This document shows, one piece after another, positions 1 to 46,737 of a DNA stretch of 46,737 bases. A model generated the notes under the pieces. The model saw only the letters and a program-made list of their open reading frames with translations. It was not told the DNA's origin and did no database searches. The stretch covers positions 1 to 46,737 of IMG/VR virus record IMGVR_UViG_3300046458_000167; one strand, written 5' to 3'. A program made the position numbers and the translations under genes. Position 1 is the first letter of the stretch. The number at the start of each line of letters is the position of its first letter. Source of the stretch: a virus.

Positions 1-357
1 ATGCTGGAACCAAGTCATAACGACGAGCTACCGCCTATTCCCGGCAAACGCTACTTCACCATCGGTGAAGTCAGCGAGCTCTGCGCGGTAAAACCGCACG
101 TTCTGCGTTATTGGGAACAGGAATTTCCTCAGCTCAACCCGGTCAAGCGCCGCGGAAACCGCCGGTATTATCAGCGCCAGGACGTGCTGATGATCCGGCA
201 GATCCGCGCGCTGCTTTACGATCAGGGCTTCACCATCGGCGGGGCGCGTCTGCGCCTCTCCAGCGATGAGGTCAAAGACGATTCCCTGCAATACAAGCAG
301 CTGATCCGACAGATGATTGTCGAGCTGGAAGATGTTCTGGTAGTCCTGCGCAAATAG
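1..357 (+). CDS. MerR-family transcriptional regulator (host gene flanking the prophage)
   Basis: This 118-residue protein has an N-terminal MerR winged helix-turn-helix. The segment at about residues 17-40 (YFTIGEVSEL, then KPHVLRYWEQEF) carries the helix-turn-helix, and the wing RRGNRRYYQRQDV follows. The C-terminal part is a short helix with no cysteine sensor, so a metal-responsive role is unlikely. In Pseudomonas an equivalent gene lies between ihfA and tRNA-Pro. ihfA would be just left of the window, so this is context knowledge and not seen here. The ATG is the first base of the window, so no ribosome binding site can be checked. The DNA target is unknown. Confidence 0.9.
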   Translation: MLEPSHNDELPPIPGKRYFTIGEVSELCAVKPHVLRYWEQEFPQLNPVKRRGNRRYYQRQDVLMIRQIRALLYDQGFTIGGARLRLSSDEVKDDSLQYKQLIRQMIVELEDVLVVLRK

Positions 358-446
358 GCGGTTCCATCAAATACTTCCATCTTTCAAAAGCTTAGGGTAT
401 ATTCCTCGACGCTTTCACAAGAAGCGAAAACAGATACACGCCTAGT

Positions 447-523
447 CGGGGCGTAGCGCAGTCCGGTAGCGCACTAGCATGGGGTGCTAGGGGTCGAGTG
501 TTCGAATCACTCCGTCCCGACCA
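447..523 (+). tRNA. tRNA-Pro, anticodon GGG
   Basis: The 77-nt cloverleaf includes an encoded CCA. The acceptor stem pairs CGGGGCG with CGTCCCG (one G-U). The anticodon stem pairs CTAGC with GCTAG around the loop ATGGGGT, giving anticodon GGG, which reads CCC proline codons. The T arm contains the usual TTCGAATC loop. The 3' half from base 477 onward is identical to the prophage att core, so integration left the gene whole at the left junction. The original downstream terminator now lies beyond attR. Confidence 0.97.
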
Positions 524-526
524 TAT
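477..526 (+). other. attL core (50-bp direct repeat, left copy)
   Basis: The repeat runs from the anticodon stem of tRNA-Pro to three bases past CCA. It is identical to 46202-46251, and the sequences diverge at the next base on both sides (527 A against 46252 T). The offset of 45,725 is constant at both ends. This is the typical att core of a tyrosine integrase that uses the 3' end of a tRNA gene. Confidence 0.95.
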
Positions 527-539
527 AATTCAATGACTT

Positions 540-566
540 AGCCGCCTTTTGGTGGCTTTGTTGTTT
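540..566 (+). terminator. Probable terminator supplied by the phage to tRNA-Pro
   Basis: AGCCGCC-tttt-GGTGGCT forms a 7-bp hairpin with one G-U pair. It is followed by TTGTTGTTT. It lies 16 bp past the tRNA on the plus strand, so it can replace the host terminator that was moved to the far side of attR. Confidence 0.55.
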
Positions 567-573
567 CTGGGTC

Positions 574-590
574 AGTGACTTTTCGAGTGA
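574..590 (+). repeat. Candidate integrase arm site, left copy
   Basis: The 17-mer AGTGACTTTTCGAGTGA recurs exactly at 46091-46107. Both copies lie inside the prophage close to the att cores, one on each attP arm. Tyrosine integrases bind such repeated arm-type sites. The role is inferred from position and identity. Confidence 0.6.
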
Positions 591-605
591 ACCTGCCGTT
601 TTTCA

Positions 606-1790
606 TCATGCGTTTCTCCTCTTCAGGATCGTCAGCGCTGGTGCGCGCGAGTCGGTTACTGATACCTTGTTTGCCGCTGCAATCAACTGATCCAGCTCTG
701 CTGCCGAGTAGTGACTGGTGATGCTTCCGTTCTTGTGGCCCAGCAATGCCTTGCGATCCTCTTCTGTCACGCCTGCTGCACGTAGCCTTCTGCCAAAGGT
801 GTGCTTGAGGTCGTGAACACGAATGCACAGGTACCCATCGTGGGCCTTGCGCAGAAACTTCTCTCCCCACTTCTTCGCCGCCCTGATTCGCGCCTTCTTC
901 CAGGCCGAATCATTCATGCGGTGAACGGTCGTTTCATTCCCATCGCCATCTGGCTTGCCAAACGGAAACACGTACAGTGCATGCTTGCCGCGCTGCTGCT
1001 CGATAACCGATTTGGCGACATCATTCAAAATCACCAAGCGCTCATCCCGGTTTTTCACGCCGGCCTTCGCGCTTCGGCCACCAAACCCGGCCGGGATCAG
1101 AAACACACTGGTCTTCAGCTCGGGTACCGGAATCTCCCAATCCCACTGTAATTTGCAAACCTCCTGCTCACGGCATCCGGTGTTCACCTTGAACAGGGCC
1201 ATCGTCTGCAGATGAGCGGGCAACTCGGCGAACAGTATCGATTGCTCATCCCAAGAGAGCGGGTAGGGCTTTCGCGCCTTCGTCTTCTCGTCCAGCAGAG
1301 AAATCATCGGCACCACGTCCAGCCACGGACGCCGCTCCTCATCCCGCCACTTCCTCGCACACAGATTCAAAACCCTGATAACGCGTTGCAGCGCTATATT
1401 CACAGTTCTGTTCGTCACAGGCCTGCCCTTTTCCGGTTCAAGCTTGGACCGGATGTAGGGTGCCAATGAGTCGTCATCTATATGGGTGAGGGGCAGGTGC
1501 CCAATAAATGGATCAAGCTGCTCCATATAGGTGGCTGAAATGTGGATGGATGCCTGATTCTTTACCTCGAGCAGGAAGCGAATCGACGCCTCCCGCCACG
1601 TCCGAACCTGCCGCACACCGTACACCTTGCGCTGGCGAAGCTTCTCCAGCATGTGGATCAGGTATTGCTCCGCTTCCGCCCGGTCACTAGTTCCAGTACT
1701 TTCTTGAATTCGTTCTCCTCGGTATTTTTTGTCAATCTTCCAGATGCCGTTCGGCATTTTCTGGAGCCCTGTAATTGCTTTTTGGGCCAT
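606..1790 (-). CDS. int: Phage tyrosine integrase
   Basis: This 394-residue tyrosine recombinase catalyses site-specific insertion at tRNA-Pro and, with an excisionase, its reversal. The N-terminal third holds an arm-binding and core-binding part (NGIWKIDKKYRGERIQEST, then a SAM-like region). The catalytic domain shows the first Arg in NTGCREQEV (about residue 207), HxxR in VHDLKHTFGRR, the second His in LLGHKNGSITSHYS, and the Tyr in SHYS. The ATG at 1790 has AAAGGAG seven bases upstream. The gene reads toward attL and its stop lies about 80 bp inside it. Its start overlaps the preceding excisionase candidate by 133 bp, so the two are translationally linked. Confidence 0.96.
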   Translation of the reverse strand: MAQKAITGLQKMPNGIWKIDKKYRGERIQESTGTSDRAEAEQYLIHMLEKLRQRKVYGVRQVRTWREASIRFLLEVKNQASIHISATYMEQLDPFIGHLPLTHIDDDSLAPYIRSKLEPEKGRPVTNRTVNIALQRVIRVLNLCARKWRDEERRPWLDVVPMISLLDEKTKARKPYPLSWDEQSILFAELPAHLQTMALFKVNTGCREQEVCKLQWDWEIPVPELKTSVFLIPAGFGGRSAKAGVKNRDERLVILNDVAKSVIEQQRGKHALYVFPFGKPDGDGNETTVHRMNDSAWKKARIRAAKKWGEKFLRKAHDGYLCIRVHDLKHTFGRRLRAAGVTEEDRKALLGHKNGSITSHYSAAELDQLIAAANKVSVTDSRAPALTILKRRNA

Positions 1791-2074
1791 TCGGTTGCTC
1801 CTTTGCCCCCGGTATGGCGCTCGCTGCGGGGATGATTGTTGACCTGAACAGCGGCTTTTTCAATTGCCCGCGCCGTAATGTAGGCATCGGCCCACTCATC
1901 CAGCTCATGCCGGTCGAACGCCACACCCTGTTTTCCGATGGGGAACTCGCGCACGTTTGGGCGCACGGTTTTGTTGAATTCGTCGCGGCACATGCCGAGA
2001 TAGCCAGGCGCGTCACCAAACCGGATGAAGCGCGGCTGGATGCTTGTCGCCTTGGCCGCAGTAGCGTTCGCCAT
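1658..2074 (-). CDS. AlpA/excisionase-like DNA-binding protein
   Basis: The product is 138 residues long. Residues 10-62 (FIRFGDAPGYLGM, then FNKTVRPNVREFPIG and AFDRHELDEWADAYI) follow the AlpA or MerR-like excisionase plan: a short helix-turn-helix, an R-x-F-P-I-G wing and an L-D-E-W helix. The rest is basic and low in complexity. The start is ATG 2074, preceded by GGAGGT at a seven-base gap. Longer in-frame extensions upstream lack a ribosome binding site. It lies directly upstream of int and overlaps it, the usual place for a recombination directionality factor. That role is inferred from fold and position. Confidence 0.7.
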   Translation of the reverse strand: MANATAAKATSIQPRFIRFGDAPGYLGMCRDEFNKTVRPNVREFPIGKQGVAFDRHELDEWADAYITARAIEKAAVQVNNHPRSERHTGGKGATEWPKKQLQGSRKCRTASGRLTKNTEENEFKKVLELVTGRKRSNT

Positions 2075-2091
2075 GTTGGCTACCTCCGGGT

Positions 2092-2607
2092 CTATGCGGG
2101 GTTGAGTGTGTTTGAATAAGCAATCAGCCTTTCCCTGACGATCTCTGCGTCGGCCTGAGCGTTTTCGATGGTCTGGTGATAGCTGCCATAGAACGTCTTT
2201 CCGAGACATCTCATCTGGACGTACCACCTTTGTTTGCGGCCATCCCAGTACACGCCGTGGATTCCGCTCCGGCTTGAACTGCTTCCATCTCTAATACCCA
2301 TGGGTCTGTTGTGACTGTTTTGCAGCGGGGTCGCCTCTCGTAAGTTCTCCCACCGGTTGTCATCCTTAACTCTGTTGATGTGATCTATATGCATCCCTTC
2401 TCCTGGATGGCTGCCAGTCATGTAGAGCCATGCCAACCTTTGTGCCTGGTGCTTGACTCGATCAATGGCGATCGTCACGTAGCCGTTCTTGTCGAACTGT
2501 CCGATTTTTCTCCTGTGGTTTGGCGGGGTGCGGGTGAATATTCCAGTGCTCGGGTCGTAATGGACCTTCTCCAACAGGCGAGCATGAGTCAGATCTCGCG
2601 TTTTCAT
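2092..2607 (-). CDS. HNH endonuclease with AP2 DNA-binding domain (homing-type)
   Basis: The product is 171 residues. The N-terminal half has an HNH-3-type nuclease core, IDHINRVKDDNRWENLR followed by QNSHN, where the D-H pair and the later N and H form the metal site. An AP2-like module follows (about residues 115-165: SGIHGVYWDGRKQRWYVQM, then FYGSYHQTIENAQADAE). This pairing is typical of free-standing phage homing endonucleases, which cut intron-less or gene-less alleles and spread by repair. The preferred start is ATG 2607, with GGGAGG 12 bases upstream. An in-frame GTG at 2637 is possible. The gene is inserted between the Cys-rich operon and the excisionase candidate, and no intron is visible. 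Confidence 0.88.
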   Translation of the reverse strand: MKTRDLTHARLLEKVHYDPSTGIFTRTPPNHRRKIGQFDKNGYVTIAIDRVKHQAQRLAWLYMTGSHPGEGMHIDHINRVKDDNRWENLREATPLQNSHNRPMGIRDGSSSSRSGIHGVYWDGRKQRWYVQMRCLGKTFYGSYHQTIENAQADAEIVRERLIAYSNTLNPA

Positions 2608-2667
2608 ACGAAATAGAGCCTCCCGCCCGCCGTACACCGGCAGGCATGTGGATAGACGGGGAAGGGG

Positions 2668-2979
2668 TTAGGTGCTTTTGCGTTTTGGCGGGGAAACTGG
2701 GTAGCTAAAGTGCATGCGGCGCTTGCCGGTGTATCCGCATTCGCTGCAGCCAGTCGAAGGGCCGCAACTGCAGCCGCCTTCGCAACCGCAACTGCAACCC
2801 GAGCAATCGAGGGTGCAGACTGCCCGCACCTCGACCTCATTGTCCTCGGTGATCACATAATTCATGCGCCGATCAAGTCTGAAGCCTGTAAGCAGTTCGG
2901 CAGCTTCATAGGTGGCGGGCTCGATCCGGAAGCCGAAGGTCGCAGCAGGGTCAGAAACCCATCGGTCAACTGTTCTCAT
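2668..2979 (-). CDS. Cysteine-rich small phage protein, unknown function
   Basis: The protein has 103 residues. The N-terminal part (residues 1-50) looks globular. The C-terminal part contains about ten cysteines in dense CxC and CxxC spacing (CTLDCSGCSCGCEGG, then CSCG and GCSECGYTGKRR). This suggests one or two zinc knuckles, or a disulphide-rich tail. The start ATG 2979 is preceded by AAGGAGGCGGC and overlaps the stop of the upstream 47-codon gene as ATGA, so it belongs to the leftward early operon. I do not recognise a named family. Metal binding is an inference from cysteine spacing. Confidence 0.7.
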   Translation of the reverse strand: MRTVDRWVSDPAATFGFRIEPATYEAAELLTGFRLDRRMNYVITEDNEVEVRAVCTLDCSGCSCGCEGGCSCGPSTGCSECGYTGKRRMHFSYPVSPPKRKST

Positions 2980-3119
2980 GCCGCCTCCTTGATTCGATCA
3001 GCAGCTGGCGCCGGCATGTACATCCCATTGCAGCGCCACACGCCGAAGTCATCGACAGTGCACTCAGCCCATCGCTCTGGGTTGCCGTACTGTGGTGGGA
3101 AGTAGACGAGGTAGGTCAT
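2976..3119 (-). CDS. Small hypothetical early protein (47 aa)
   Basis: The ORF begins MTYLVYFPPQYGNPERW and ends ADRIKEAA. Its ATG overlaps the stop of the upstream gene (3116) as ATGA, and its own stop overlaps the next ATG (2979) the same way. The ribosome binding site of the next gene lies inside its last codons. Two cysteines and several aromatic residues suggest a compact fold. Coding status rests on the perfect chain of four-base overlaps. Function is unknown. Confidence 0.65.
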   Translation of the reverse strand: MTYLVYFPPQYGNPERWAECTVDDFGVWRCNGMYMPAPAADRIKEAA

Positions 3120-3445
3120 GGCTTCCAACTCCTGCCCACTCGGAACACCATCATCAGGTTGTGATGGAGAGGCACTTTGAGCACATGGTCGAAAAACTCG
3201 CCCTTGCCAGTGATGAACCCCGTAGGCACTTTGCTTCCTGCTGCGCCGAATTCACGCCAGCATTCTTCGCCGCCGTTTTCGTCCCAATAGGCGCGCTCGC
3301 GTTTCGGGATCTCATCGTAGGTTTTCATGAACACGGAGTGATCCGGAATATCACAGATCCGGCGCCACGCCGGATGGCGCTTGCACCAGTCAGCGGCATG
3401 CTGAGAAGCTTGCTCGGCAGAGTAAAATTCTTTGGTATCGCTCAT
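3116..3445 (-). CDS. Hypothetical early protein (109 aa)
   Basis: The start is ATG 3445, with AAGGAGGCGGC in front and an ATGA overlap with the upstream gene. The product opens MSDTKEFYSAEQASQHAA, a short Tyr/Trp-rich domain (ADWCKRHPAWRRICDIPDH) follows, and the C-terminus is basic (FRVGRSWKP). The 5' extension of the ORF to 3535 lacks a ribosome binding site and overlaps the neighbour too far. I do not recognise the family. It is co-transcribed with neighbours of the leftward operon. Confidence 0.65.
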   Translation of the reverse strand: MSDTKEFYSAEQASQHAADWCKRHPAWRRICDIPDHSVFMKTYDEIPKRERAYWDENGGEECWREFGAAGSKVPTGFITGKGEFFDHVLKVPLHHNLMMVFRVGRSWKP

Positions 3446-3597
3446 GCCGCCTCCTTGCCGCGCTGCCACCAGAACCAGGCGCGGGCCATGTACCGGTCCA
3501 GATAGCTGCCATTGCTCAGACGCTGGTTCTGGCACCAGGCCAGAGTGCAGTTGTGGTCCTCGGCGTAGGCTTGTTCGAATTGGTCTCGGCTGGTCAT
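3442..3597 (-). CDS. Small hypothetical early protein (51 aa), SRDQFE type
   Basis: The start is ATG 3597, overlapping the stop of the ASCH-like gene by four bases. The product reads MTSRDQFEQAYAEDHNC at the N-terminus and ends with ARAWFWWQRGKEAA. It shares this layout (S-R-[DE]-Q-F-E start, Trp-rich C-terminal helix, then GKEA or AREA) with the product of 20296-20544 in the right operon. The two therefore seem to be distant members of one small phage family. Function is unknown. Confidence 0.65.
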   Translation of the reverse strand: MTSRDQFEQAYAEDHNCTLAWCQNQRLSNGSYLDRYMARAWFWWQRGKEAA

Positions 3598-4217
3598 GGC
3601 GTCACCCGCTTGAATTCGACGACCCAGACCCATGGGTTGGCGTCCCACGATCCGGGGCCGTTGATGGATTGCCACAGATCACGCCAGGCCGTTCGCAGAG
3701 TAGGCCTGCCTTCTACACCAGATCCCGCGTGGCACATGTCGTACCGATCTTGCCCATCGGCGAGAGCGTCCAGGTCCACGCCTTCGGATTCAATCTGGCT
3801 GTCGCTTATGTCCTGCAGGCGCTCGACGCGCACCTTGGTGATCTCCAGCTGGATGCGGCTGGCCCAGCGCGGCATGAAGATGCTCGGCCGCCACCTGATT
3901 TCGCTTTCCTCACCTTCCCAACACGGCAGCGAATCGGCTCGATAGACGATCTCAGTCTCCGCGCGATCTTCCTCAGGCACCTTTGCCTCGCGGTAGTCAT
4001 TGATGAAGTGCGTCTCGCGCAGCCACAGCCGGTCGCCCGGCTGACCATATGGGCACAGCCTGTTTGCCGCATCGGCGACGTACTCGGGTGTAAAGTCGTC
4101 CAGCCATTGCAGGCCGAGTCCCTTGACCGCCCGGCGCGTTACCGTCTTCCGGCCGTCCAGGATGGCGCGCACCATCGGCGCCGAGAACAGGATCGGTCGT
4201 TCTTTTATTGCGGACAC
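3594..4217 (-). CDS. ASCH-like phage protein
   Basis: The protein has 207 residues and opens with KERPILFSAPMVRAILDGRKTVTRR, the start typical of phage ASCH/PUA-like proteins (Pro-rich strand, then a G-R-K-T-x-T-R-R loop). Later elements fit: GDRLWLRETHF, then RWRPSIFMPRWASRIQLEITKVRVERLQDIS, then DPWVWVVEFKR-type strands (here NPWVWVVEFKRV). ASCH domains are thought to bind RNA or modified nucleotides, but substrate is unknown here. The preferred start is GTG 4217, with GGAG five bases upstream. An in-frame ATG 21 bases upstream lacks a good site. It overlaps the next gene by ATGA. Confidence 0.75.
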   Translation of the reverse strand: MSAIKERPILFSAPMVRAILDGRKTVTRRAVKGLGLQWLDDFTPEYVADAANRLCPYGQPGDRLWLRETHFINDYREAKVPEEDRAETEIVYRADSLPCWEGEESEIRWRPSIFMPRWASRIQLEITKVRVERLQDISDSQIESEGVDLDALADGQDRYDMCHAGSGVEGRPTLRTAWRDLWQSINGPGSWDANPWVWVVEFKRVTP

Positions 4218-4281
4218 ATGATCTCCTCGCCGCATACGCAGCAGGCAATAGGGATAGGGTGGGGCCGAACGGGCGGCGGGG

Positions 4282-4809
4282 TTATTGCGGGGTGGCTGAC
4301 GTCGGCATTTCGATCCAGGCGTTGTACTCGCGCAGCAACTGATCAATCGCGTTGTCAGGTATTCCGCGGCAGGCCTGCAATTCTCGAATTTCGTGTGGAG
4401 CCCCGACCAAGGCGGTGAGAACCACACGAAGCGAATGGGGATTGACCTCCAGGCTCTCCGACTTCTGGTGCTGCAGATCATCAACCCTCTGGTCTGCGAC
4501 GGTCAGGCGCTGCTGGAGTGCGGCGTTCTCGGCCTGGAGGCGGGTGACGTGGGCGCGATCAACCACTTCAACAATCTTGTACTTTCCATTTCGCGACATT
4601 TCCTCCGCTTGTAGCAGCTCAAGGAAAAACATCGAATCAGCCACAACATAGCCCAGCACTTCGACCTCCCTGCCAGCAGGCGGCACAGGGGCATCAACGA
4701 TAGCGCGCAGCTCAGTCTCTACGGCAAACCTGCCCGGCGCGACACCGGCCAATGTTTTCAAGGCAGATTCCAGCAGCGCTGCTGGGACCACTCGATATTC
4801 CTGACTCAT
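4282..4809 (-). CDS. Hypothetical early protein with coiled coil (175 aa)
   Basis: The start is ATG 4809, with AGGAGGGG five bases upstream, in an ATGA overlap with the 67-residue gene before it. The N-terminal third (MSQEYRVVPAALLESALKT) resembles the opening of Ea22-like early phage proteins. Residues about 90-118 (RAHVTRLQAENAALQQRLT) form a predicted coiled coil. The C-terminal part is helical and acidic. Such genes vary greatly between phages. No enzymatic motif is visible. Confidence 0.7.
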   Translation of the reverse strand: MSQEYRVVPAALLESALKTLAGVAPGRFAVETELRAIVDAPVPPAGREVEVLGYVVADSMFFLELLQAEEMSRNGKYKIVEVVDRAHVTRLQAENAALQQRLTVADQRVDDLQHQKSESLEVNPHSLRVVLTALVGAPHEIRELQACRGIPDNAIDQLLREYNAWIEMPTSATPQ

Positions 4810-5009
4810 AACCCCTCCTGCGGATACGTGCCCACTTCGCCCTGGTCGGCGGCGTTGGCGGCTTGGATGATTTGGCGCGCGATGTTGCGGGCCTGCTGTG
4901 GTGTGATCGGCTCGAAAGGCAGCTGGCGGAAGCTGATTACCGTGCTGCCTTCAGATGGGCTGGTGATGGTGGCGCGCACTTGGTGCTGCGCGCTTGGCGA
5001 TTCGGGCAT
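4806..5009 (-). CDS. Hypothetical early protein (67 aa) behind a paired-palindrome operator
   Basis: I chose ATG 5009 because AGGGA lies eight bases upstream. A TTG-initiated extension to 5030 would run through the palindrome. The product begins MPESPSAQHQVRATITS and contains a helix FEPITPQQARNIARQIIQAANAAD. Two perfect GTAACC palindromes sit immediately upstream (5022-5067), so expression of this gene and those after it is probably controlled separately. Function is unknown. Confidence 0.65.
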   Translation of the reverse strand: MPESPSAQHQVRATITSPSEGSTVISFRQLPFEPITPQQARNIARQIIQAANAADQGEVGTYPQEGL

Positions 5010-5021
5010 GGCGAATTCCCT

Positions 5022-5067
5022 GTAACCCAATCAGGTTACTTTTCGAGATGTAACCTCTGGAGGTTAC
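5022..5067. promoter_or_regulatory. Paired palindromic operators (GTAACC half sites)
   Basis: Two 18-bp inverted repeats lie in the gap between genes 5079-5432 and 4806-5009. The first is GTAACC-N6-GGTTAC (5022-5039). The second is GTAACCTC-TG-GAGGTTAC (5050-5067), a perfect 8-2-8 palindrome. Their starts are 28 bp apart, near three helical turns. The inner palindrome ends just before the ribosome binding site at 5009. This looks like a cooperative repressor operator pair inside the leftward operon. The binding protein is not known. Confidence 0.65.
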
Positions 5068-5078
5068 TGTGGGGTTGG

Positions 5079-5432
5079 TCAGGCGGCATCGGGCGCGTAG
5101 TCGATCCAAGTCATCTTCGTTGCCGACTTGCTCCGGGTATTAGTGGCCGGGGCTTTGATCTTTGCCCGGACGCGAACATCACGAGAGCGGCCAGCCTTTC
5201 TGACTAGATCTGCGTACTCGCGAGCGAACTGCGGCGCGTCAAACATGCTGCTCAGCTGCACAACGCGCTTGCCGTCCATGATCTTTACGACTCGATCCTC
5301 AACGGCCTGAAGCCACTGGCTCGGAGAAAGTTCGGTGCGCTGGCCCTTTTCAATCTTGAAGGAGCGCACCTTCTTCTTCGCCTCTTCGCGGGCGAAATTC
5401 TCGTTCATGCCAAACACTGCAAATGTGCTCAT
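5079..5432 (-). CDS. Hypothetical early phage protein (117 aa)
   Basis: ATG 5432 has GGAG eight bases upstream, and the site overlaps the end of the preceding gene. The product opens MSTFAVFGMNENFAREEAKKKV and is strongly basic in the C-terminal third (RSRDVRVRAKIKAPATNTRSKSATK). Small basic proteins of this opening recur in early operons of Pseudomonas siphoviruses, but I know no function. The basic tail suggests nucleic-acid contact, which is inference. Confidence 0.68.
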   Translation of the reverse strand: MSTFAVFGMNENFAREEAKKKVRSFKIEKGQRTELSPSQWLQAVEDRVVKIMDGKRVVQLSSMFDAPQFAREYADLVRKAGRSRDVRVRAKIKAPATNTRSKSATKMTWIDYAPDAA

Positions 5433-5437
5433 GGCGA

Positions 5438-5755
5438 TCACTCCAGATATTCAAGCGCTGACTTCAGCAGCTCGTTGACGGAAAGCTCTTTTTCGTCTGG
5501 CTTCATGGCTCGCTTGATGAGCGCAATGGCTTCGTCGACGCTATCTTGCAGGTCGCGCAACTCATCCTCTGAATTGCTGGCGTATTCGGCGTCCGTCTCA
5601 AGCTCATGGATTGTTTCGAGCAACTCAGCGCGCTCGGCGGAAGGATCAAGACCGCCTTCAGTGATGCGCCGGACAAGTTCGGTGGCCGCCTCTGGATCAA
5701 GCGAGGCGTAGTGCAAAAGCTCGTCGTCTTTCAAAGCATTTACGGGGAGGCCCAT
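5438..5755 (-). CDS. Acidic hypothetical early protein (105 aa)
   Basis: ATG 5755 is preceded by AGGAGATAGTC, a strong site. The 5' extension to 5782 is rejected for that reason. The product is acidic and almost all helical (LETIHELETDAEYASNSEDEL, split across two helices, then DSVDEAIALIKRAMKPDEKEL). It has no recognised domain. It overlaps nothing downstream and has only a short gap before ATG 5432. The gene upstream on the other strand (5830-6024) diverges from it, with a promoter-like element shared between them at 5781-5804. Confidence 0.65.
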   Translation of the reverse strand: MGLPVNALKDDELLHYASLDPEAATELVRRITEGGLDPSAERAELLETIHELETDAEYASNSEDELRDLQDSVDEAIALIKRAMKPDEKELSVNELLKSALEYLE

Positions 5756-5793
5756 GACTATCTCCTGAGCGGCGTGATTCAAAGTTGGGAATG

Positions 5794-5804
5794 GCCTACG
5801 CTTA
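5794..5804 (+). promoter_or_regulatory. GCCTACGCTTA element shared with the host paralogue
   Basis: The 11-mer GCCTACGCTTA occurs upstream of the plus-strand gene 5830-6024. It also occurs at 46439-46449, upstream of that gene's homologue beyond attR. The match extends to TrGCCTACGCTTA, with TTGGG close upstream in both. It may be a promoter -10 region or an operator retained with the gene. The distance to the start codon differs (25 against 75 bases). Confidence 0.4.
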
Positions 5805-5829
5805 CCGCTCCACAGGAAGGGAGAAGGTC

Positions 5830-6024
5830 ATGAGCGAAGACAGGGTTATGGCATTGACGTTGGCGCTTAAAGCGGTGCTCAACGTCGCGCGCAAGCAAGG
5901 ATTGAGTCTGGAAGACCTGACAGAGGCAGCAGCTGACGAGCTACTGCAATACAGGGCATACGACGCCGAGCATGTCCCGATGGCTATCAGCGAGATTGAA
6001 ATAGCGGCTGATGCGCTGGTGTGA
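5830..6024 (+). CDS. Small accessory protein, paralogue of the host gene beyond attR
   Basis: The 64-residue product begins MSEDRVMALTLALKAVL and ends ISEIEIAADALV. It aligns along its length with the 70-residue product of 46525-46737 (MSEN.., LxxALKA, GLxLxxL, EAAxxxxL, VxxAIxxIExAADA). ATG 5830 follows a purine-rich site (GGAAGGGAGAAGG). It is read against the surrounding operon and its stop abuts the stop of 6025-6621 with no gap. The independent promoter and reverse orientation fit a cargo gene expressed in the lysogen. Function is unknown. Confidence 0.72.
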   Translation: MSEDRVMALTLALKAVLNVARKQGLSLEDLTEAAADELLQYRAYDAEHVPMAISEIEIAADALV

Positions 6025-6621
6025 TCAGGCCGTGATTCGGTCGCCAATAACCCGCGTTGTGAAGGTCACGCTGTACTCAGTGGTCAGCTCAAACTCCCCT
6101 CCGCAGGTGTCGCAGTGCATGTTCTTGTCGCCGTAGTCCTCGGATTCAATGTGGATTACGGTTGCGCAGTGCGGGCACTTGCATTCGTCCTGGGCGTGAT
6201 AGTCCCACTCGTCGTAGTCGTGTTCCGCGACCTTGGCGAGTGCTTCGGCTTTGGCTGCAGCGTCCTCACGGTCCTGACATGGCTTGCAGATAAAGCCGTC
6301 AGGATGACCCCATGGTGTCTCTGTTAGGCGTGAGCGGTGGGTGCTGCAACGGATGCACACGTCATGCTTATCGCACACGCTGTAGCTGTACCGCTCGCCG
6401 CTGCCAGTGCATTTGGCACATCCAGATACCCAATACCATGCTCCGTCGATGCGCTCGGCATACAGCCCTTTCTCTGGCGCAGTCAGTTCCACATAGGGCA
6501 GACCATTCCGATGCGGCTTGCCGTGCCAGCCGTCATTCCAGATGCACTTCAACCCGCTGCGGGTACGCTCCGTCCATTCGCCGGGAATCTCCGGGATCAG
6601 AATCTTGGTGTCCTTGCTCAT
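6025..6621 (-). CDS. Multi-zinc-finger hypothetical protein (198 aa)
   Basis: The start is ATG 6621, with GGAG seven bases upstream. The first 65 residues are Trp-rich. After that come several CxxC pairs: CAKC, CDKHDVCIRC, CKPC, CKCPHC and CDTC. These suggest at least two treble-clef or ribbon-type zinc sites, the last (CPHCATVIHIESEDYGDK, then MHCDTCGGEF) resembling a classical zinc ribbon. A helical acidic linker separates the clusters. The protein probably binds nucleic acid or a host protein. No catalytic residues are evident. Confidence 0.7.
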   Translation of the reverse strand: MSKDTKILIPEIPGEWTERTRSGLKCIWNDGWHGKPHRNGLPYVELTAPEKGLYAERIDGAWYWVSGCAKCTGSGERYSYSVCDKHDVCIRCSTHRSRLTETPWGHPDGFICKPCQDREDAAAKAEALAKVAEHDYDEWDYHAQDECKCPHCATVIHIESEDYGDKNMHCDTCGGEFELTTEYSVTFTTRVIGDRITA

Positions 6622-6725
6622 GAAAAATCTCCGAACAGAATCAAGCCTCCGAAAGTTCGGTGGCGAATAGGTTGGTGGTGGGCTATACGTGGTGACCGGC
6701 ATGGGGCCGGGCACAAGGAGTGAAC

Positions 6726-6974
6726 ATGACGGATTACATATCGGTTGATGTCGAACTTTTCTTTGATTCACGCCGCGGCGCAGTTAGGGTCAGACCACTG
6801 CCTGGACAGAAGTACCCGACCACCATGGTTATTGAGTGTGACAAGAGCTTTCGAGAGAAACATAAGGTGGGTGACCGCTTCAGACTCAACGCCAAAGAGA
6901 AGGCGAAGAAGACCGAAGACTGCAGAACACATCTCTACTCCAGGTACAGCTGGGGCGCCGAGCCAATCTCGTAA
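6726..6974 (+). CDS. Hypothetical protein read against the early operon (82 aa)
   Basis: ATG 6726 follows AAGGAG at a five-base gap. The product begins MTDYISVDVELFFDSRRGAVRV-type sequence and continues with RPLPGQKYPTTM and a KVGDRFRLNAKEK strand, suggesting a small beta-barrel. It is divergent from 6025-6621 (104-bp gap) and convergent with 6935-7279, overlapping its 3' end by 40 bp. The orientation implies its own promoter and expression separate from the lytic left operon. I know no function for the family. Confidence 0.7.
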   Translation: MTDYISVDVELFFDSRRGAVRVRPLPGQKYPTTMVIECDKSFREKHKVGDRFRLNAKEKAKKTEDCRTHLYSRYSWGAEPIS

Positions 6975-7279
6975 TTCTGCCCCGATCGGATAGCCTCGCG
7001 CTGATAGGCCAGCTCCAGTTTCCGCGCCACGATTGGCGATATGAGTATTACGTGGCGCGGTACCGCAAAGAATGGGGCTGAGCCCTGCGGCCCAAGTGCG
7101 TGCAGGTGATGAATCATCAGCGTCATCGCCTCTCCCTGTTCCTCGATCCCGTGCCATTCCATCAGCTCAGCGAGCGCTGTCCGTGTGCCGAGCATGGCAT
7201 GCATCCTCAGCTCCTCCGATCCTCTCTGCTTGCGCTTGTTTGCAGCCTTCGCGCTGCGGTCGGCTTGGCTGGAAGCCAT
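6935..7279 (-). CDS. Hypothetical early protein, possible small DNA-binding factor (114 aa)
   Basis: ATG 7279 has AAGGAG seven bases upstream. The N-terminus is very basic (SQADRSAKAANKRKQRGSEEL) and is followed by a helical segment RTALAELMEWHGIEEQGEAM. Proteins with this opening and with the LAELMEWHGI motif recur in Pseudomonas prophages. The arrangement resembles ribbon-helix-helix regulators with a basic leader, but the strand residues are not clear. The 3' end overlaps the convergent gene 6726-6974. Confidence 0.65.
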   Translation of the reverse strand: MASSQADRSAKAANKRKQRGSEELRMHAMLGTRTALAELMEWHGIEEQGEAMTLMIHHLHALGPQGSAPFFAVPRHVILISPIVARKLELAYQREAIRSGQNYEIGSAPQLYLE

Positions 7280-7360
7280 CGCTTTCTCCTTTCAAGCCGC
7301 TGGGCGGCAGGTGAATGTGTTCCTGCCGCCGGCGCTGGGCGACAAGTCTGCTGATGCGCC

Positions 7361-7528
7361 TCATGGGTGACAGACCTCAACCAGTTGGTAGCGAGCGCCT
7401 GTGTATGGCCGAGCAATCAGGCGTTGCCCAGGCATGGCGTATACAGCCCATGCCTGCTTGCTGCATCCGGCCATCATGGCGGCGTACTTCACCACGCTGA
7501 TTGGGTCGCTTGATTCGCGGGCGTGCAT
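7361..7528 (-). CDS. Small hypothetical early protein (55 aa)
   Basis: The ATG at 7528 overlaps the TGA of the upstream gene as TGATG. The product begins MHARESSDPISVVKYAAMM and ends TGARYQLVEVCHP. The coupling and a plausible globular composition support coding. A longer frame at 7377-8033 is a shadow. Its own stop overlaps a possible ATG (7364) of a further short ORF that I did not accept. Function unknown. Confidence 0.6.
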   Translation of the reverse strand: MHARESSDPISVVKYAAMMAGCSKQAWAVYAMPGQRLIARPYTGARYQLVEVCHP

Positions 7529-8172
7529 CAGGACGCCACCGTTTTTGCTGGAGCATTTCGCGCCGGGGCTGGGTAGTAGATTCTGAAGTCGACCAACAGC
7601 TTCCGGAAGTAGGTTCGACCAATGCCCATGTGAGCAGCCGCCTGGCGTTGGCTGACGCCGATATCGCGCATTGCCTTAATGCGTTCGGCGTTCTTGGCGT
7701 CTTTGATCGGGTCGATCTGATTGTGCACCAGGTTTGCTGCCCCGCCGTGGGCTGACTTCTGGAATTCGAACCCGTAAGCCCGCGCCATGCTATAGAGCTG
7801 CTTGCGGTGGATTCCGGTGTGTTCCGCAACTTCGCGTTGCGACATCGTTTTTGCCAATTCGCGAACACGGTCCAGATCGGCAGGGGGCGCCTTCGGCGTT
7901 TGCGCCTTGGCCTTGGCTTCTTCGATATCCGGGACAATGCGCAGGCGCTGCATCGTTTCCTTCTTGCTGCGGCGAGGTGGCAGCGGTTTTCGGTCCGGAG
8001 AGCCGACCGGCGCGGGAGCCGCTCGATAGCCATAAGGCCGTGGAGCCGGAATAGGCCCTGCTACCTCTGACACTTTGCCGCCGCGGCTGAGGAATTCGTC
8101 CATCGCAGCGGCTAGCCGGGCCGACTCGGCCTGGTTGTGCTGGATACTGCTGAGTTCGAGGGAAACTGCCAT
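7528..8172 (-). CDS. Helix-turn-helix early protein (214 aa)
   Basis: ATG 8172 has GAGG five bases upstream. Residues about 100-135 (ADLDRVRELAKTMSQREVAEHTGIHRKQLYSMARAYGFEF) read as a helix-turn-helix, and a second copy of the pattern lies at about 160-192 (AERIKAMRDIGVSQRQAAAHMGIGRTYFRKLLVDF). The two share spacing and the SQR-x-[VA]-A motif, so the protein has tandem resolvase or homeodomain-like HTH units. The N-terminal 90 residues are Pro/Ala/Arg-rich and probably disordered. It is a likely DNA-binding regulator of phage or host genes. Target unknown. Confidence 0.72.
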   Translation of the reverse strand: MAVSLELSSIQHNQAESARLAAAMDEFLSRGGKVSEVAGPIPAPRPYGYRAAPAPVGSPDRKPLPPRRSKKETMQRLRIVPDIEEAKAKAQTPKAPPADLDRVRELAKTMSQREVAEHTGIHRKQLYSMARAYGFEFQKSAHGGAANLVHNQIDPIKDAKNAERIKAMRDIGVSQRQAAAHMGIGRTYFRKLLVDFRIYYPAPARNAPAKTVAS

Positions 8173-8179
8173 GACGACC

Positions 8180-8743
8180 TCACTTGATACGAATTGAGCT
8201 TTCGCCGCGTTCGAGATGAGCCCACGACGGTTCTTCGAGCAGATCAGCCTCGGCGTCTTCGCCTGCCTCCATGCGCTTGCGCACGGCCTCGTTGTGCTCG
8301 CGGATTTCCTTGAGCTTGGCGGCGATGGCGTTCTTGTCCGGTGCGATGTTAGTGGTCACCGCCGTCAGATCGTCAGGCACAGCGTCCTCGTTATCGACGA
8401 TGACCTTCTCTTTGCCCATGGCCAGGGTGATAGTGAACAGAGGGCGCTTGATCGACTTGATGTCGGCGGCTTCCATGTTGCGACGGAGGTAATCGGTGAT
8501 CTGCGACACGCTGTTAGATTTGATCCGCTTGAGCTCAGCCAGGCGCTTGATCTCGGCATCAATCGCGGTCACGTCGCTTTCGATGTTCCGGCGCAGCTTG
8601 ACGATGTTGTCCGCCTTGACCTCGAAGTCGCCTTGGATCTCGTCCATGGCGTGCTGCAGGGCCTCTTTCAGACCCTCATCGTCGGTGTCGGCCATGGCCT
8701 GCAGTTCGGCCAGTTGGCCGGTCAGTGCGTAAAGCTGGGTCAT
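8180..8743 (-). CDS. Siphovirus Gp157-family protein
   Basis: This 187-residue helical protein matches the Gp157 family by its layout: an N-terminal Leu-rich helix (MTQLYALTGQLAELQAM), a long coiled coil with DNIVKLRRNIESDVTAIDAEI, a LKRIKSNSVSQITDYLRRNM segment, then the strand pair FTITLAMGKEKVIVDNEDAVPD. The family is known from phages of Gram-positive and Gram-negative hosts and has been linked to phage resistance and recombination modules. ATG 8743 is preceded by AGGAG and overlaps the stop of the annealing-protein gene as ATGA. The neighbourhood suggests a role with the annealing protein. Confidence 0.85.
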   Translation of the reverse strand: MTQLYALTGQLAELQAMADTDDEGLKEALQHAMDEIQGDFEVKADNIVKLRRNIESDVTAIDAEIKRLAELKRIKSNSVSQITDYLRRNMEAADIKSIKRPLFTITLAMGKEKVIVDNEDAVPDDLTAVTTNIAPDKNAIAAKLKEIREHNEAVRKRMEAGEDAEADLLEEPSWAHLERGESSIRIK

Positions 8744-9462
8744 GCTGCAGTCTCCTGATTAGGATTCGAGAGCTTGTTCCACTCAAGGGAGATTCTGGCC
8801 ATGCCTTTCTCATCCTTGCGGGCTTTCAGCTTGCGGACGGCGTGATCGTGAATCGCCTTTAGCTCATGAGCCGACTGGGCACCCTGCATCGTCTCGATGG
8901 TCGATTTGATGAAGGCCAAACGCTCTTCCTGCTGACGGGCGATTTCAGCTTCTTTGTCTTCGGCCTGTTCGATAGCCTGCTCGGCTTGAAGCTGCTGGAC
9001 GTAGTTCTGATCGTCGAACATGCCCAAGAATACGTCGGCGCTAAAGCCCAGCATGGATAGCGCCTTCTTGATGGCATCGGTCAGAGATTTCTTCGGCGCC
9101 TCGCCATCGGTCGTCATCCCGTAGCTGGTCTTGTACTGGTAGCGAGTACAACCGTACTGCTCAATCTCGCCGCGCTGGCCGTCCTGCGTGAACCAGAGAG
9201 AAATTTTCAGGGTGTGCCCTATCTCGCGACCGATGCAGACGCGCTTGTCACCCTCCCCAGCGTAAATTTCGTGACCATCATCGAAGCGCTCTTCAATGAC
9301 CTTCCAGCCCCAGCCAATGCCTACCGGCCCGAACAATTCAGTGGCCTTCATCACCATTGCGGTGCCGCTCAGGCTGGTGATGTCCTGGCCGTTGACCTTG
9401 GCCTTCTTGGTAAACCTTGTGTCGGTCTTTTCGACCTGGTTCCAAATGCTCAGATTATTCAT
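8740..9462 (-). CDS. Probable single-strand DNA annealing protein (Rad52/Sak-like)
   Basis: The product has 240 residues. A conserved core runs from about residue 20 to 160: VNGQDITSLSGTAMVMKATELFG, a W-G-W-K-V strand, then YGMTTDGEAPKKSLTDAIKKALSMLGFSADVF. The D-G-E-x-P-K-K-S-x-T-D-A-I-K-K-A-L motif is typical of phage recombinases of the Rad52-related Sak or ERF groups, which anneal complementary strands. The C-terminal third is a charged coiled coil. ATG 9462 has GGAGG five bases upstream and overlaps the stop of the GHKL gene. Exact family needs a profile search, so the role is inferred. Confidence 0.65.
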   Translation of the reverse strand: MNNLSIWNQVEKTDTRFTKKAKVNGQDITSLSGTAMVMKATELFGPVGIGWGWKVIEERFDDGHEIYAGEGDKRVCIGREIGHTLKISLWFTQDGQRGEIEQYGCTRYQYKTSYGMTTDGEAPKKSLTDAIKKALSMLGFSADVFLGMFDDQNYVQQLQAEQAIEQAEDKEAEIARQQEERLAFIKSTIETMQGAQSAHELKAIHDHAVRKLKARKDEKGMARISLEWNKLSNPNQETAA

Positions 9463-10553
9463 TTGTTCCTCCAGCCGTCAGCGCGCTTCGCCAGCTCCTT
9501 GAAGGCAGCGGCCGGAAGCCTGCTCATGTATTTTTTGTTGTCGCGATACCACTCATCCAGCGCTTGGCGCGGGGTTTGGATGGCGACTACGTGGGAAATG
9601 CTTTGCTTGTAAGAGGCCGACTCCGAAACCTGCGAGTGGAATGCGGAGTGAATAACAACGGTATTCGTCATGCCCTGCTTGACCAGCGTATTGAGCTCGT
9701 CCTGAGACTTGGCCGCGATCGCGCCGGGATGCTTCTTCTGAAAGAGCTTGTAGCAAGCTTCCTTCACAAGCTCCGTGCTGCCGTACTGGATGTATTCAAG
9801 GTCAGGGACCTGTTTTTCTATCATCTCGGCGACTTCATCCAGCCGGCCGGTATCGATCCAGGCATTCTTTGCCACGAACTTGAGATCCCAGCCGTCGACA
9901 GTTTGGCGGTCGCGCTCAAGCCTGAGGTGTTCGGGGAGGATGTCGTAGCCGTATTGCATGTCGGTTTCGCAGACGAACAGCGTGCCCACGTAAAGCTTCC
10001 CGGGCCGAGAGGGAAGGATGTGACCGTATTTCGTACCGATCACGTCTGCCATTGGCGGCTGCATGCGCAAGCAGGTATCGCGAATCTCCGCCTCAATCTC
10101 CGGCGTGATACCGTCGATGATGAACTCGACACCTTGGCTCTGAAGCCGAGTTGGCGTTTCGACGATGCACAGCACCTCGGCGCCGAACTGGTCGCTATGT
10201 CGAAATTCCGGATGCCACTGCTTATCGCCATTCAGCACTGTGACGTCGTGCCCGCTGCGCGCCAGGACCAGCAGCGCGATCTTGTAGCCTTCACCGAAGC
10301 TGCCGATCGCGTCATCTCGCTCAGCCTTGGACGTGCAGCCCAGCACCAGAGTGCTTGCTTCAAGCTTGGCAAAGCGGCTGGTGATGAAGAGCTGGCCTTC
10401 GGCGAAGGCATATTCGAATGGCGATTCGCTGTCCAGGGCGTTCTGAATCAGCTCCCGAACGGCTTCCTTCAGGCCCCAGTGGCGAACGTAATCGCGAGAG
10501 AGGGGGAGTTCGTAAACTTTCGAACGGATGTAGTCGGAGATTGCTGCGAGCAT
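9459..10553 (-). CDS. GHKL (Hsp90-like) ATPase domain protein
   Basis: The product has 364 residues. The N-terminal 110 residues carry GHKL nucleotide-binding signatures: the N box ELIQNALD (E34, N38, D41) and a glycine lid box AIGSFGEGYKIAL (G84 to G89). The first Asp-containing G1 box is less clear. The rest contains beta strands and helices without similarity that I recognise. GHKL ATPases include Hsp90, MutL, gyrase B and several defence ATPases. The true start is ATG 10553, which follows AAGGAGCAATC. The gene overlaps the annealing-protein gene by four bases, which suggests a part in DNA processing or host takeover. Confidence 0.72.
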   Translation of the reverse strand: MLAAISDYIRSKVYELPLSRDYVRHWGLKEAVRELIQNALDSESPFEYAFAEGQLFITSRFAKLEASTLVLGCTSKAERDDAIGSFGEGYKIALLVLARSGHDVTVLNGDKQWHPEFRHSDQFGAEVLCIVETPTRLQSQGVEFIIDGITPEIEAEIRDTCLRMQPPMADVIGTKYGHILPSRPGKLYVGTLFVCETDMQYGYDILPEHLRLERDRQTVDGWDLKFVAKNAWIDTGRLDEVAEMIEKQVPDLEYIQYGSTELVKEACYKLFQKKHPGAIAAKSQDELNTLVKQGMTNTVVIHSAFHSQVSESASYKQSISHVVAIQTPRQALDEWYRDNKKYMSRLPAAAFKELAKRADGWRNK

Positions 10554-10608
10554 GATTGCTCCTTGCGCCATCCGTGTGCCGGGGCGCTGCGATTGAATGG
10601 GGTAGGGG

Positions 10609-10755
10609 TTACTGCTGCTGTTTGGCTTGGCGGTGCTTGATCGCGCACTCGGCGTGGTGGACGCGCCACTTGCCCTGGTGACGATTGAAGTGGCCTGCGC
10701 CGGCGGCAACGTGCTGGCCGCACTGGTAGCAGGTGCCGGGATGCTTATTGCGCAT
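10609..10755 (-). CDS. Small zinc-finger-like protein (48 aa)
   Basis: The ORF begins MRNKHPGTCYQCGQHVAAGAG and ends in a basic tail. The pattern C-x2-C (CYQC) with a later H-x3-C (HHAEC) is a plausible four-ligand zinc site. Its start overlaps the 3' end of the upstream gene by 11 bp, and AGGCG lies seven bases before the ATG. It is followed by 55 bp without a gene and then by the GHKL gene. Small Cys-pair proteins of this size recur in phage early operons. Function unknown. Confidence 0.62.
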   Translation of the reverse strand: MRNKHPGTCYQCGQHVAAGAGHFNRHQGKWRVHHAECAIKHRQAKQQQ

Positions 10756-10942
10756 GGCGATCGCCTGCCGGAGCGCGATACCGAAGCAGCCAGATGCCCG
10801 GTGCTACCCAACCATAACGCGCTGGCGGCCCGTCGAACCCAAGGCGGTGGGCGAGCTTCTGTGCAGCTTCTTTGGTTTTGCCAGCGAACTCGACTTCTTC
10901 AAGCTGCTCGTCGTTCAGGGATGGAACGATTGGCGTGGTCAT
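10745..10942 (-). CDS. Small hypothetical early protein (65 aa)
   Basis: ATG 10942 follows GGAGGCTGCAGC and overlaps the stop of the upstream gene as ATGA. The product begins MTTPIVPSLNDEQLEEVEF and contains KTKEAAQKLAHRLGFDG, a short helical region. No family is recognised. The site repeats the local pattern of GGAGGCTGCAGC or AGGAGACTGCAGC boxes before ATG. Confidence 0.65.
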   Translation of the reverse strand: MTTPIVPSLNDEQLEEVEFAGKTKEAAQKLAHRLGFDGPPARYGWVAPGIWLLRYRAPAGDRHAQ

Positions 10943-11157
10943 GCTGCAGCCTCCAGAAGCTCACGAAAACGAATCATCTCGGCGGCGCGGATGCGCTTGA
11001 CCAGATCGTCACGCTCTTGAGCGGTGATCACCGAGAGCTCAAAGGACAGAAAAGCGGCCATGCAGGCTCGCTCCGCGATGTGGACCGGAAGGATCGAAGT
11101 CGGGATGTACTTGAGCTCTGTCTCGATCCGGTGAATTGCGATGTCATGGGGGCTCAT
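10939..11157 (-). CDS. Small hypothetical early protein (72 aa)
   Basis: I chose ATG 11157 because it overlaps the upstream stop as ATGA. The slightly longer frame to 11166 would lie within the end of that gene. The product begins MSPHDIAIHRIETELKYIP and ends in a helix ERDDLVKRIRAAEMIRF. No upstream site is strong, so expression is likely by translational coupling. Function unknown. Confidence 0.6.
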   Translation of the reverse strand: MSPHDIAIHRIETELKYIPTSILPVHIAERACMAAFLSFELSVITAQERDDLVKRIRAAEMIRFRELLEAAA

Positions 11158-11477
11158 GCTGCCCACACTCCGGCATAACGCCGCGACTCAGCTGCATCCT
11201 CAGCAGCGCACTTGGCTTCGTCCTCGTAAAGCTCCCAGAGCTCGTTCTCGATTTCCTCGGCCAGGCGCTCAGCCGCGGCGGCGCAACCGTTCTTGCCCAG
11301 GTCTTCCCGCTCGCCATGTTCGTCGTAGGTGTAGCCAGAGACGATTTCAAACTCCATCTCGCGGTAGCCGTGGTAGTCAGCCGGGCTATCCCAAGAGTTT
11401 GGGTTTCCCTTCACGCTCACTACCCTGCTGATGTTGCAGGTGAGGACGAACTCCTCGATGATCACTTCGTAAGTCAT
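11154..11477 (-). CDS. Acidic hypothetical early protein (107 aa)
   Basis: ATG 11477 has GGAGG five bases upstream. The N-terminal half is a beta-rich domain (MTYEVIIEEFVLTCNISR) with EIVSGYTYDEHGERED. The C-terminal half is a very acidic Ala/Glu-rich helix (ERLAEEIENELWELYEDEA). The overall negative charge could allow DNA mimicry, but this is a guess. Longer upstream starts lack a ribosome binding site. Confidence 0.65.
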   Translation of the reverse strand: MTYEVIIEEFVLTCNISRVVSVKGNPNSWDSPADYHGYREMEFEIVSGYTYDEHGEREDLGKNGCAAAAERLAEEIENELWELYEDEAKCAAEDAAESRRYAGVWAA

Positions 11478-11590
11478 GGTCGCCTCCGTGGCGAGCTGAT
11501 TGACCGCATTAGGGGATGCCAGCCAGGTGACCAAACCTGAGCCGTGAAGCTCGCTGGCATCTTCGAATACGGTCGGGGGGATGGGGTGGG

Positions 11591-11767
11591 TTATTCGGTG
11601 GGTGGCGAAGGGAGTGCTTGCCAGTGGGTCACGTATTGCAAGTCGTGATCGCCACTTGTGAAGAAGCTGTTGTGCTGAGACGCAATGAACACCTGCGACA
11701 GATCGGTACAAAGAACCTCAACATCTTCTTCAGGCATCTGGCTCTCAACGCTGATCCAGCCGCTCAC
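11591..11767 (-). CDS. DUF551-like small protein (58 aa)
   Basis: The GTG at 11767 is coupled to the stop of the upstream gene as GTGA, and GAGAGGAG sits just before it. The product opens SGWISVESQMPEEDVEVL and closes with VTHWQALPSPPTE. The W-I-S-V-x-x-x-x-P-E and T-H-W-x-x-L-P-x-P-P motifs are those of DUF551, a family of short phage proteins. It was too short to stand out by length, but both ends match the family. Function is unknown. Confidence 0.72.
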   Translation of the reverse strand: MSGWISVESQMPEEDVEVLCTDLSQVFIASQHNSFFTSGDHDLQYVTHWQALPSPPTE

Positions 11768-12015
11768 GGCTCCTCTCCACGGCGCCGGCGCTCGGTTGCC
11801 ATTTCCATATCCAAATCGTGCCGCTCTTCGCTGATCAACTCAGCCACGGCATCTTCGATCTCAGACATCGCTTCACCCTCGTCTTTGGCGCGGCGAATCA
11901 TTACGCGAAGAAGCTGGATTGCAGCGTCGAGCCGAGACGGGTAAACGTGAGCAATGAATCCACTACTTGAAGGCTCTTGAATCAATATCTGACCGGAAAC
12001 GTTCATCCCGCTCAT
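11764..12015 (-). CDS. Hypothetical early protein (83 aa)
   Basis: ATG 12015 has AAGGAG six bases upstream. The product begins MSGMNVSGQILIQEPSSSG and has a long amphipathic helix (RLDAAIQLLRVMIRRAKDEG) and a basic C-terminus (ATERRRRGEEP). It is the first gene after the 575-nt gene-free stretch and a terminator-like hairpin, so its expression probably depends on antitermination from the left promoter. An in-frame extension upstream to 12234 crosses the terminator and is rejected. Confidence 0.62.
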   Translation of the reverse strand: MSGMNVSGQILIQEPSSSGFIAHVYPSRLDAAIQLLRVMIRRAKDEGEAMSEIEDAVAELISEERHDLDMEMATERRRRGEEP

Positions 12016-12123
12016 CTCAATCTCCTTGCAGTTGATCAAACACACTCCACTGACCCATCGAGAACGCTTATAGGCCGATGGGCTGCGGGGATGGGGCAGT
12101 GGGGTATGTTCGGAGGGGCGAAG

Positions 12124-12149
12124 AAAAGCCCGAACTTTGCCGGGCTTTT
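12124..12149. terminator. Bidirectional terminator inside the leftward operon
   Basis: AAAAGCCCG and CGGGCTTTT form a 9-bp stem around an 8-nt loop, with A and T runs on both sides. Leftward transcripts from 13374 must pass it to reach genes 606-12015. That implies antitermination or a secondary promoter. Confidence 0.75.
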
Positions 12150-12724
12150 CACTCATGATGCTTCTCATAGTCGATGCCGCGGTTGGGAGGCCTCGGCGCG
12201 CTGTCATATCTAGCAATCTACCTATCGCGCCCACCGATTCGACTGGGGCCCTGCACAGGATTTAACTGTCCACCTGTGATCTGAGGTAATGCGATAGCTG
12301 AGGGGATGCCAGCCCATCAGGATATGTGGGTATCTCCTATTGCTCGCTCACTGGGAAGGCAGTGGCTACCTGTTGAATGGGGTGCCGTCTCTCCGGCTGT
12401 CTCGCCAGTGAATGGGTCAGCAGCACCGACCCACACAGTCAATCACCAGTCTCGCGCCCAGCGTTGGCGCCTCATTACAGGGGTGATTCCCGTCCTCTCG
12501 TTAGCCGACTCATAGAGGAAACGACGTGTTAGCGGCAGTACGTTGCCAGCCCGGCGCCGAAATCGATGTTTGGTAACCCCGCACAGGCAAGCCGTTCATG
12601 CGGGGAGGTGTTGCCCGTCAGCGCTCGGTAACAAACGATTCTCACGGTGATGCAGGTGGGCGGTTATAGGCCGCAGTTTTGTCCGCATCCCACTGCCCAC
12701 TCTGTGAATGGGCAGAAAGTTGCT
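12150..12724 (-). other. Gene-free, hairpin-rich stretch in the leftward transcript
   Basis: I find no ORF with a credible ribosome binding site here on either strand. On the transcribed (minus) strand it holds at least two solid hairpins: the CTGCCCA/TGGGCAG stem at 12693-12715 and the CCCCGCA/TGCGGGG stem at 12577-12605. A weaker GGGTC/GACCC stem lies near 12415-12433. It ends at the terminator at 12124-12149. It could be a structured leader, a processed small RNA or an antitermination element of the RNA type. None of these is shown. Confidence 0.45.
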
Positions 12725-13042
12725 TCAGACCGGCGAGTTACCGTCAGAATCTCCACTGTTCAGCCATTCAAGAACGGCTTCCTCGCCAATGGCGTTCAGC
12801 ATGTCGGTAGGGTCGGTGTCGTCGCTGCTCAGCCAATCAGACAGGTCTTCCTCTGTCATCGCTTGCAGCACCTCGGTCGAGCCGAGAAAGTCGATGACGT
12901 CCCGCACGTCCAGATCATGAAGCCGATCATCCAGCGCCATGTCCTCAACGATCTTTTTTGGATCTCCTTCGACTGTCACGGTCATCCCGCGATAGTCCAT
13001 TTCCATGGACACCTTGTCCGCCTTGAAAACTGTCGTTTCCAT
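12725..13042 (-). CDS. First gene of the leftward operon, acidic protein (105 aa)
   Basis: ATG 13042 follows GGAGGG with a seven-base gap. The product begins METTVFKADKVSMEMDYRG and continues with a very acidic helical part (DLDVRDVIDFLGSTEVLQA, then EEDLSDWLSSDDTDPTDML). It is the first substantial ORF about 320 nt downstream of the repressor-controlled promoter. In lambda this position holds N, but this protein is acidic and lacks the Arg-rich boxB-binding helix. It may inhibit a host factor or defence system; that is speculation from position and charge. Confidence 0.68.
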   Translation of the reverse strand: METTVFKADKVSMEMDYRGMTVTVEGDPKKIVEDMALDDRLHDLDVRDVIDFLGSTEVLQAMTEEDLSDWLSSDDTDPTDMLNAIGEEAVLEWLNSGDSDGNSPV

Positions 13043-13275
13043 CGTCTTGCCCTCCAGAGCGCTTGATTTCCCTGATACCCCTGTCTCCAAGGGCATCGAG
13101 GAAATCTGGTCTTATCACTCACTGCGCCCATCAGGGTCATTCGCTCAGTTCGGTCATCACCTCGCCAGAATCAGCCCCTCTACGGCTTTCATCTGGCGCC
13201 GGTCGCCTCACAAGCGCAGCGGTTTGTTTCCTTCGGTTTACTGACCTCCCACCGATGGTGCCGGGAGTGACCTAA

Positions 13276-13321
13276 CCGGTTTGGCCGGGTAGTCGTTCAT
13301 GGCGCTGGTTGTTAAAGAGCG
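13276..13321 (-). promoter_or_regulatory. Candidate nut site (boxA and small stem-loop)
   Basis: On the minus strand CGCTCTTTAACAA (13309-13321) matches the bacterial rrn boxA core GCTCTTTAACA. About 20 nt downstream, CCGG-CCAAA-CCGG (13276-13288) can form a short boxB-like loop. The site lies about 45-50 nt after the predicted start of the left transcript, as nutL does in lambda. NusB/S10 binding is inferred from the boxA match. Confidence 0.55.
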
Positions 13322-13373
13322 GCGGGTCTCTTGAGGCCCTGTCGCACCGTTGGTTTGTCGCTGCGATGGGTTA

Positions 13374-13414
13374 AAAGTAGCACTGCTAATATTGGATGTA
13401 AACAGCACTGCTAA
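13374..13414 (-). promoter_or_regulatory. Left early promoter with two repressor operators
   Basis: On the minus strand TTTACA (13397-13402), a 17-bp spacer and TACTTT (13374-13379) form a sigma-70 promoter. Two copies of the operator core AGCACTGCT lie at 13379-13387, between -35 and -10, and at 13404-13412, touching the -35. The same nine-base core in its AGCAGTGCT orientation occurs at the repressor/cro region. The arrangement corresponds to lambda PL/OL. Confidence 0.85.
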
Positions 13415-13433
13415 TAATATTTTCATCAGGTCG

Positions 13434-13460
13434 AAAGAAAGCCCGCACTTGGCGGGCAAA
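13434..13460 (-). terminator. Terminator after the DUF1654 gene
   Basis: The stem GCCCGC/GCGGGC with loop ACTTG is followed on the minus strand by TTTCTTT. It ends the DUF1654 transcript before it reaches the left promoter. Confidence 0.75.
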
Positions 13461-13473
13461 GAGGGATGCATGG

Positions 13474-13725
13474 TCAGTTTTCTTTCGGGACGGTCCAGAA
13501 CAGCTGAATCAGTCCATCGTCCCGATGAGCAATGGTGACGTTATCGTTTTCGGCGATCTCGTCGAGGATACGGTCCCAGTCGGCCGGATCGTCATTCGCG
13601 GACCGCTCCAGAAGAACGGATTTTGAGGTTTGCGCCCTGGGCGTGTTGATCGCCCGCTGTACGCGCATGCCGAGCAGTTCGTAGGAAGTGGGTTCTGCGG
13701 GTGCCTGAGGTTTCTGCTTTGCCAT
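13474..13725 (-). CDS. DUF1654 protein, LexA-controlled
   Basis: The 83-residue product contains the DUF1654 core: TSYELLGMRVQRAINTPRAQ, then DDPADWDRILDEIAENDNVTI, then HRDDGLIQLFWTVP. DUF1654 genes are common in Pseudomonas chromosomes and prophages and belong to the SOS regulon; members have been tied to nuclease-related functions in the DNA damage response. ATG 13725 follows AAGGAGG. A LexA box (13744-13759) lies 18 bp upstream, and strong terminators flank the gene on both sides, so it is a single SOS-inducible transcription unit inside the immunity region. Confidence 0.88.
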   Translation of the reverse strand: MAKQKPQAPAEPTSYELLGMRVQRAINTPRAQTSKSVLLERSANDDPADWDRILDEIAENDNVTIAHRDDGLIQLFWTVPKEN

Positions 13726-13743
13726 ATGGTCCTCCTTGGTGTG

Positions 13744-13759
13744 CTGTATGGATATACAG
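13744..13759 (-). promoter_or_regulatory. LexA (SOS) box before the DUF1654 gene
   Basis: CTGTATGGATATACAG fits the CTGT-N8-ACAG consensus, and 12 of the central and flanking bases match the Pseudomonas ideal of alternating TA. It lies 18 bp upstream of ATG 13725, where LexA would cover the -10 region. Confidence 0.88.
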
Positions 13760-13793
13760 TAAAAAAGATCCAAGTGAATGGCAATAGACGGGC

Positions 13794-13820
13794 GAAAAAA
13801 AGCCCGCTCTTGGCGGGCTC
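13794..13820 (-). terminator. Terminator after the zinc-ribbon membrane gene
   Basis: AGCCCGC/GCGGGCT stem with loop TCTTG, followed on the minus strand by a run of seven or more T. It separates 13836-14402 from the SOS unit. Confidence 0.8.
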
Positions 13821-13835
13821 CTAAAAATCTGATGG

Positions 13836-14402
13836 TCAAAGCGGGGTGTAGTCACCCGTCACGACATCCCGATAGATCGCAGTGGCGTAGAGCTTTTTGG
13901 AATCGCTGATCCTTTTTGCCACGGAAATCGCTTCCTGCTTGGAAGCGTAGGGGCCAGCTCCTACGTCCTTTCCAATCATCGGTACCACATCAAGATCCAT
14001 CTCCTCCATGCACTTGCGTGCACGATCACTTTCGGCATCGTCACGGCATGATACTCGCGCTACCCAGCCTTGCTTGAGCTTGGGCGCTGCCGCTGGCTCT
14101 ACGTCAGCCCCGCAATGCTTGCATTTAATCGCTGCCAGCTTGATGGGTTCGGCACAGAACGGGCAATCCCTGGTGTCAGCCGTGCTGACGGGCGCCGCTG
14201 GCTGGCGTCTACCACCAAAGATCAGCATGAGCAGGCCGGCGATGAAGGCAATACCACCGATAAGCGTCAGGTTTTGGCGTTCGGCCATCAAGCCTATATT
14301 GTTGACTCTGCCGATACCGGTGTTGACCGAAACGTCCATGGACATCGAGACGATCAGTAGAAGAACGGCAACGACCAATACCAAAATTCCAAATCCGCGC
14401 AC
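13836..14402 (-). CDS. Membrane protein with zinc ribbon, possible superinfection-exclusion factor
   Basis: Two hydrophobic helices (about residues 3-20, ILVLVVAVLLLIVSM, and 45-64, LIGGIAFIAGLLMLIF) are followed by a zinc ribbon (CPFCAEPIKLAAIKCKHCG) and a C-terminal domain with SPOR-like features (PYASKQEAISVAKRIS). The start GTG 14402 has GGAGGG seven bases upstream. ATG 14417 is possible but lacks a site. The gene stands alone between terminators, next to the immunity genes, and so is likely expressed in the lysogen. Membrane location and position suggest envelope protection against related phages. This is inferred. Confidence 0.7.
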   Translation of the reverse strand: MRGFGILVLVVAVLLLIVSMSMDVSVNTGIGRVNNIGLMAERQNLTLIGGIAFIAGLLMLIFGGRRQPAAPVSTADTRDCPFCAEPIKLAAIKCKHCGADVEPAAAPKLKQGWVARVSCRDDAESDRARKCMEEMDLDVVPMIGKDVGAGPYASKQEAISVAKRISDSKKLYATAIYRDVVTGDYTPL

Positions 14403-14462
14403 TGCACAACCCTCCATAGATGAGCCTGAATTCTATCATGCAGGCCCATGGCTACCGGGCGT

Positions 14463-14488
14463 AAAAAAGCCCGCGCATTGGCGGGCTG
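14463..14488 (-). terminator. Terminator, second of a tandem pair after the kinase cassette
   Basis: AGCCCGC/GCGGGCT stem with loop GCATTG, followed on the minus strand by six T. It lies downstream of the terminator at 14514-14540. Confidence 0.75.
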
Positions 14489-14513
14489 CGATGTCAATCG
14501 GAAGGGCGGATAC

Positions 14514-14540
14514 GAAAAGCCCGGCGCAGGGCCGGGCTTG
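14514..14540 (-). terminator. Terminator, first of a tandem pair after the kinase cassette
   Basis: AAGCCCGGC/GCCGGGCTT forms a 9-bp stem with a GCAGG loop, followed on the minus strand by TT and a short T-rich tail. It lies 11 bp past the end of gene 14551-15426. With the second terminator it isolates the cassette from the rest of the left region. Confidence 0.78.
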
Positions 14541-14550
14541 TGAACGACTA

Positions 14551-15426
14551 TTAGGCGACTCTCGGAGTCCACCATTCAATCGTTTTTAACGCCAACTCAT
14601 CTGTTGACGGCGCTTTAATCACTGACAAGCCTGAGCGCTCGACACGTTCAAGCTGTTTATCGATAACGTCAGATACGCGTTTGTACTCCAACTGATCCAT
14701 TCCGCTTTTATCATTCGGAACTAGAATCGACAACGCCCCGATCCGATCACTGTTGTTTGACACAAGCGTGAGGTCGGAGAATGCTTGAAGGATATTTTTC
14801 TCAGCAACCACCGGGCTTTTATACCAAACGGATACGACCGATCCGACTGCCGTTGCGCTAAGCAACGGAACATCCACGTCGATCGTGCCATTCTTCAGGT
14901 GCAGTCGGTAGCGCTCATCTTTGATGATCGCAGAAGCACTCAGAGCCATCCTTTGCCGCATGATCTGGAACAAACCATCGCGTAGCTTCGGAGTTGAAGT
15001 GTATCTAAATGCCTCGTTGCGCGATGGATCCTTAGGCCTTCCAAGCGTCACTACGTCAGAAAAAAACTCCTCAACGACAGCCTCAGGAGATTCACCTGAG
15101 GCATAAAGGCTCGGCCCGAGTCGAACATTACTGCTGATAATGTCCGGGAGACCGTCCTTGCTGGAGAAGATATATTCTTCAATATCATGAAGATAGTGCG
15201 TGAGGCTCTTCAGGTTAACCCGGCCGCCATATAGGCATTTGACTCGATCAAAGGTATCGAGCATACGGACATCAACCTTTCCGGCATGGGAAAACATGAC
15301 GCCCACGTTCAGATATTCGTCAGCATCCTGATCCAAGCACATCTGAATAGGTCGCCAATGACCAGCCACGCGCACGGGCACAGCTGCTGACGCAACCTTT
15401 TGCTTAAGCCTAGCGAGGATAGTCAT
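14551..15426 (-). CDS. DUF3037-like protein of the two-gene immunity-region cassette
   Basis: The product has 291 residues. Residues 21-90 (WRPIQMCLDQDADEYLNVGVMFS, split around D34 to V43) match the pattern of DUF3037, where a strand is followed by E-x-x-N-V-G-V and a further strand. In known genomes DUF3037 genes pair with HipA-like kinase genes, as here. The remaining 200 residues are mixed alpha/beta with no motif that I recognise. The ATG overlaps the kinase stop as ATGA. Base composition is visibly more AT-rich than the flanking phage genes. The role may be substrate or antitoxin-like partner of the kinase. Confidence 0.68.
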   Translation of the reverse strand: MTILARLKQKVASAAVPVRVAGHWRPIQMCLDQDADEYLNVGVMFSHAGKVDVRMLDTFDRVKCLYGGRVNLKSLTHYLHDIEEYIFSSKDGLPDIISSNVRLGPSLYASGESPEAVVEEFFSDVVTLGRPKDPSRNEAFRYTSTPKLRDGLFQIMRQRMALSASAIIKDERYRLHLKNGTIDVDVPLLSATAVGSVVSVWYKSPVVAEKNILQAFSDLTLVSNNSDRIGALSILVPNDKSGMDQLEYKRVSDVIDKQLERVERSGLSVIKAPSTDELALKTIEWWTPRVA

Positions 15427-16298
15427 ATCATCAGACCCACTTTAGCGCCGTATTGTCCAGGATCCAGTCGAGAGGCTAGGAATTCTAGCACCTGTTCGAC
15501 TTCTGGAGGATCCATGAATTCCGATAAAACAGAGCCGGCCTGGCTACGCCCAGTCGCCTGCCATGCTACTGAAAAAGACTTGTAGGCTAAATTCCGCGCT
15601 GACCGGATGGGACTCCGCGCGCTCCAAGAAGGAATGAAGCTTTCGATCAAGTCAACCAGAGCATTGCGCACCGGGAGGGGGCTTGACTCGAGCGCCTCCG
15701 GCGACCAGGTAGGCGTTCTGAATATTCGTCCATGATCTATCAGTACCAGATTAGCCGATGGAGAACCCAAGAGATTGCCCAAATGACGATCGCTGTTCTC
15801 AACCCATTCATCGAATGAGACTATCCTGGGTGAGGTCTTGTTTGAAGAGAGGTCAATAGCAATTCGTGCCCGGTTTCTTTGCTGCACCAAGTCGGGGGCA
15901 TCTGAAGGGCACTCGACCATAAGGGCGTCAAGCCGCATATCTTCAGAAAACCAAGCAAGATACTCATCCTGAGATTTTCCGGTGGCATCTTGATCTGCCA
16001 GTTTTGCAAGGACCGATTCAGGTAGCTGCTCAGCGGCCAGAACGATTGCCCCAGCTCGACTTGCAACCTCAAAACCGCAGGTCCGCGCAAGACAGTAGCC
16101 TAGCGCCTCACTGATGACTGATCGGTTTTCTGCACTGCTTCCATTTGGAAGGCCAATGAGAGTGGCAAATGGTTTGATGTAGCACCTTGCGGCGACATCA
16201 CCGACCTGTATTTTCCCCCGGAACAGTACACTTTCCCCGGCGGGGGCAGCATCTCGCAAGGTTCCTAGAAACGAATCACTTCCCAAAATTTGCAGCAT
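15423..16298 (-). CDS. HipA-like kinase of the two-gene immunity-region cassette
   Basis: The 291-residue product shows the catalytic layout of HipA-like kinases (HipA_2 type): a nucleotide-binding strand with CYIKPF (K42), the catalytic loop FDEWVENSDRHLGNLL (N168, D170, H172, N175) and the metal-binding LIDHGRIF (D188). HipA proteins phosphorylate translation factors such as glutamyl-tRNA synthetase; the target here is unknown. ATG 16298 follows AAAGGA. The gene lies 91 bp downstream of the repressor on the same strand, with a T8 run between, so it can be read from the repressor promoter. It is followed by a DUF3037-like partner and two terminators. Confidence 0.75.
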   Translation of the reverse strand: MLQILGSDSFLGTLRDAAPAGESVLFRGKIQVGDVAARCYIKPFATLIGLPNGSSAENRSVISEALGYCLARTCGFEVASRAGAIVLAAEQLPESVLAKLADQDATGKSQDEYLAWFSEDMRLDALMVECPSDAPDLVQQRNRARIAIDLSSNKTSPRIVSFDEWVENSDRHLGNLLGSPSANLVLIDHGRIFRTPTWSPEALESSPLPVRNALVDLIESFIPSWSARSPIRSARNLAYKSFSVAWQATGRSQAGSVLSEFMDPPEVEQVLEFLASRLDPGQYGAKVGLMI

Positions 16299-16389
16299 GA
16301 TCAATCCTTTGAAATTGATAAAAAAAAGCCACAGGGTAATCACCCCAGCGGGGACCTCGGCCACTTGGCGTCTACGACCTTGCCGTCGA

Positions 16390-17208
16390 TCACAAATCCC
16401 CACCACGCCAGATCACCTTGCCAATGATCCGGTGCTCATTCACATCACTGCGCGACAGAACGATGTCGCCAAACTCGTCCTTGTCCTGGTTATCACTGCG
16501 GATGATCCAGCTGCCAAGCGCGGTCTTCACCAGGCGCTTCACGATCGCGCCCTTATCCGTGCTGGACAGGACAAATACGTGCCCGTCGGCTGGCTCGATC
16601 TTCGACTTGTCCACTAGCAGCACGTCATGGTCATTGATCGTGGGCCACATGCTTTCGCCGTCGGCGTAGATAACCAGCAGGTTTTCAGCTTTTACGCCCT
16701 TTGCCTTTAGCCAGTCGCGCTTGAAGGCCAGAGTAGTGTTGGACTCGACGTGTGGGTTCTCGGAGCCCAGACCTGCCGCAGCCTTCGCTGTGAGCTGCGG
16801 GATGTGCGCGTATTTCTCGTCGATCGCCTCCGAATCCCAGCCAGCAGGGAAGGGCGACTGCGGAGCATTTGCCAAGGATGAACCATCTGGCGCAGAGGTG
16901 GAGCCCAGAATGGGTGATCTGAAAATTCCAGAGGCGAGCGAAGGACTTACTTCGGCAGGCTCGAAATCAAGGACCTTGGCCAGCTTGACCAAGGCATCAA
17001 GGTTCAGCGCCGCATGGCCATTCAGGTACTGGCTCACCATGCTCTGCGGCGACTTCCACTCACACCGCTCGCCGACTTCTGTCTGGTTGAGGGGTGGTGT
17101 ATCCCCGCGAGCCTTGGATTCCTTCACCCGGCGCTGATAAATCTCGCGCAGCCGAGCGGCATCCTCAAGCTGGACTTCGGATAACGGAGTACGGGTAGGT
17201 TTTTTCAT
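16390..17208 (-). CDS. Prophage repressor with S24/LexA-type self-cleavage domain
   Basis: The 272-residue repressor maintains lysogeny. The N-terminal HTH (about residues 40-80: LNQTEVGERCEWKSPQSMVSQYL) recognises operators. The C-terminal S24 peptidase has a scissile Ala145-Gly146 (TAKAAAGLGS), the nucleophile Ser186 (YADGESMWPTI) and the general base Lys224 (GAIVKRL), so RecA-stimulated self-cleavage and SOS induction are expected. ATG 17208 has no ribosome binding site, and a promoter (TTTGAT, 16 bp, TACTTA) ends about 10 bases before it, so the message is probably leaderless, as for lambda cI from PRM. The in-frame extension to 17244 lies in the operators. Confidence 0.93.
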   Translation of the reverse strand: MKKPTRTPLSEVQLEDAARLREIYQRRVKESKARGDTPPLNQTEVGERCEWKSPQSMVSQYLNGHAALNLDALVKLAKVLDFEPAEVSPSLASGIFRSPILGSTSAPDGSSLANAPQSPFPAGWDSEAIDEKYAHIPQLTAKAAAGLGSENPHVESNTTLAFKRDWLKAKGVKAENLLVIYADGESMWPTINDHDVLLVDKSKIEPADGHVFVLSSTDKGAIVKRLVKTALGSWIIRSDNQDKDEFGDIVLSRSDVNEHRIIGKVIWRGGDL

Positions 17209-17217
17209 ACGCGCGAT

Positions 17218-17295
17218 TAAGTAGCACAGCTGATATTTAATCAAACAGCAGTGCTAATTCCTTCCTTGTTTTTGACAAAGTAGCAGTGCTAATAT
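17218..17295. promoter_or_regulatory. Right operator region with divergent promoters (OR-like)
   Basis: Three operator cores lie between the repressor and cro-like genes: AGCACAGCT (17223-17231, degenerate), AGCAGTGCT (17247-17255) and AGCAGTGCT (17282-17290). The repressor promoter on the minus strand uses ATCAAA/TAAGTA complements (-35 at 17240-17245, -10 at 17218-17223). The rightward promoter uses TTGTTT (17266-17271), 18 bp, TAATAT (17290-17295). The weakest site blocks the repressor promoter and a perfect site sits in the rightward promoter, as OR3 and OR1 do in lambda. Confidence 0.85.
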
Positions 17296-17320
17296 CCGGT
17301 CAAATCAACCGGAGACCCAG

Positions 17321-17521
17321 ATGATGAAGACCGTATCCCTAGGGGAATACCTGTCATCGCACGGAACCCAGAGCGATCTCGCCAAGGCTCTGGGTATCCA
17401 GCAAAGCGCCGTATCCCAAATGCATCGTTCCAGCCGGACTATCACGATCACGCTGATGGATGACGGCTCGATCCTGGCAAATGAGATCCGGCCAATCCCG
17501 GCACGCAAGACCGCCGCCTAA
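17321..17521 (+). CDS. Cro-like repressor
   Basis: The 66-residue product is of lambda Cro size. It has a helix-turn-helix at residues 8-32 (GEYLSSHGTQSDLAKALGIQ and QSAVSQMHR) and ends with beta strands (ITITLMDDGSILANEIRPIPA), matching Cro proteins from Pseudomonas and enteric phages. ATG 17321 follows GGAG at a six-base gap. It is the first gene of the rightward operon and diverges from the repressor across three operators. It should bind the same operators and limit repressor synthesis in lytic growth. Its stop overlaps the convergent gene 17518-17724 by four bases. Confidence 0.9.
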   Translation: MMKTVSLGEYLSSHGTQSDLAKALGIQQSAVSQMHRSSRTITITLMDDGSILANEIRPIPARKTAA

Positions 17522-17724
17522 CCGCGCTTAGAGCTAAGCGAGATCGTTGCCAGCTCAAACCCGCGCAGAGCCTCCTGGCTCAACTGATCGCGCAACTGAC
17601 TGGCCTTCTGCTCGAACGCAGGCCAGAGCTTCATCTGAGAAGACAGGGGCAGGGTGGATGCCAAGGCACCCACAAAGCAGCAGAGGGCGGTTATCTCGCC
17701 TTGCAGTTCGGAAGAGTCGGTCAT
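17518..17724 (-). CDS. Small hypothetical protein antisense to the cro-cII interval (68 aa)
   Basis: ATG 17724 follows AAGGA at a seven-base gap. The product begins MTDSSELQGEITALCCFVG and is a single long helix with a Leu/Ala-rich middle. Small proteins with the ELQGEI opening occur at this spot in several Pseudomonas phages. It runs against the rightward operon, tail to tail with cro. The end of the gene overlaps a 7-2-7 palindrome (CGCTTAG-AG-CTAAGCG, 17525-17540). Its transcript could interfere with cro-cII read-through. Function unknown. Confidence 0.6.
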   Translation of the reverse strand: MTDSSELQGEITALCCFVGALASTLPLSSQMKLWPAFEQKASQLRDQLSQEALRGFELATISLSSKRG

Positions 17725-17768
17725 GGATACGTCCTTGATCAGTTGGTAGGCAAATGATCGCGGCGCTG

Positions 17769-17783
17769 GTGGCGTAACGCCAC
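17769..17783. promoter_or_regulatory. GTGGCG-TAA-CGCCAC inverted repeat before the CII-like gene
   Basis: This perfect 6-3-6 inverted repeat lies 23 bp upstream of ATG 17806. A short T5 run follows after seven bases, too far for a standard terminator. It could be a regulator site or part of a weak transcript end for the right promoter. Both readings are inferred. Confidence 0.4.
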
Positions 17784-17805
17784 GTAACAATTTTTGAGGT
17801 GTGAC

Positions 17806-18231
17806 ATGCAGGAATTGATGAAGGCCATCTACGACGTGGTGGACACCCATGGCGCAACCAAGATCGCCGAGGGGGCGAGCTTTCCGTCTCGCACTCTGCT
17901 GTCGCAGAAGGCTAACCCGGACTACGACAGCCACAAGATGAACGTTCAGGAACTGCACCGAATCATGAAGTTCACCGAGGACTTCCGCCCACTCAAAGCT
18001 TGGGCTGAGTTCTTCGGCTTCGACCTTGTCCCGAAGGACAAACCCGCTCCAACCGATCTGAATTCCGCCCTCATGCGCCTGCACGTCGACTTGGCTGACG
18101 TCACTCGCCTGGCATACGACGCCCAGGCCGACGGCCATGTGTGCTCGCGCGAGAAGTCGGAACTGATCAAGGAGGCAGACGAGGTGATCGTCAGCCTGGA
18201 AGTGTTCAAGCAATCCGTGAAGGTCGCCTGA
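17806..18231 (+). CDS. CII-like regulatory protein
   Basis: The 141-residue product matches the phage CII family of P22/Pseudomonas type: MQELMKAIYDVVDTHGATKIAEG, an HTH around SFPSRTLLSQKANPDYDSHKM (shown in part), then LHRIMKFTEDFRPLKAWAEFFGF. The C-terminal helix (SELIKEADEVIVSLEVF) could form a multimer. CII-type proteins activate repressor and integrase promoters and favour lysogeny. ATG 17806 follows GAGGTG, and the in-frame upstream ATG at 17794 has no site. A terminator hairpin follows before the replication genes, as tR1 does in lambda. Confidence 0.82.
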   Translation: MQELMKAIYDVVDTHGATKIAEGASFPSRTLLSQKANPDYDSHKMNVQELHRIMKFTEDFRPLKAWAEFFGFDLVPKDKPAPTDLNSALMRLHVDLADVTRLAYDAQADGHVCSREKSELIKEADEVIVSLEVFKQSVKVA

Positions 18232-18247
18232 ATTTCAGACACAAAAA

Positions 18248-18270
18248 AACCGCCGGGCATGGCGGTTCTT
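18248..18270. terminator. tR1-like terminator between the CII-like and initiator genes
   Basis: AACCGCC/GGCGGTT stem with GGGCAT loop. An A7 run precedes it and CTT follows, so it works better leftward than rightward. Rightward early transcripts must pass it to express replication genes. Confidence 0.55.
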
Positions 18271-18296
18271 AAGCAAAGCAGTAAGCGAGGAAAATC

Positions 18297-19145
18297 ATGA
18301 CAAACATCGTCTCATTTGACAAGTCCCGAGGGTTCACCCGAATGGACAACCAGCTTATGGATGGCCTGATGGCTATCGAGCTGTCTGCCCGCGAAATGAA
18401 GATCGTTCTGTACGTGGCCAAGGCCACCCTGAACTTCAACGCTGGCGCTCAGCGCATTCCGGCGACAGACATCGCCAAGGCAACCCACATCCATCCTGAC
18501 ACCGTCTCGAAGGCCATCTCAGGCCTTCTGCGTCGACGCGTTCTGTATCGCGAAGGCGGCGCCCGTGGCGACATCGGTCTTTGCGATCCGAAAGAGTGGG
18601 TATTCGTAGTAGAGCCGAAACAGACCATTTCGTCTGACTCGGCTCAAATTGTCCGAATCGGCTCTGATTCGAAACAGACCAAAACCGACGACTCCCTTCT
18701 TTATTCTAAGAAAGAACAACCCCCTATAACTCTTCCTTCGGAAGAGATTATTACCCCCCAGGCCGAACCGGCCCCGGCCAAGGCTGATCGCAAAAAAGCG
18801 TTTGGCCTGTCCAGCCTGCTCGCTGATAACCCGCATGGCCTGACCGAAGTCCTGCTGGCCGACTGGCTTGCCCTGCGCAAGGCGAAGAAGGCCGCTGTCA
18901 CCGAGACAGTCTGGAACTCCCTGAACGCGGAGCTGGTGAAGTGCGCCGAGCTGGGCATCTCCGCTGACGTCGCGATGACCGAAGCACTGTCCGCTGGCTG
19001 GCAGGGCTTCAAGGCCGCCTGGATTGCCAACCGCATTGCAGAGCAGGCGATCTCGTCGCCAGCTCCATCCCGTCACCACGGCTTTGCCGACCGCGACTAC
19101 ACCGCTGGGCTCAAACAACGCGAGGACGGCTCCTATGCGCTCTGA
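18297..19145 (+). CDS. Phage replication initiator, O-like
   Basis: The 282-residue protein starts like the phage replication protein O N-terminal domain (about residues 9-100): KSRGFTRMDNQLMDGLMAI, LSAREMKIVLYVAKAT, then a winged helix ATDIAKATHIHPDTVSKAI with GLLRRRVLYREG. The middle (residues 105-160) is low complexity and is encoded by DNA repeats that may be the origin. The C-terminal part should bind the helicase loader encoded next. ATG 18297 follows AGGAAAATC. It overlaps the loader gene by 11 bp. It would recognise iterons, open the duplex and start theta replication. Confidence 0.88.
   Translation: MTNIVSFDKSRGFTRMDNQLMDGLMAIELSAREMKIVLYVAKATLNFNAGAQRIPATDIAKATHIHPDTVSKAISGLLRRRVLYREGGARGDIGLCDPKEWVFVVEPKQTISSDSAQIVRIGSDSKQTKTDDSLLYSKKEQPPITLPSEEIITPQAEPAPAKADRKKAFGLSSLLADNPHGLTEVLLADWLALRKAKKAAVTETVWNSLNAELVKCAELGISADVAMTEALSAGWQGFKAAWIANRIAEQAISSPAPSRHHGFADRDYTAGLKQREDGSYAL
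18617..18740. other. Candidate replication origin inside the initiator gene
   Basis: Direct repeats GAAACAGACCA (18617-18627 and 18671-18681) and TCGGCTC (18639-18645 and 18658-18664) cluster in the middle of the initiator gene. They are followed by an AT-rich run (18694-18712, TTCTTTATTCTAAGAAAGA). The lambda origin has the same layout: iterons and then an AT-rich region within gene O. Assignment is inferred from structure. Confidence 0.5.
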
Positions 19146-19959
19146 GAAAGTCGCTGACATCAAGCAGGCCGCCATGGGTGCCCGCATCCAGCCAGCCGAG
19201 TGCGAGAAGCACGGAGCATTCGAGCAGAAGGTCACGATCCTGATGGGGCGGGAGTTCAAGGGGCACTGCCCTGAATGCGCTCGCATTGCCGGCGAGGAGG
19301 CCCAGGCCAAGGCTCAGGCTGAGCAAGCCTACAAAAATCGCCTGATACTCACGGAGAAGCTCGGTGATGCCCTGATTCCAAAGCGATTCACCCATCGCAC
19401 GCTGGGCAACTACACCGTCGAGCAAGACGGTCAGAAGCGCGCCCTTAGCTTCTGCCGCCACTACGTGAACAAGTTCGGTACGGAGCAGGACAAGGAGTCT
19501 ATTCGCGGTTCGGGCCGGTGCATGGTGCTGATCGGCAAACCGGGCACTGGCAAGACCCATCTCGGCGTGGCCATTGCCAACGAATTGCTGCACAAGACCT
19601 CGCAGACCGCCGTTTACCGCACTGTTGGCGCAATCCTTCAGGCCATCCGGGCCACCTACGACCGGAGCAGCGACCGTAGCGAGGCAGACATCCTGTCCAG
19701 CCTTATCGATCCTGACCTGCTGGTCCTCGATGAAGTTGGCGTGAGCAAGGAGCAGCCGAGCGACTTCGAGCTGACGACCCTGTTCGCAATCATCAACGGC
19801 CGGTACGAAGACCAGAAACCAACTGTCGTGATCTCCAACCTGGCCGGCGACGAGCTTTCCAAGGCTATGGGCGAGCGCTGCGTGGACCGTCTGCGCGAGG
19901 GGAGTCTGATCGTAGTCCCGTTCGACTGGGAATCCCAGCGCGGCAAGGAGGGCTTCTGA
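19135..19959 (+). CDS. DnaC-like helicase loader (AAA+ ATPase)
   Basis: The 274-residue protein has an N-terminal Cys/His zinc-binding segment (C22, H26, C45, C48), then an AAA+ core: Walker A GKPGTGKTHL (residues 134-143) and Walker B LLVLDEVGV (195-203). This is the DnaC/IstB-like arrangement of phage helicase loaders, which place DnaB at the opened origin. The start ATG 19135 is preceded by GAGGA at an eight-base gap and overlaps the initiator stop. The order initiator-loader replaces lambda O-P. Confidence 0.92.
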   Translation: MRSEKVADIKQAAMGARIQPAECEKHGAFEQKVTILMGREFKGHCPECARIAGEEAQAKAQAEQAYKNRLILTEKLGDALIPKRFTHRTLGNYTVEQDGQKRALSFCRHYVNKFGTEQDKESIRGSGRCMVLIGKPGTGKTHLGVAIANELLHKTSQTAVYRTVGAILQAIRATYDRSSDRSEADILSSLIDPDLLVLDEVGVSKEQPSDFELTTLFAIINGRYEDQKPTVVISNLAGDELSKAMGERCVDRLREGSLIVVPFDWESQRGKEGF

Positions 19960-20186
19960 TGAATTTTTTCAAGTGGTGGAACGAGCCCGGAAGCATAAAT
20001 CAGAGCATTGCCAAAGGCCTTATCAGCGGCACTTTGATTGGCTCGGTGCTCTTCGCCGGAATCAGCATTGCCTTCGATCAGTTGGTCGAGAAAAGCCCGT
20101 CCGATATCTGCCGGGAATCCAACACTTTCGGTTCTTCGGCGTGGGTCGCCTGCGTGGACAAGTTGATCCAGGAGGCCCGCCCATGA
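19959..20186 (+). CDS. Small membrane protein (75 aa)
   Basis: The product begins MNFFKWWNEPGSINQSIAK and has one hydrophobic helix (residues 21-38: LISGTLIGSVLFAGISIA) with a short C-terminal domain containing two cysteines. ATG 19959 overlaps the loader stop as TGATG, and GGAGGG lies six bases upstream. Function unknown; a small inner-membrane protein expressed early. Confidence 0.7.
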   Translation: MNFFKWWNEPGSINQSIAKGLISGTLIGSVLFAGISIAFDQLVEKSPSDICRESNTFGSSAWVACVDKLIQEARP

Positions 20187-20299
20187 CCAACCGCATCTGT
20201 ATCGGCCTCACCATCCTCGCCGTAGTCCTCGCCTATGGCGCTCATCACAAAGTACAGCGGGTCACTGCGCCTGCAAATGTGCAGGGGGTGTTTCGATGA
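20183..20299 (+). CDS. Single-pass membrane peptide (38 aa)
   Basis: ATG 20183 has AGGAGG seven bases upstream and overlaps the previous stop by four bases. The product is almost entirely a transmembrane helix (RICIGLTILAVVLAYGA) with a short basic tail. The length and tight coupling support it as a real small protein of the ninR-like region. Function unknown. Confidence 0.6.
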   Translation: MTNRICIGLTILAVVLAYGAHHKVQRVTAPANVQGVFR

Positions 20300-20544
20300 G
20301 CAGCCGTGAACAATTTGAATCCCGTTTCCCGGTGCCAGAAGGGGTGGCCTGGAACCCTGAAACCTCCCGCTACGTGCTGTTCCACCTGAAGCGCGCAACC
20401 GTTGCCATCTACGAGGCTCACGTTGAGCGCTGGGTGGTGTGGCAGGCGGCGCGTGAGGCACTGCTGACGCAGCAAGCCAAGGAGCAAGAAGAGTTCCTCG
20501 CCCACCTTGCCGACTTTGAACACGAGGACACTTTCCATGACTGA
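20296..20544 (+). CDS. Small hypothetical protein (82 aa), SREQFE type
   Basis: ATG 20296 follows GGGGG at a seven-base gap, overlapping the previous stop by four bases. The product opens MSSREQFESRFPVPEG and has a helix VERWVVWQAAREALL. It shares this layout with the 51-residue product of 3442-3597. Such proteins are common in Pseudomonas phages and usually end with a W-x-x-W-Q-A-x-R-x-A helix. No function is known. Confidence 0.68.
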   Translation: MSSREQFESRFPVPEGVAWNPETSRYVLFHLKRATVAIYEAHVERWVVWQAAREALLTQQAKEQEEFLAHLADFEHEDTFHD

Positions 20545-20986
20545 CATCGCCAAGCTGAAGGCGCTGGCCGAGGCTGCTGACCAATCCGAATGGGGCGTGG
20601 TTGTATCGGGATCTCCCGCGTCAAATCCGGCAGGAGCAGCGCTCCTTATTGGGCCTCGTCGCATCGACATGGATCGCATGGCCGGATTCAACGCGGATGA
20701 TGCGAGATTCATCGCCGCCGCCAACCCTGTCGCGGTGCTGGAGCTGATCGCGGAGATTGAGCGGCTGCGCGATTCCCATGAGCAGATCTGCGCGAACTAC
20801 AACAAGGTGAGCTTCGCATCCGAAGAGCGCGGCAAGCAGATTGACCAGCTCAAGGCCGAGAACGAGGCGCTCGTTACCGCGCTGAACGACATTCTGCGGG
20901 TGACCCCGATGAGCGTCGAAGCATTCGGGATTGCTGCGTTGGTGCTCGGTGAACTGGGCGTGAGCAAGGAGGCCAGTCATGACTGA
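20537..20986 (+). CDS. Ea22-like early protein (149 aa)
   Basis: The product starts MTDIAKLKALAEAADQSEW, the opening of Ea22-like phage proteins. A region FNADDARFIAAANPVAVLELIAEIERLR (about residues 55-82, shown in two parts here as DARFIAAANP and ELIAEIERL) is the family hallmark. A coiled coil follows. ATG 20537 has GAGGA eight bases upstream. The family is widespread in phages of Proteobacteria. No activity is established. Confidence 0.78.
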   Translation: MTDIAKLKALAEAADQSEWGVVVSGSPASNPAGAALLIGPRRIDMDRMAGFNADDARFIAAANPVAVLELIAEIERLRDSHEQICANYNKVSFASEERGKQIDQLKAENEALVTALNDILRVTPMSVEAFGIAALVLGELGVSKEASHD

Positions 20987-21398
20987 AGTCCTTATGCGCA
21001 GCCGCGAAGACACCAGCCGCCTCATGGGCATCCTTCACGCCACTGACTTCACCAAGCCCAAGCTCATCGTCATCAAGGAGCCTGACCGCAACGGCGAGCA
21101 GAACAAGAAGCTCCACGCGATGCTGGCCGACATCTCCCGCCAGGTGGAGCACGCCGGCCGCAAGTGGGACGTGACGGTATGGAAACGTCTGTGCACCGCC
21201 GCCTGGCTGCGTGAGAGCGGCGAAACCATCCAGATGATCCCGGCCATCGACGGAAAAGGCATCGACGTCCTGTACGAGCGCACCAGCAAGCTTACCGTGA
21301 GCAAGTGCGCCGAGTTGATCGAGTGGGTTTCGGCGTTCGGCGCCGAGCACCAGGTGCGCTGGTCGCAGAAGGATCTGTGGGGTGGCCGCTATGACTGA
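20979..21398 (+). CDS. ninB: NinB recombination protein
   Basis: The 139-residue product aligns with lambda NinB (Orf): KPKLIVIKEPDRNGEQNKKL, the MLADISRQVEHAGRKW block, WKRLCTAAWL, then LTVSKCAELIEWVSAFGAEH. NinB binds single-stranded DNA and SSB and can replace RecFOR in phage recombination. ATG 20979 follows GGAGG and overlaps the previous gene by eight bases. The presence of a separate annealing protein in the left operon gives the phage two recombination routes. Confidence 0.93.
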   Translation: MTEVLMRSREDTSRLMGILHATDFTKPKLIVIKEPDRNGEQNKKLHAMLADISRQVEHAGRKWDVTVWKRLCTAAWLRESGETIQMIPAIDGKGIDVLYERTSKLTVSKCAELIEWVSAFGAEHQVRWSQKDLWGGRYD

Positions 21399-21501
21399 AT
21401 TCGCGAAGGCCCTCATTCGGGTCGCTCGCTGCTTAGTCACCCTGATCGAGGCCTCGTATGTCGGTCAGCCGGTTGAGTTCCAGTTCGGGGGTGAGCTGTG
21501 A
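21391..21501 (+). CDS. Small hypothetical protein between ninB and ninG (36 aa)
   Basis: The ORF begins MTEFAKALIRVARCLVTLI and ends EFQFGGEL. It overlaps the ninB stop by eight bases and its own stop overlaps the GTG start of ninG. The single helix is amphipathic. Its tight packing in the operon supports translation, at least to couple ninG. Function unknown. Confidence 0.55.
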   Translation: MTEFAKALIRVARCLVTLIEASYVGQPVEFQFGGEL

Positions 21502-22088
21502 TCCCCCAGCCATCGAAACCGATGCGCCCGAAGCGCTGCCGCGTGGCTGGTTGCGGCTCGACCTTCACGCCCACGCGCAGCTTTCAGAAGTGGTGTTCGC
21601 CGGATTGCGCGGTTGTGCTGGCCCGGCAGGCGCAGGAGAAGCAGCGCAAGTCGATTGCCCAGCGTGAGCGCCGGGAGATCAAGGTTCGCCGGGAGAAGCT
21701 GAAGAGCAGAGCGGATCACCTGAAGGACACGCAGACCGCTTTCAATTCTTGGATACGTCAGCGCGATGCGGGGCAGCCCTGCATCAGTTGCGGAACCACG
21801 GCGGACGTTCAGTACTGCGCTGGCCATTACCGGACGACGGCAGCAGCACCAGAGCTTCGATTTGAGCCGCTCAACGTGCACTTGCAGTGCAACCGAAACT
21901 GCAACATGGGCAAGTCCGGCAACCTCTTGGGTTATCGACCCAGACTGATCGAGAAGATCGGACTAGAAGCTGTGGAGTGGCTGGAGGGTCTGCATGAGCC
22001 GAAGAAATACACGATTGATGAATTGAAGGCGCTGACCGCGCTGTACCGGGCAAAGACCCGCGAATTGAAGAAAGAGGACGCAGCATGA
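21498..22088 (+). CDS. ninG: NinG recombination protein
   Basis: The 196-residue product has the NinG (Rap) plan: an N-terminal zinc motif (CRVAGCGSTFTP, then WCSPDC), a long basic helix (KQRKSIAQRERREIKVRREK), then PCISCGTTADVQYCAGHYRTT and CNMGKSGNLLGYRPRLIEKIG. NinG is a Holliday-junction nuclease in lambda. The start GTG 21498 has a GGGGGTGAG site and a four-base overlap with the previous gene. It lies in the usual place before the late antiterminator. Confidence 0.95.
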   Translation: MIPQPSKPMRPKRCRVAGCGSTFTPTRSFQKWCSPDCAVVLARQAQEKQRKSIAQRERREIKVRREKLKSRADHLKDTQTAFNSWIRQRDAGQPCISCGTTADVQYCAGHYRTTAAAPELRFEPLNVHLQCNRNCNMGKSGNLLGYRPRLIEKIGLEAVEWLEGLHEPKKYTIDELKALTALYRAKTRELKKEDAA

Positions 22089-22678
22089 TCAATTTGAATT
22101 CGGCACGCATGGCCTGGCACGACGCGCTCTACACCCCATGGGATAGCCAGGGCGCTCACGTAGAGCAGATCGGCCTGTTGGGCTGCTCGGTGCAGAAGAC
22201 CGAGAAGTCAGTGAACAGTCGCCACGCCATGCACCAGTCGATATCGGCGCGCATCCAGCATGCGATCGACACGCTACCGGCCCACCTGAAGGCGTTCGGC
22301 AACTTCATGTACAGCCCGCTGGCCACGGTCGACGACAAGGAAGAGGCAGATGAGCGGGTTCTGCACGTCGCCTACGCCGCGGGCGCGAAGATGACAGCCC
22401 GCAAGTTCGAGAAGGCACGCTATGTCGCACAGGCAGTGCTGCACCGGTACCGCCGCATGCACCAGGGCGGACAAAGCGAAGGAGTTGACCCGCTGCCCAG
22501 CGTCGAGAAGATGCGCGAATGGATATTGGAGCGCTTCGGGGTGGCTCTCGTCGGCGATCAGTGGGCAAGGGATTGGGGCGACTTCGTGGAGCGCTGCTTC
22601 GATGCCTGCAACCATCTCGACAAGCAGGCACTGGTGCCTGTTTCGCAAGCAATTTCGGTGATGAAAGAAGCCGCTTGA
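22085..22678 (+). CDS. Probable late antitermination protein (Q-like)
   Basis: The 197-residue product begins MINLNSARMAWHDALYTPW and includes SISARIQHAIDTLPAHLKAFGNF and MTARKFEKARYVAQAVLHRY, resembling proteins annotated as phage antitermination protein Q in Pseudomonas. It is basic in the middle and has no catalytic motif. ATG 22085 overlaps the ninG stop by four bases. It is the last gene before a strong terminator and the lysis genes, exactly where lambda Q lies. Assignment depends on position and family resemblance. Confidence 0.68.
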   Translation: MINLNSARMAWHDALYTPWDSQGAHVEQIGLLGCSVQKTEKSVNSRHAMHQSISARIQHAIDTLPAHLKAFGNFMYSPLATVDDKEEADERVLHVAYAAGAKMTARKFEKARYVAQAVLHRYRRMHQGGQSEGVDPLPSVEKMREWILERFGVALVGDQWARDWGDFVERCFDACNHLDKQALVPVSQAISVMKEAA

Positions 22679-22743
22679 TTTTTTGTCGGCGCTGCAGCAT
22701 CATTTCGCCATATTGAGTATTTTGCCTGCGGCAACTTGCTCAG

Positions 22744-22771
22744 AAAGCCTCGCCATTGTGCGAGGCTTTTT
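22744..22771 (+). terminator. Strong terminator at the head of the late operon
   Basis: AAAGCCTCGC/GCGAGGCTTTTT forms a 7-10-bp stem with a 6-nt CATTGT loop and a T5 tail. It lies 66 bp past the Q-like gene and upstream of all lysis and structural genes. In lambda the late promoter is followed by such a terminator, which Q overrides. Confidence 0.85.
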
Positions 22772-22858
22772 CGTTTCTGGATGGCCCTATTCAGGCCCTC
22801 AGTTTCCCTGCTCCTCTCCTGGCCAAGTGCAGTCGGCCTTTTTTATTTCGGTGAAACG

Positions 22859-23110
22859 ATGACTCGGTCCGCATGTTGGAGCCTGTTTGCCGTTTCCGTC
22901 GCAATATTCAGTTATCTGGCGCACCGCGATATCAGCGCGAACGTCTTCATCGGCTCGTTCTTCATCATCCAGGCACTGAAGCCTGCGGATGAGGCCCGGC
23001 TCAATCAGTCGGCAATGGCCCTGTGCGCCTTAGTCGGAACAACAATCGTTGGCTTCGCCATATGCGCCTGGGTATTCGGGCTTGAATGGGGCCGCCCAGC
23101 TTCATGGTAG
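22859..23110 (+). CDS. Small membrane protein at the start of the late operon (83 aa)
   Basis: The product has three hydrophobic segments (about residues 6-20 CWSLFAVSVAIFSYL, 28-41 NVFIGSFFIIQALK, 55-76 LCALVGTTIVGFAICAWVFG), short loops and no signal peptide. ATG 22859 has only a weak GGTGAA site. It precedes two other membrane proteins of the lysis module. It may be a pinholin-like or accessory holin, but its position alone does not decide this. Confidence 0.6.
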   Translation: MTRSACWSLFAVSVAIFSYLAHRDISANVFIGSFFIIQALKPADEARLNQSAMALCALVGTTIVGFAICAWVFGLEWGRPASW

Positions 23111-23143
23111 AGGCAGTATGACGACAAGCCTGAAGAGGTTCCT

Positions 23144-23548
23144 ATGGCCGCTGAAAGCGTAGTAAGCAGCGCCATAGTGACGGGCGCCGCAAACGGAACT
23201 GGAGTTGCCATGGCTGGATTGCTCCTGACGTTCGATCAAGGCCTGGCCATGGGATCAATTGGCGGCTGCTTCATGTTCCTTGCCGCCTCTGCATCACTCC
23301 CATGGAGCTCTCGCCTGTTCTACGCGATCGGCTCCTGCATCATCGGATATCTGGTCGGGATATTTATCCTTGGCCTTGGGTCCAACAACGGTCTTGCGGC
23401 GATCGCGGCCTGTATCGTATCGGCGCTCGCATCATGGGTTGTCGGTTCTCTCAAGCGTTGGGCTGATGGAGGCCCACGACCAGACTGGATTGAATGGCTG
23501 GCAGGGTTCATGCCGGCGTTCATGCAGCGAGGCAAGCGCGATGAATGA
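23144..23548 (+). CDS. Holin candidate (134 aa)
   Basis: The product has at least three transmembrane helices (about residues 22-38, 43-58, 62-78 and 86-101) and a charged C-terminus (GGPRPDWIEWLAGFM, then QRGKRDE). ATG 23144 follows GAGG at a five-base gap. Short polytopic proteins with a basic tail in the lysis slot are usually holins, which open the inner membrane at a set time. It overlaps the next membrane gene by eight bases. Which of the two is the holin and which the antiholin cannot be told. Confidence 0.6.
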   Translation: MAAESVVSSAIVTGAANGTGVAMAGLLLTFDQGLAMGSIGGCFMFLAASASLPWSSRLFYAIGSCIIGYLVGIFILGLGSNNGLAAIAACIVSALASWVVGSLKRWADGGPRPDWIEWLAGFMPAFMQRGKRDE

Positions 23549-23891
23549 GTTACTAGACCTGATCCACCAAGCCCTGGCCTGGCTGGCAAGCGTGATGCCT
23601 GACTTCCTGTTGGGCACGCGTGGCGTATGCCACTTGCTGATCTTTCTGTTCGTGGTTGGCTATCAAGCACCTACCACCAGCCACCGTAAGGCCGTAGGCA
23701 CAGTCGCCGGGATATTCGCCGGGGCCAACGCTGCCGAAGCCTACCGGATCGCCTACAACTTCACCTCGTTCACATCCGTGGTGCAGCCACCTCTCACCCT
23801 GGTGATGGTCTGCGTCCTGTTCTTCGTGATCTACGCCAGAGGAAACGTTGCCCGCATGCTGCCGCGCAAGATAAGCGAACTGATGCCGTAG
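23541..23891 (+). CDS. Holin-family membrane protein (116 aa)
   Basis: ATG 23541 lies inside the end of the previous gene, with GAGG eight bases upstream. The product has three hydrophobic segments (about residues 28-42 GVCHLLIFLFVVGYQ, 52-62, and 80-98 VQPPLTLVMVCVLFFVIYA) and a basic end (RMLPRKISELMP). The layout resembles the putative three-helix phage holin family of Pseudomonas prophages. Together with 23144-23548 it probably forms a holin pair. Confidence 0.62.
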   Translation: MNELLDLIHQALAWLASVMPDFLLGTRGVCHLLIFLFVVGYQAPTTSHRKAVGTVAGIFAGANAAEAYRIAYNFTSFTSVVQPPLTLVMVCVLFFVIYARGNVARMLPRKISELMP

Positions 23892-23964
23892 GTGCGCGTT
23901 CAGCCGTTGATATGGATCCAATTAGCGAGCAATATCCATTCTTCACAACGTGAGGAGTTGGGTT

Positions 23965-24165
23965 ATGGCGTTAGCGAAAGGCGATGTTGTAGAGCTGAAA
24001 AGCGGTGGGCCTAGCATGACAATCCAAGATCTTGGCAGCTGGGAGGCCCGCGGCATTGAAGATGGCGCCCTATGCGTGTGGTTTGAAGGCAAGACGAAGC
24101 ACGAAGATGTTTTTGACCTGAGTGCGCTAAAGGAAGTTGACGAGGCGTATCGCGGCAGAAAGTAG
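23965..24165 (+). CDS. YodC-like (DUF2158) protein
   Basis: The 66-residue product reads AKGDVVELKSGGPSMTIQDL and CVWFEGKTKHEDVFDLSALKEVD, matching the YodC/DUF2158 pattern (G-D-V-V-x-L-K-S-G-G-P-x-M-T, then C-x-W-F). The fold is a small SH3-like barrel. ATG 23965 follows GAGGAG. It stands between the lysis genes and terminase and is closed by its own terminator, so it may be an independent cargo gene. Function is unknown. Confidence 0.85.
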   Translation: MALAKGDVVELKSGGPSMTIQDLGSWEARGIEDGALCVWFEGKTKHEDVFDLSALKEVDEAYRGRK

Positions 24166-24181
24166 CCGGCATAACCCGAAG

Positions 24182-24205
24182 CCCCGCATTTTCGCGGGGT
24201 TTCTT
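24182..24205 (+). terminator. Terminator after the YodC-like gene
   Basis: CCCCGC/GCGGGG stem with a 6-nt ATTTTC loop and a TTTCTT tail. Late transcripts must read through it. Confidence 0.72.
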
Positions 24206-24254
24206 CATTTCTGGTGCAGTGTATGACAGCCAAGCAACCCGACTGGGAGGCGGC

Positions 24255-24878
24255 ATGAATAGGCCAATGCCACCAGACACGCTGCTTGAGTTGTCTGAGT
24301 TATCTGATTTCGGCATCCGTCTGACGCCTGCACCTGAGGTGTGGGAATGGGTTCAGGCCGAGATCCTTGCTGACGCCGGTAGCATCCACAACGAAGACCA
24401 TGCACACCTGATCGATGCAGACATCGCGGTCATGTGGGCATCGTCGAGCTTCGAGAAGCAGGGTCGCTATGTCTTGGGCCAGGCTGAGCAAGTTGCATTC
24501 CGCGCAGGTGGCTGGCAGAAGGCCCGGATGGAACAACAGATGCGTGACTGGTTCGGCGATGTGCCGACATTCATCATTACCCTGGCCGCTGACTATTGTT
24601 CGACTTGTAGCGACACCGAGTTCTGCGCCCTGATCGAGCATGAGCTCTATCACCTGGCACAGGCCACGGACAAATACGGCCAGCCTGCCTTCACTCAGGA
24701 CGGCTCGCCCAAGCTGAAGCTTCAAGGCCATGACGTCGAAGAGTTCGTCGGCGTGGTTCGCCGCTACGGTGCGAGCCCTGAGGTTCAGGCCATGGTCGAC
24801 GCTGCAAACAAACCCGCTGAGGTGGGGAAACTGAATATTTCGAGGGCCTGCGGAACCTGTCTGCTCAAGTCGGCCTGA
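24255..24878 (+). CDS. Putative phage metallopeptidase
   Basis: The 207-residue product contains the zincin motif HELYHLAQ (His, Glu, His at about residues 127-131), preceded by a long helix. The N-terminal part (PAPEVWEWVQAEILADAG) matches the phage-type putative metallopeptidase family often found just upstream of terminase. It also has several cysteines (YCSTCSDTEFC). ATG 24255 follows GGGAGG. Its role could be processing of a virion or host protein, but no substrate is known. Confidence 0.82.
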   Translation: MNRPMPPDTLLELSELSDFGIRLTPAPEVWEWVQAEILADAGSIHNEDHAHLIDADIAVMWASSSFEKQGRYVLGQAEQVAFRAGGWQKARMEQQMRDWFGDVPTFIITLAADYCSTCSDTEFCALIEHELYHLAQATDKYGQPAFTQDGSPKLKLQGHDVEEFVGVVRRYGASPEVQAMVDAANKPAEVGKLNISRACGTCLLKSA

Positions 24879-24910
24879 TTCTGTGACAGGTTTTGACGGA
24901 TGAATCCCAT

Positions 24911-25387
24911 ATGGCAGTGCTACGAAGCGAGGTCAAAGCCTTCATTGTGCAGGCGCTGGCCTGCTTCGATACGCCGTCTCAGGTGGTGGCCGCGGTCAAG
25001 ACTGAATTCGGGATCGATATAAGCCGCCAGCAGTGCGAGTCGCACGATCCAACGAAGTACGCGGGGCAGGGGCTTGGGAAGAAATGGGCTGACCTCTTCC
25101 ATCAATGCCGGGCAAGGTTTCGCGAAGAGACGGCTGATATCCCGATCGCCAATCGCGCCTATCGATTGCGCACGCTTGGACGAATGGCCGAGAAGGCCGA
25201 GAACATGAAGAACATGGCGCTGACTGCCCAGTTGTTGGAGCAGGCCGCCAAAGAGGTGGGCGACGTCTATGTGAATCGCCGCCTCGAACCTGAAAAGCCC
25301 CTTGGCTCCCAGGCCGACCAGCCGCATGCAGTTGCGGAGTACACGCTGGAGCCAGACGAGAATGTCCCGACTACCCCGTACCTATGA
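24911..25387 (+). CDS. terS: Terminase small subunit (DUF2280-like)
   Basis: The 158-residue product starts MAVLRSEVKAFIVQALACFD and continues with TPSQVVAAVKTEFGIDISRQ, an HTH, and ESHDPTKYAG. This matches the DUF2280 family encoded next to terminase large subunits. The helical C-terminal part carries an oligomerisation segment. It should bind the packaging site and present DNA to the large subunit. ATG 24911 is preferred to the TTG at 24893 because family members start at this point. It overlaps terL by 26 bp. Confidence 0.85.
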   Translation: MAVLRSEVKAFIVQALACFDTPSQVVAAVKTEFGIDISRQQCESHDPTKYAGQGLGKKWADLFHQCRARFREETADIPIANRAYRLRTLGRMAEKAENMKNMALTAQLLEQAAKEVGDVYVNRRLEPEKPLGSQADQPHAVAEYTLEPDENVPTTPYL

Positions 25388-26684
25388 CGCGCCAGTCAGG
25401 CTGACGCCGAAGCAGGCGAACATCTACGTCTGGGGGTTCCAACCTCAGGCTCGCTTCCGAGATGCGGTGTGCGGCCGTCGATTCGGAAAGACCTTCCTCG
25501 GCAAGGCTGAGATGCGCCGAGCGGCCAGGCTGGCTGCGGAGTGGGGCGTAAGCGTTGAAGATGAGATCTGGTACGGGGCGCCGACCTTCAAGCAGGCCAA
25601 ACGCGTATTTTGGCGCCGCCTCAAGCAGGCGATCCCTGAGGCGTGGCGTGCACACCGTCCGAATGAGACCGAATGCTCGATCACACTGAAGTCAGGCCAC
25701 GTGATGCGCGTGGTGGGGCTCGATAATTACGACAATCTGCGCGGCTCTGGTCTGTTCTTTGTTTTGGTTGACGAATGGGCCGACTGCCCGTGGGCTGCGT
25801 GGGAAGAAGTCCTGCGCCCGATGCTCTCGACGTGTCAGTACACGCTGCCGGGTGGTGAGATGCGCAAGGGCGGACATGCGCTGCGGATCGGTACGCCCAA
25901 GGGCTTCAACCACTGCTATGACACCTACCTGGACGGTCAGGACGGCGGCGAGCCAGATCACAAAAGCTGGCAATACACCTCTCTGCAGGGCGGCAACGTT
26001 CCGCCCGAAGAGCTTGAGGCCGCAAGCCGCAAGATGGACCCTCGGACCTTCCGGCAGGAGTACGGGGCCAGCTTTGAGAACTACGCTGGCGTCGTGTACT
26101 ACACGTTCAGCCGCAAAGAATGCGCAACGACTGAGCGAATCAAGCTAGGTGAAGCTCTGCACGTCGGCATGGATTTCAACGTCATGAAGATGAGTTCGGT
26201 CGTCTTCGTCGTTCGGGACGGTCTGCCCTTCGCGCTGGATGAGTTCCACAAGGTCCGCGATACCCCGGAGATGATCGAGAAGATCAAGGCGCGTTTTCCC
26301 GGGCATGAGATCGCTGTCTATCCCGATGCCAGCGGCCAGAACACAAGCAGCAAGAACGCAAGTGAGTCTGACCTGTCGCTGCTAAAGAAGGCGGGTTTCA
26401 CCGTGGTTGTGGACTCGACCAACCCAGGCGTGAAGGATCGGGTCAACTCGCTGAACGCTATGTTCCTGAACACTTACGGCGAACGGCGACTGAAGGTCAA
26501 CATCGACCAGTGCCCTCAGTTCACCCAATGCCTTGAGCGCCAGACCTACACCGAAAAAGGTGAGCCGGACAAAGATCCGAAGAAGGGCCATGACCACATG
26601 AACGACGCGGCCGGCTACTTCATTGCTAAGCGCTACCCAATCAAAACTGTTGTCACCTCAATCAATATGGGATTCGCACGCTGA
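25362..26684 (+). CDS. terL: Terminase large subunit
   Basis: The 440-residue ATPase-nuclease translocates DNA into proheads. Walker A lies at residues 37-44 (CGRRFGKT), Walker B at 132-138 (FFVLVDE) and a coupling TPKG motif near 178. The RNase H-like nuclease domain shows D271 (MDFNVMKMSS), D322 (YPDASGQ) and D411 or D415 (HDHMNDAAGYF). ATG 25362 lies in the end of terS with GGAG ten bases upstream. The TGA overlaps the portal ATG. The family fits P22/Sf6-like packaging, but pac or cos use cannot be told. Confidence 0.95.
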   Translation: MSRLPRTYDAPVRLTPKQANIYVWGFQPQARFRDAVCGRRFGKTFLGKAEMRRAARLAAEWGVSVEDEIWYGAPTFKQAKRVFWRRLKQAIPEAWRAHRPNETECSITLKSGHVMRVVGLDNYDNLRGSGLFFVLVDEWADCPWAAWEEVLRPMLSTCQYTLPGGEMRKGGHALRIGTPKGFNHCYDTYLDGQDGGEPDHKSWQYTSLQGGNVPPEELEAASRKMDPRTFRQEYGASFENYAGVVYYTFSRKECATTERIKLGEALHVGMDFNVMKMSSVVFVVRDGLPFALDEFHKVRDTPEMIEKIKARFPGHEIAVYPDASGQNTSSKNASESDLSLLKKAGFTVVVDSTNPGVKDRVNSLNAMFLNTYGERRLKVNIDQCPQFTQCLERQTYTEKGEPDKDPKKGHDHMNDAAGYFIAKRYPIKTVVTSINMGFAR

Positions 26685-28141
26685 TGGCAAACGACGTCAC
26701 ATTCACCCGCCCGGAGTACGACGCGGCGAAATCCCGCTGGCGCCTGGTGCGTGACGTCTGCAAAGGGTCCGAGACCGTCAAGAAGCGCGGCGACCTGTAC
26801 CTGCCTCGCCCAAACCCGAGCGACGACAGCGAAGACAACAAGTTGCGCTACCAGAGCTATCAGGTCCGGGCGGTGTTCTACAACGCCACCGGTCGCACGA
26901 AGAACAGCCTGACCGGTGCCGTGTTTCGCACCTGGCCAACGCTAACAGTCCCCGGCGCCCTCGACTACGTGAACAAGGACGTGGACGGGCAGGGGATCAG
27001 CGTCTACCAGCAATCACAGTCGGTCATTGGGCATCTGCTCGAGGTTGGCCGCCATGGTTTGCTGGTGGACTACCCATCGGTTGAGTCTGGCGCAATCAGC
27101 CGGGCTGACAGTGACGCTGCTGGCATCCGCCCAACGATTGCCAGTTACGTGGCTGAGGCGATCATCAACTGGAAGGTGCGAAAGGTCGGCGGGCAATATC
27201 TGCTGAGCCTGATCGTGCTCAAGGAAGTAGTCGACAAGGACACCACGGACGGCTTCGGCGTCGAGGCAAAGGATCAGTACCGGGTTCTGCGCCTATCGGA
27301 AGACGGCATCTATCAGCAGGAGCTTTGGACTGAAGAAAACGGATGGGCGACCCCTTTCGATGTCGTAACCCCGCTCGACGGCGCTGGAAGGCCTTGGCGG
27401 ATCATCCCGTTCATGTTCCTGGGCAGCGAGAACAACGACTCCAGCATCGACGATTCGCCTCTGTACGACATGGCCGAGATCAACATAGGCCACTACCGCA
27501 ACAGCGCAGACTACGAGGAGGCCAGCTACCTGGTCGGCCAGCCTCAGCCGTGGATGGCCGGGCTCGACGAGCAATGGCGCGACCACCTTGAGCAGACTGG
27601 CATCTATCTCGGCTCTCGGGCGCCGTGGCTGCTTCCGAATGGCGGAAGCTGCGGGATGATGCAGGCCCAGCCCAACACGCTCGCCAAGGAAGCCATGGAC
27701 GCCAAAGAGGGCCAGATGGTTGCCTTGGGTGCCCGGCTGATCGAGCGCGGCAGTGCGGTGAAGACCGCGACCCAGGCTGATAACGAGAGCGCCGCCGAGC
27801 ACAGCGTCCTGTCGCTGGTTGTAAGCAACGTCAGCGAGGCTTACACGCAGTGCCTCATGTGGATGGCGCAGTTCCTCAACATCAGCGGGAAAATCGAATA
27901 CAAGCTCAACCAGGACTTCACGCAGATCACCCTGGACGCAACGATTCTGGTGGCGCTCTTCAACGCAGTGCAGGGCGGCAAGTTGCCTGAAGGCGACTTC
28001 TGGCAGTACCTGCGCGATCGGGGGGTTATCAACCCTGAGAAGACAGACGATCAGATCCGGGGCGAGCTTGAGGCCAGCACGGCGGGCTTAGGCCTTGACG
28101 ATGAGGGAGATGACGATGGCGGCAAACAAGGCGCTGCTTGA
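26684..28141 (+). CDS. Portal protein (DUF4055 type)
   Basis: The 485-residue product begins MANDVTFTRPEYDAAKSRW and includes YNATGRTKNSLTGAVFRTWP, a region VGRHGLLVDYP and a helix-rich C-terminal half (AEINIGHYRNSADYEEASY). This matches the DUF4055 phage structural family, which is placed at the portal position after terL. The dodecameric portal forms the DNA entry vertex. ATG 26684 overlaps the terL stop as TGATG. The C-terminus is acidic (GLDDEGDDDGGKQG). Confidence 0.88.
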   Translation: MANDVTFTRPEYDAAKSRWRLVRDVCKGSETVKKRGDLYLPRPNPSDDSEDNKLRYQSYQVRAVFYNATGRTKNSLTGAVFRTWPTLTVPGALDYVNKDVDGQGISVYQQSQSVIGHLLEVGRHGLLVDYPSVESGAISRADSDAAGIRPTIASYVAEAIINWKVRKVGGQYLLSLIVLKEVVDKDTTDGFGVEAKDQYRVLRLSEDGIYQQELWTEENGWATPFDVVTPLDGAGRPWRIIPFMFLGSENNDSSIDDSPLYDMAEINIGHYRNSADYEEASYLVGQPQPWMAGLDEQWRDHLEQTGIYLGSRAPWLLPNGGSCGMMQAQPNTLAKEAMDAKEGQMVALGARLIERGSAVKTATQADNESAAEHSVLSLVVSNVSEAYTQCLMWMAQFLNISGKIEYKLNQDFTQITLDATILVALFNAVQGGKLPEGDFWQYLRDRGVINPEKTDDQIRGELEASTAGLGLDDEGDDDGGKQGAA

Positions 28142-29201
28142 TGCCACGATCCGCCATGCAGTCTTCCTGGAGCGCCTCAAGGCCGGCGAGGTCGCCAAGT
28201 TCGCGCCCTTCCTCAAGCAGATCGACAGATCACTGCGGGAACAGCTGAACAAGGCGCCGCTCACCGAATACAACACCAAGCGGCTGACAAAGCTGCTGAG
28301 CGAAGTAGACAGCCTGCTCCTGGCGATCTTCAGCGAATACAGCGACCAACTGCAGCTTGATCTGATCGACCTGGCAACCTACGAAGCGCAGTTCGAAGCC
28401 GCCAACTTGACCAAGGCGGCACCGGCCACGGTGAGCTTTGAGGCAGTCATGCCGACCGTCTCCGCGATCAGGGCGGCGGTGCTGGGCAATCCGCTGAGCA
28501 TTCGCGGGCCGGACGGCGGCAAGCTGCTGGAGCCGTTCATCAAGGACTGGACCACGGCGGAGCGCACAAGGCTTACGGGGGCTATTCGGCAGGGCTTCTT
28601 CGAGGGTCAGACGAATGCCCAGATCATCCAGAAGATTCGCGGCACCAAGGCGCTGAAGTACTCAGATGGCCTGCTGGCTGTGACGGACCGCAATGCAACC
28701 ACGGTGGTGCGCACTGCGATTCAGCATGTTGCCAGCCAGGCGCGCATGGAGACGGCCAAGGCCAACAGCGACGTAGTGCTCAAGATCGAACTGGTGGCCA
28801 CGCTGGACAGCAAGACCAGCCAGATTTGCCGCACGCTGGATGGCAAGGTGTTCCCGATTGATTCGGGCCCGCGACCGCCATTCCATCCGAACTGCCGCAC
28901 AACATTCGTCATGCTTACCAAGCTGAACGAGCTGTTCCGCAAGGGCGCTACCCGCGCATCTGCCGGCGCTGGAGGGGCGGGTCAGGTGAGTGCCGATCTG
29001 ACCTATTACCAGTGGCTGCAACAGCAGCCGGCGGCGTTCCAGGACCAGGCCATCGGCAAGGCCAGGGGTGCGCTGTTCCGCAATGGCGGCCTGGGCGTAA
29101 AGCGCTTCGCCGAACTTCAGCTTGACCGCAATTTCGCCCCGCTCAGCCTGGCCCAGATGAAAGAACTGGAGCCGCTGGCCTTCGAGCGCGCTGGCATCTG
29201 A
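28116..29201 (+). CDS. MuF-type minor head protein
   Basis: The 361-residue product has a helical N-terminus and, at about residues 155-275, the phage Mu F-like (SPP1 gp7) domain: a region TDRNATTVVRTAIQHVASQ, then VATLDSKTSQICRTLDGKVF and PFHPNCRTTFVML. Such proteins enter the capsid near the portal and help head assembly. Of the four clustered starts (28095, 28101, 28110, 28116) I chose ATG 28116, which has GGGAG at a six-base gap. It overlaps the end of the portal gene. Confidence 0.88.
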   Translation: MAANKALLDATIRHAVFLERLKAGEVAKFAPFLKQIDRSLREQLNKAPLTEYNTKRLTKLLSEVDSLLLAIFSEYSDQLQLDLIDLATYEAQFEAANLTKAAPATVSFEAVMPTVSAIRAAVLGNPLSIRGPDGGKLLEPFIKDWTTAERTRLTGAIRQGFFEGQTNAQIIQKIRGTKALKYSDGLLAVTDRNATTVVRTAIQHVASQARMETAKANSDVVLKIELVATLDSKTSQICRTLDGKVFPIDSGPRPPFHPNCRTTFVMLTKLNELFRKGATRASAGAGGAGQVSADLTYYQWLQQQPAAFQDQAIGKARGALFRNGGLGVKRFAELQLDRNFAPLSLAQMKELEPLAFERAGI

Positions 29202-29244
29202 TCCGCTGGCTGAGCCGGCAAACCAGTCCCAGGGGGACAAATCA

Positions 29245-29961
29245 ATGAAATACCTGATCGACAAGGCCGCCTACGACGCTTTGGAACCCTCCCTGCAGGC
29301 CTTCTACAAGGCTCAGGGTGAAAACTACGTGCTGGCGGTCGAGGGGCTTCCTGCTCCTGAAGACACTGCCGGGCTGAAAGCCAAGGTTGAAGAACTCCTT
29401 CGAGAGAAGAAGGACGAGAAGACCAGGCGTGAGCAGGCGGAAGAAGCCGCCCGGGTTGCAGCTGAAGAGGCTGCACGCAAGAACGGCGACACCGAAGCGC
29501 TCGAGCGCAGCTGGAACGAGAAGCATACGAGGGCCCTGGGCGAGAAAGAGACCGCCCTGTCCGCCGCCCATGCCCAGATCCACGCGCTGACCGTAGGCGC
29601 AACTGCTGCCCGGTTGGCCGGCGAACTGGCCGTGCAGGGCTCATCGGCAGTGCTCCAACAGATCATCGAGCCGCGCCTCAGCATGGAAATCCGCGACGGC
29701 AAGCCTGTGGTGGTCGTGCTGGACGCTGAGCGTCGGCCATCCGCTCTCACCGTTGACGAATTCAAGGAACAACTGTTCAACGATGCCGCACTGGCGCCGT
29801 TGATTGCAGCAAGCAGGGCTACTGGCGGCGGGGCTGGCGGTGGCAAAGGCGGCGGGGCCGCGAAATCGTTTGACCAACTCACAGGGATGGAGCGCGTTGA
29901 GCTCCGTCGTAATGATCCTGCCGGTTATGAGCGCCTGAAAGCGGCCTCGGCAAAGAAATAA
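29245..29961 (+). CDS. Capsid scaffolding protein
   Basis: The 238-residue product is mostly a charged coiled coil (residues 45-110: KAKVEELLREKKDEKTRRE, EEAARVAAEEAARKNGD) followed by a conserved C-terminal segment, then a Gly-rich linker (GGGAGGGKGGGA) and a basic tail (MERVELRRNDPAGYERL). This layout and its position directly before the capsid gene identify a scaffold, which shapes the prohead and then leaves. ATG 29245 follows GGGGGA. Confidence 0.85.
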   Translation: MKYLIDKAAYDALEPSLQAFYKAQGENYVLAVEGLPAPEDTAGLKAKVEELLREKKDEKTRREQAEEAARVAAEEAARKNGDTEALERSWNEKHTRALGEKETALSAAHAQIHALTVGATAARLAGELAVQGSSAVLQQIIEPRLSMEIRDGKPVVVVLDAERRPSALTVDEFKEQLFNDAALAPLIAASRATGGGAGGGKGGGAAKSFDQLTGMERVELRRNDPAGYERLKAASAKK

Positions 29962-29973
29962 GGAAACCCCGCA

Positions 29974-30996
29974 ATGCCAACCATTCTCTCGGACGTCGTG
30001 TTCCGCGACGAACTGCGCGATTACATCAACGTCAACACCGTTGAGCGTACCGCGTTCTTCCAGTCGGGCATTCTCACCAATAACTCGGACATGTCCCAGT
30101 TGCTGGCCAGCCCATCCAACACCTTCACCATTCCGTGGTGGGTCGATCTGGATGCGTCCATCGAGTCGAACTACTCGAACGACGTGTACACCGACATCGC
30201 GGTACCGCTGTCGGTCACCAGTGCATTCATGCAGGCGCGCGCCGCGTACCTCAACGAAGGCTGGAACTGCATGAACCTGGTGAAAAACATCACCAATCAA
30301 GACCCGCTGGAGTTCGTTGCGGGTCGCCTGATTTCCTACTGGCAGCGAGTGGCCCAGCGCCGCACTATCGCGACCGCCGTGGGTATCTACAACGACAACG
30401 TTGCCTCCAACGGTAGCGACATGGTTGTCGACGCTGGCGGTGTTATCAACCCGACCGCAGTCATCCGCGCCAAAGGAACCATGGGCGACTACACCGGCCA
30501 GCTGGGCGGCCTGAGCGTCATTGCGATGCATTCGGCTGTTCACACCGAGCTGTCCATCCAGAACCAGATTGATTGGACTCCTATTGCAGACCAAACCCCA
30601 GAGTTTGGTCGCTTCCAGGGCATGCCAGTAGTTCTGGACGACGGTCTGCCGGTTATCGGCGCCGGCGCAAACGCCAAATACCTGTCCATCATCTTCGGTC
30701 CTGGAGCAATGGGTTACGCCGAAGAGCAGCCAGCGGGCCTGGACGGCCTGGAATACGAGCGCGCTCCTGATCGCGGCAACGGCGGTGGTGCTGAGACGCT
30801 GTGGACCCGCCGCAACTTCGTTGTGCACCCACTGGGCTACTCGTTCACCAGCGCAACCATCACCGGCACGCCAACCACCACTCGCCCAATCTCCGCGAAC
30901 TGGGCTGACTTGGCGCTGGCCACCAACTGGGAGCGCAAGTTCTCTCGTAAGCAGGTGCCTTTGGCGTTCATCACCTCGCTGGTCACCCCGGCCTGA
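29974..30996 (+). CDS. Major capsid protein
   Basis: The 340-residue product follows the scaffold gene at once. It opens MPTILSDVVFRDELRDYIN and contains TIPWWVDLDASIESNYS and a C-terminal region with RRNFVVHPLGYSF. It lacks an obvious protease delta domain, in line with a separate scaffold. An HK97-like fold is presumed for all such proteins. AAGGAAA precedes the ATG. A hairpin (31004-31021) directly after the stop may stabilise this abundant mRNA. Confidence 0.9.
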   Translation: MPTILSDVVFRDELRDYINVNTVERTAFFQSGILTNNSDMSQLLASPSNTFTIPWWVDLDASIESNYSNDVYTDIAVPLSVTSAFMQARAAYLNEGWNCMNLVKNITNQDPLEFVAGRLISYWQRVAQRRTIATAVGIYNDNVASNGSDMVVDAGGVINPTAVIRAKGTMGDYTGQLGGLSVIAMHSAVHTELSIQNQIDWTPIADQTPEFGRFQGMPVVLDDGLPVIGAGANAKYLSIIFGPGAMGYAEEQPAGLDGLEYERAPDRGNGGGAETLWTRRNFVVHPLGYSFTSATITGTPTTTRPISANWADLALATNWERKFSRKQVPLAFITSLVTPA

Positions 30997-31003
30997 TCAC
31001 GGA

Positions 31004-31021
31004 CCAGCCCGAAAGGGCTGG
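31004..31021 (+). terminator. Hairpin after the capsid gene
   Basis: CCAGCCC-gaaa-GGGCTGG is a 7-bp stem with a GNRA-type tetraloop and no T run. It is more likely an mRNA-stabilising hairpin or partial attenuator than a full terminator. Confidence 0.5.
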
Positions 31022-31040
31022 CCTCTGAAGGAGAAACATC

Positions 31041-31439
31041 ATGGCAGTTGAAAAAGACAACCACATTGATCCTGAGCTGAAAGCGCGCTGGGGCTTCGGT
31101 GGTACCGAAGGCAACATCACCGTTGGACCTGAAACCGTCGGGGAAACCGGTGGGGTTGATCACGCCCGCACTCGAATCGAAGAGTCTGGCGGCCGCAACA
31201 ACGGCGGCGGCGTCGACGAATCGGAGGGCCTGCGCACTCAGGTGCTAGACCTTCAAGGTCAGCTGACTCAGCTTCAGTCTGATCTTGCTGCCGAGCGTGC
31301 CAAGAACGCCGATCCGCGTGATAGCCTGACCGTCGCGCAAATCAAAGAGCAGTTGGACGCGAAGGCCGTGACGTACACGACCACCGCGAACAAGGCTGAG
31401 CTGCTGGAGCTGCTCAAAGCACAACCCACCCAGGAATAA
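31041..31439 (+). CDS. Head-region protein with HeH/SAP-like C-terminal domain
   Basis: The 132-residue product has a Gly-rich N-terminal half (HIDPELKARWGFGGTEGN), a coiled coil (QVLDLQGQLTQLQSDLAAE), and a C-terminal helix-extended loop-helix segment (DSLTVAQIKEQLDAKAV then NKAELLELLK) of the HeH/LEM/SAP-like type seen in phage proteins after the capsid gene. It may bind DNA or assist assembly. ATG 31041 follows GAAGGAGA. Role not established. Confidence 0.72.
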   Translation: MAVEKDNHIDPELKARWGFGGTEGNITVGPETVGETGGVDHARTRIEESGGRNNGGGVDESEGLRTQVLDLQGQLTQLQSDLAAERAKNADPRDSLTVAQIKEQLDAKAVTYTTTANKAELLELLKAQPTQE

Positions 31440-31442
31440 CTC

Positions 31443-31946
31443 ATGGCTCTCATCATCGAGGACGGCACCGGCAAGCCTGACGCCGACAGTTACTCATCTG
31501 CCGCAGAACTGGTCAGCTACGCCACGCGCTACGGTGTGACCATTCCAGCGGATGAGCCTGCGCAAGAGGCGTTGCTGCGCCGGGCCGCCTTGGCGATGGA
31601 TGGCATGACGTGGAAGGGATGCCGCAGCAATGCGGACCAGGCTTTGGCGTGGCCCAGGAAGGGCGTAGTGATCGATCACGACACCAAAGCCTCCGACTAC
31701 ATTCCTGCTCGTATCCAGTACGGGCAGATGGCGCTGGCCGCTGAAATCCACAACGACGACGTGAACCCAATCGATCAGCGCAAGGGCGCCGTGATCCTTG
31801 ATCGCGTTGAAGGCGCCGTGACGCGCGAGTACGCGCCAATCAGCAACACCAGCGGCAACCTGATGCCAGCGGCTCCAGATCGGCCCAGCCGCTCTCAGTT
31901 CGCCGATTACCTGCTCAAGCGAGGCCTGTTCGCGGTCCGCGCATAA
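31443..31946 (+). CDS. Head-tail connector (DnaT-like family)
   Basis: The 167-residue product begins MALIIEDGTGKPDADSYSS and continues with a helical domain (PAQEALLRRAALAMDGM, WKGCRSNADQALAWPRKGV). This matches the DnaT-like family of phage connector proteins located after the capsid genes (also annotated as head-tail adaptor). It should extend the portal vertex. The start codon lies three bases after the previous stop. The ribosome binding site lies within the end of that gene. Confidence 0.78.
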   Translation: MALIIEDGTGKPDADSYSSAAELVSYATRYGVTIPADEPAQEALLRRAALAMDGMTWKGCRSNADQALAWPRKGVVIDHDTKASDYIPARIQYGQMALAAEIHNDDVNPIDQRKGAVILDRVEGAVTREYAPISNTSGNLMPAAPDRPSRSQFADYLLKRGLFAVRA

Positions 31947-31961
31947 CTGACGGAGCCGCCC

Positions 31962-32333
31962 ATGGCCACCTTCTACGACGAGATGGCCATGATGGCCTTG
32001 GACTTGATAACCGAGTTCGGTCAGCCGGTCACCATCCGCGACACTATGAAAGGTGTCTACGACCCTGGGACCGGCAAGACTGGACCCGACACGTTCACCG
32101 ACCGTACCGCTCAGGGAATCCTGCTCGATTTCACCGGGCAAGAGTTCCAGACCAACACCCTAATCAAGGTTGGTGACAAGAAGCTCAAGGTAGCCGCCAA
32201 GGGTCTTGCCTCTCCGCCTGGGCTGCTAAGCAAGGTTCTGGTCCAGGGTCGCACCTGGTCAATCATCCCGCCGATGAAAGAGATCAACCCGGCCGGCACC
32301 CCTCTGCTCTATGAGCTGCAGGTGCGGTCATGA
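31962..32333 (+). CDS. Head-tail joining protein (stopper)
   Basis: The 123-residue product is a beta-rich protein (PVTIRDTMKGVYDPGTGKTG, GILLDFTGQEFQTNTL, KVLVQGRTWSIIPPMKEIN), in the position and with the size of siphovirus head-closure or stopper proteins. ATG 31962 has GGAG six bases upstream and the gene ends in a four-base overlap with the next. Assignment is by position and fold impression. Confidence 0.7.
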   Translation: MATFYDEMAMMALDLITEFGQPVTIRDTMKGVYDPGTGKTGPDTFTDRTAQGILLDFTGQEFQTNTLIKVGDKKLKVAAKGLASPPGLLSKVLVQGRTWSIIPPMKEINPAGTPLLYELQVRS

Positions 32334-32752
32334 ACAAGTACGCGGGAAAGGAGGGCAGCTTCGCCATCCAGCTGGCCGAGTTCGCCGAGCAGGCAAAGGA
32401 AGCGATCGATTCGACGCTGCGTGAAGTGGTGATCGAGATAGGAAACTCGGTCATCCGCATGTCGCCCGTCGATACGGGCAGGTTTCGCGGAAACTGGCAG
32501 TTCAGCATCGGGGCCCCGGCTCCCGGTACGCTAGATGTCGTGGACAAAGACGGCTCTGCTGCGATGGCGAGGATCGAGGGCGACTCCCTGCTGTTCAAGG
32601 CGGGCGAGACAGCCTACATCGTGAACAACCTGCCTTACGCAATCCCGCTCGAGTATGGGCATAGCGACCAGGCACCAGGCGGCATGGTTCGCGTCACGCT
32701 CGCCAGATTCCAACAGATCATCGAAGAAGCCATCAGGAACAACCAAATATGA
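32330..32752 (+). CDS. HK97 gp10-like tail completion protein
   Basis: The 140-residue product has the HK97 gp10 pattern: a first helix (QLAEFAEQAKEAIDSTLREV), the MSPVDTGRFRGNW loop, then a strand pair and YIVNNLPYAIPLEYGHSDQ. Such proteins close the head side of the tail or act as neck proteins. ATG 32330 overlaps the previous stop by four bases, and its TGA overlaps the next gene likewise. Confidence 0.85.
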   Translation: MNKYAGKEGSFAIQLAEFAEQAKEAIDSTLREVVIEIGNSVIRMSPVDTGRFRGNWQFSIGAPAPGTLDVVDKDGSAAMARIEGDSLLFKAGETAYIVNNLPYAIPLEYGHSDQAPGGMVRVTLARFQQIIEEAIRNNQI

Positions 32753-33159
32753 GCCATCTTAGCGTGCGCCTTGCCTTCCAGCAGCGCCTGGCTGGCTGGG
32801 CGACTGATAAGGGCCTGCTCGTGGCTTATGAAGGCGTTGCGTTCGAGCCGGACCCGGATGATACCTACCTCCGAGCGTTCATCCTGCCAGCTTCGACGCA
32901 GACGCTAACCCTGGAAGGGGTGGACCGCGTTTACACCGGAATCTTCCAGGTCAGCGTTATTGCACCGTCTGGCAGTGGCACTGCGGATGCTGAAGGGATC
33001 GTCGGCGACCTTGATTCATTGTTCCCGACCTTCCTGCGCATCCAGCGTGATGATCTGGAGATCATGGTTCTGACCCCGATCGAGCAGGGGCCAGTCATCG
33101 TCGACGACAACGCCATGACGGTTCCGGCGTCGTTCCAGTACCGCGCTGATCGCGACTGA
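32749..33159 (+). CDS. Tail terminator-like protein (DUF4128 type)
   Basis: The 136-residue product begins MSHLSVRLAFQQRLAGWAT and has VYTGIFQVSVIAPSGSG and LEIMVLTPIEQGPVIVDDN. The alpha/beta layout is that of DUF4128 and lambda U-like tail terminators, which cap the tail tube at the correct length and join it to the head. The start overlaps the previous stop. Position supports the role. Confidence 0.8.
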   Translation: MSHLSVRLAFQQRLAGWATDKGLLVAYEGVAFEPDPDDTYLRAFILPASTQTLTLEGVDRVYTGIFQVSVIAPSGSGTADAEGIVGDLDSLFPTFLRIQRDDLEIMVLTPIEQGPVIVDDNAMTVPASFQYRADRD

Positions 33160-33166
33160 GGCTTAC

Positions 33167-33619
33167 ATGACCAAACGTGTCCCACTCCCCAACGGCACAA
33201 CCGTGTGGGTCAGCGCCGAGGTGGACCTTGCCGACCAGACGCCACCGGCCCTTGATTCAGACAGCTGGGTACCGGTTAAAAAGATCACCAGCCTGACCCA
33301 AGCCGGCGGCGAGGAACGATTCCTCACTTACACACCGCTGGGTGAGTATGAGGATGTGCGCAAGCCCAACGGCCGAAATCCTATTGACGTTCAAATGGCG
33401 TTCCAGGATGACCCAGGATCAGACCACCAGACAGTCATCGCCGCTGGCCGTGACGCCCGCCAGCCGCTGGCCTGGAAATACACACTCCCGGGCGGCGCAA
33501 GCATCATCTACACCGGTTTCGCCAGCGGCGGCCTGCTCCCAACCATTGACCGAAACGAGCTGATGGTCCTGAACTACACCATCGCCGTGAACGGGACGCC
33601 TACGCGCATCCCTGCCTGA
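33167..33619 (+). CDS. Tail tube protein, first paralogue
   Basis: The 150-residue product aligns with the C-terminal two thirds of the product of 33688-34347: both have a [SG]-G-G-E-x-[RQ]-F-L-T strand, an N-[GP]-R-N-P-[IM] loop, a L-P-[GN]-G-x-x-I-x-Y-x-G-F strand and an R-N-[EQ]-L-M-x-x-x-x-x-x-x-x-N-G-T or S-G-x-P end. This is the beta-sandwich of tail tube proteins. The two genes are in tandem, so a duplication is likely. ATG 33167 lies seven bases after the previous stop. Confidence 0.75.
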   Translation: MTKRVPLPNGTTVWVSAEVDLADQTPPALDSDSWVPVKKITSLTQAGGEERFLTYTPLGEYEDVRKPNGRNPIDVQMAFQDDPGSDHQTVIAAGRDARQPLAWKYTLPGGASIIYTGFASGGLLPTIDRNELMVLNYTIAVNGTPTRIPA

Positions 33620-33644
33620 TCCATCCAACCTGTAAAACCCATCA

Positions 33645-33667
33645 CCCGCCATGAGCGGGCTTTCTCG
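33645..33667 (+). terminator. Attenuator hairpin between the two tube genes
   Basis: CCCGC-catga-GCGGG with CTTTCTCG after it. The stem is short and the T run is poor, so it may reduce expression or protect the 3' end rather than stop transcription. Confidence 0.5.
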
Positions 33668-33687
33668 TTATCAAGAGGTAATACCCC

Positions 33688-34347
33688 ATGGCAAAGTCCA
33701 TCGCGCTCCCCAATGGCGCAACCCTTGACTTGGCGATTGGTTTCGCTGCTTCGAAAGTCATCTCCGCCATCAGCAACGCCAACCCGGCTGTGGCCACCGC
33801 TGCCGCCAACGGCCTGGCCGATGGCGATATCATTCTGCTGGAATCCAGCTGGGGCAAACTCGATGGCCGCGCCGCCCGGGTGATCGACGCCGAAACCGGT
33901 GAGTTCGCCATCGAGAACATCAGCACCGCAAACGTCGACCTGTATCCGGTCGGCAGTGGTGCGGGCAGCTTCCAGTCCGCCACCGGCTGGGTCGGCATCA
34001 CCAAGGTGACTGGCGTATCTCTCAGCGGTGGCGAGCAGCAGTTCCTGACTGTTGGCTACCTGGAAGATGACGATGATCGTCAGTTCCCGACCAACCGCAA
34101 CCCGATGAGCATGGCGATCACCGTGGAAGACCAGCCTGCCGCGCGGTACGTGCCGGTCGCCGAGGGCTACACCAACAACAAGACCCAGACTATCATGCGT
34201 CTGAACCTGCCGAACGGTGACAAGATCCTGTACCCGGGCTTCTGCACCATCACCGACACCCCGACCCTGGAACGTAACCAACTGATGACCCGGACGGTGA
34301 ACTTCGCGCTATCGGGCCGTCCTGTGCGTTACCTGAAAGCCGCTTAA
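33688..34347 (+). CDS. Major tail tube protein, second paralogue
   Basis: The 219-residue product is longer than its neighbour by an N-terminal insertion (AIGFAASKVISAISNANPA to about residue 100) and shares the same C-terminal core. It is the more likely major tube subunit because of its length, its strong start and the hairpin (34336-34357) that overlaps its stop codon. Tail tube proteins polymerise as hexameric rings around the tape measure. ATG 33688 follows AAGAGG. Confidence 0.8.
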   Translation: MAKSIALPNGATLDLAIGFAASKVISAISNANPAVATAAANGLADGDIILLESSWGKLDGRAARVIDAETGEFAIENISTANVDLYPVGSGAGSFQSATGWVGITKVTGVSLSGGEQQFLTVGYLEDDDDRQFPTNRNPMSMAITVEDQPAARYVPVAEGYTNNKTQTIMRLNLPNGDKILYPGFCTITDTPTLERNQLMTRTVNFALSGRPVRYLKAA

Positions 34348-34357
34348 CAGCGGCTTT
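34336..34357 (+). terminator. Hairpin overlapping the stop of the second tube gene
   Basis: AAAGCCGC/GCGGCTTT forms an 8-bp stem with a TTAACA loop that contains the stop codon TAA. Only a short T run follows. It probably protects the tube mRNA. Confidence 0.55.
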
Positions 34358-34404
34358 ACCCCTCACTCCCTGAATCCTCTATCCAAGCCTTTGGAGCCTG
34401 ACCC

Positions 34405-34788
34405 GTGGCTAAAATCACCATCCAGCAAAAGCCGACTTTCACCACCGACGTGGAGATCCCGCGCATCGGCGAGAAGTCCATCAAGGTGCCGTTCACCTTC
34501 GCCTACCTCGACCGTGACCAGTTCGTGGACTTCCTCGATGGCGAGATTTCCCACGGCAAAGACCTGGGCGAGATCATCAAGAAGGACGACGTCACCGTGC
34601 GCGACGTCAATGCCAAGGATGCCGAGTTCGAATTCACTCAGCTGAAGTCGATTATCAAGGGCTGGGGCTTCGACGACGAACTGAACGACGACAACCTCCG
34701 CGCCCTGGTGCGCAGCGCCAACTCTGTGCCTAAGGCGATCATTGAGGCGTACAAGTCGGCCTACAACAAGGCCCGCGAGGGAAACTGA
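34405..34788 (+). CDS. Tail assembly chaperone, short form (lambda G-like)
   Basis: The 127-residue product opens AKITIQQKPTFTTDVEIPR and ends in a charged helix (AYKSAYNKAREGN). It is the size and position of lambda gpG, between tube and tape measure genes. It would coat the tape measure before tube polymerisation. GTG 34405 has GGAG eight bases upstream. The last sense codons are the slippery GGA AAC before TGA, so part of the ribosomes should continue into the -1 frame. Confidence 0.85.
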   Translation: MAKITIQQKPTFTTDVEIPRIGEKSIKVPFTFAYLDRDQFVDFLDGEISHGKDLGEIIKKDDVTVRDVNAKDAEFEFTQLKSIIKGWGFDDELNDDNLRALVRSANSVPKAIIEAYKSAYNKAREGN

Positions 34789-35102
34789 CCGAGGTTGCCC
34801 GCACGCTCTACACGCCATCTGTATCCGCCGAGCAGGCCGCATTGTTCGGCCTGAAGCTTGAGGATATGCAGGAAGAGGTAGAACTGTGGGCGGCCAATGT
34901 TCAGTCGTTCACCGTGTTCGAGGCGATGGGCACGCAGTGGCGCATGGGTATGTCCGGGGCCACCGGTCTGGACTACCAGGCCCTGCCAGTGGTTCTGGAC
35001 ATGGCCGGGCTTCGCAAACGCAAGGACCGCGCAGCGATATTCGCCGACCTGAGGATCATGGAGCGCGAGGCGTTGCGAGCCATGGAAGACAATCGGGAGT
35101 GA
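34405..35102 (+). CDS. Tail assembly chaperone, frameshifted long form (lambda GT-like)
   Basis: After a -1 shift at 34779-34785 the product gains 105 residues: KLTEVARTLYTPSVSAEQAA, LFGLKLEDMQEEVELWAANV and LPVVLDMAGLRKRKDRAAIF. That added domain resembles DUF1799, which is encoded next to chaperone genes in many tailed phages. No independent start with a ribosome binding site serves it: the TTG at 34842 and later ATGs are unsupported, and the frame is open from before the shift site. The predicted fusion has 232 residues. Confidence 0.8.
34779..34785 (+). promoter_or_regulatory. Programmed -1 frameshift site GGGAAAC
   Basis: GGGAAAC fits the X-XXY-YYZ rule in the correct register (G GGA AAC) and is directly followed by the TGA stop of the short chaperone. 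After slippage the ribosome reads GGG AAA CTG and enters the DUF1799-like frame. Lambda uses GGGAAAG at the equivalent G/T junction. Confidence 0.88.
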
Positions 35103-35156
35103 TGCACTGGCCACCCCTGGGTGATAGATTGCTGGCATCACTCAGGGAGGTTGGCA

Positions 35157-35768
35157 ATGATAAGTAGTTATGCGTCCGCTCGAACAGTACTGGCCGCGCT
35201 GGCTTGCGCATGTCTCGCGGCAAGTCTGCAGGGGTGTATTGACAAGGAGGTAAAGAACGACAAATTGGCTGAAGCTAAGGCAAGCATAAAGGCGGTCAAG
35301 GTCCTGAATAACTCACCAGACAATGCTGTGAAGTCGTGGTGGCTTATAAAAGATGCCGGAATGTTGCTTGGGCAGGAGCAATGCAAACAGTATGTCTCCG
35401 ATCAGGCTGATTACTCTGAAAAGCTAAGGTCAGTCAGTGACATGCCTCCGCAGCCAAGAGAGTGCCTGGCAGAGAGCTTCGAGCGAAGCATCGTCAAAGT
35501 AGACGTAGAGTCAGAAACCAGGGCGCTTGTCTATGCGAGGATAGTTAATACGACTCCTCCGGAGCCCGGCTCCGTGCCTACGGATGCAGATGCGCAGCGC
35601 AAAAAACAAGGTGACAAATACCGCTATACGCTTGGCAGGTCTGACAAGTCTGCCGGCTGGGTTATCACTTTGGTAGAAAACTTCCCATCGTGGGAGAGGG
35701 ATTGGACTAACGTAAACCCCAAACAAAGCCCATCGACCCATAGCTACATACACGCTCCATACCAGTAA
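35157..35768 (+). CDS. Lipoprotein moron (203 aa)
   Basis: A lipoprotein signal (VLAALACACLAASLQGC) places the modified Cys at residue 27. The mature part has a few cysteines, a helical region (KLAEAKASIKAVKVLNN) and ends with VITLVENFPSWERDW. No family is recognised. ATG 35157 follows GGGAGG. The gene sits between the chaperone and tape measure genes, is visibly more AT-rich than both and ends with a strong terminator, the marks of a moron. Phage lipoproteins at the envelope often block superinfection or change the cell surface. That role is inferred. Confidence 0.75.
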   Translation: MISSYASARTVLAALACACLAASLQGCIDKEVKNDKLAEAKASIKAVKVLNNSPDNAVKSWWLIKDAGMLLGQEQCKQYVSDQADYSEKLRSVSDMPPQPRECLAESFERSIVKVDVESETRALVYARIVNTTPPEPGSVPTDADAQRKKQGDKYRYTLGRSDKSAGWVITLVENFPSWERDWTNVNPKQSPSTHSYIHAPYQ

Positions 35769-35786
35769 GCCAATATCACTTTCAAG

Positions 35787-35808
35787 AACCCGCTTCGGCG
35801 GGTTTTTT
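35787..35808 (+). terminator. Strong terminator after the lipoprotein gene
   Basis: AACCCGC-TTCG-GCGGGTT with a UUCG tetraloop and a T6 tail. It stops the lipoprotein transcript and must be overridden for tape measure expression in the lytic phase. Confidence 0.85.
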
Positions 35809-35825
35809 CATGCCCGGAGAAAAGT

Positions 35826-38800
35826 ATGTCGACGATGGCTGAGCTCGGCATTGCCGTTCATTCGGAGTCCGTGGATGAGGCCACCAACTCCCTAAACAAC
35901 ATGGCCGACGCTGGAGGCCGGGCGGAAAGTGCCGCTGTCGGCGTAGGAACAAAGTGGGACCAGGCAGGAAAGAAGGTTGCCGAATCCGCCAAAACAGCTT
36001 CGACAGCCATCGATGACGAGCGCGATTCGCTGGAAGCGCTGCTTGGTAAAATTGATCCTACCGTAGCCGCATTCGCGCGACTGGACAAACAACAGCAGCA
36101 GCTATCCAAATTCAAGGCATCCGGGCTTCTCCCGGCGGATGACTTCGCCGACTACAGCTCGAAGATCCAGCAAACGCGCGAATCACTTGGTCGATTCAGC
36201 GATTCACTGGGGAGAACTGGGACCAGCGCCAAGCAAACAGCCGCTGCGCTGCGCGGTGTCCCGGCTCAATTCACCGACATCGTGGTATCTCTGCAAGGCG
36301 GCCAGGCTCCATTGACCGTTCTGTTACAGCAGGGCGGCCAGTTGAAGGAAATGTTTGGCGGTGTTGGTAATGCCGCTCAGGCACTCGGCGGCTACATTTT
36401 CGGGCTAGTCAATCCGTTCACTGTGGCCGCCGCCGCTGTCGGAGCGCTCGGCGCTGTGATTGTTGCCTCTCAAGGGCAATTCAACGAGTACAACCGGGCC
36501 CTTTCAGCCTCTGGCAATGCTGCTGGAAAGACCGCCGATCAGCTTTCTGATCTTGCGACTACTCTGGCTGACGGAAAGTATTTTGGTCAGGCAAACGAAG
36601 CTGTATTGACTCTGGCTCAGAGCGGTCGCCTGACCGGAGAAGCTTTCGAGGAGGTGGCTCGAGCAGCTACCGAGCTTTCTGTCGCCACAGGGCAGAGCGC
36701 TGCTGATATCGCTGACCAATTATCGTCCACCAAGGGCAGCGTCACGGATCTGGCGTTGGAGTACAGCAGCAAGTATGGAGTCATCACTCAGTCCACCTAC
36801 GACCAGATAAAGGCCCTGGAGGAGCAGGGCGATCGCATGGGCGCGATCAAGACGCTTTCGGGGGCTGTTGCGGATGAGATGACCCGCCGCAACAAGGAGA
36901 TGGAAGACTCAACCAGAGGCCTGTCCAAAGCGTGGGCAGAGGTTCGGAACAGCGTTGCAAGCGTCTACAACGAGATTAAAAACGGCCTTCAGGCAAGCCC
37001 CGAGGTCTTCCGGCTTCAGGTTCTTCAAGGCCAACTGGAGTCTGCCCAGGAGCTTGGCAACAAGAAACTCATCGAGTACTACCAGCAGCAAATAACTCTC
37101 GCCCAACAGGCGGTTGATGCTCAGCAGAAAAAGGTAGCCCTAGTAGGGCAGGAAGGTGTTTCGCGTAGAGCTCAACTGGTCGAGGAAGACAAGTGGGCCA
37201 AGGACGGCGAGAAATTCCTTACCTCTCAGCAGAAGATGGAAAAGGAGATTGCCGCTCAGCGGCAGTTGGGGCTCAGCGCCGGGAAAAGTCAGGTCGAGAT
37301 AGAGCAGCGAATCAATGAGATTCGAAAGTCTTATGAAAAAAATGGGCCATCCAGCTCCTCCCCTGTAGACCTTACAGGCTTCAATGCCGCAGAAAACGCC
37401 CTGCGCTCGCTGGAAGTCACCTTCCAGAACTCCCTCAAAGTCCTCGACGCCTCTCAAAAGGCCGGCCTGATTAACGATCAGGAGTACGCCCTACAGAAAG
37501 GCGCACTGCTGGAGAAAGAGAAGAGCGACGTCCAGGCCGCCTATCAAGGCGAGATCGCTGCACTCGAGGCAGTGAGTGCGAAGTCCAGCACTACGAGCGC
37601 CCAGCGCATCCAGGTAGACCAGAAGATCGCCGATGCGCGGTCGAAGATGGTCGACGCCCTGAAGAAACTGGACGCCGATCAGGAAGTGCTATCGCTCCAG
37701 ACCCAGGAACGCCTGGACAAGGAGCGTCAGGCGATTGATGCGTACGCTCAGGCATTGCAAGACAGCCTGAAGCGCACGCAGGACAGCCTGGACCTGCAGT
37801 TGGCAGGCTTCGGGCTGGGTGACCGCTCGCGTCAGCAGTTGCAGGAAATCCTCAAGATCCGTCAGGAGTACGAGGAAAAGTTCGACAAGCTGGAGCGCGA
37901 CCACCGGCTCAAGCGCATCAGCGACAACGAGTACGACGCCGAGACCAAGCTGCTTGAGCAGTCGCTGGACCAGCGCCTGGAGATGCAGCAGGGCTACTAC
38001 GACAAGGAAGCTGACCTCCGGTCTAACTGGATGAATGGCGCCTCGCGTGCGTTCGCGAACTACATCGACGAGACCAAGGATATCGCCGGTCAGACGGAGG
38101 GGCTGTTCTCTGACGCGCTGCACGGCGTCGAGGATGCGTTCGTCAATGCTGCCACGACCGGCAAGCTGAGCTTCAAGGACCTGGCCGACAGCATCATTGC
38201 CGACTTGGCCCGCATCGTAGCCAAGGCCTACATCGTCACGCCGATCCTGGCTGCTTTGGGTATTGGCGGTGATCCAGCATCGGGCGCAGGTTCGTCTGGT
38301 GGTCTTGGGTCACTGTTTGGTGGCGGAGCGGGCGGCGGCCTGGGCGGCGCGCTGAGCAATATAGGCACGGTCGTCTCGGTCGCCGGCAGCAAGTTCGGTG
38401 AGTCCGTACTGGCTGGATGGAATGGTAGCGAGGGTGTCGTAGGCGGACTGCAAGGTGCCTTTAGCAATGGCGCGGACTACTTCAAGTCCGTTGTCACCAG
38501 TGCGTTTGAGACTGGATCTACTACCGCAGCATCCATTTTTACCTCTGAAACCACATCGGCTGCGTTGACCCAAGGTTACTCGAACTACGCCGCGCAGTTC
38601 GGTACAGGCGTTGCCGGGCCGGGAGCTTTCGATGGCGCCCTTAGCGCTGCCGCTACCCAGTCATCGGCTTTGACAGCCCTGCAAACCCTCAGCGCGACCT
38701 TGGGTTATATCCAAGGCGTCTACACGATCTTCAACTCGTTCAAGGACTACGGGCTGAAGGGCGGGGCGGTAACCGCTGGTGCAGGCGCTGCCGGTGCCTA

Positions 38801-40964
38801 CATCGGTTCGTTCGCAGGTCCGCTCGGTACAGCAGCAGGCTTTGCGATTGGCACGGTGCTTGGCTCGCTTGGCGCTGGGAAGCTCTTTGGCGGCGGCGAG
38901 AAATATGCCGACCTGAGCACCTCGGCGACCGGCCGGTACATCAACGGACAGTACACCGACACTGGTATCCAGCAGGGCTGGCAGACCAAGGCGCCGAAAT
39001 TCGGGGATCAGATCGACTCGATCATGTCCGCGAACCTGAACAAGTTCAGCGCAACGCTGGGCATGCTCTACGACACCCTGGGTAACGGCGCCGATGTCGT
39101 GGCCTACAACCTGCTTCAGGTGCGCAAGACGTCGGGCAAGTACTCGGGATCCTATGGCGCCCAGCTTGATGACGGCAACGTGCTGGAGTTCAACAACCAG
39201 TTCAAAGCTCAAGACGCTGCCGCGGCGATCGCTGACAACTACGATAACCTGATGGGCACCTTCCTGGCGAAGGCAATCGTCAGCTCGAAATCCCTGCCGA
39301 ACTACTTCAAGGCGCAGTTCACTGCGTTCGCATCGGACTGGGACACGACTGCCGACGAGGTCATCAAGGCCATCGAGGGCGTTTTCACCCGCTTCAATGG
39401 GGTGAATGACGCGCTGAAGCTCATCAACGTCAACAACCTGAAGCTGGACGAAACCGGGCTGATCGCCTCCGACTCGATCCTGAACATGATCGGCGCGATG
39501 TCCGACCTGGACACCACAACGGCCACAGCGAAGGAGAAGGTCGACGCGCTCAACACTGCGGTGGGCACGTACTACCAAGCCTTCTTCAGTGCTGATGAGC
39601 AGTTCGCGGATCTGACCGAAAGCCTGAAGAATGCCTTCGGCAGCTTCGGCCTAGAACTGCCGGACACCCGATCTGCCTACCGCGACATGGTCGAGGACAT
39701 CGACGTAACCACGGCCGCCGGGCAGGCGTTGTTCGCTACGCTGGTGGGGCTGGCCAAGAACGCTGACTCCTACTATTCGACCATCGACAAGCAGGCATCT
39801 GACGCCCGTCAGCAGATGCTTTCGTCTTCTCAAAGCGCGCTGGAACGTGCGATCAACGCTCAAAAGGCGTCGATCAACGACATGCTGGAAACGGCGAGCA
39901 CCAGCGTCAGCGATCTGACGAACATCAGCACCAGTCTGGGCAACGCGCTTAAGTCGCTGCGTGGGGACTCCGATTCGGCGGTCAAGACGCTGCGAGCCCA
40001 AGCACAGGCCACGCTACAGGCGGCACTGGCTCAAGCGCGTGCAGGCAAGTCGCTGGCCGGCTTCGAGGGTCTGGACGATGCGCTCAGCGTTATCACGGGC
40101 AACACCACCGATCTCTACTCCAGCCTGGAGGACTTCAACCGCGACCAAGGCCGTACAGCCAACGTCGTGGCGGAGCTGGAGAAGCTGAACGGCAAGCAGT
40201 TGTCGTCGGCTGAGAAGACGGTGGCTGCGTTGCAGGCCCAACTCAAGTCCCTGGATGCTCAGTTGGAGTTCGAGCAAGCCCAGCTGGATGCGCTCAATGG
40301 CGTAGACACATCGGTCAAGAGCGTGGCGCAGGCAGTCAAGGAGATGAACGCCGCGGTGGTGGCGGCGCTGGCCAGCATGGGCGGCAAGGGCACCCCGACC
40401 AACAACGGAACCTTCATCGACTCGATCTACAAGGACGTGCTCGGCCTGAGTGGTGGGGCAGACCAGGCCGGCAAGGACTACTGGCTGGGCGAGCTGGCCA
40501 ACGGTCATATCACTCTGGACCAACTTGCTCAGGCCATCGCAAACGCTGCCAAGGAAAACCATCAGTGGGTGAAGCCCGGCTACGCCACGGGCGGCTACAT
40601 CAGCGGGCCCGGTACCGGCACAAGCGACAGCATCATCGCCCGTCTCTCGAATGGCGAGTACGTCATGACTGCGGCGGCGGTGAGCACCTACGGCACCGAC
40701 ATGCTCGACCGGATGAACAACCTTCAGATTCCGCAATTCGCCTCCGGCGGCGCGGTAATGAATGTTGCGAGCCCTGTCGTTGTGGGTTCTCAGAGGCCCA
40801 AGGCGGGCAATGACGCCGGGGACGGCGCCGAAGCACTCCGTCAGTTGAACAAGCGCCTTGGCAACATCGAGACGTACCTGGACAACGCATCGCGGGATCT
40901 GCGGCAGATGAACAACGCGGGCGTCCAAGTCGTGGGCACCGTTTCAACTAAGGAGGTGGCATGA
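35826..40964 (+). CDS. Tail tape measure protein (1712 aa)
   Basis: The very large product sets tail length. Residues about 85-290 match the prophage tape measure domain (AALRGVPAQFTDIVVSLQGGQ is its start). Long coiled coils fill 300-740. Residues about 735-810 match the lambda tape measure C-terminal domain (WMNGASRAFANYIDETKD). Hydrophobic Gly/Ala segments at about 188-215 and 978-1015 could act in DNA ejection. A DUF4214-like segment (IDSIYKDVLGL, then DYWLGELANG) lies near 1526-1580. ATG 35826 follows GGAGAAAAGT. Its length implies a long flexible tail. Confidence 0.95.
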   Translation: MSTMAELGIAVHSESVDEATNSLNNMADAGGRAESAAVGVGTKWDQAGKKVAESAKTASTAIDDERDSLEALLGKIDPTVAAFARLDKQQQQLSKFKASGLLPADDFADYSSKIQQTRESLGRFSDSLGRTGTSAKQTAAALRGVPAQFTDIVVSLQGGQAPLTVLLQQGGQLKEMFGGVGNAAQALGGYIFGLVNPFTVAAAAVGALGAVIVASQGQFNEYNRALSASGNAAGKTADQLSDLATTLADGKYFGQANEAVLTLAQSGRLTGEAFEEVARAATELSVATGQSAADIADQLSSTKGSVTDLALEYSSKYGVITQSTYDQIKALEEQGDRMGAIKTLSGAVADEMTRRNKEMEDSTRGLSKAWAEVRNSVASVYNEIKNGLQASPEVFRLQVLQGQLESAQELGNKKLIEYYQQQITLAQQAVDAQQKKVALVGQEGVSRRAQLVEEDKWAKDGEKFLTSQQKMEKEIAAQRQLGLSAGKSQVEIEQRINEIRKSYEKNGPSSSSPVDLTGFNAAENALRSLEVTFQNSLKVLDASQKAGLINDQEYALQKGALLEKEKSDVQAAYQGEIAALEAVSAKSSTTSAQRIQVDQKIADARSKMVDALKKLDADQEVLSLQTQERLDKERQAIDAYAQALQDSLKRTQDSLDLQLAGFGLGDRSRQQLQEILKIRQEYEEKFDKLERDHRLKRISDNEYDAETKLLEQSLDQRLEMQQGYYDKEADLRSNWMNGASRAFANYIDETKDIAGQTEGLFSDALHGVEDAFVNAATTGKLSFKDLADSIIADLARIVAKAYIVTPILAALGIGGDPASGAGSSGGLGSLFGGGAGGGLGGALSNIGTVVSVAGSKFGESVLAGWNGSEGVVGGLQGAFSNGADYFKSVVTSAFETGSTTAASIFTSETTSAALTQGYSNYAAQFGTGVAGPGAFDGALSAAATQSSALTALQTLSATLGYIQGVYTIFNSFKDYGLKGGAVTAGAGAAGAYIGSFAGPLGTAAGFAIGTVLGSLGAGKLFGGGEKYADLSTSATGRYINGQYTDTGIQQGWQTKAPKFGDQIDSIMSANLNKFSATLGMLYDTLGNGADVVAYNLLQVRKTSGKYSGSYGAQLDDGNVLEFNNQFKAQDAAAAIADNYDNLMGTFLAKAIVSSKSLPNYFKAQFTAFASDWDTTADEVIKAIEGVFTRFNGVNDALKLINVNNLKLDETGLIASDSILNMIGAMSDLDTTTATAKEKVDALNTAVGTYYQAFFSADEQFADLTESLKNAFGSFGLELPDTRSAYRDMVEDIDVTTAAGQALFATLVGLAKNADSYYSTIDKQASDARQQMLSSSQSALERAINAQKASINDMLETASTSVSDLTNISTSLGNALKSLRGDSDSAVKTLRAQAQATLQAALAQARAGKSLAGFEGLDDALSVITGNTTDLYSSLEDFNRDQGRTANVVAELEKLNGKQLSSAEKTVAALQAQLKSLDAQLEFEQAQLDALNGVDTSVKSVAQAVKEMNAAVVAALASMGGKGTPTNNGTFIDSIYKDVLGLSGGADQAGKDYWLGELANGHITLDQLAQAIANAAKENHQWVKPGYATGGYISGPGTGTSDSIIARLSNGEYVMTAAAVSTYGTDMLDRMNNLQIPQFASGGAVMNVASPVVVGSQRPKAGNDAGDGAEALRQLNKRLGNIETYLDNASRDLRQMNNAGVQVVGTVSTKEVA

Positions 40965-41875
40965 TCCGCATGACAGTAGTGCCGCCGACGGAAATCACCC
41001 CGGCCATGCTGACGAGCAACGTTCCGGTCAATGACTACACCGCCTGGTCGAATGCCACGGCATACGTGGTGGGGGATTCGGTCTCGCTCAACAACCGGAA
41101 CTACCAGGCGCTGGTGGCCAACACAGGCAAGAACCCGGAGACCGACACCAGTCAGCCTCCGGTCTGGCAGGACTTGGGGCCAACCAACCGGTGGAAGATG
41201 TTCAAGAAGCAGATCGGCAACGACTGGATCGTGGGCACCAGCACGGCCTTCGCATCGCTGATCGATGTGTCCGTCACGCTTCCCAAGAGGGTCAACGCGA
41301 TCGGCCTGGTGGGCGTGCGGGCTTCATCGGTGCAGATCATCATGACCGCTGGCGGGCAGGAGGTTTACAACAAAACCTTCGTGATGCAGACCAAGAAGGC
41401 GAGCGGCTGGTACCAGTACTTCTTCGGCCCATTCACCATCACGGAAACATTGGCGATTGTGGATCTTCCTCCCATCTCTGGGGCCACGATCCGCGTCATC
41501 GCCAACGCGCCAAACGGAACTGCACAGATCGGCATGATGGTCGTTGGCTGGGCTGTAGAGGTGGGCACCGCCACCTACGGCGATACCTCGTTCGGCATCG
41601 AGAACTACTCGAACGTCAAAGTCGGCGACTTCGGCCAAGTGACGATCATCCCGCGCGGCAAACGAGACTTTGTGGACTACGACGTTGTGGTCGATGAGGA
41701 CCGCCTTGCCACGATCAAGCGAACCTTCACCGACATCAGCGAGAGCGCTTGCCTGTACGTGGGCACGACCAAGCTGGGCGTCACCATCATCATCGGTCGA
41801 TACGAGCGGTTCGCACCCAACCTGCGTGCACCCAACGATTCCCAGTTCACCCTTGAAGTCAGGAGCCTCATGTAA
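40961..41875 (+). CDS. Tail tip protein with carbohydrate-binding-like module (304 aa)
   Basis: Residues 26-74 read AWSNATAYVVGDSVSLNNRN, YQALVANTGKNPETD and PPVWQDLG, the pattern of CBM5/12-like modules often found on phage tails. The rest is a beta-rich region (WKMFKKQIGNDWIVGTS and FGPFTITETLAIVDLPPIS), likely the distal-tail part. AAGGAGGTGGC precedes ATG 40961, which overlaps the tape measure stop. It is the only gene between the tape measure and the fibre genes, so it may serve as a compact tail hub. Confidence 0.7.
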   Translation: MIRMTVVPPTEITPAMLTSNVPVNDYTAWSNATAYVVGDSVSLNNRNYQALVANTGKNPETDTSQPPVWQDLGPTNRWKMFKKQIGNDWIVGTSTAFASLIDVSVTLPKRVNAIGLVGVRASSVQIIMTAGGQEVYNKTFVMQTKKASGWYQYFFGPFTITETLAIVDLPPISGATIRVIANAPNGTAQIGMMVVGWAVEVGTATYGDTSFGIENYSNVKVGDFGQVTIIPRGKRDFVDYDVVVDEDRLATIKRTFTDISESACLYVGTTKLGVTIIIGRYERFAPNLRAPNDSQFTLEVRSLM

Positions 41876-42372
41876 TGGCGGCGATTCCTCTGCTTACCAA
41901 TCTGCCGTCCCCGGCGCTCTCAACTGACACGGAGGACGTGTTCAACAGCAAGACCGACGCCACGCTGCTCGCCCAGCAAACTTTCGTGAACGTGGACATG
42001 AACACGAAGGTGATACCGGGCATCAACCAGGCATCCACTGACGTCGCCGCAGCCAAGGATGCGGCCGCCCAAAGCGCCAGTGATGCTGCCGGGTCTGCCA
42101 ACGCCGCGAACACCTCAAAGCTTGCCGCTGCGCAGTCGGCGACGGACGCCACAAACAACGGGGCTCAGCAGGTCAATCTGGCGAAAGACCAAGTGACGCT
42201 GGCGAATCAGGCGCGGGCTGCAGCTCAGGCCGCTGCTGCGGCTGCGGGAGCGGCCGCAGGCCTGCCCGCTCTCAATGGCGCTGGCAACGTGCTGGCAATC
42301 AACTCCAACAACAATGGCGTCGAGTTCACATCGCTAACTCCACTTCTTCACGCAACCGCGCTTCTTTTCTGA
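41875..42372 (+). CDS. Alanine-rich tail fibre stalk protein (165 aa)
   Basis: The N-terminal 45 residues (IPLLTNLPSPALSTDTEDVF) should bind the tail. Residues about 58-125 form Ala-rich helical repeats (AAKDAAAQSASDAAGSANAA), typical of trimeric tail-fibre stalks. The C-terminus (LPALNGAGNVLAINSNNNG) resembles the start of a phage fibre domain that ends early. ATG 41875 overlaps the previous stop as TAATG. It probably forms the shaft onto which later proteins assemble. Confidence 0.75.
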   Translation: MAAIPLLTNLPSPALSTDTEDVFNSKTDATLLAQQTFVNVDMNTKVIPGINQASTDVAAAKDAAAQSASDAAGSANAANTSKLAAAQSATDATNNGAQQVNLAKDQVTLANQARAAAQAAAAAAGAAAGLPALNGAGNVLAINSNNNGVEFTSLTPLLHATALLF

Positions 42373-42382
42373 GGGATTTCCT

Positions 42383-42802
42383 GTGGCTATGACCTTTACC
42401 GCGCCTTTCGCGCAGATTCCACGCACCCTTACCGCAGCCGTTACCGCTGCAATCGCTGGACTAGGGACCGACGCAGTCACAGGGCTGCAACTGCTTGTCA
42501 CCGCTGGTGCAAACGGTGCGATCGTGTCAAGCATCAGCGCCATGCCGCGCGCGACCGTTACCGCTTCCTCTTTGATGCTCTTCCTGGTCAAGAGCTCGGC
42601 ACCCGCGATCTACCGGCCCATCGATTCGGTACTGATGACTGCCTACACGCTTGCGGCCACCACGGCCGTGCCTGTCACAGCGTTCCCGCTGATCAGCGAT
42701 GCAACGCCAATGCGCCTTGAGGCTGGCGACAAGATTTACGCTGGGTCACAGGTCGCGCTGGCTGCGGGCATTTCGTTCACCGCCCGCTGGATGGATTACT
42801 GA
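42383..42802 (+). CDS. Hypothetical tail-fibre-associated protein (139 aa)
   Basis: The product starts AMTFTAPFAQIPRTLTAAV and consists mostly of beta strands in a hydrophobic, Ala/Thr/Val-rich sequence (SLMLFLVKSSAPAIYRP, then YTLAATTAVPVTAFPLIS). GTG 42383 follows GAGGG. It lies between fibre stalk and fibre tip and overlaps the tip gene start. It may be a capping or trimerising component. I do not recognise its family. Confidence 0.6.
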   Translation: MAMTFTAPFAQIPRTLTAAVTAAIAGLGTDAVTGLQLLVTAGANGAIVSSISAMPRATVTASSLMLFLVKSSAPAIYRPIDSVLMTAYTLAATTAVPVTAFPLISDATPMRLEAGDKIYAGSQVALAAGISFTARWMDY

Positions 42803-43677
42803 TGGCCTCCACTCTGGACCTTGGGAATCCTCTGGCCATTCCCAAGGCCGTGGCAGACAACCGGCCATCTAAGCAGCCGCGAACCTATTACATAGAGTCA
42901 GGGTCCGGGACGCTGACGATAGACACAGCAGGATTCAAGAAGATCCGCGTTTCCGCTGTGGGCGGCGGCGGCGGCGGATCCGGATACACAAACGGGGCCG
43001 GCGGCGGCGGCGGCGGGACTGACTCGACCCCGATCATTGCTGTTCCAACCGCGCTAATTGACGTGACCTATTCGATAGGCGTCGGCGGCTCGGGTGGGCC
43101 GGCAGGCGGAACTTCTGTAGGCACGGCGGGTGGCAACTCCACGGCCACAGTTCTTGGATATTCCATCCAGGCCAACGGCGGTTCTGGCGCGACCAACCTG
43201 GTTGCAGGTGTTGGCGGTACAGGTGGGCCTGGTGGATTCAGCGGAGGCTCAGGTGGAGTAAAGGGCTCCGCGAGTGGAGGCGGAGGCGGGGGTGGAGCTG
43301 CTGGGTTCTTGGCGCCAGGGGCAAACGGAGGTAACGCTGGATCAGGCACCGGCAATGGTTCGGATGCCTCCTTAGACGCCGGGGCCGGCGGTGGCGCTGG
43401 ATCTAACACCGGGGGTTCTGGAGGTGGAGGTGGCGGACAAGGCGCTCCAGGCGCCAATCCCAACCCAGGATCAAACACCGGCGGCGCTATAAGCATAGTG
43501 CTGCCCGCGGGCGTTCGGCAGGATAGGCTGGGTGATCCAGGCAACACCTTCACGACCGCTACGACAGGTGGCGCTGGCGGATCAGGAGGTGGCGGAGGTG
43601 GGGGCGCTGGATCAGGCACTACCGGCGGACTAGGCGGAGCAGGCGGAGCAGGCAAATTGAGGATTGATCTATGGTAA
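42802..43677 (+). CDS. Glycine-rich fibre tip / receptor-binding candidate (291 aa)
   Basis: The first 60 residues form a strand-rich head (YYIESGSGTLTIDTAGFKKI). The rest is dominated by glycine, with many GGGGGG, GGSGG and GGxGG runs, including AVGGGGGGSGYTNGAGGG and GGSGGVKGSASGGGGGG. This fits the glycine-rich adhesin class in which polyglycine-II helices pack as at the tip of phage S16 gp38. Such tips decide host range and evolve by changes in the loops. ATG 42802 overlaps the previous stop. Confidence 0.78.
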   Translation: MASTLDLGNPLAIPKAVADNRPSKQPRTYYIESGSGTLTIDTAGFKKIRVSAVGGGGGGSGYTNGAGGGGGGTDSTPIIAVPTALIDVTYSIGVGGSGGPAGGTSVGTAGGNSTATVLGYSIQANGGSGATNLVAGVGGTGGPGGFSGGSGGVKGSASGGGGGGGAAGFLAPGANGGNAGSGTGNGSDASLDAGAGGGAGSNTGGSGGGGGGQGAPGANPNPGSNTGGAISIVLPAGVRQDRLGDPGNTFTTATTGGAGGSGGGGGGGAGSGTTGGLGGAGGAGKLRIDLW

Positions 43678-44282
43678 AGGTCGAAAACGGGTTGGCAACC
43701 CGGGAACCGTTGCCGGATTTCCTGAAAGGTCTGGCAGATGAAACGCTGCTGGACCTTTCATGGACCGACTCTGCGCTGGGTGTACAGCCCGCAGCGTGGT
43801 GGCCCGAAGAAAACGGCGACGGCGAACTGGGTGCGAACAAGAAGTGGGGCGCTGAGGTGCTGACCCTGGACCCTGACCGCAAGGTCGTGATCGTCACGCA
43901 TAAGCAGGTCAATCTGACGGCTGCCGAGAAAGCTGAGCGGGATGAGGCTATCGCTGCAGACTGGAAGCAGCGGATCGCTGACCGCCGGTATGAGGCCGAA
44001 ACCAGCGGCACCATCATCGAGGACATGCCCATCGACACAGGGCGCGACAGCCAAGGCCTCATCACCGGCGCCGCTGTGCAGGCCATCATCGACCCCAGCT
44101 ACTCGCTGCACTGGAAAACCTCGGCGGGCTTCGTCGACCTGACCGCGCAGCAGGTGCTGGGCGTGGCGTCGTTGGTCCGGGCGTTCGTTCAGGCCTGCTT
44201 CAACCGTGAATCCGATCTGCTGGATGCTGTTGCGGCCGGAACGATCACGGCTGAGATGCTTGAGGAAGGGTGGCCAGCATGA
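43671..44282 (+). CDS. Tail fibre assembly-type protein (DUF4376)
   Basis: The 203-residue product has an N-terminal fibre-chaperone-like part (residues 1-100, LDLSWTDSALGVQPAAWWPE) and a DUF4376 C-terminal domain (KQRIADRRYEAETSGTIIED, then TDRGRDSQG-like DTGRDSQGLITGAAVQ and WKTSAGFVDLTAQQVLGVA). DUF4376 proteins lie next to fibre genes and are thought to aid fibre folding or form part of the tip. ATG 43671 overlaps the glycine-rich gene by seven bases. The stop overlaps the next ATG. Confidence 0.85.
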   Translation: MVKVENGLATREPLPDFLKGLADETLLDLSWTDSALGVQPAAWWPEENGDGELGANKKWGAEVLTLDPDRKVVIVTHKQVNLTAAEKAERDEAIAADWKQRIADRRYEAETSGTIIEDMPIDTGRDSQGLITGAAVQAIIDPSYSLHWKTSAGFVDLTAQQVLGVASLVRAFVQACFNRESDLLDAVAAGTITAEMLEEGWPA

Positions 44283-44686
44283 GCCGCTTCGTGACCACGC
44301 TCAAAACCGAGCAGATCGGCAAGTGGACGCATGTCCTCCTCGATGACCTGGTGTTGGCCGACGAAGACGAGCGAGTCATCACCGTGCCGACCGGGTTCAC
44401 CACGGACTTTGCCAGCATCAAGGTGCTGCATAACGCATTTCTGTTTGTGCTGTTCGCTCTGGTGTCCGGCTACGGCAATTATGCGGCGACCGTGCACGAC
44501 TGGCTTTACACATGCGGACAGATCAGTCGAAAGGATGCGGATGCGGTCTTGTACCGTGCCCTGCGTGCGGAAGGCGTAGCTCGATGGCGGGCCTGGCTGT
44601 TCTGGGCGGGCGTCCGGATAGGAGGCGCCAAGCAATACAACTCAACCCCGGCCAGTCCGGGGTTTTCTTCGTCTGGAGATCAGTAA
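44279..44686 (+). CDS. DUF1353 protein
   Basis: The 135-residue product contains the DUF1353 core ITVPTGFTTDFASIKVLHNA and AATVHDWLYTCGQISRKDAD. The family is common near lysis genes of tailed phages and may have peptidase or lysozyme-accessory activity, but no catalysis has been shown. The start ATG 44279 overlaps the previous stop. A short frame extends upstream to 44270 without a site. It ends directly before the endolysin. Confidence 0.85.
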   Translation: MSRFVTTLKTEQIGKWTHVLLDDLVLADEDERVITVPTGFTTDFASIKVLHNAFLFVLFALVSGYGNYAATVHDWLYTCGQISRKDADAVLYRALRAEGVARWRAWLFWAGVRIGGAKQYNSTPASPGFSSSGDQ

Positions 44687-45196
44687 ATGCCACGAATCCA
44701 ATCCGATGCCGCCGGCGGCCAGAACGTGCTGGCCTTCCTCGACATGCTGGCCTGGTCTGAACTGGGTTCCGACTACCTGCGCCGCAGCGATGACGGCTAC
44801 AACGTGATCATCACCGGCACTGACGGGGTGCTGGAGCTGTTCAGCGACTACAGCGTCCATCCGTTCGCTGGAGGGCGCAAGTCGAAGGTGTTCAGCCGGA
44901 GCGGCCAGACCTCGAATGCCTCGGGCCGCTACCAGTTCATGCTCAAGGACTACGCCCATTACCGTGACCAACTGAAGCTGCCCGACTTCGGGCCGATCAG
45001 CCAGGATCGCTGGGCCATCCAGCTTATTAAGGAGCGCAGGGCTCTGGACGACATCGAGGCCGGGCGCGTTGAGTCGGCTATCGCCAAGTGCCGGAACATC
45101 TGGGCGAGCCTGCCTGGGGCCGGGTATGGCCAGCGGGAGCACAGAACTCAGGATCTGCTGGCCCATTACCTGGCGGCTGGCGGGGTGCTGGCGTGA
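44687..45196 (+). CDS. Endolysin, lambda R-type (GH104 lytic transglycosylase)
   Basis: The 169-residue product aligns with lambda R: LAFLDMLAWSELGSDYL, ELFSDYSVHPFAGG, the SGRYQFM motif (ASGRYQFMLKDYAHYRDQL), GPISQDRWAIQLIKERRAL and the very conserved IWASLPGAGYGQREH. GH104 enzymes cleave the glycan between MurNAc and GlcNAc with an anhydro product. No signal peptide is seen, so export through a holin is needed. GGAGATCAG precedes ATG 44687. The stop is coupled to Rz as GTGA. Confidence 0.95.
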   Translation: MPRIQSDAAGGQNVLAFLDMLAWSELGSDYLRRSDDGYNVIITGTDGVLELFSDYSVHPFAGGRKSKVFSRSGQTSNASGRYQFMLKDYAHYRDQLKLPDFGPISQDRWAIQLIKERRALDDIEAGRVESAIAKCRNIWASLPGAGYGQREHRTQDLLAHYLAAGGVLA

Positions 45197-45702
45197 TCAC
45201 CGTGCTGAAGCTTGTCCCAGTCTGGGCGTGGGCGGTCTTCGCGCTGATCGTGGCACTGGCTGTTGGGCTCGGCTACCAGACCTTGCAGCTCGGCGACGTG
45301 CGCACTGAGTACGCCGAATACAAGACCGACATCGCTGAGAAAGCACAAAAGGCCAGCGAGAAAGCCCGCGAAACCGAACAGCAACGCCAACGCGATATCG
45401 ACCAGGTGCGCAACGATGCAGCCGACCAGAAACAGAAAGATGATGCTCTTGCTGCTCAGCAGCGCACTGACATTGGCAGCCTGCGCGACCAAACCACCAA
45501 GCTGCTTGCCGACCGAACCGCCCTCAGTGCCCGCCTTGCCGAGCGAGGCAAAACAATCGCCGACCTTGCCGATCTGCTCGCCCAGCTGCGATCAGAAGCT
45601 GATGGATATGCGGGCGAACTGGCGGCAGCGCTTACAGCAAGTCGTCGGGCCGGATTTGCCTGTGAGCACGCCTACGAAGCAGTGAGGGGCGCCGGCCGCT
45701 GA
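45193..45702 (+). CDS. Rz-like inner-membrane spanin (DUF2514)
   Basis: The 169-residue product has an N-terminal signal anchor (residues 8-26: VPVWAWAVFALIVALAVGL) and a long periplasmic coiled coil (EKAQKASEKARETEQQRQRD). This is the i-spanin layout of the DUF2514 family. It pairs with the Rz1 lipoprotein encoded within it to fuse inner and outer membranes. The GTG at 45193 overlaps the endolysin stop. The longer ATG start at 45088 lies within the endolysin and is rejected. Confidence 0.88.
   Translation: MITVLKLVPVWAWAVFALIVALAVGLGYQTLQLGDVRTEYAEYKTDIAEKAQKASEKARETEQQRQRDIDQVRNDAADQKQKDDALAAQQRTDIGSLRDQTTKLLADRTALSARLAERGKTIADLADLLAQLRSEADGYAGELAAALTASRRAGFACEHAYEAVRGAGR
45440..45685 (+). 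CDS. Rz1-like outer-membrane spanin lipoprotein, nested in Rz
   Basis: In the +1 frame inside Rz, an 81-residue ORF begins MMLLLLSSALTLAACATKPP. The lipobox LTLAAC gives a mature Cys near residue 15, followed by a Pro-rich stretch (PPSCLPTEPPSVPALP). Nested Rz1 genes with a Pro-rich mature part are the rule in lambda-like phages. The start ATG (45440 or 45443) has a weak GAAACAGAAAG upstream. It is a firm call because of the lipobox and location. Confidence 0.85.
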   Translation: MMLLLLSSALTLAACATKPPSCLPTEPPSVPALPSEAKQSPTLPICSPSCDQKLMDMRANWRQRLQQVVGPDLPVSTPTKQ

Positions 45703-45740
45703 CTGGCTCTTCATCGTCCAGGGCTGATCTGGTACAAATA

Positions 45741-45756
45741 CTGTCCATTTGTACAG
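45741..45756 (+). promoter_or_regulatory. LexA (SOS) box at the right end of the prophage
   Basis: CTGTCCATTTGTACAG fits CTGT-N8-ACAG. It ends only nine bases before ATG 45766. A GGTACAAATACTGT context suggests that the box overlaps promoter elements. Confidence 0.8.
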
Positions 45757-45765
45757 TGTCTGCCA

Positions 45766-46053
45766 ATGAAGAGCTACGTTGAAAACCCGCTTGCGGAATG
45801 GCGGGTGGAGATCCAGAACCGCCAGGACTTGGTTACCGACCCTGACGCCCAGCGGCGAAAGCTCGCCGGGCTGGCCATGCTCGCGCACCGTCGGCACCAA
45901 GTGACCGCCGAAGAACTGAGCGACATGCTCGAGTGGACTGACGCGGCCAGGTTGTGGGGACTGCTGGAGCTGGAGGAGGCCGACTTTCTCGGTCTTTTCG
46001 ATGCCGGGCGTTTCCCGGATGATGGGATTCAAATAATAAGAGGGAAGGGGTGA
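45766..46053 (+). CDS. Hypothetical protein behind a LexA box (95 aa)
   Basis: The product begins MKSYVENPLAEWRVEIQNR and contains RRHQVTAEELSDMLEWTDAARLW, which could be a small winged helix. No family is recognised. No ribosome binding site precedes ATG 45766, and the LexA box ends nine bases before it, so the message is probably leaderless or nearly so. The gene lies outside the late operon logic and would be induced by DNA damage before lysis genes are read. It could be an antirepressor or an SOS modulator. That is inferred. Confidence 0.68.
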   Translation: MKSYVENPLAEWRVEIQNRQDLVTDPDAQRRKLAGLAMLAHRRHQVTAEELSDMLEWTDAARLWGLLELEEADFLGLFDAGRFPDDGIQIIRGKG

Positions 46054-46090
46054 AGATCGGCAGGACGCCGGAGACAGGGTAAAATGCCCT

Positions 46091-46107
46091 AGTGACTTTT
46101 CGAGTGA
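46091..46107 (+). repeat. Candidate integrase arm site, right copy
   Basis: AGTGACTTTTCGAGTGA is identical to 574-590 and in the same orientation. A partial copy GTGATTTTCGGT follows at 46111-46122. The pair marks the two arms of attP in the circular genome. Confidence 0.6.
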
Positions 46108-46201
46108 CATGGTGATTTTCGGTAAAGCACGGTTAGGCATCGTTGCAGCGAGCGCCAAGCCGGAGAGCCTTACGTTACGCGGGCTGTAGGTCAGTCCGCT
46201 T

Positions 46202-46251
46202 GCATGGGGTGCTAGGGGTCGAGTGTTCGAATCACTCCGTCCCGACCATAT
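46202..46251 (+). other. attR core (50-bp direct repeat, right copy)
   Basis: Identical to 477-526. Upstream of it the sequence is phage DNA and not the 5' half of the tRNA, so no second tRNA is made. A short CAGTCCG match near 46192 suggests an older trace of the tRNA D arm in attP. Confidence 0.95.
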
Positions 46252-46259
46252 TTAGATAA

Positions 46260-46294
46260 GGGAATCAGCCACTTACGAGCTTGATTCCCTTTTT
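46260..46294 (+). terminator. Original host terminator of tRNA-Pro, displaced by the prophage
   Basis: GGGAATCA/TGATTCCC stem with a 14-nt loop and a T5 tail. It lies nine bases after the att core, as expected for the terminator of the uninterrupted tRNA gene. Confidence 0.8.
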
Positions 46295-46306
46295 CGTTTT
46301 TGGCCT

Positions 46307-46338
46307 GCGCAAAATCCGCGCAAAACTGGCGCAAAACT
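46307..46338. repeat. Three tandem 11-bp repeats beside attR
   Basis: GCGCAAAATCC, GCGCAAAACTG and GCGCAAAACTA lie head to tail at 46307, 46318 and 46329. The exact 11-bp period is about one helical turn. The repeat is in host DNA just outside attR. Short repeats of this sort near tRNA genes are often arm sites or remnants of another integrase. Confidence 0.65.
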
Positions 46339-46524
46339 ATCCGGCGATTTCGCTGATATCCAAGTCAGGAATCGCTTCGGACTCTCGCCTCTCCCCGCAA
46401 TAAAATCCATACGCCCCCAAGATTCCCTGCCTTGGGTAGCCTACGCTTAACTGGTCTCCCATCAATCAGGGCGCAATATGCCGTGCACCCGCCATCCGAC
46501 ACTGTTGGAAAACCGGACAAGACC

Positions 46525-46737
46525 ATGAGCGAAAACAAAGAAAAATCACTCAGAATGGCGCTAAAGGCGATCATCGCCGCGGCTCAAGATCAAGGCATGG
46601 ACCTTGACGCCCTGCGCGAGGCCGCTATCGAGTCGATGCTCAATGACATCGTGTACGAATCGGATGACGTCGCCGGTGCGGTAATCGCAATCGAAGTGGC
46701 GGCTGATGCGGTCGCGTCCCCTTCGCCATTGGTTTGA
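46525..46737 (+). CDS. Host small protein, paralogue of prophage gene 5830-6024
   Basis: The 70-residue product begins MSENKEKSLRMALKAIIAAA and ends VIAIEVAADAVASPSPLV. It aligns over its length with the prophage-encoded product of 5830-6024. The start ATG 46525 is set by this match; only a weak GGAAAA site lies upstream. A GCCTACGCTTA element (46439-46449) is shared with the prophage copy. The ORF ends exactly at the window edge with a TGA. I know no function for the family. Confidence 0.72.
   Translation: MSENKEKSLRMALKAIIAAAQDQGMDLDALREAAIESMLNDIVYESDDVAGAVIAIEVAADAVASPSPLV

Follow-up and report, generated by a model that had tools for sequence, protein, structure and literature searches.

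A far-diverged HipAD-type gene pair, probably a phage defence cargo, in the rexAB position of a Pseudomonas-type temperate phage

What is the role of the two genes that directly follow the cI-type repressor in a Pseudomonas-type temperate phage, at the place where lambda carries rexAB? We addressed this question in the genome IMGVR_UViG_3300046458_000167, an IMG/VR virus record of 46,737 nt (the whole of this stretch is referred to as the window). An initial annotation of the pair (14551-16298) had proposed an undescribed defence or toxin system composed of a HipA-like kinase and a DUF3037-like protein, sitting just downstream of a self-cleaving repressor.

The layout given by the initial annotation was exact. 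The gene for the HipA-like kinase, the predicted toxin, extends on the minus strand from an ATG at 16298 to a stop at 15423, and the gene for the DUF3037-like partner, the predicted antitoxin or sensor, extends on the same strand from an ATG at 15426 to a stop at 14551. Both encode proteins of 291 aa, and the stop and start codons share four bases (ATGA, 15423-15426, minus strand), an overlap that is kept in relatives and would couple their translation. An in-frame GTG at 16406 could also serve as the start of the kinase, but the starts of the relatives align with the ATG at 16298, and a probable ribosome-binding site (AAAGGA, 16307-16312, minus strand) was read upstream of this ATG. The repressor gene lies 91 bases before the kinase, on the same strand (16390-17208, counted from an internal ATG), and its product carries the HTH_3 (E 8.6e-6) and self-cleaving Peptidase_S24 (E 3.1e-14) domains. 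Divergent from it, a Cro-like repressor gene (17321-17521, plus strand; Pfam Cro, E 1.7e-12) marks the immunity region and places the pair in the rexAB position.

Two intrinsic terminators close the pair on the minus strand (14518-14533, fold z -3.8; 14468-14487, fold z -2.4). Between the repressor and the kinase, the hairpin before a run of eight T (16332-16347, minus strand) folds no better than shuffled sequences (z -0.03), and read-through is expected there. We found no sigma-70-like promoter in this stretch. The poor hairpin and this negative search are consistent with read-through from the repressor promoter, although they do not prove it, and the pair is probably transcribed with cI in the lysogen, as the initial annotation had expected. 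Furthermore, the G+C content of the pair is 51.4%, compared to 58.6% for the window, and just 0.3% of windows of equal length are as low. This AT-richness makes a recent acquisition probable. Downstream of the pair, 13836-14417 (minus strand) encodes a protein with a zinc-ribbon-like stretch (UPF0547, sub-threshold), and a similar protein is found behind other cargo in locus L064.

To assign the kinase, we compared it with domain and phage protein profiles. It matched Pfam HipA_2 with E 1.2e-5 (25.1 bits, under the cut-off of 27) and the PHROGs family of unknown function phrog_11186 with E 1e-16. Profile-profile alignment by hhalign of 17 window-type kinases with the kinases adjoining PDC-M66B genes gave a probability of 96.5% (E 8.6e-10), and adding HipA of Escherichia phage PhiR5_1 gave 96.7% (E 3.6e-10). 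All the kinases compared, PhiR5_1 HipA among them, share eight invariant residues (K42, E64, D163, N168, D170, R171, N175, and D188). The motif residues listed in the initial annotation (K42, N168, S169-D170-R171-H172, D188) are all present, and five of them (K42, N168, D170, R171, D188) belong to this invariant set, while H172 is variable. D188 had been listed there among the catalytic motifs; by analogy with E. coli HipA, we presume that D170 is the likelier catalytic base and that D188 is the metal-binding Asp.

A kinase from a small enterobacterial plasmid (L116) bridges the two lineages: BLASTP matched it with the window kinase at E 2e-13 and with PhiR5_1 HipA at E 1e-8, and this bridging kinase type reaches Pfam HipA_2 above the cut-off (E 4.2e-9). 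By these sequence comparisons, the window kinase is shown to be related to HipA of HipAD, and it is a HipA_2-type kinase with intact catalytic residues, as in HipAD and PDC-M66. Its identity to the experimentally tested systems is 26% over part of its length.

The partner is more diverged. It matched Pfam DUF3037 with E 0.026 (15.2 bits, under the cut-off of 22.6), its relative in L005 did so with E 9.5e-4, also under the cut-off, and its best PHROGs family, phrog_14695 (E 6.5e-24), is again of unknown function. The profile search that the initial annotation had suggested thus returned both expected families, each below its Pfam threshold. With hhalign, the N-terminal domain of the partner aligned with HipD/DUF3037 around the GEFxNVGV strand (probability 78%, E 1.8e-5), and the strand motif read earlier from the sequence is present as E37-x-x-N40-V-G-V. 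The DUF3037 and PDC-M66B matches of the window and its relatives fall in this same N-terminal region. When the full-length partner profile was aligned with HipD/PDC-M66B, the DUF3037 region stayed unaligned and just a short C-terminal stretch aligned. We found no convincing pairwise match between the partner and the tested systems. In the PADLOC library, the only matches of the window proteins were weak ones to PDC-M66A (E 0.021) and PDC-M66B (E 0.05); the same two models were matched again by two relatives with better E-values.

Structure did not help the assignment, since the kinase model was poor and no partner fold match was convincing. AlphaFold2 modelled the kinase, from 17 homologues, with a mean pLDDT of 59 and under 50 in the catalytic half, and the partner with a pLDDT of 76. 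No significant match came from searching the sequences of solved structures. Two fold candidates for the partner, Can2-like and XPF/ERCC1-like (probability about 0.8), were dropped, as neither gave a PDB match with E <= 0.001.

The claim that the pair was undescribed did not hold. A HipA-like kinase with DUF3037 was published as DS-6, renamed HipAD, which protects E. coli against phage and loses defence when the kinase is mutated (PMC13092281). According to that paper, the same laboratory had already discovered HipAD in earlier work on prophage defence in E. coli (Brenes & Laub 2025, cited in PMC13092281). The same two domains form part of the Retron-Sda1 operon, where they defend against Bas51 on their own; deletion of the kinase abolishes this defence, and deletion of DUF3037 is toxic (PMC12548924). 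PADLOC lists the combination as phage defence candidate PDC-M66. The initial annotation had also known of no described role in a prophage, but the lambda-like Escherichia phage PhiR5_1 (PV340545) is annotated with the order cro, cI, HipA toxin, HipD antitoxin, kil, gam, bet, which puts HipA and HipD in the rexAB position.

The window pair resembles HipAD in its kinase-then-partner order, its ATGA overlap (identical in PhiR5_1 hipAD), its kinase motifs, and its position downstream of cI in a temperate phage. It differs in that its partner is recognisable by profile at the N-terminus only, both proteins are sub-threshold in Pfam, and both are longer (291 and 291 aa versus 249 and 275 aa). PDC-M66 and the Retron-Sda1 pair combine a HipA-like kinase with a DUF3037 protein in the gene order of the window, but no retron was found adjoining the window pair, which is flanked by the repressor upstream and by the zinc-ribbon protein on its downstream side. 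Two-gene exclusion systems downstream of cI, with expected co-expression in the lysogen, are also known from lambda (rexAB) and P. putida (RexABpp, PMC12894663). However, RexAB consists of a DNA-binding sensor and a membrane effector, and we rejected membership in RexAB, since the families found are HipA_2- and DUF3037-like and not RexA or RexB. HipBA and HipBST also pair a HipA-superfamily Ser/Thr kinase effector with an inhibitory partner. The window has no HipB or HipS, and its presumed antitoxin is DUF3037-like and encoded downstream; membership in HipBST/HipBA was rejected because the kinase is preceded by a phage repressor of the S24 type and no HipS-like gene lies beside it. Both the role and the rexAB position have precedents, and the window pair is a far-diverged variant of the HipAD type.

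To see how the pair is distributed, we scanned viral contigs, species genomes, phages, and plasmids, and found about 30 related loci. The kinase precedes the DUF gene wherever both are present, and a 4-base overlap nearly always joins them. All window-type relatives with both genes have this overlap, which is ATGA nearly everywhere, GTGA in L015, and TTGA in L016. An operon with the kinase first and the partner overlapping it is the arrangement of HipAD and PDC-M66. The gene order shared by these relatives, together with the profile comparisons and the conserved motifs, backs the HipA-like and DUF3037-like identities. In Acinetobacter baumannii, L115 (3348-5867) carries an S24 repressor, kinase, and DUF in that order, with kinase and DUF adjacent and without overlap; the record is labelled a plasmid but has 3.66 Mb and is probably a chromosome.

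This conservation bears on whether the pair could be decayed or neutral passenger cargo. The pair is rare, occurring in 2 of 399 Pseudomonas genomes, one of which was the centre of the search, and its AT-rich, probably recent origin would fit a passenger. Against this, both frames are intact, the catalytic residues are invariant even in relatives with about 40% identity and in more distant ones, and gene order and overlap are kept. We consider passenger status very improbable.

Some relatives travel on very small plasmids. L114 and L116 are plasmids of 3.5-3.9 kb from Klebsiella and E. coli in which the kinase and its partner, 28% identical to the partner of the window, are nearly the sole cargo. 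Salmonella and Raoultella also have small plasmids of this kind. Such a cargo, the toxin-antitoxin anatomy, and the toxicity of DUF3037 deletion in a relative (PMC12548924) would suit an addiction or stability module that mainly punishes prophage loss by post-segregational killing and does not act on infection. But the toxin-first coupled order and the rexAB slot match tested defence pairs, and defence has been measured for both the Sda1 and the DS-6 pair (PMC12548924, PMC13092281). We therefore regard a main role in prophage stability as improbable.

The slot itself is a cargo hotspot. We compared 33 loci whose repressor is related to the window's cI, and the genes just downstream vary: they encode DUF3800-like proteins in L064, L065, L069, and L093, an AAA_15/AAA_21 ATPase in L066, a Schlafen AlbA_2 protein in L075, a P63C protein in L077, and others, and these varied genes are candidate exclusion or defence genes. 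L004/L085 hold a window-type pair in the slot. In L084 (5351-6921), where the repressor is again related to the window's cI, the slot is occupied by a canonical HipA_2 (E 3.4e-65) and DUF3037 (E 4.3e-22) pair that matches PDC-M66A and PDC-M66B. Two diverged HipA-DUF3037 lineages thus use the same slot in one phage family, which argues for the same job there.

Taken together, this evidence makes it probable that the pair is a diverged toxin-first toxin-antitoxin system of the HipAD/DS-6/PDC-M66 type that serves phage defence as cargo of the rexAB slot. The defence or toxin role first proposed for it is supported as probable, by analogy with relatives, and the same analogy predicts that the kinase is toxic and is neutralised by the partner. 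Transcribed with cI in the lysogen, the pair would yield a DUF3037-like protein, translated by ATGA coupling, that keeps the HipA-like kinase in an inactive state. When another phage infects, the kinase-partner complex may be disturbed, and the freed kinase would phosphorylate a cellular target, so that growth stops and spread of the intruder is blocked, as in abortive infection. The classical target of HipA is an aminoacyl-tRNA synthetase. Counting against this explanation, identity to the experimentally tested systems is very low, and our literature search found no experiment on the window-type kinase-DUF lineage.

We also examined the gene before the kinase. In most relatives it encodes a short repressor (158-215 aa, one over-long start call aside) that overlaps or abuts the kinase start. 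The N-terminal HTH of these repressors is of several different types, and the last 75-85 residues form a common module with the pattern SPRS...GRL...LLDQIA...R/K-L-R-x-K/R-L (L001, L010/L024, L011, L013, L015-L023, L025, L027-L030, L035, L047, L049-L052). The S24 domain was absent in all 11 module repressors scanned. Most module repressors lie opposite a Cro- or YdaS-like small gene and thus apparently hold the immunity-repressor position; one is annotated as cI in BK061589. An HTH repressor with a C-terminal module before the kinase recalls HipB, as a resemblance only.

The module is tightly linked to the pair. When we scanned with the module alone, using a pattern that leaves out the tail, kinase and DUF lay directly downstream in 11/11 loci, and among 50,697 phage records the module occurred only in the one record with the pair. 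Sixteen of 18 module-type virus records lack any S24 protein, while all S24-type records, the window included, have an S24 protein upstream of the pair. The module was searched for in the window and none was found. On the kinase and DUF tree, the two repressor types need two changes. In L012 (5046-5123) and L026, an S24 repressor precedes a piece of DNA left over from the repressor tail, with its frame broken (CCTAGGAAAAGCTGCAGAAATATGATTCACAT), which indicates a repressor swap.

The tail (R/K-L-R-x-K/R-L) contains an invariant AGG codon, which is probably a ribosome-binding site at the DNA level. We rejected the reading of the tail ('RLRE') as a ribosome-binding site only, since the R/K and L codons on either side show synonymous variation, which suggests a constraint on the protein as well. 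Judged from its sequence, the module may either bind the kinase or partner or be a dimerisation domain that was passed on with the rest of the block.

A rival reading is a lysogeny-control module, in which the repressor of the phage itself is the object of the kinase and the DUF3037-like protein; they would sense the host state or infection and tune induction, with defence secondary. The S24-less repressors in immunity position, whose module is found only at kinase-DUF loci, and the scan results above point this way. However, the repressor of the window and of its nearest relatives is of the ordinary S24 type and lacks the module, and in L012 an S24 repressor has taken the place of a module repressor; both observations argue that the pair does not need the module. 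Furthermore, the linkage could have arisen because an overlapping block is inherited as a unit, and relatives elsewhere defend without a repressor (PMC12548924). We consider lysogeny control as the main role unlikely.

For the main branch of relatives, we propose tentatively, as a rather unlikely reading, that the S24-less HTH repressor, the kinase, and the DUF3037 protein form a tripartite complex in which the repressor doubles as antitoxin or kinase substrate and so would link lysogeny and prophage induction with defence against superinfection. In the window, the system has its two-gene form and follows a repressor of the ordinary S24 type. The repressor-kinase-DUF arrangement is the most novel lead of this analysis and offers a testable link between a phage master repressor and a kinase toxin.

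As a probable defence system, the pair would extend HipAD-type defence to a far-diverged lineage found in Pseudomonas, Azotobacter, Acinetobacter, and small enterobacterial plasmids, which current Pfam and PADLOC models barely reach, and one phage family uses the same rexAB slot for two HipA-DUF3037 lineages. If the tripartite reading is true, temperate phages would have a new means of tying the lysogenic switch to growth arrest of the host.
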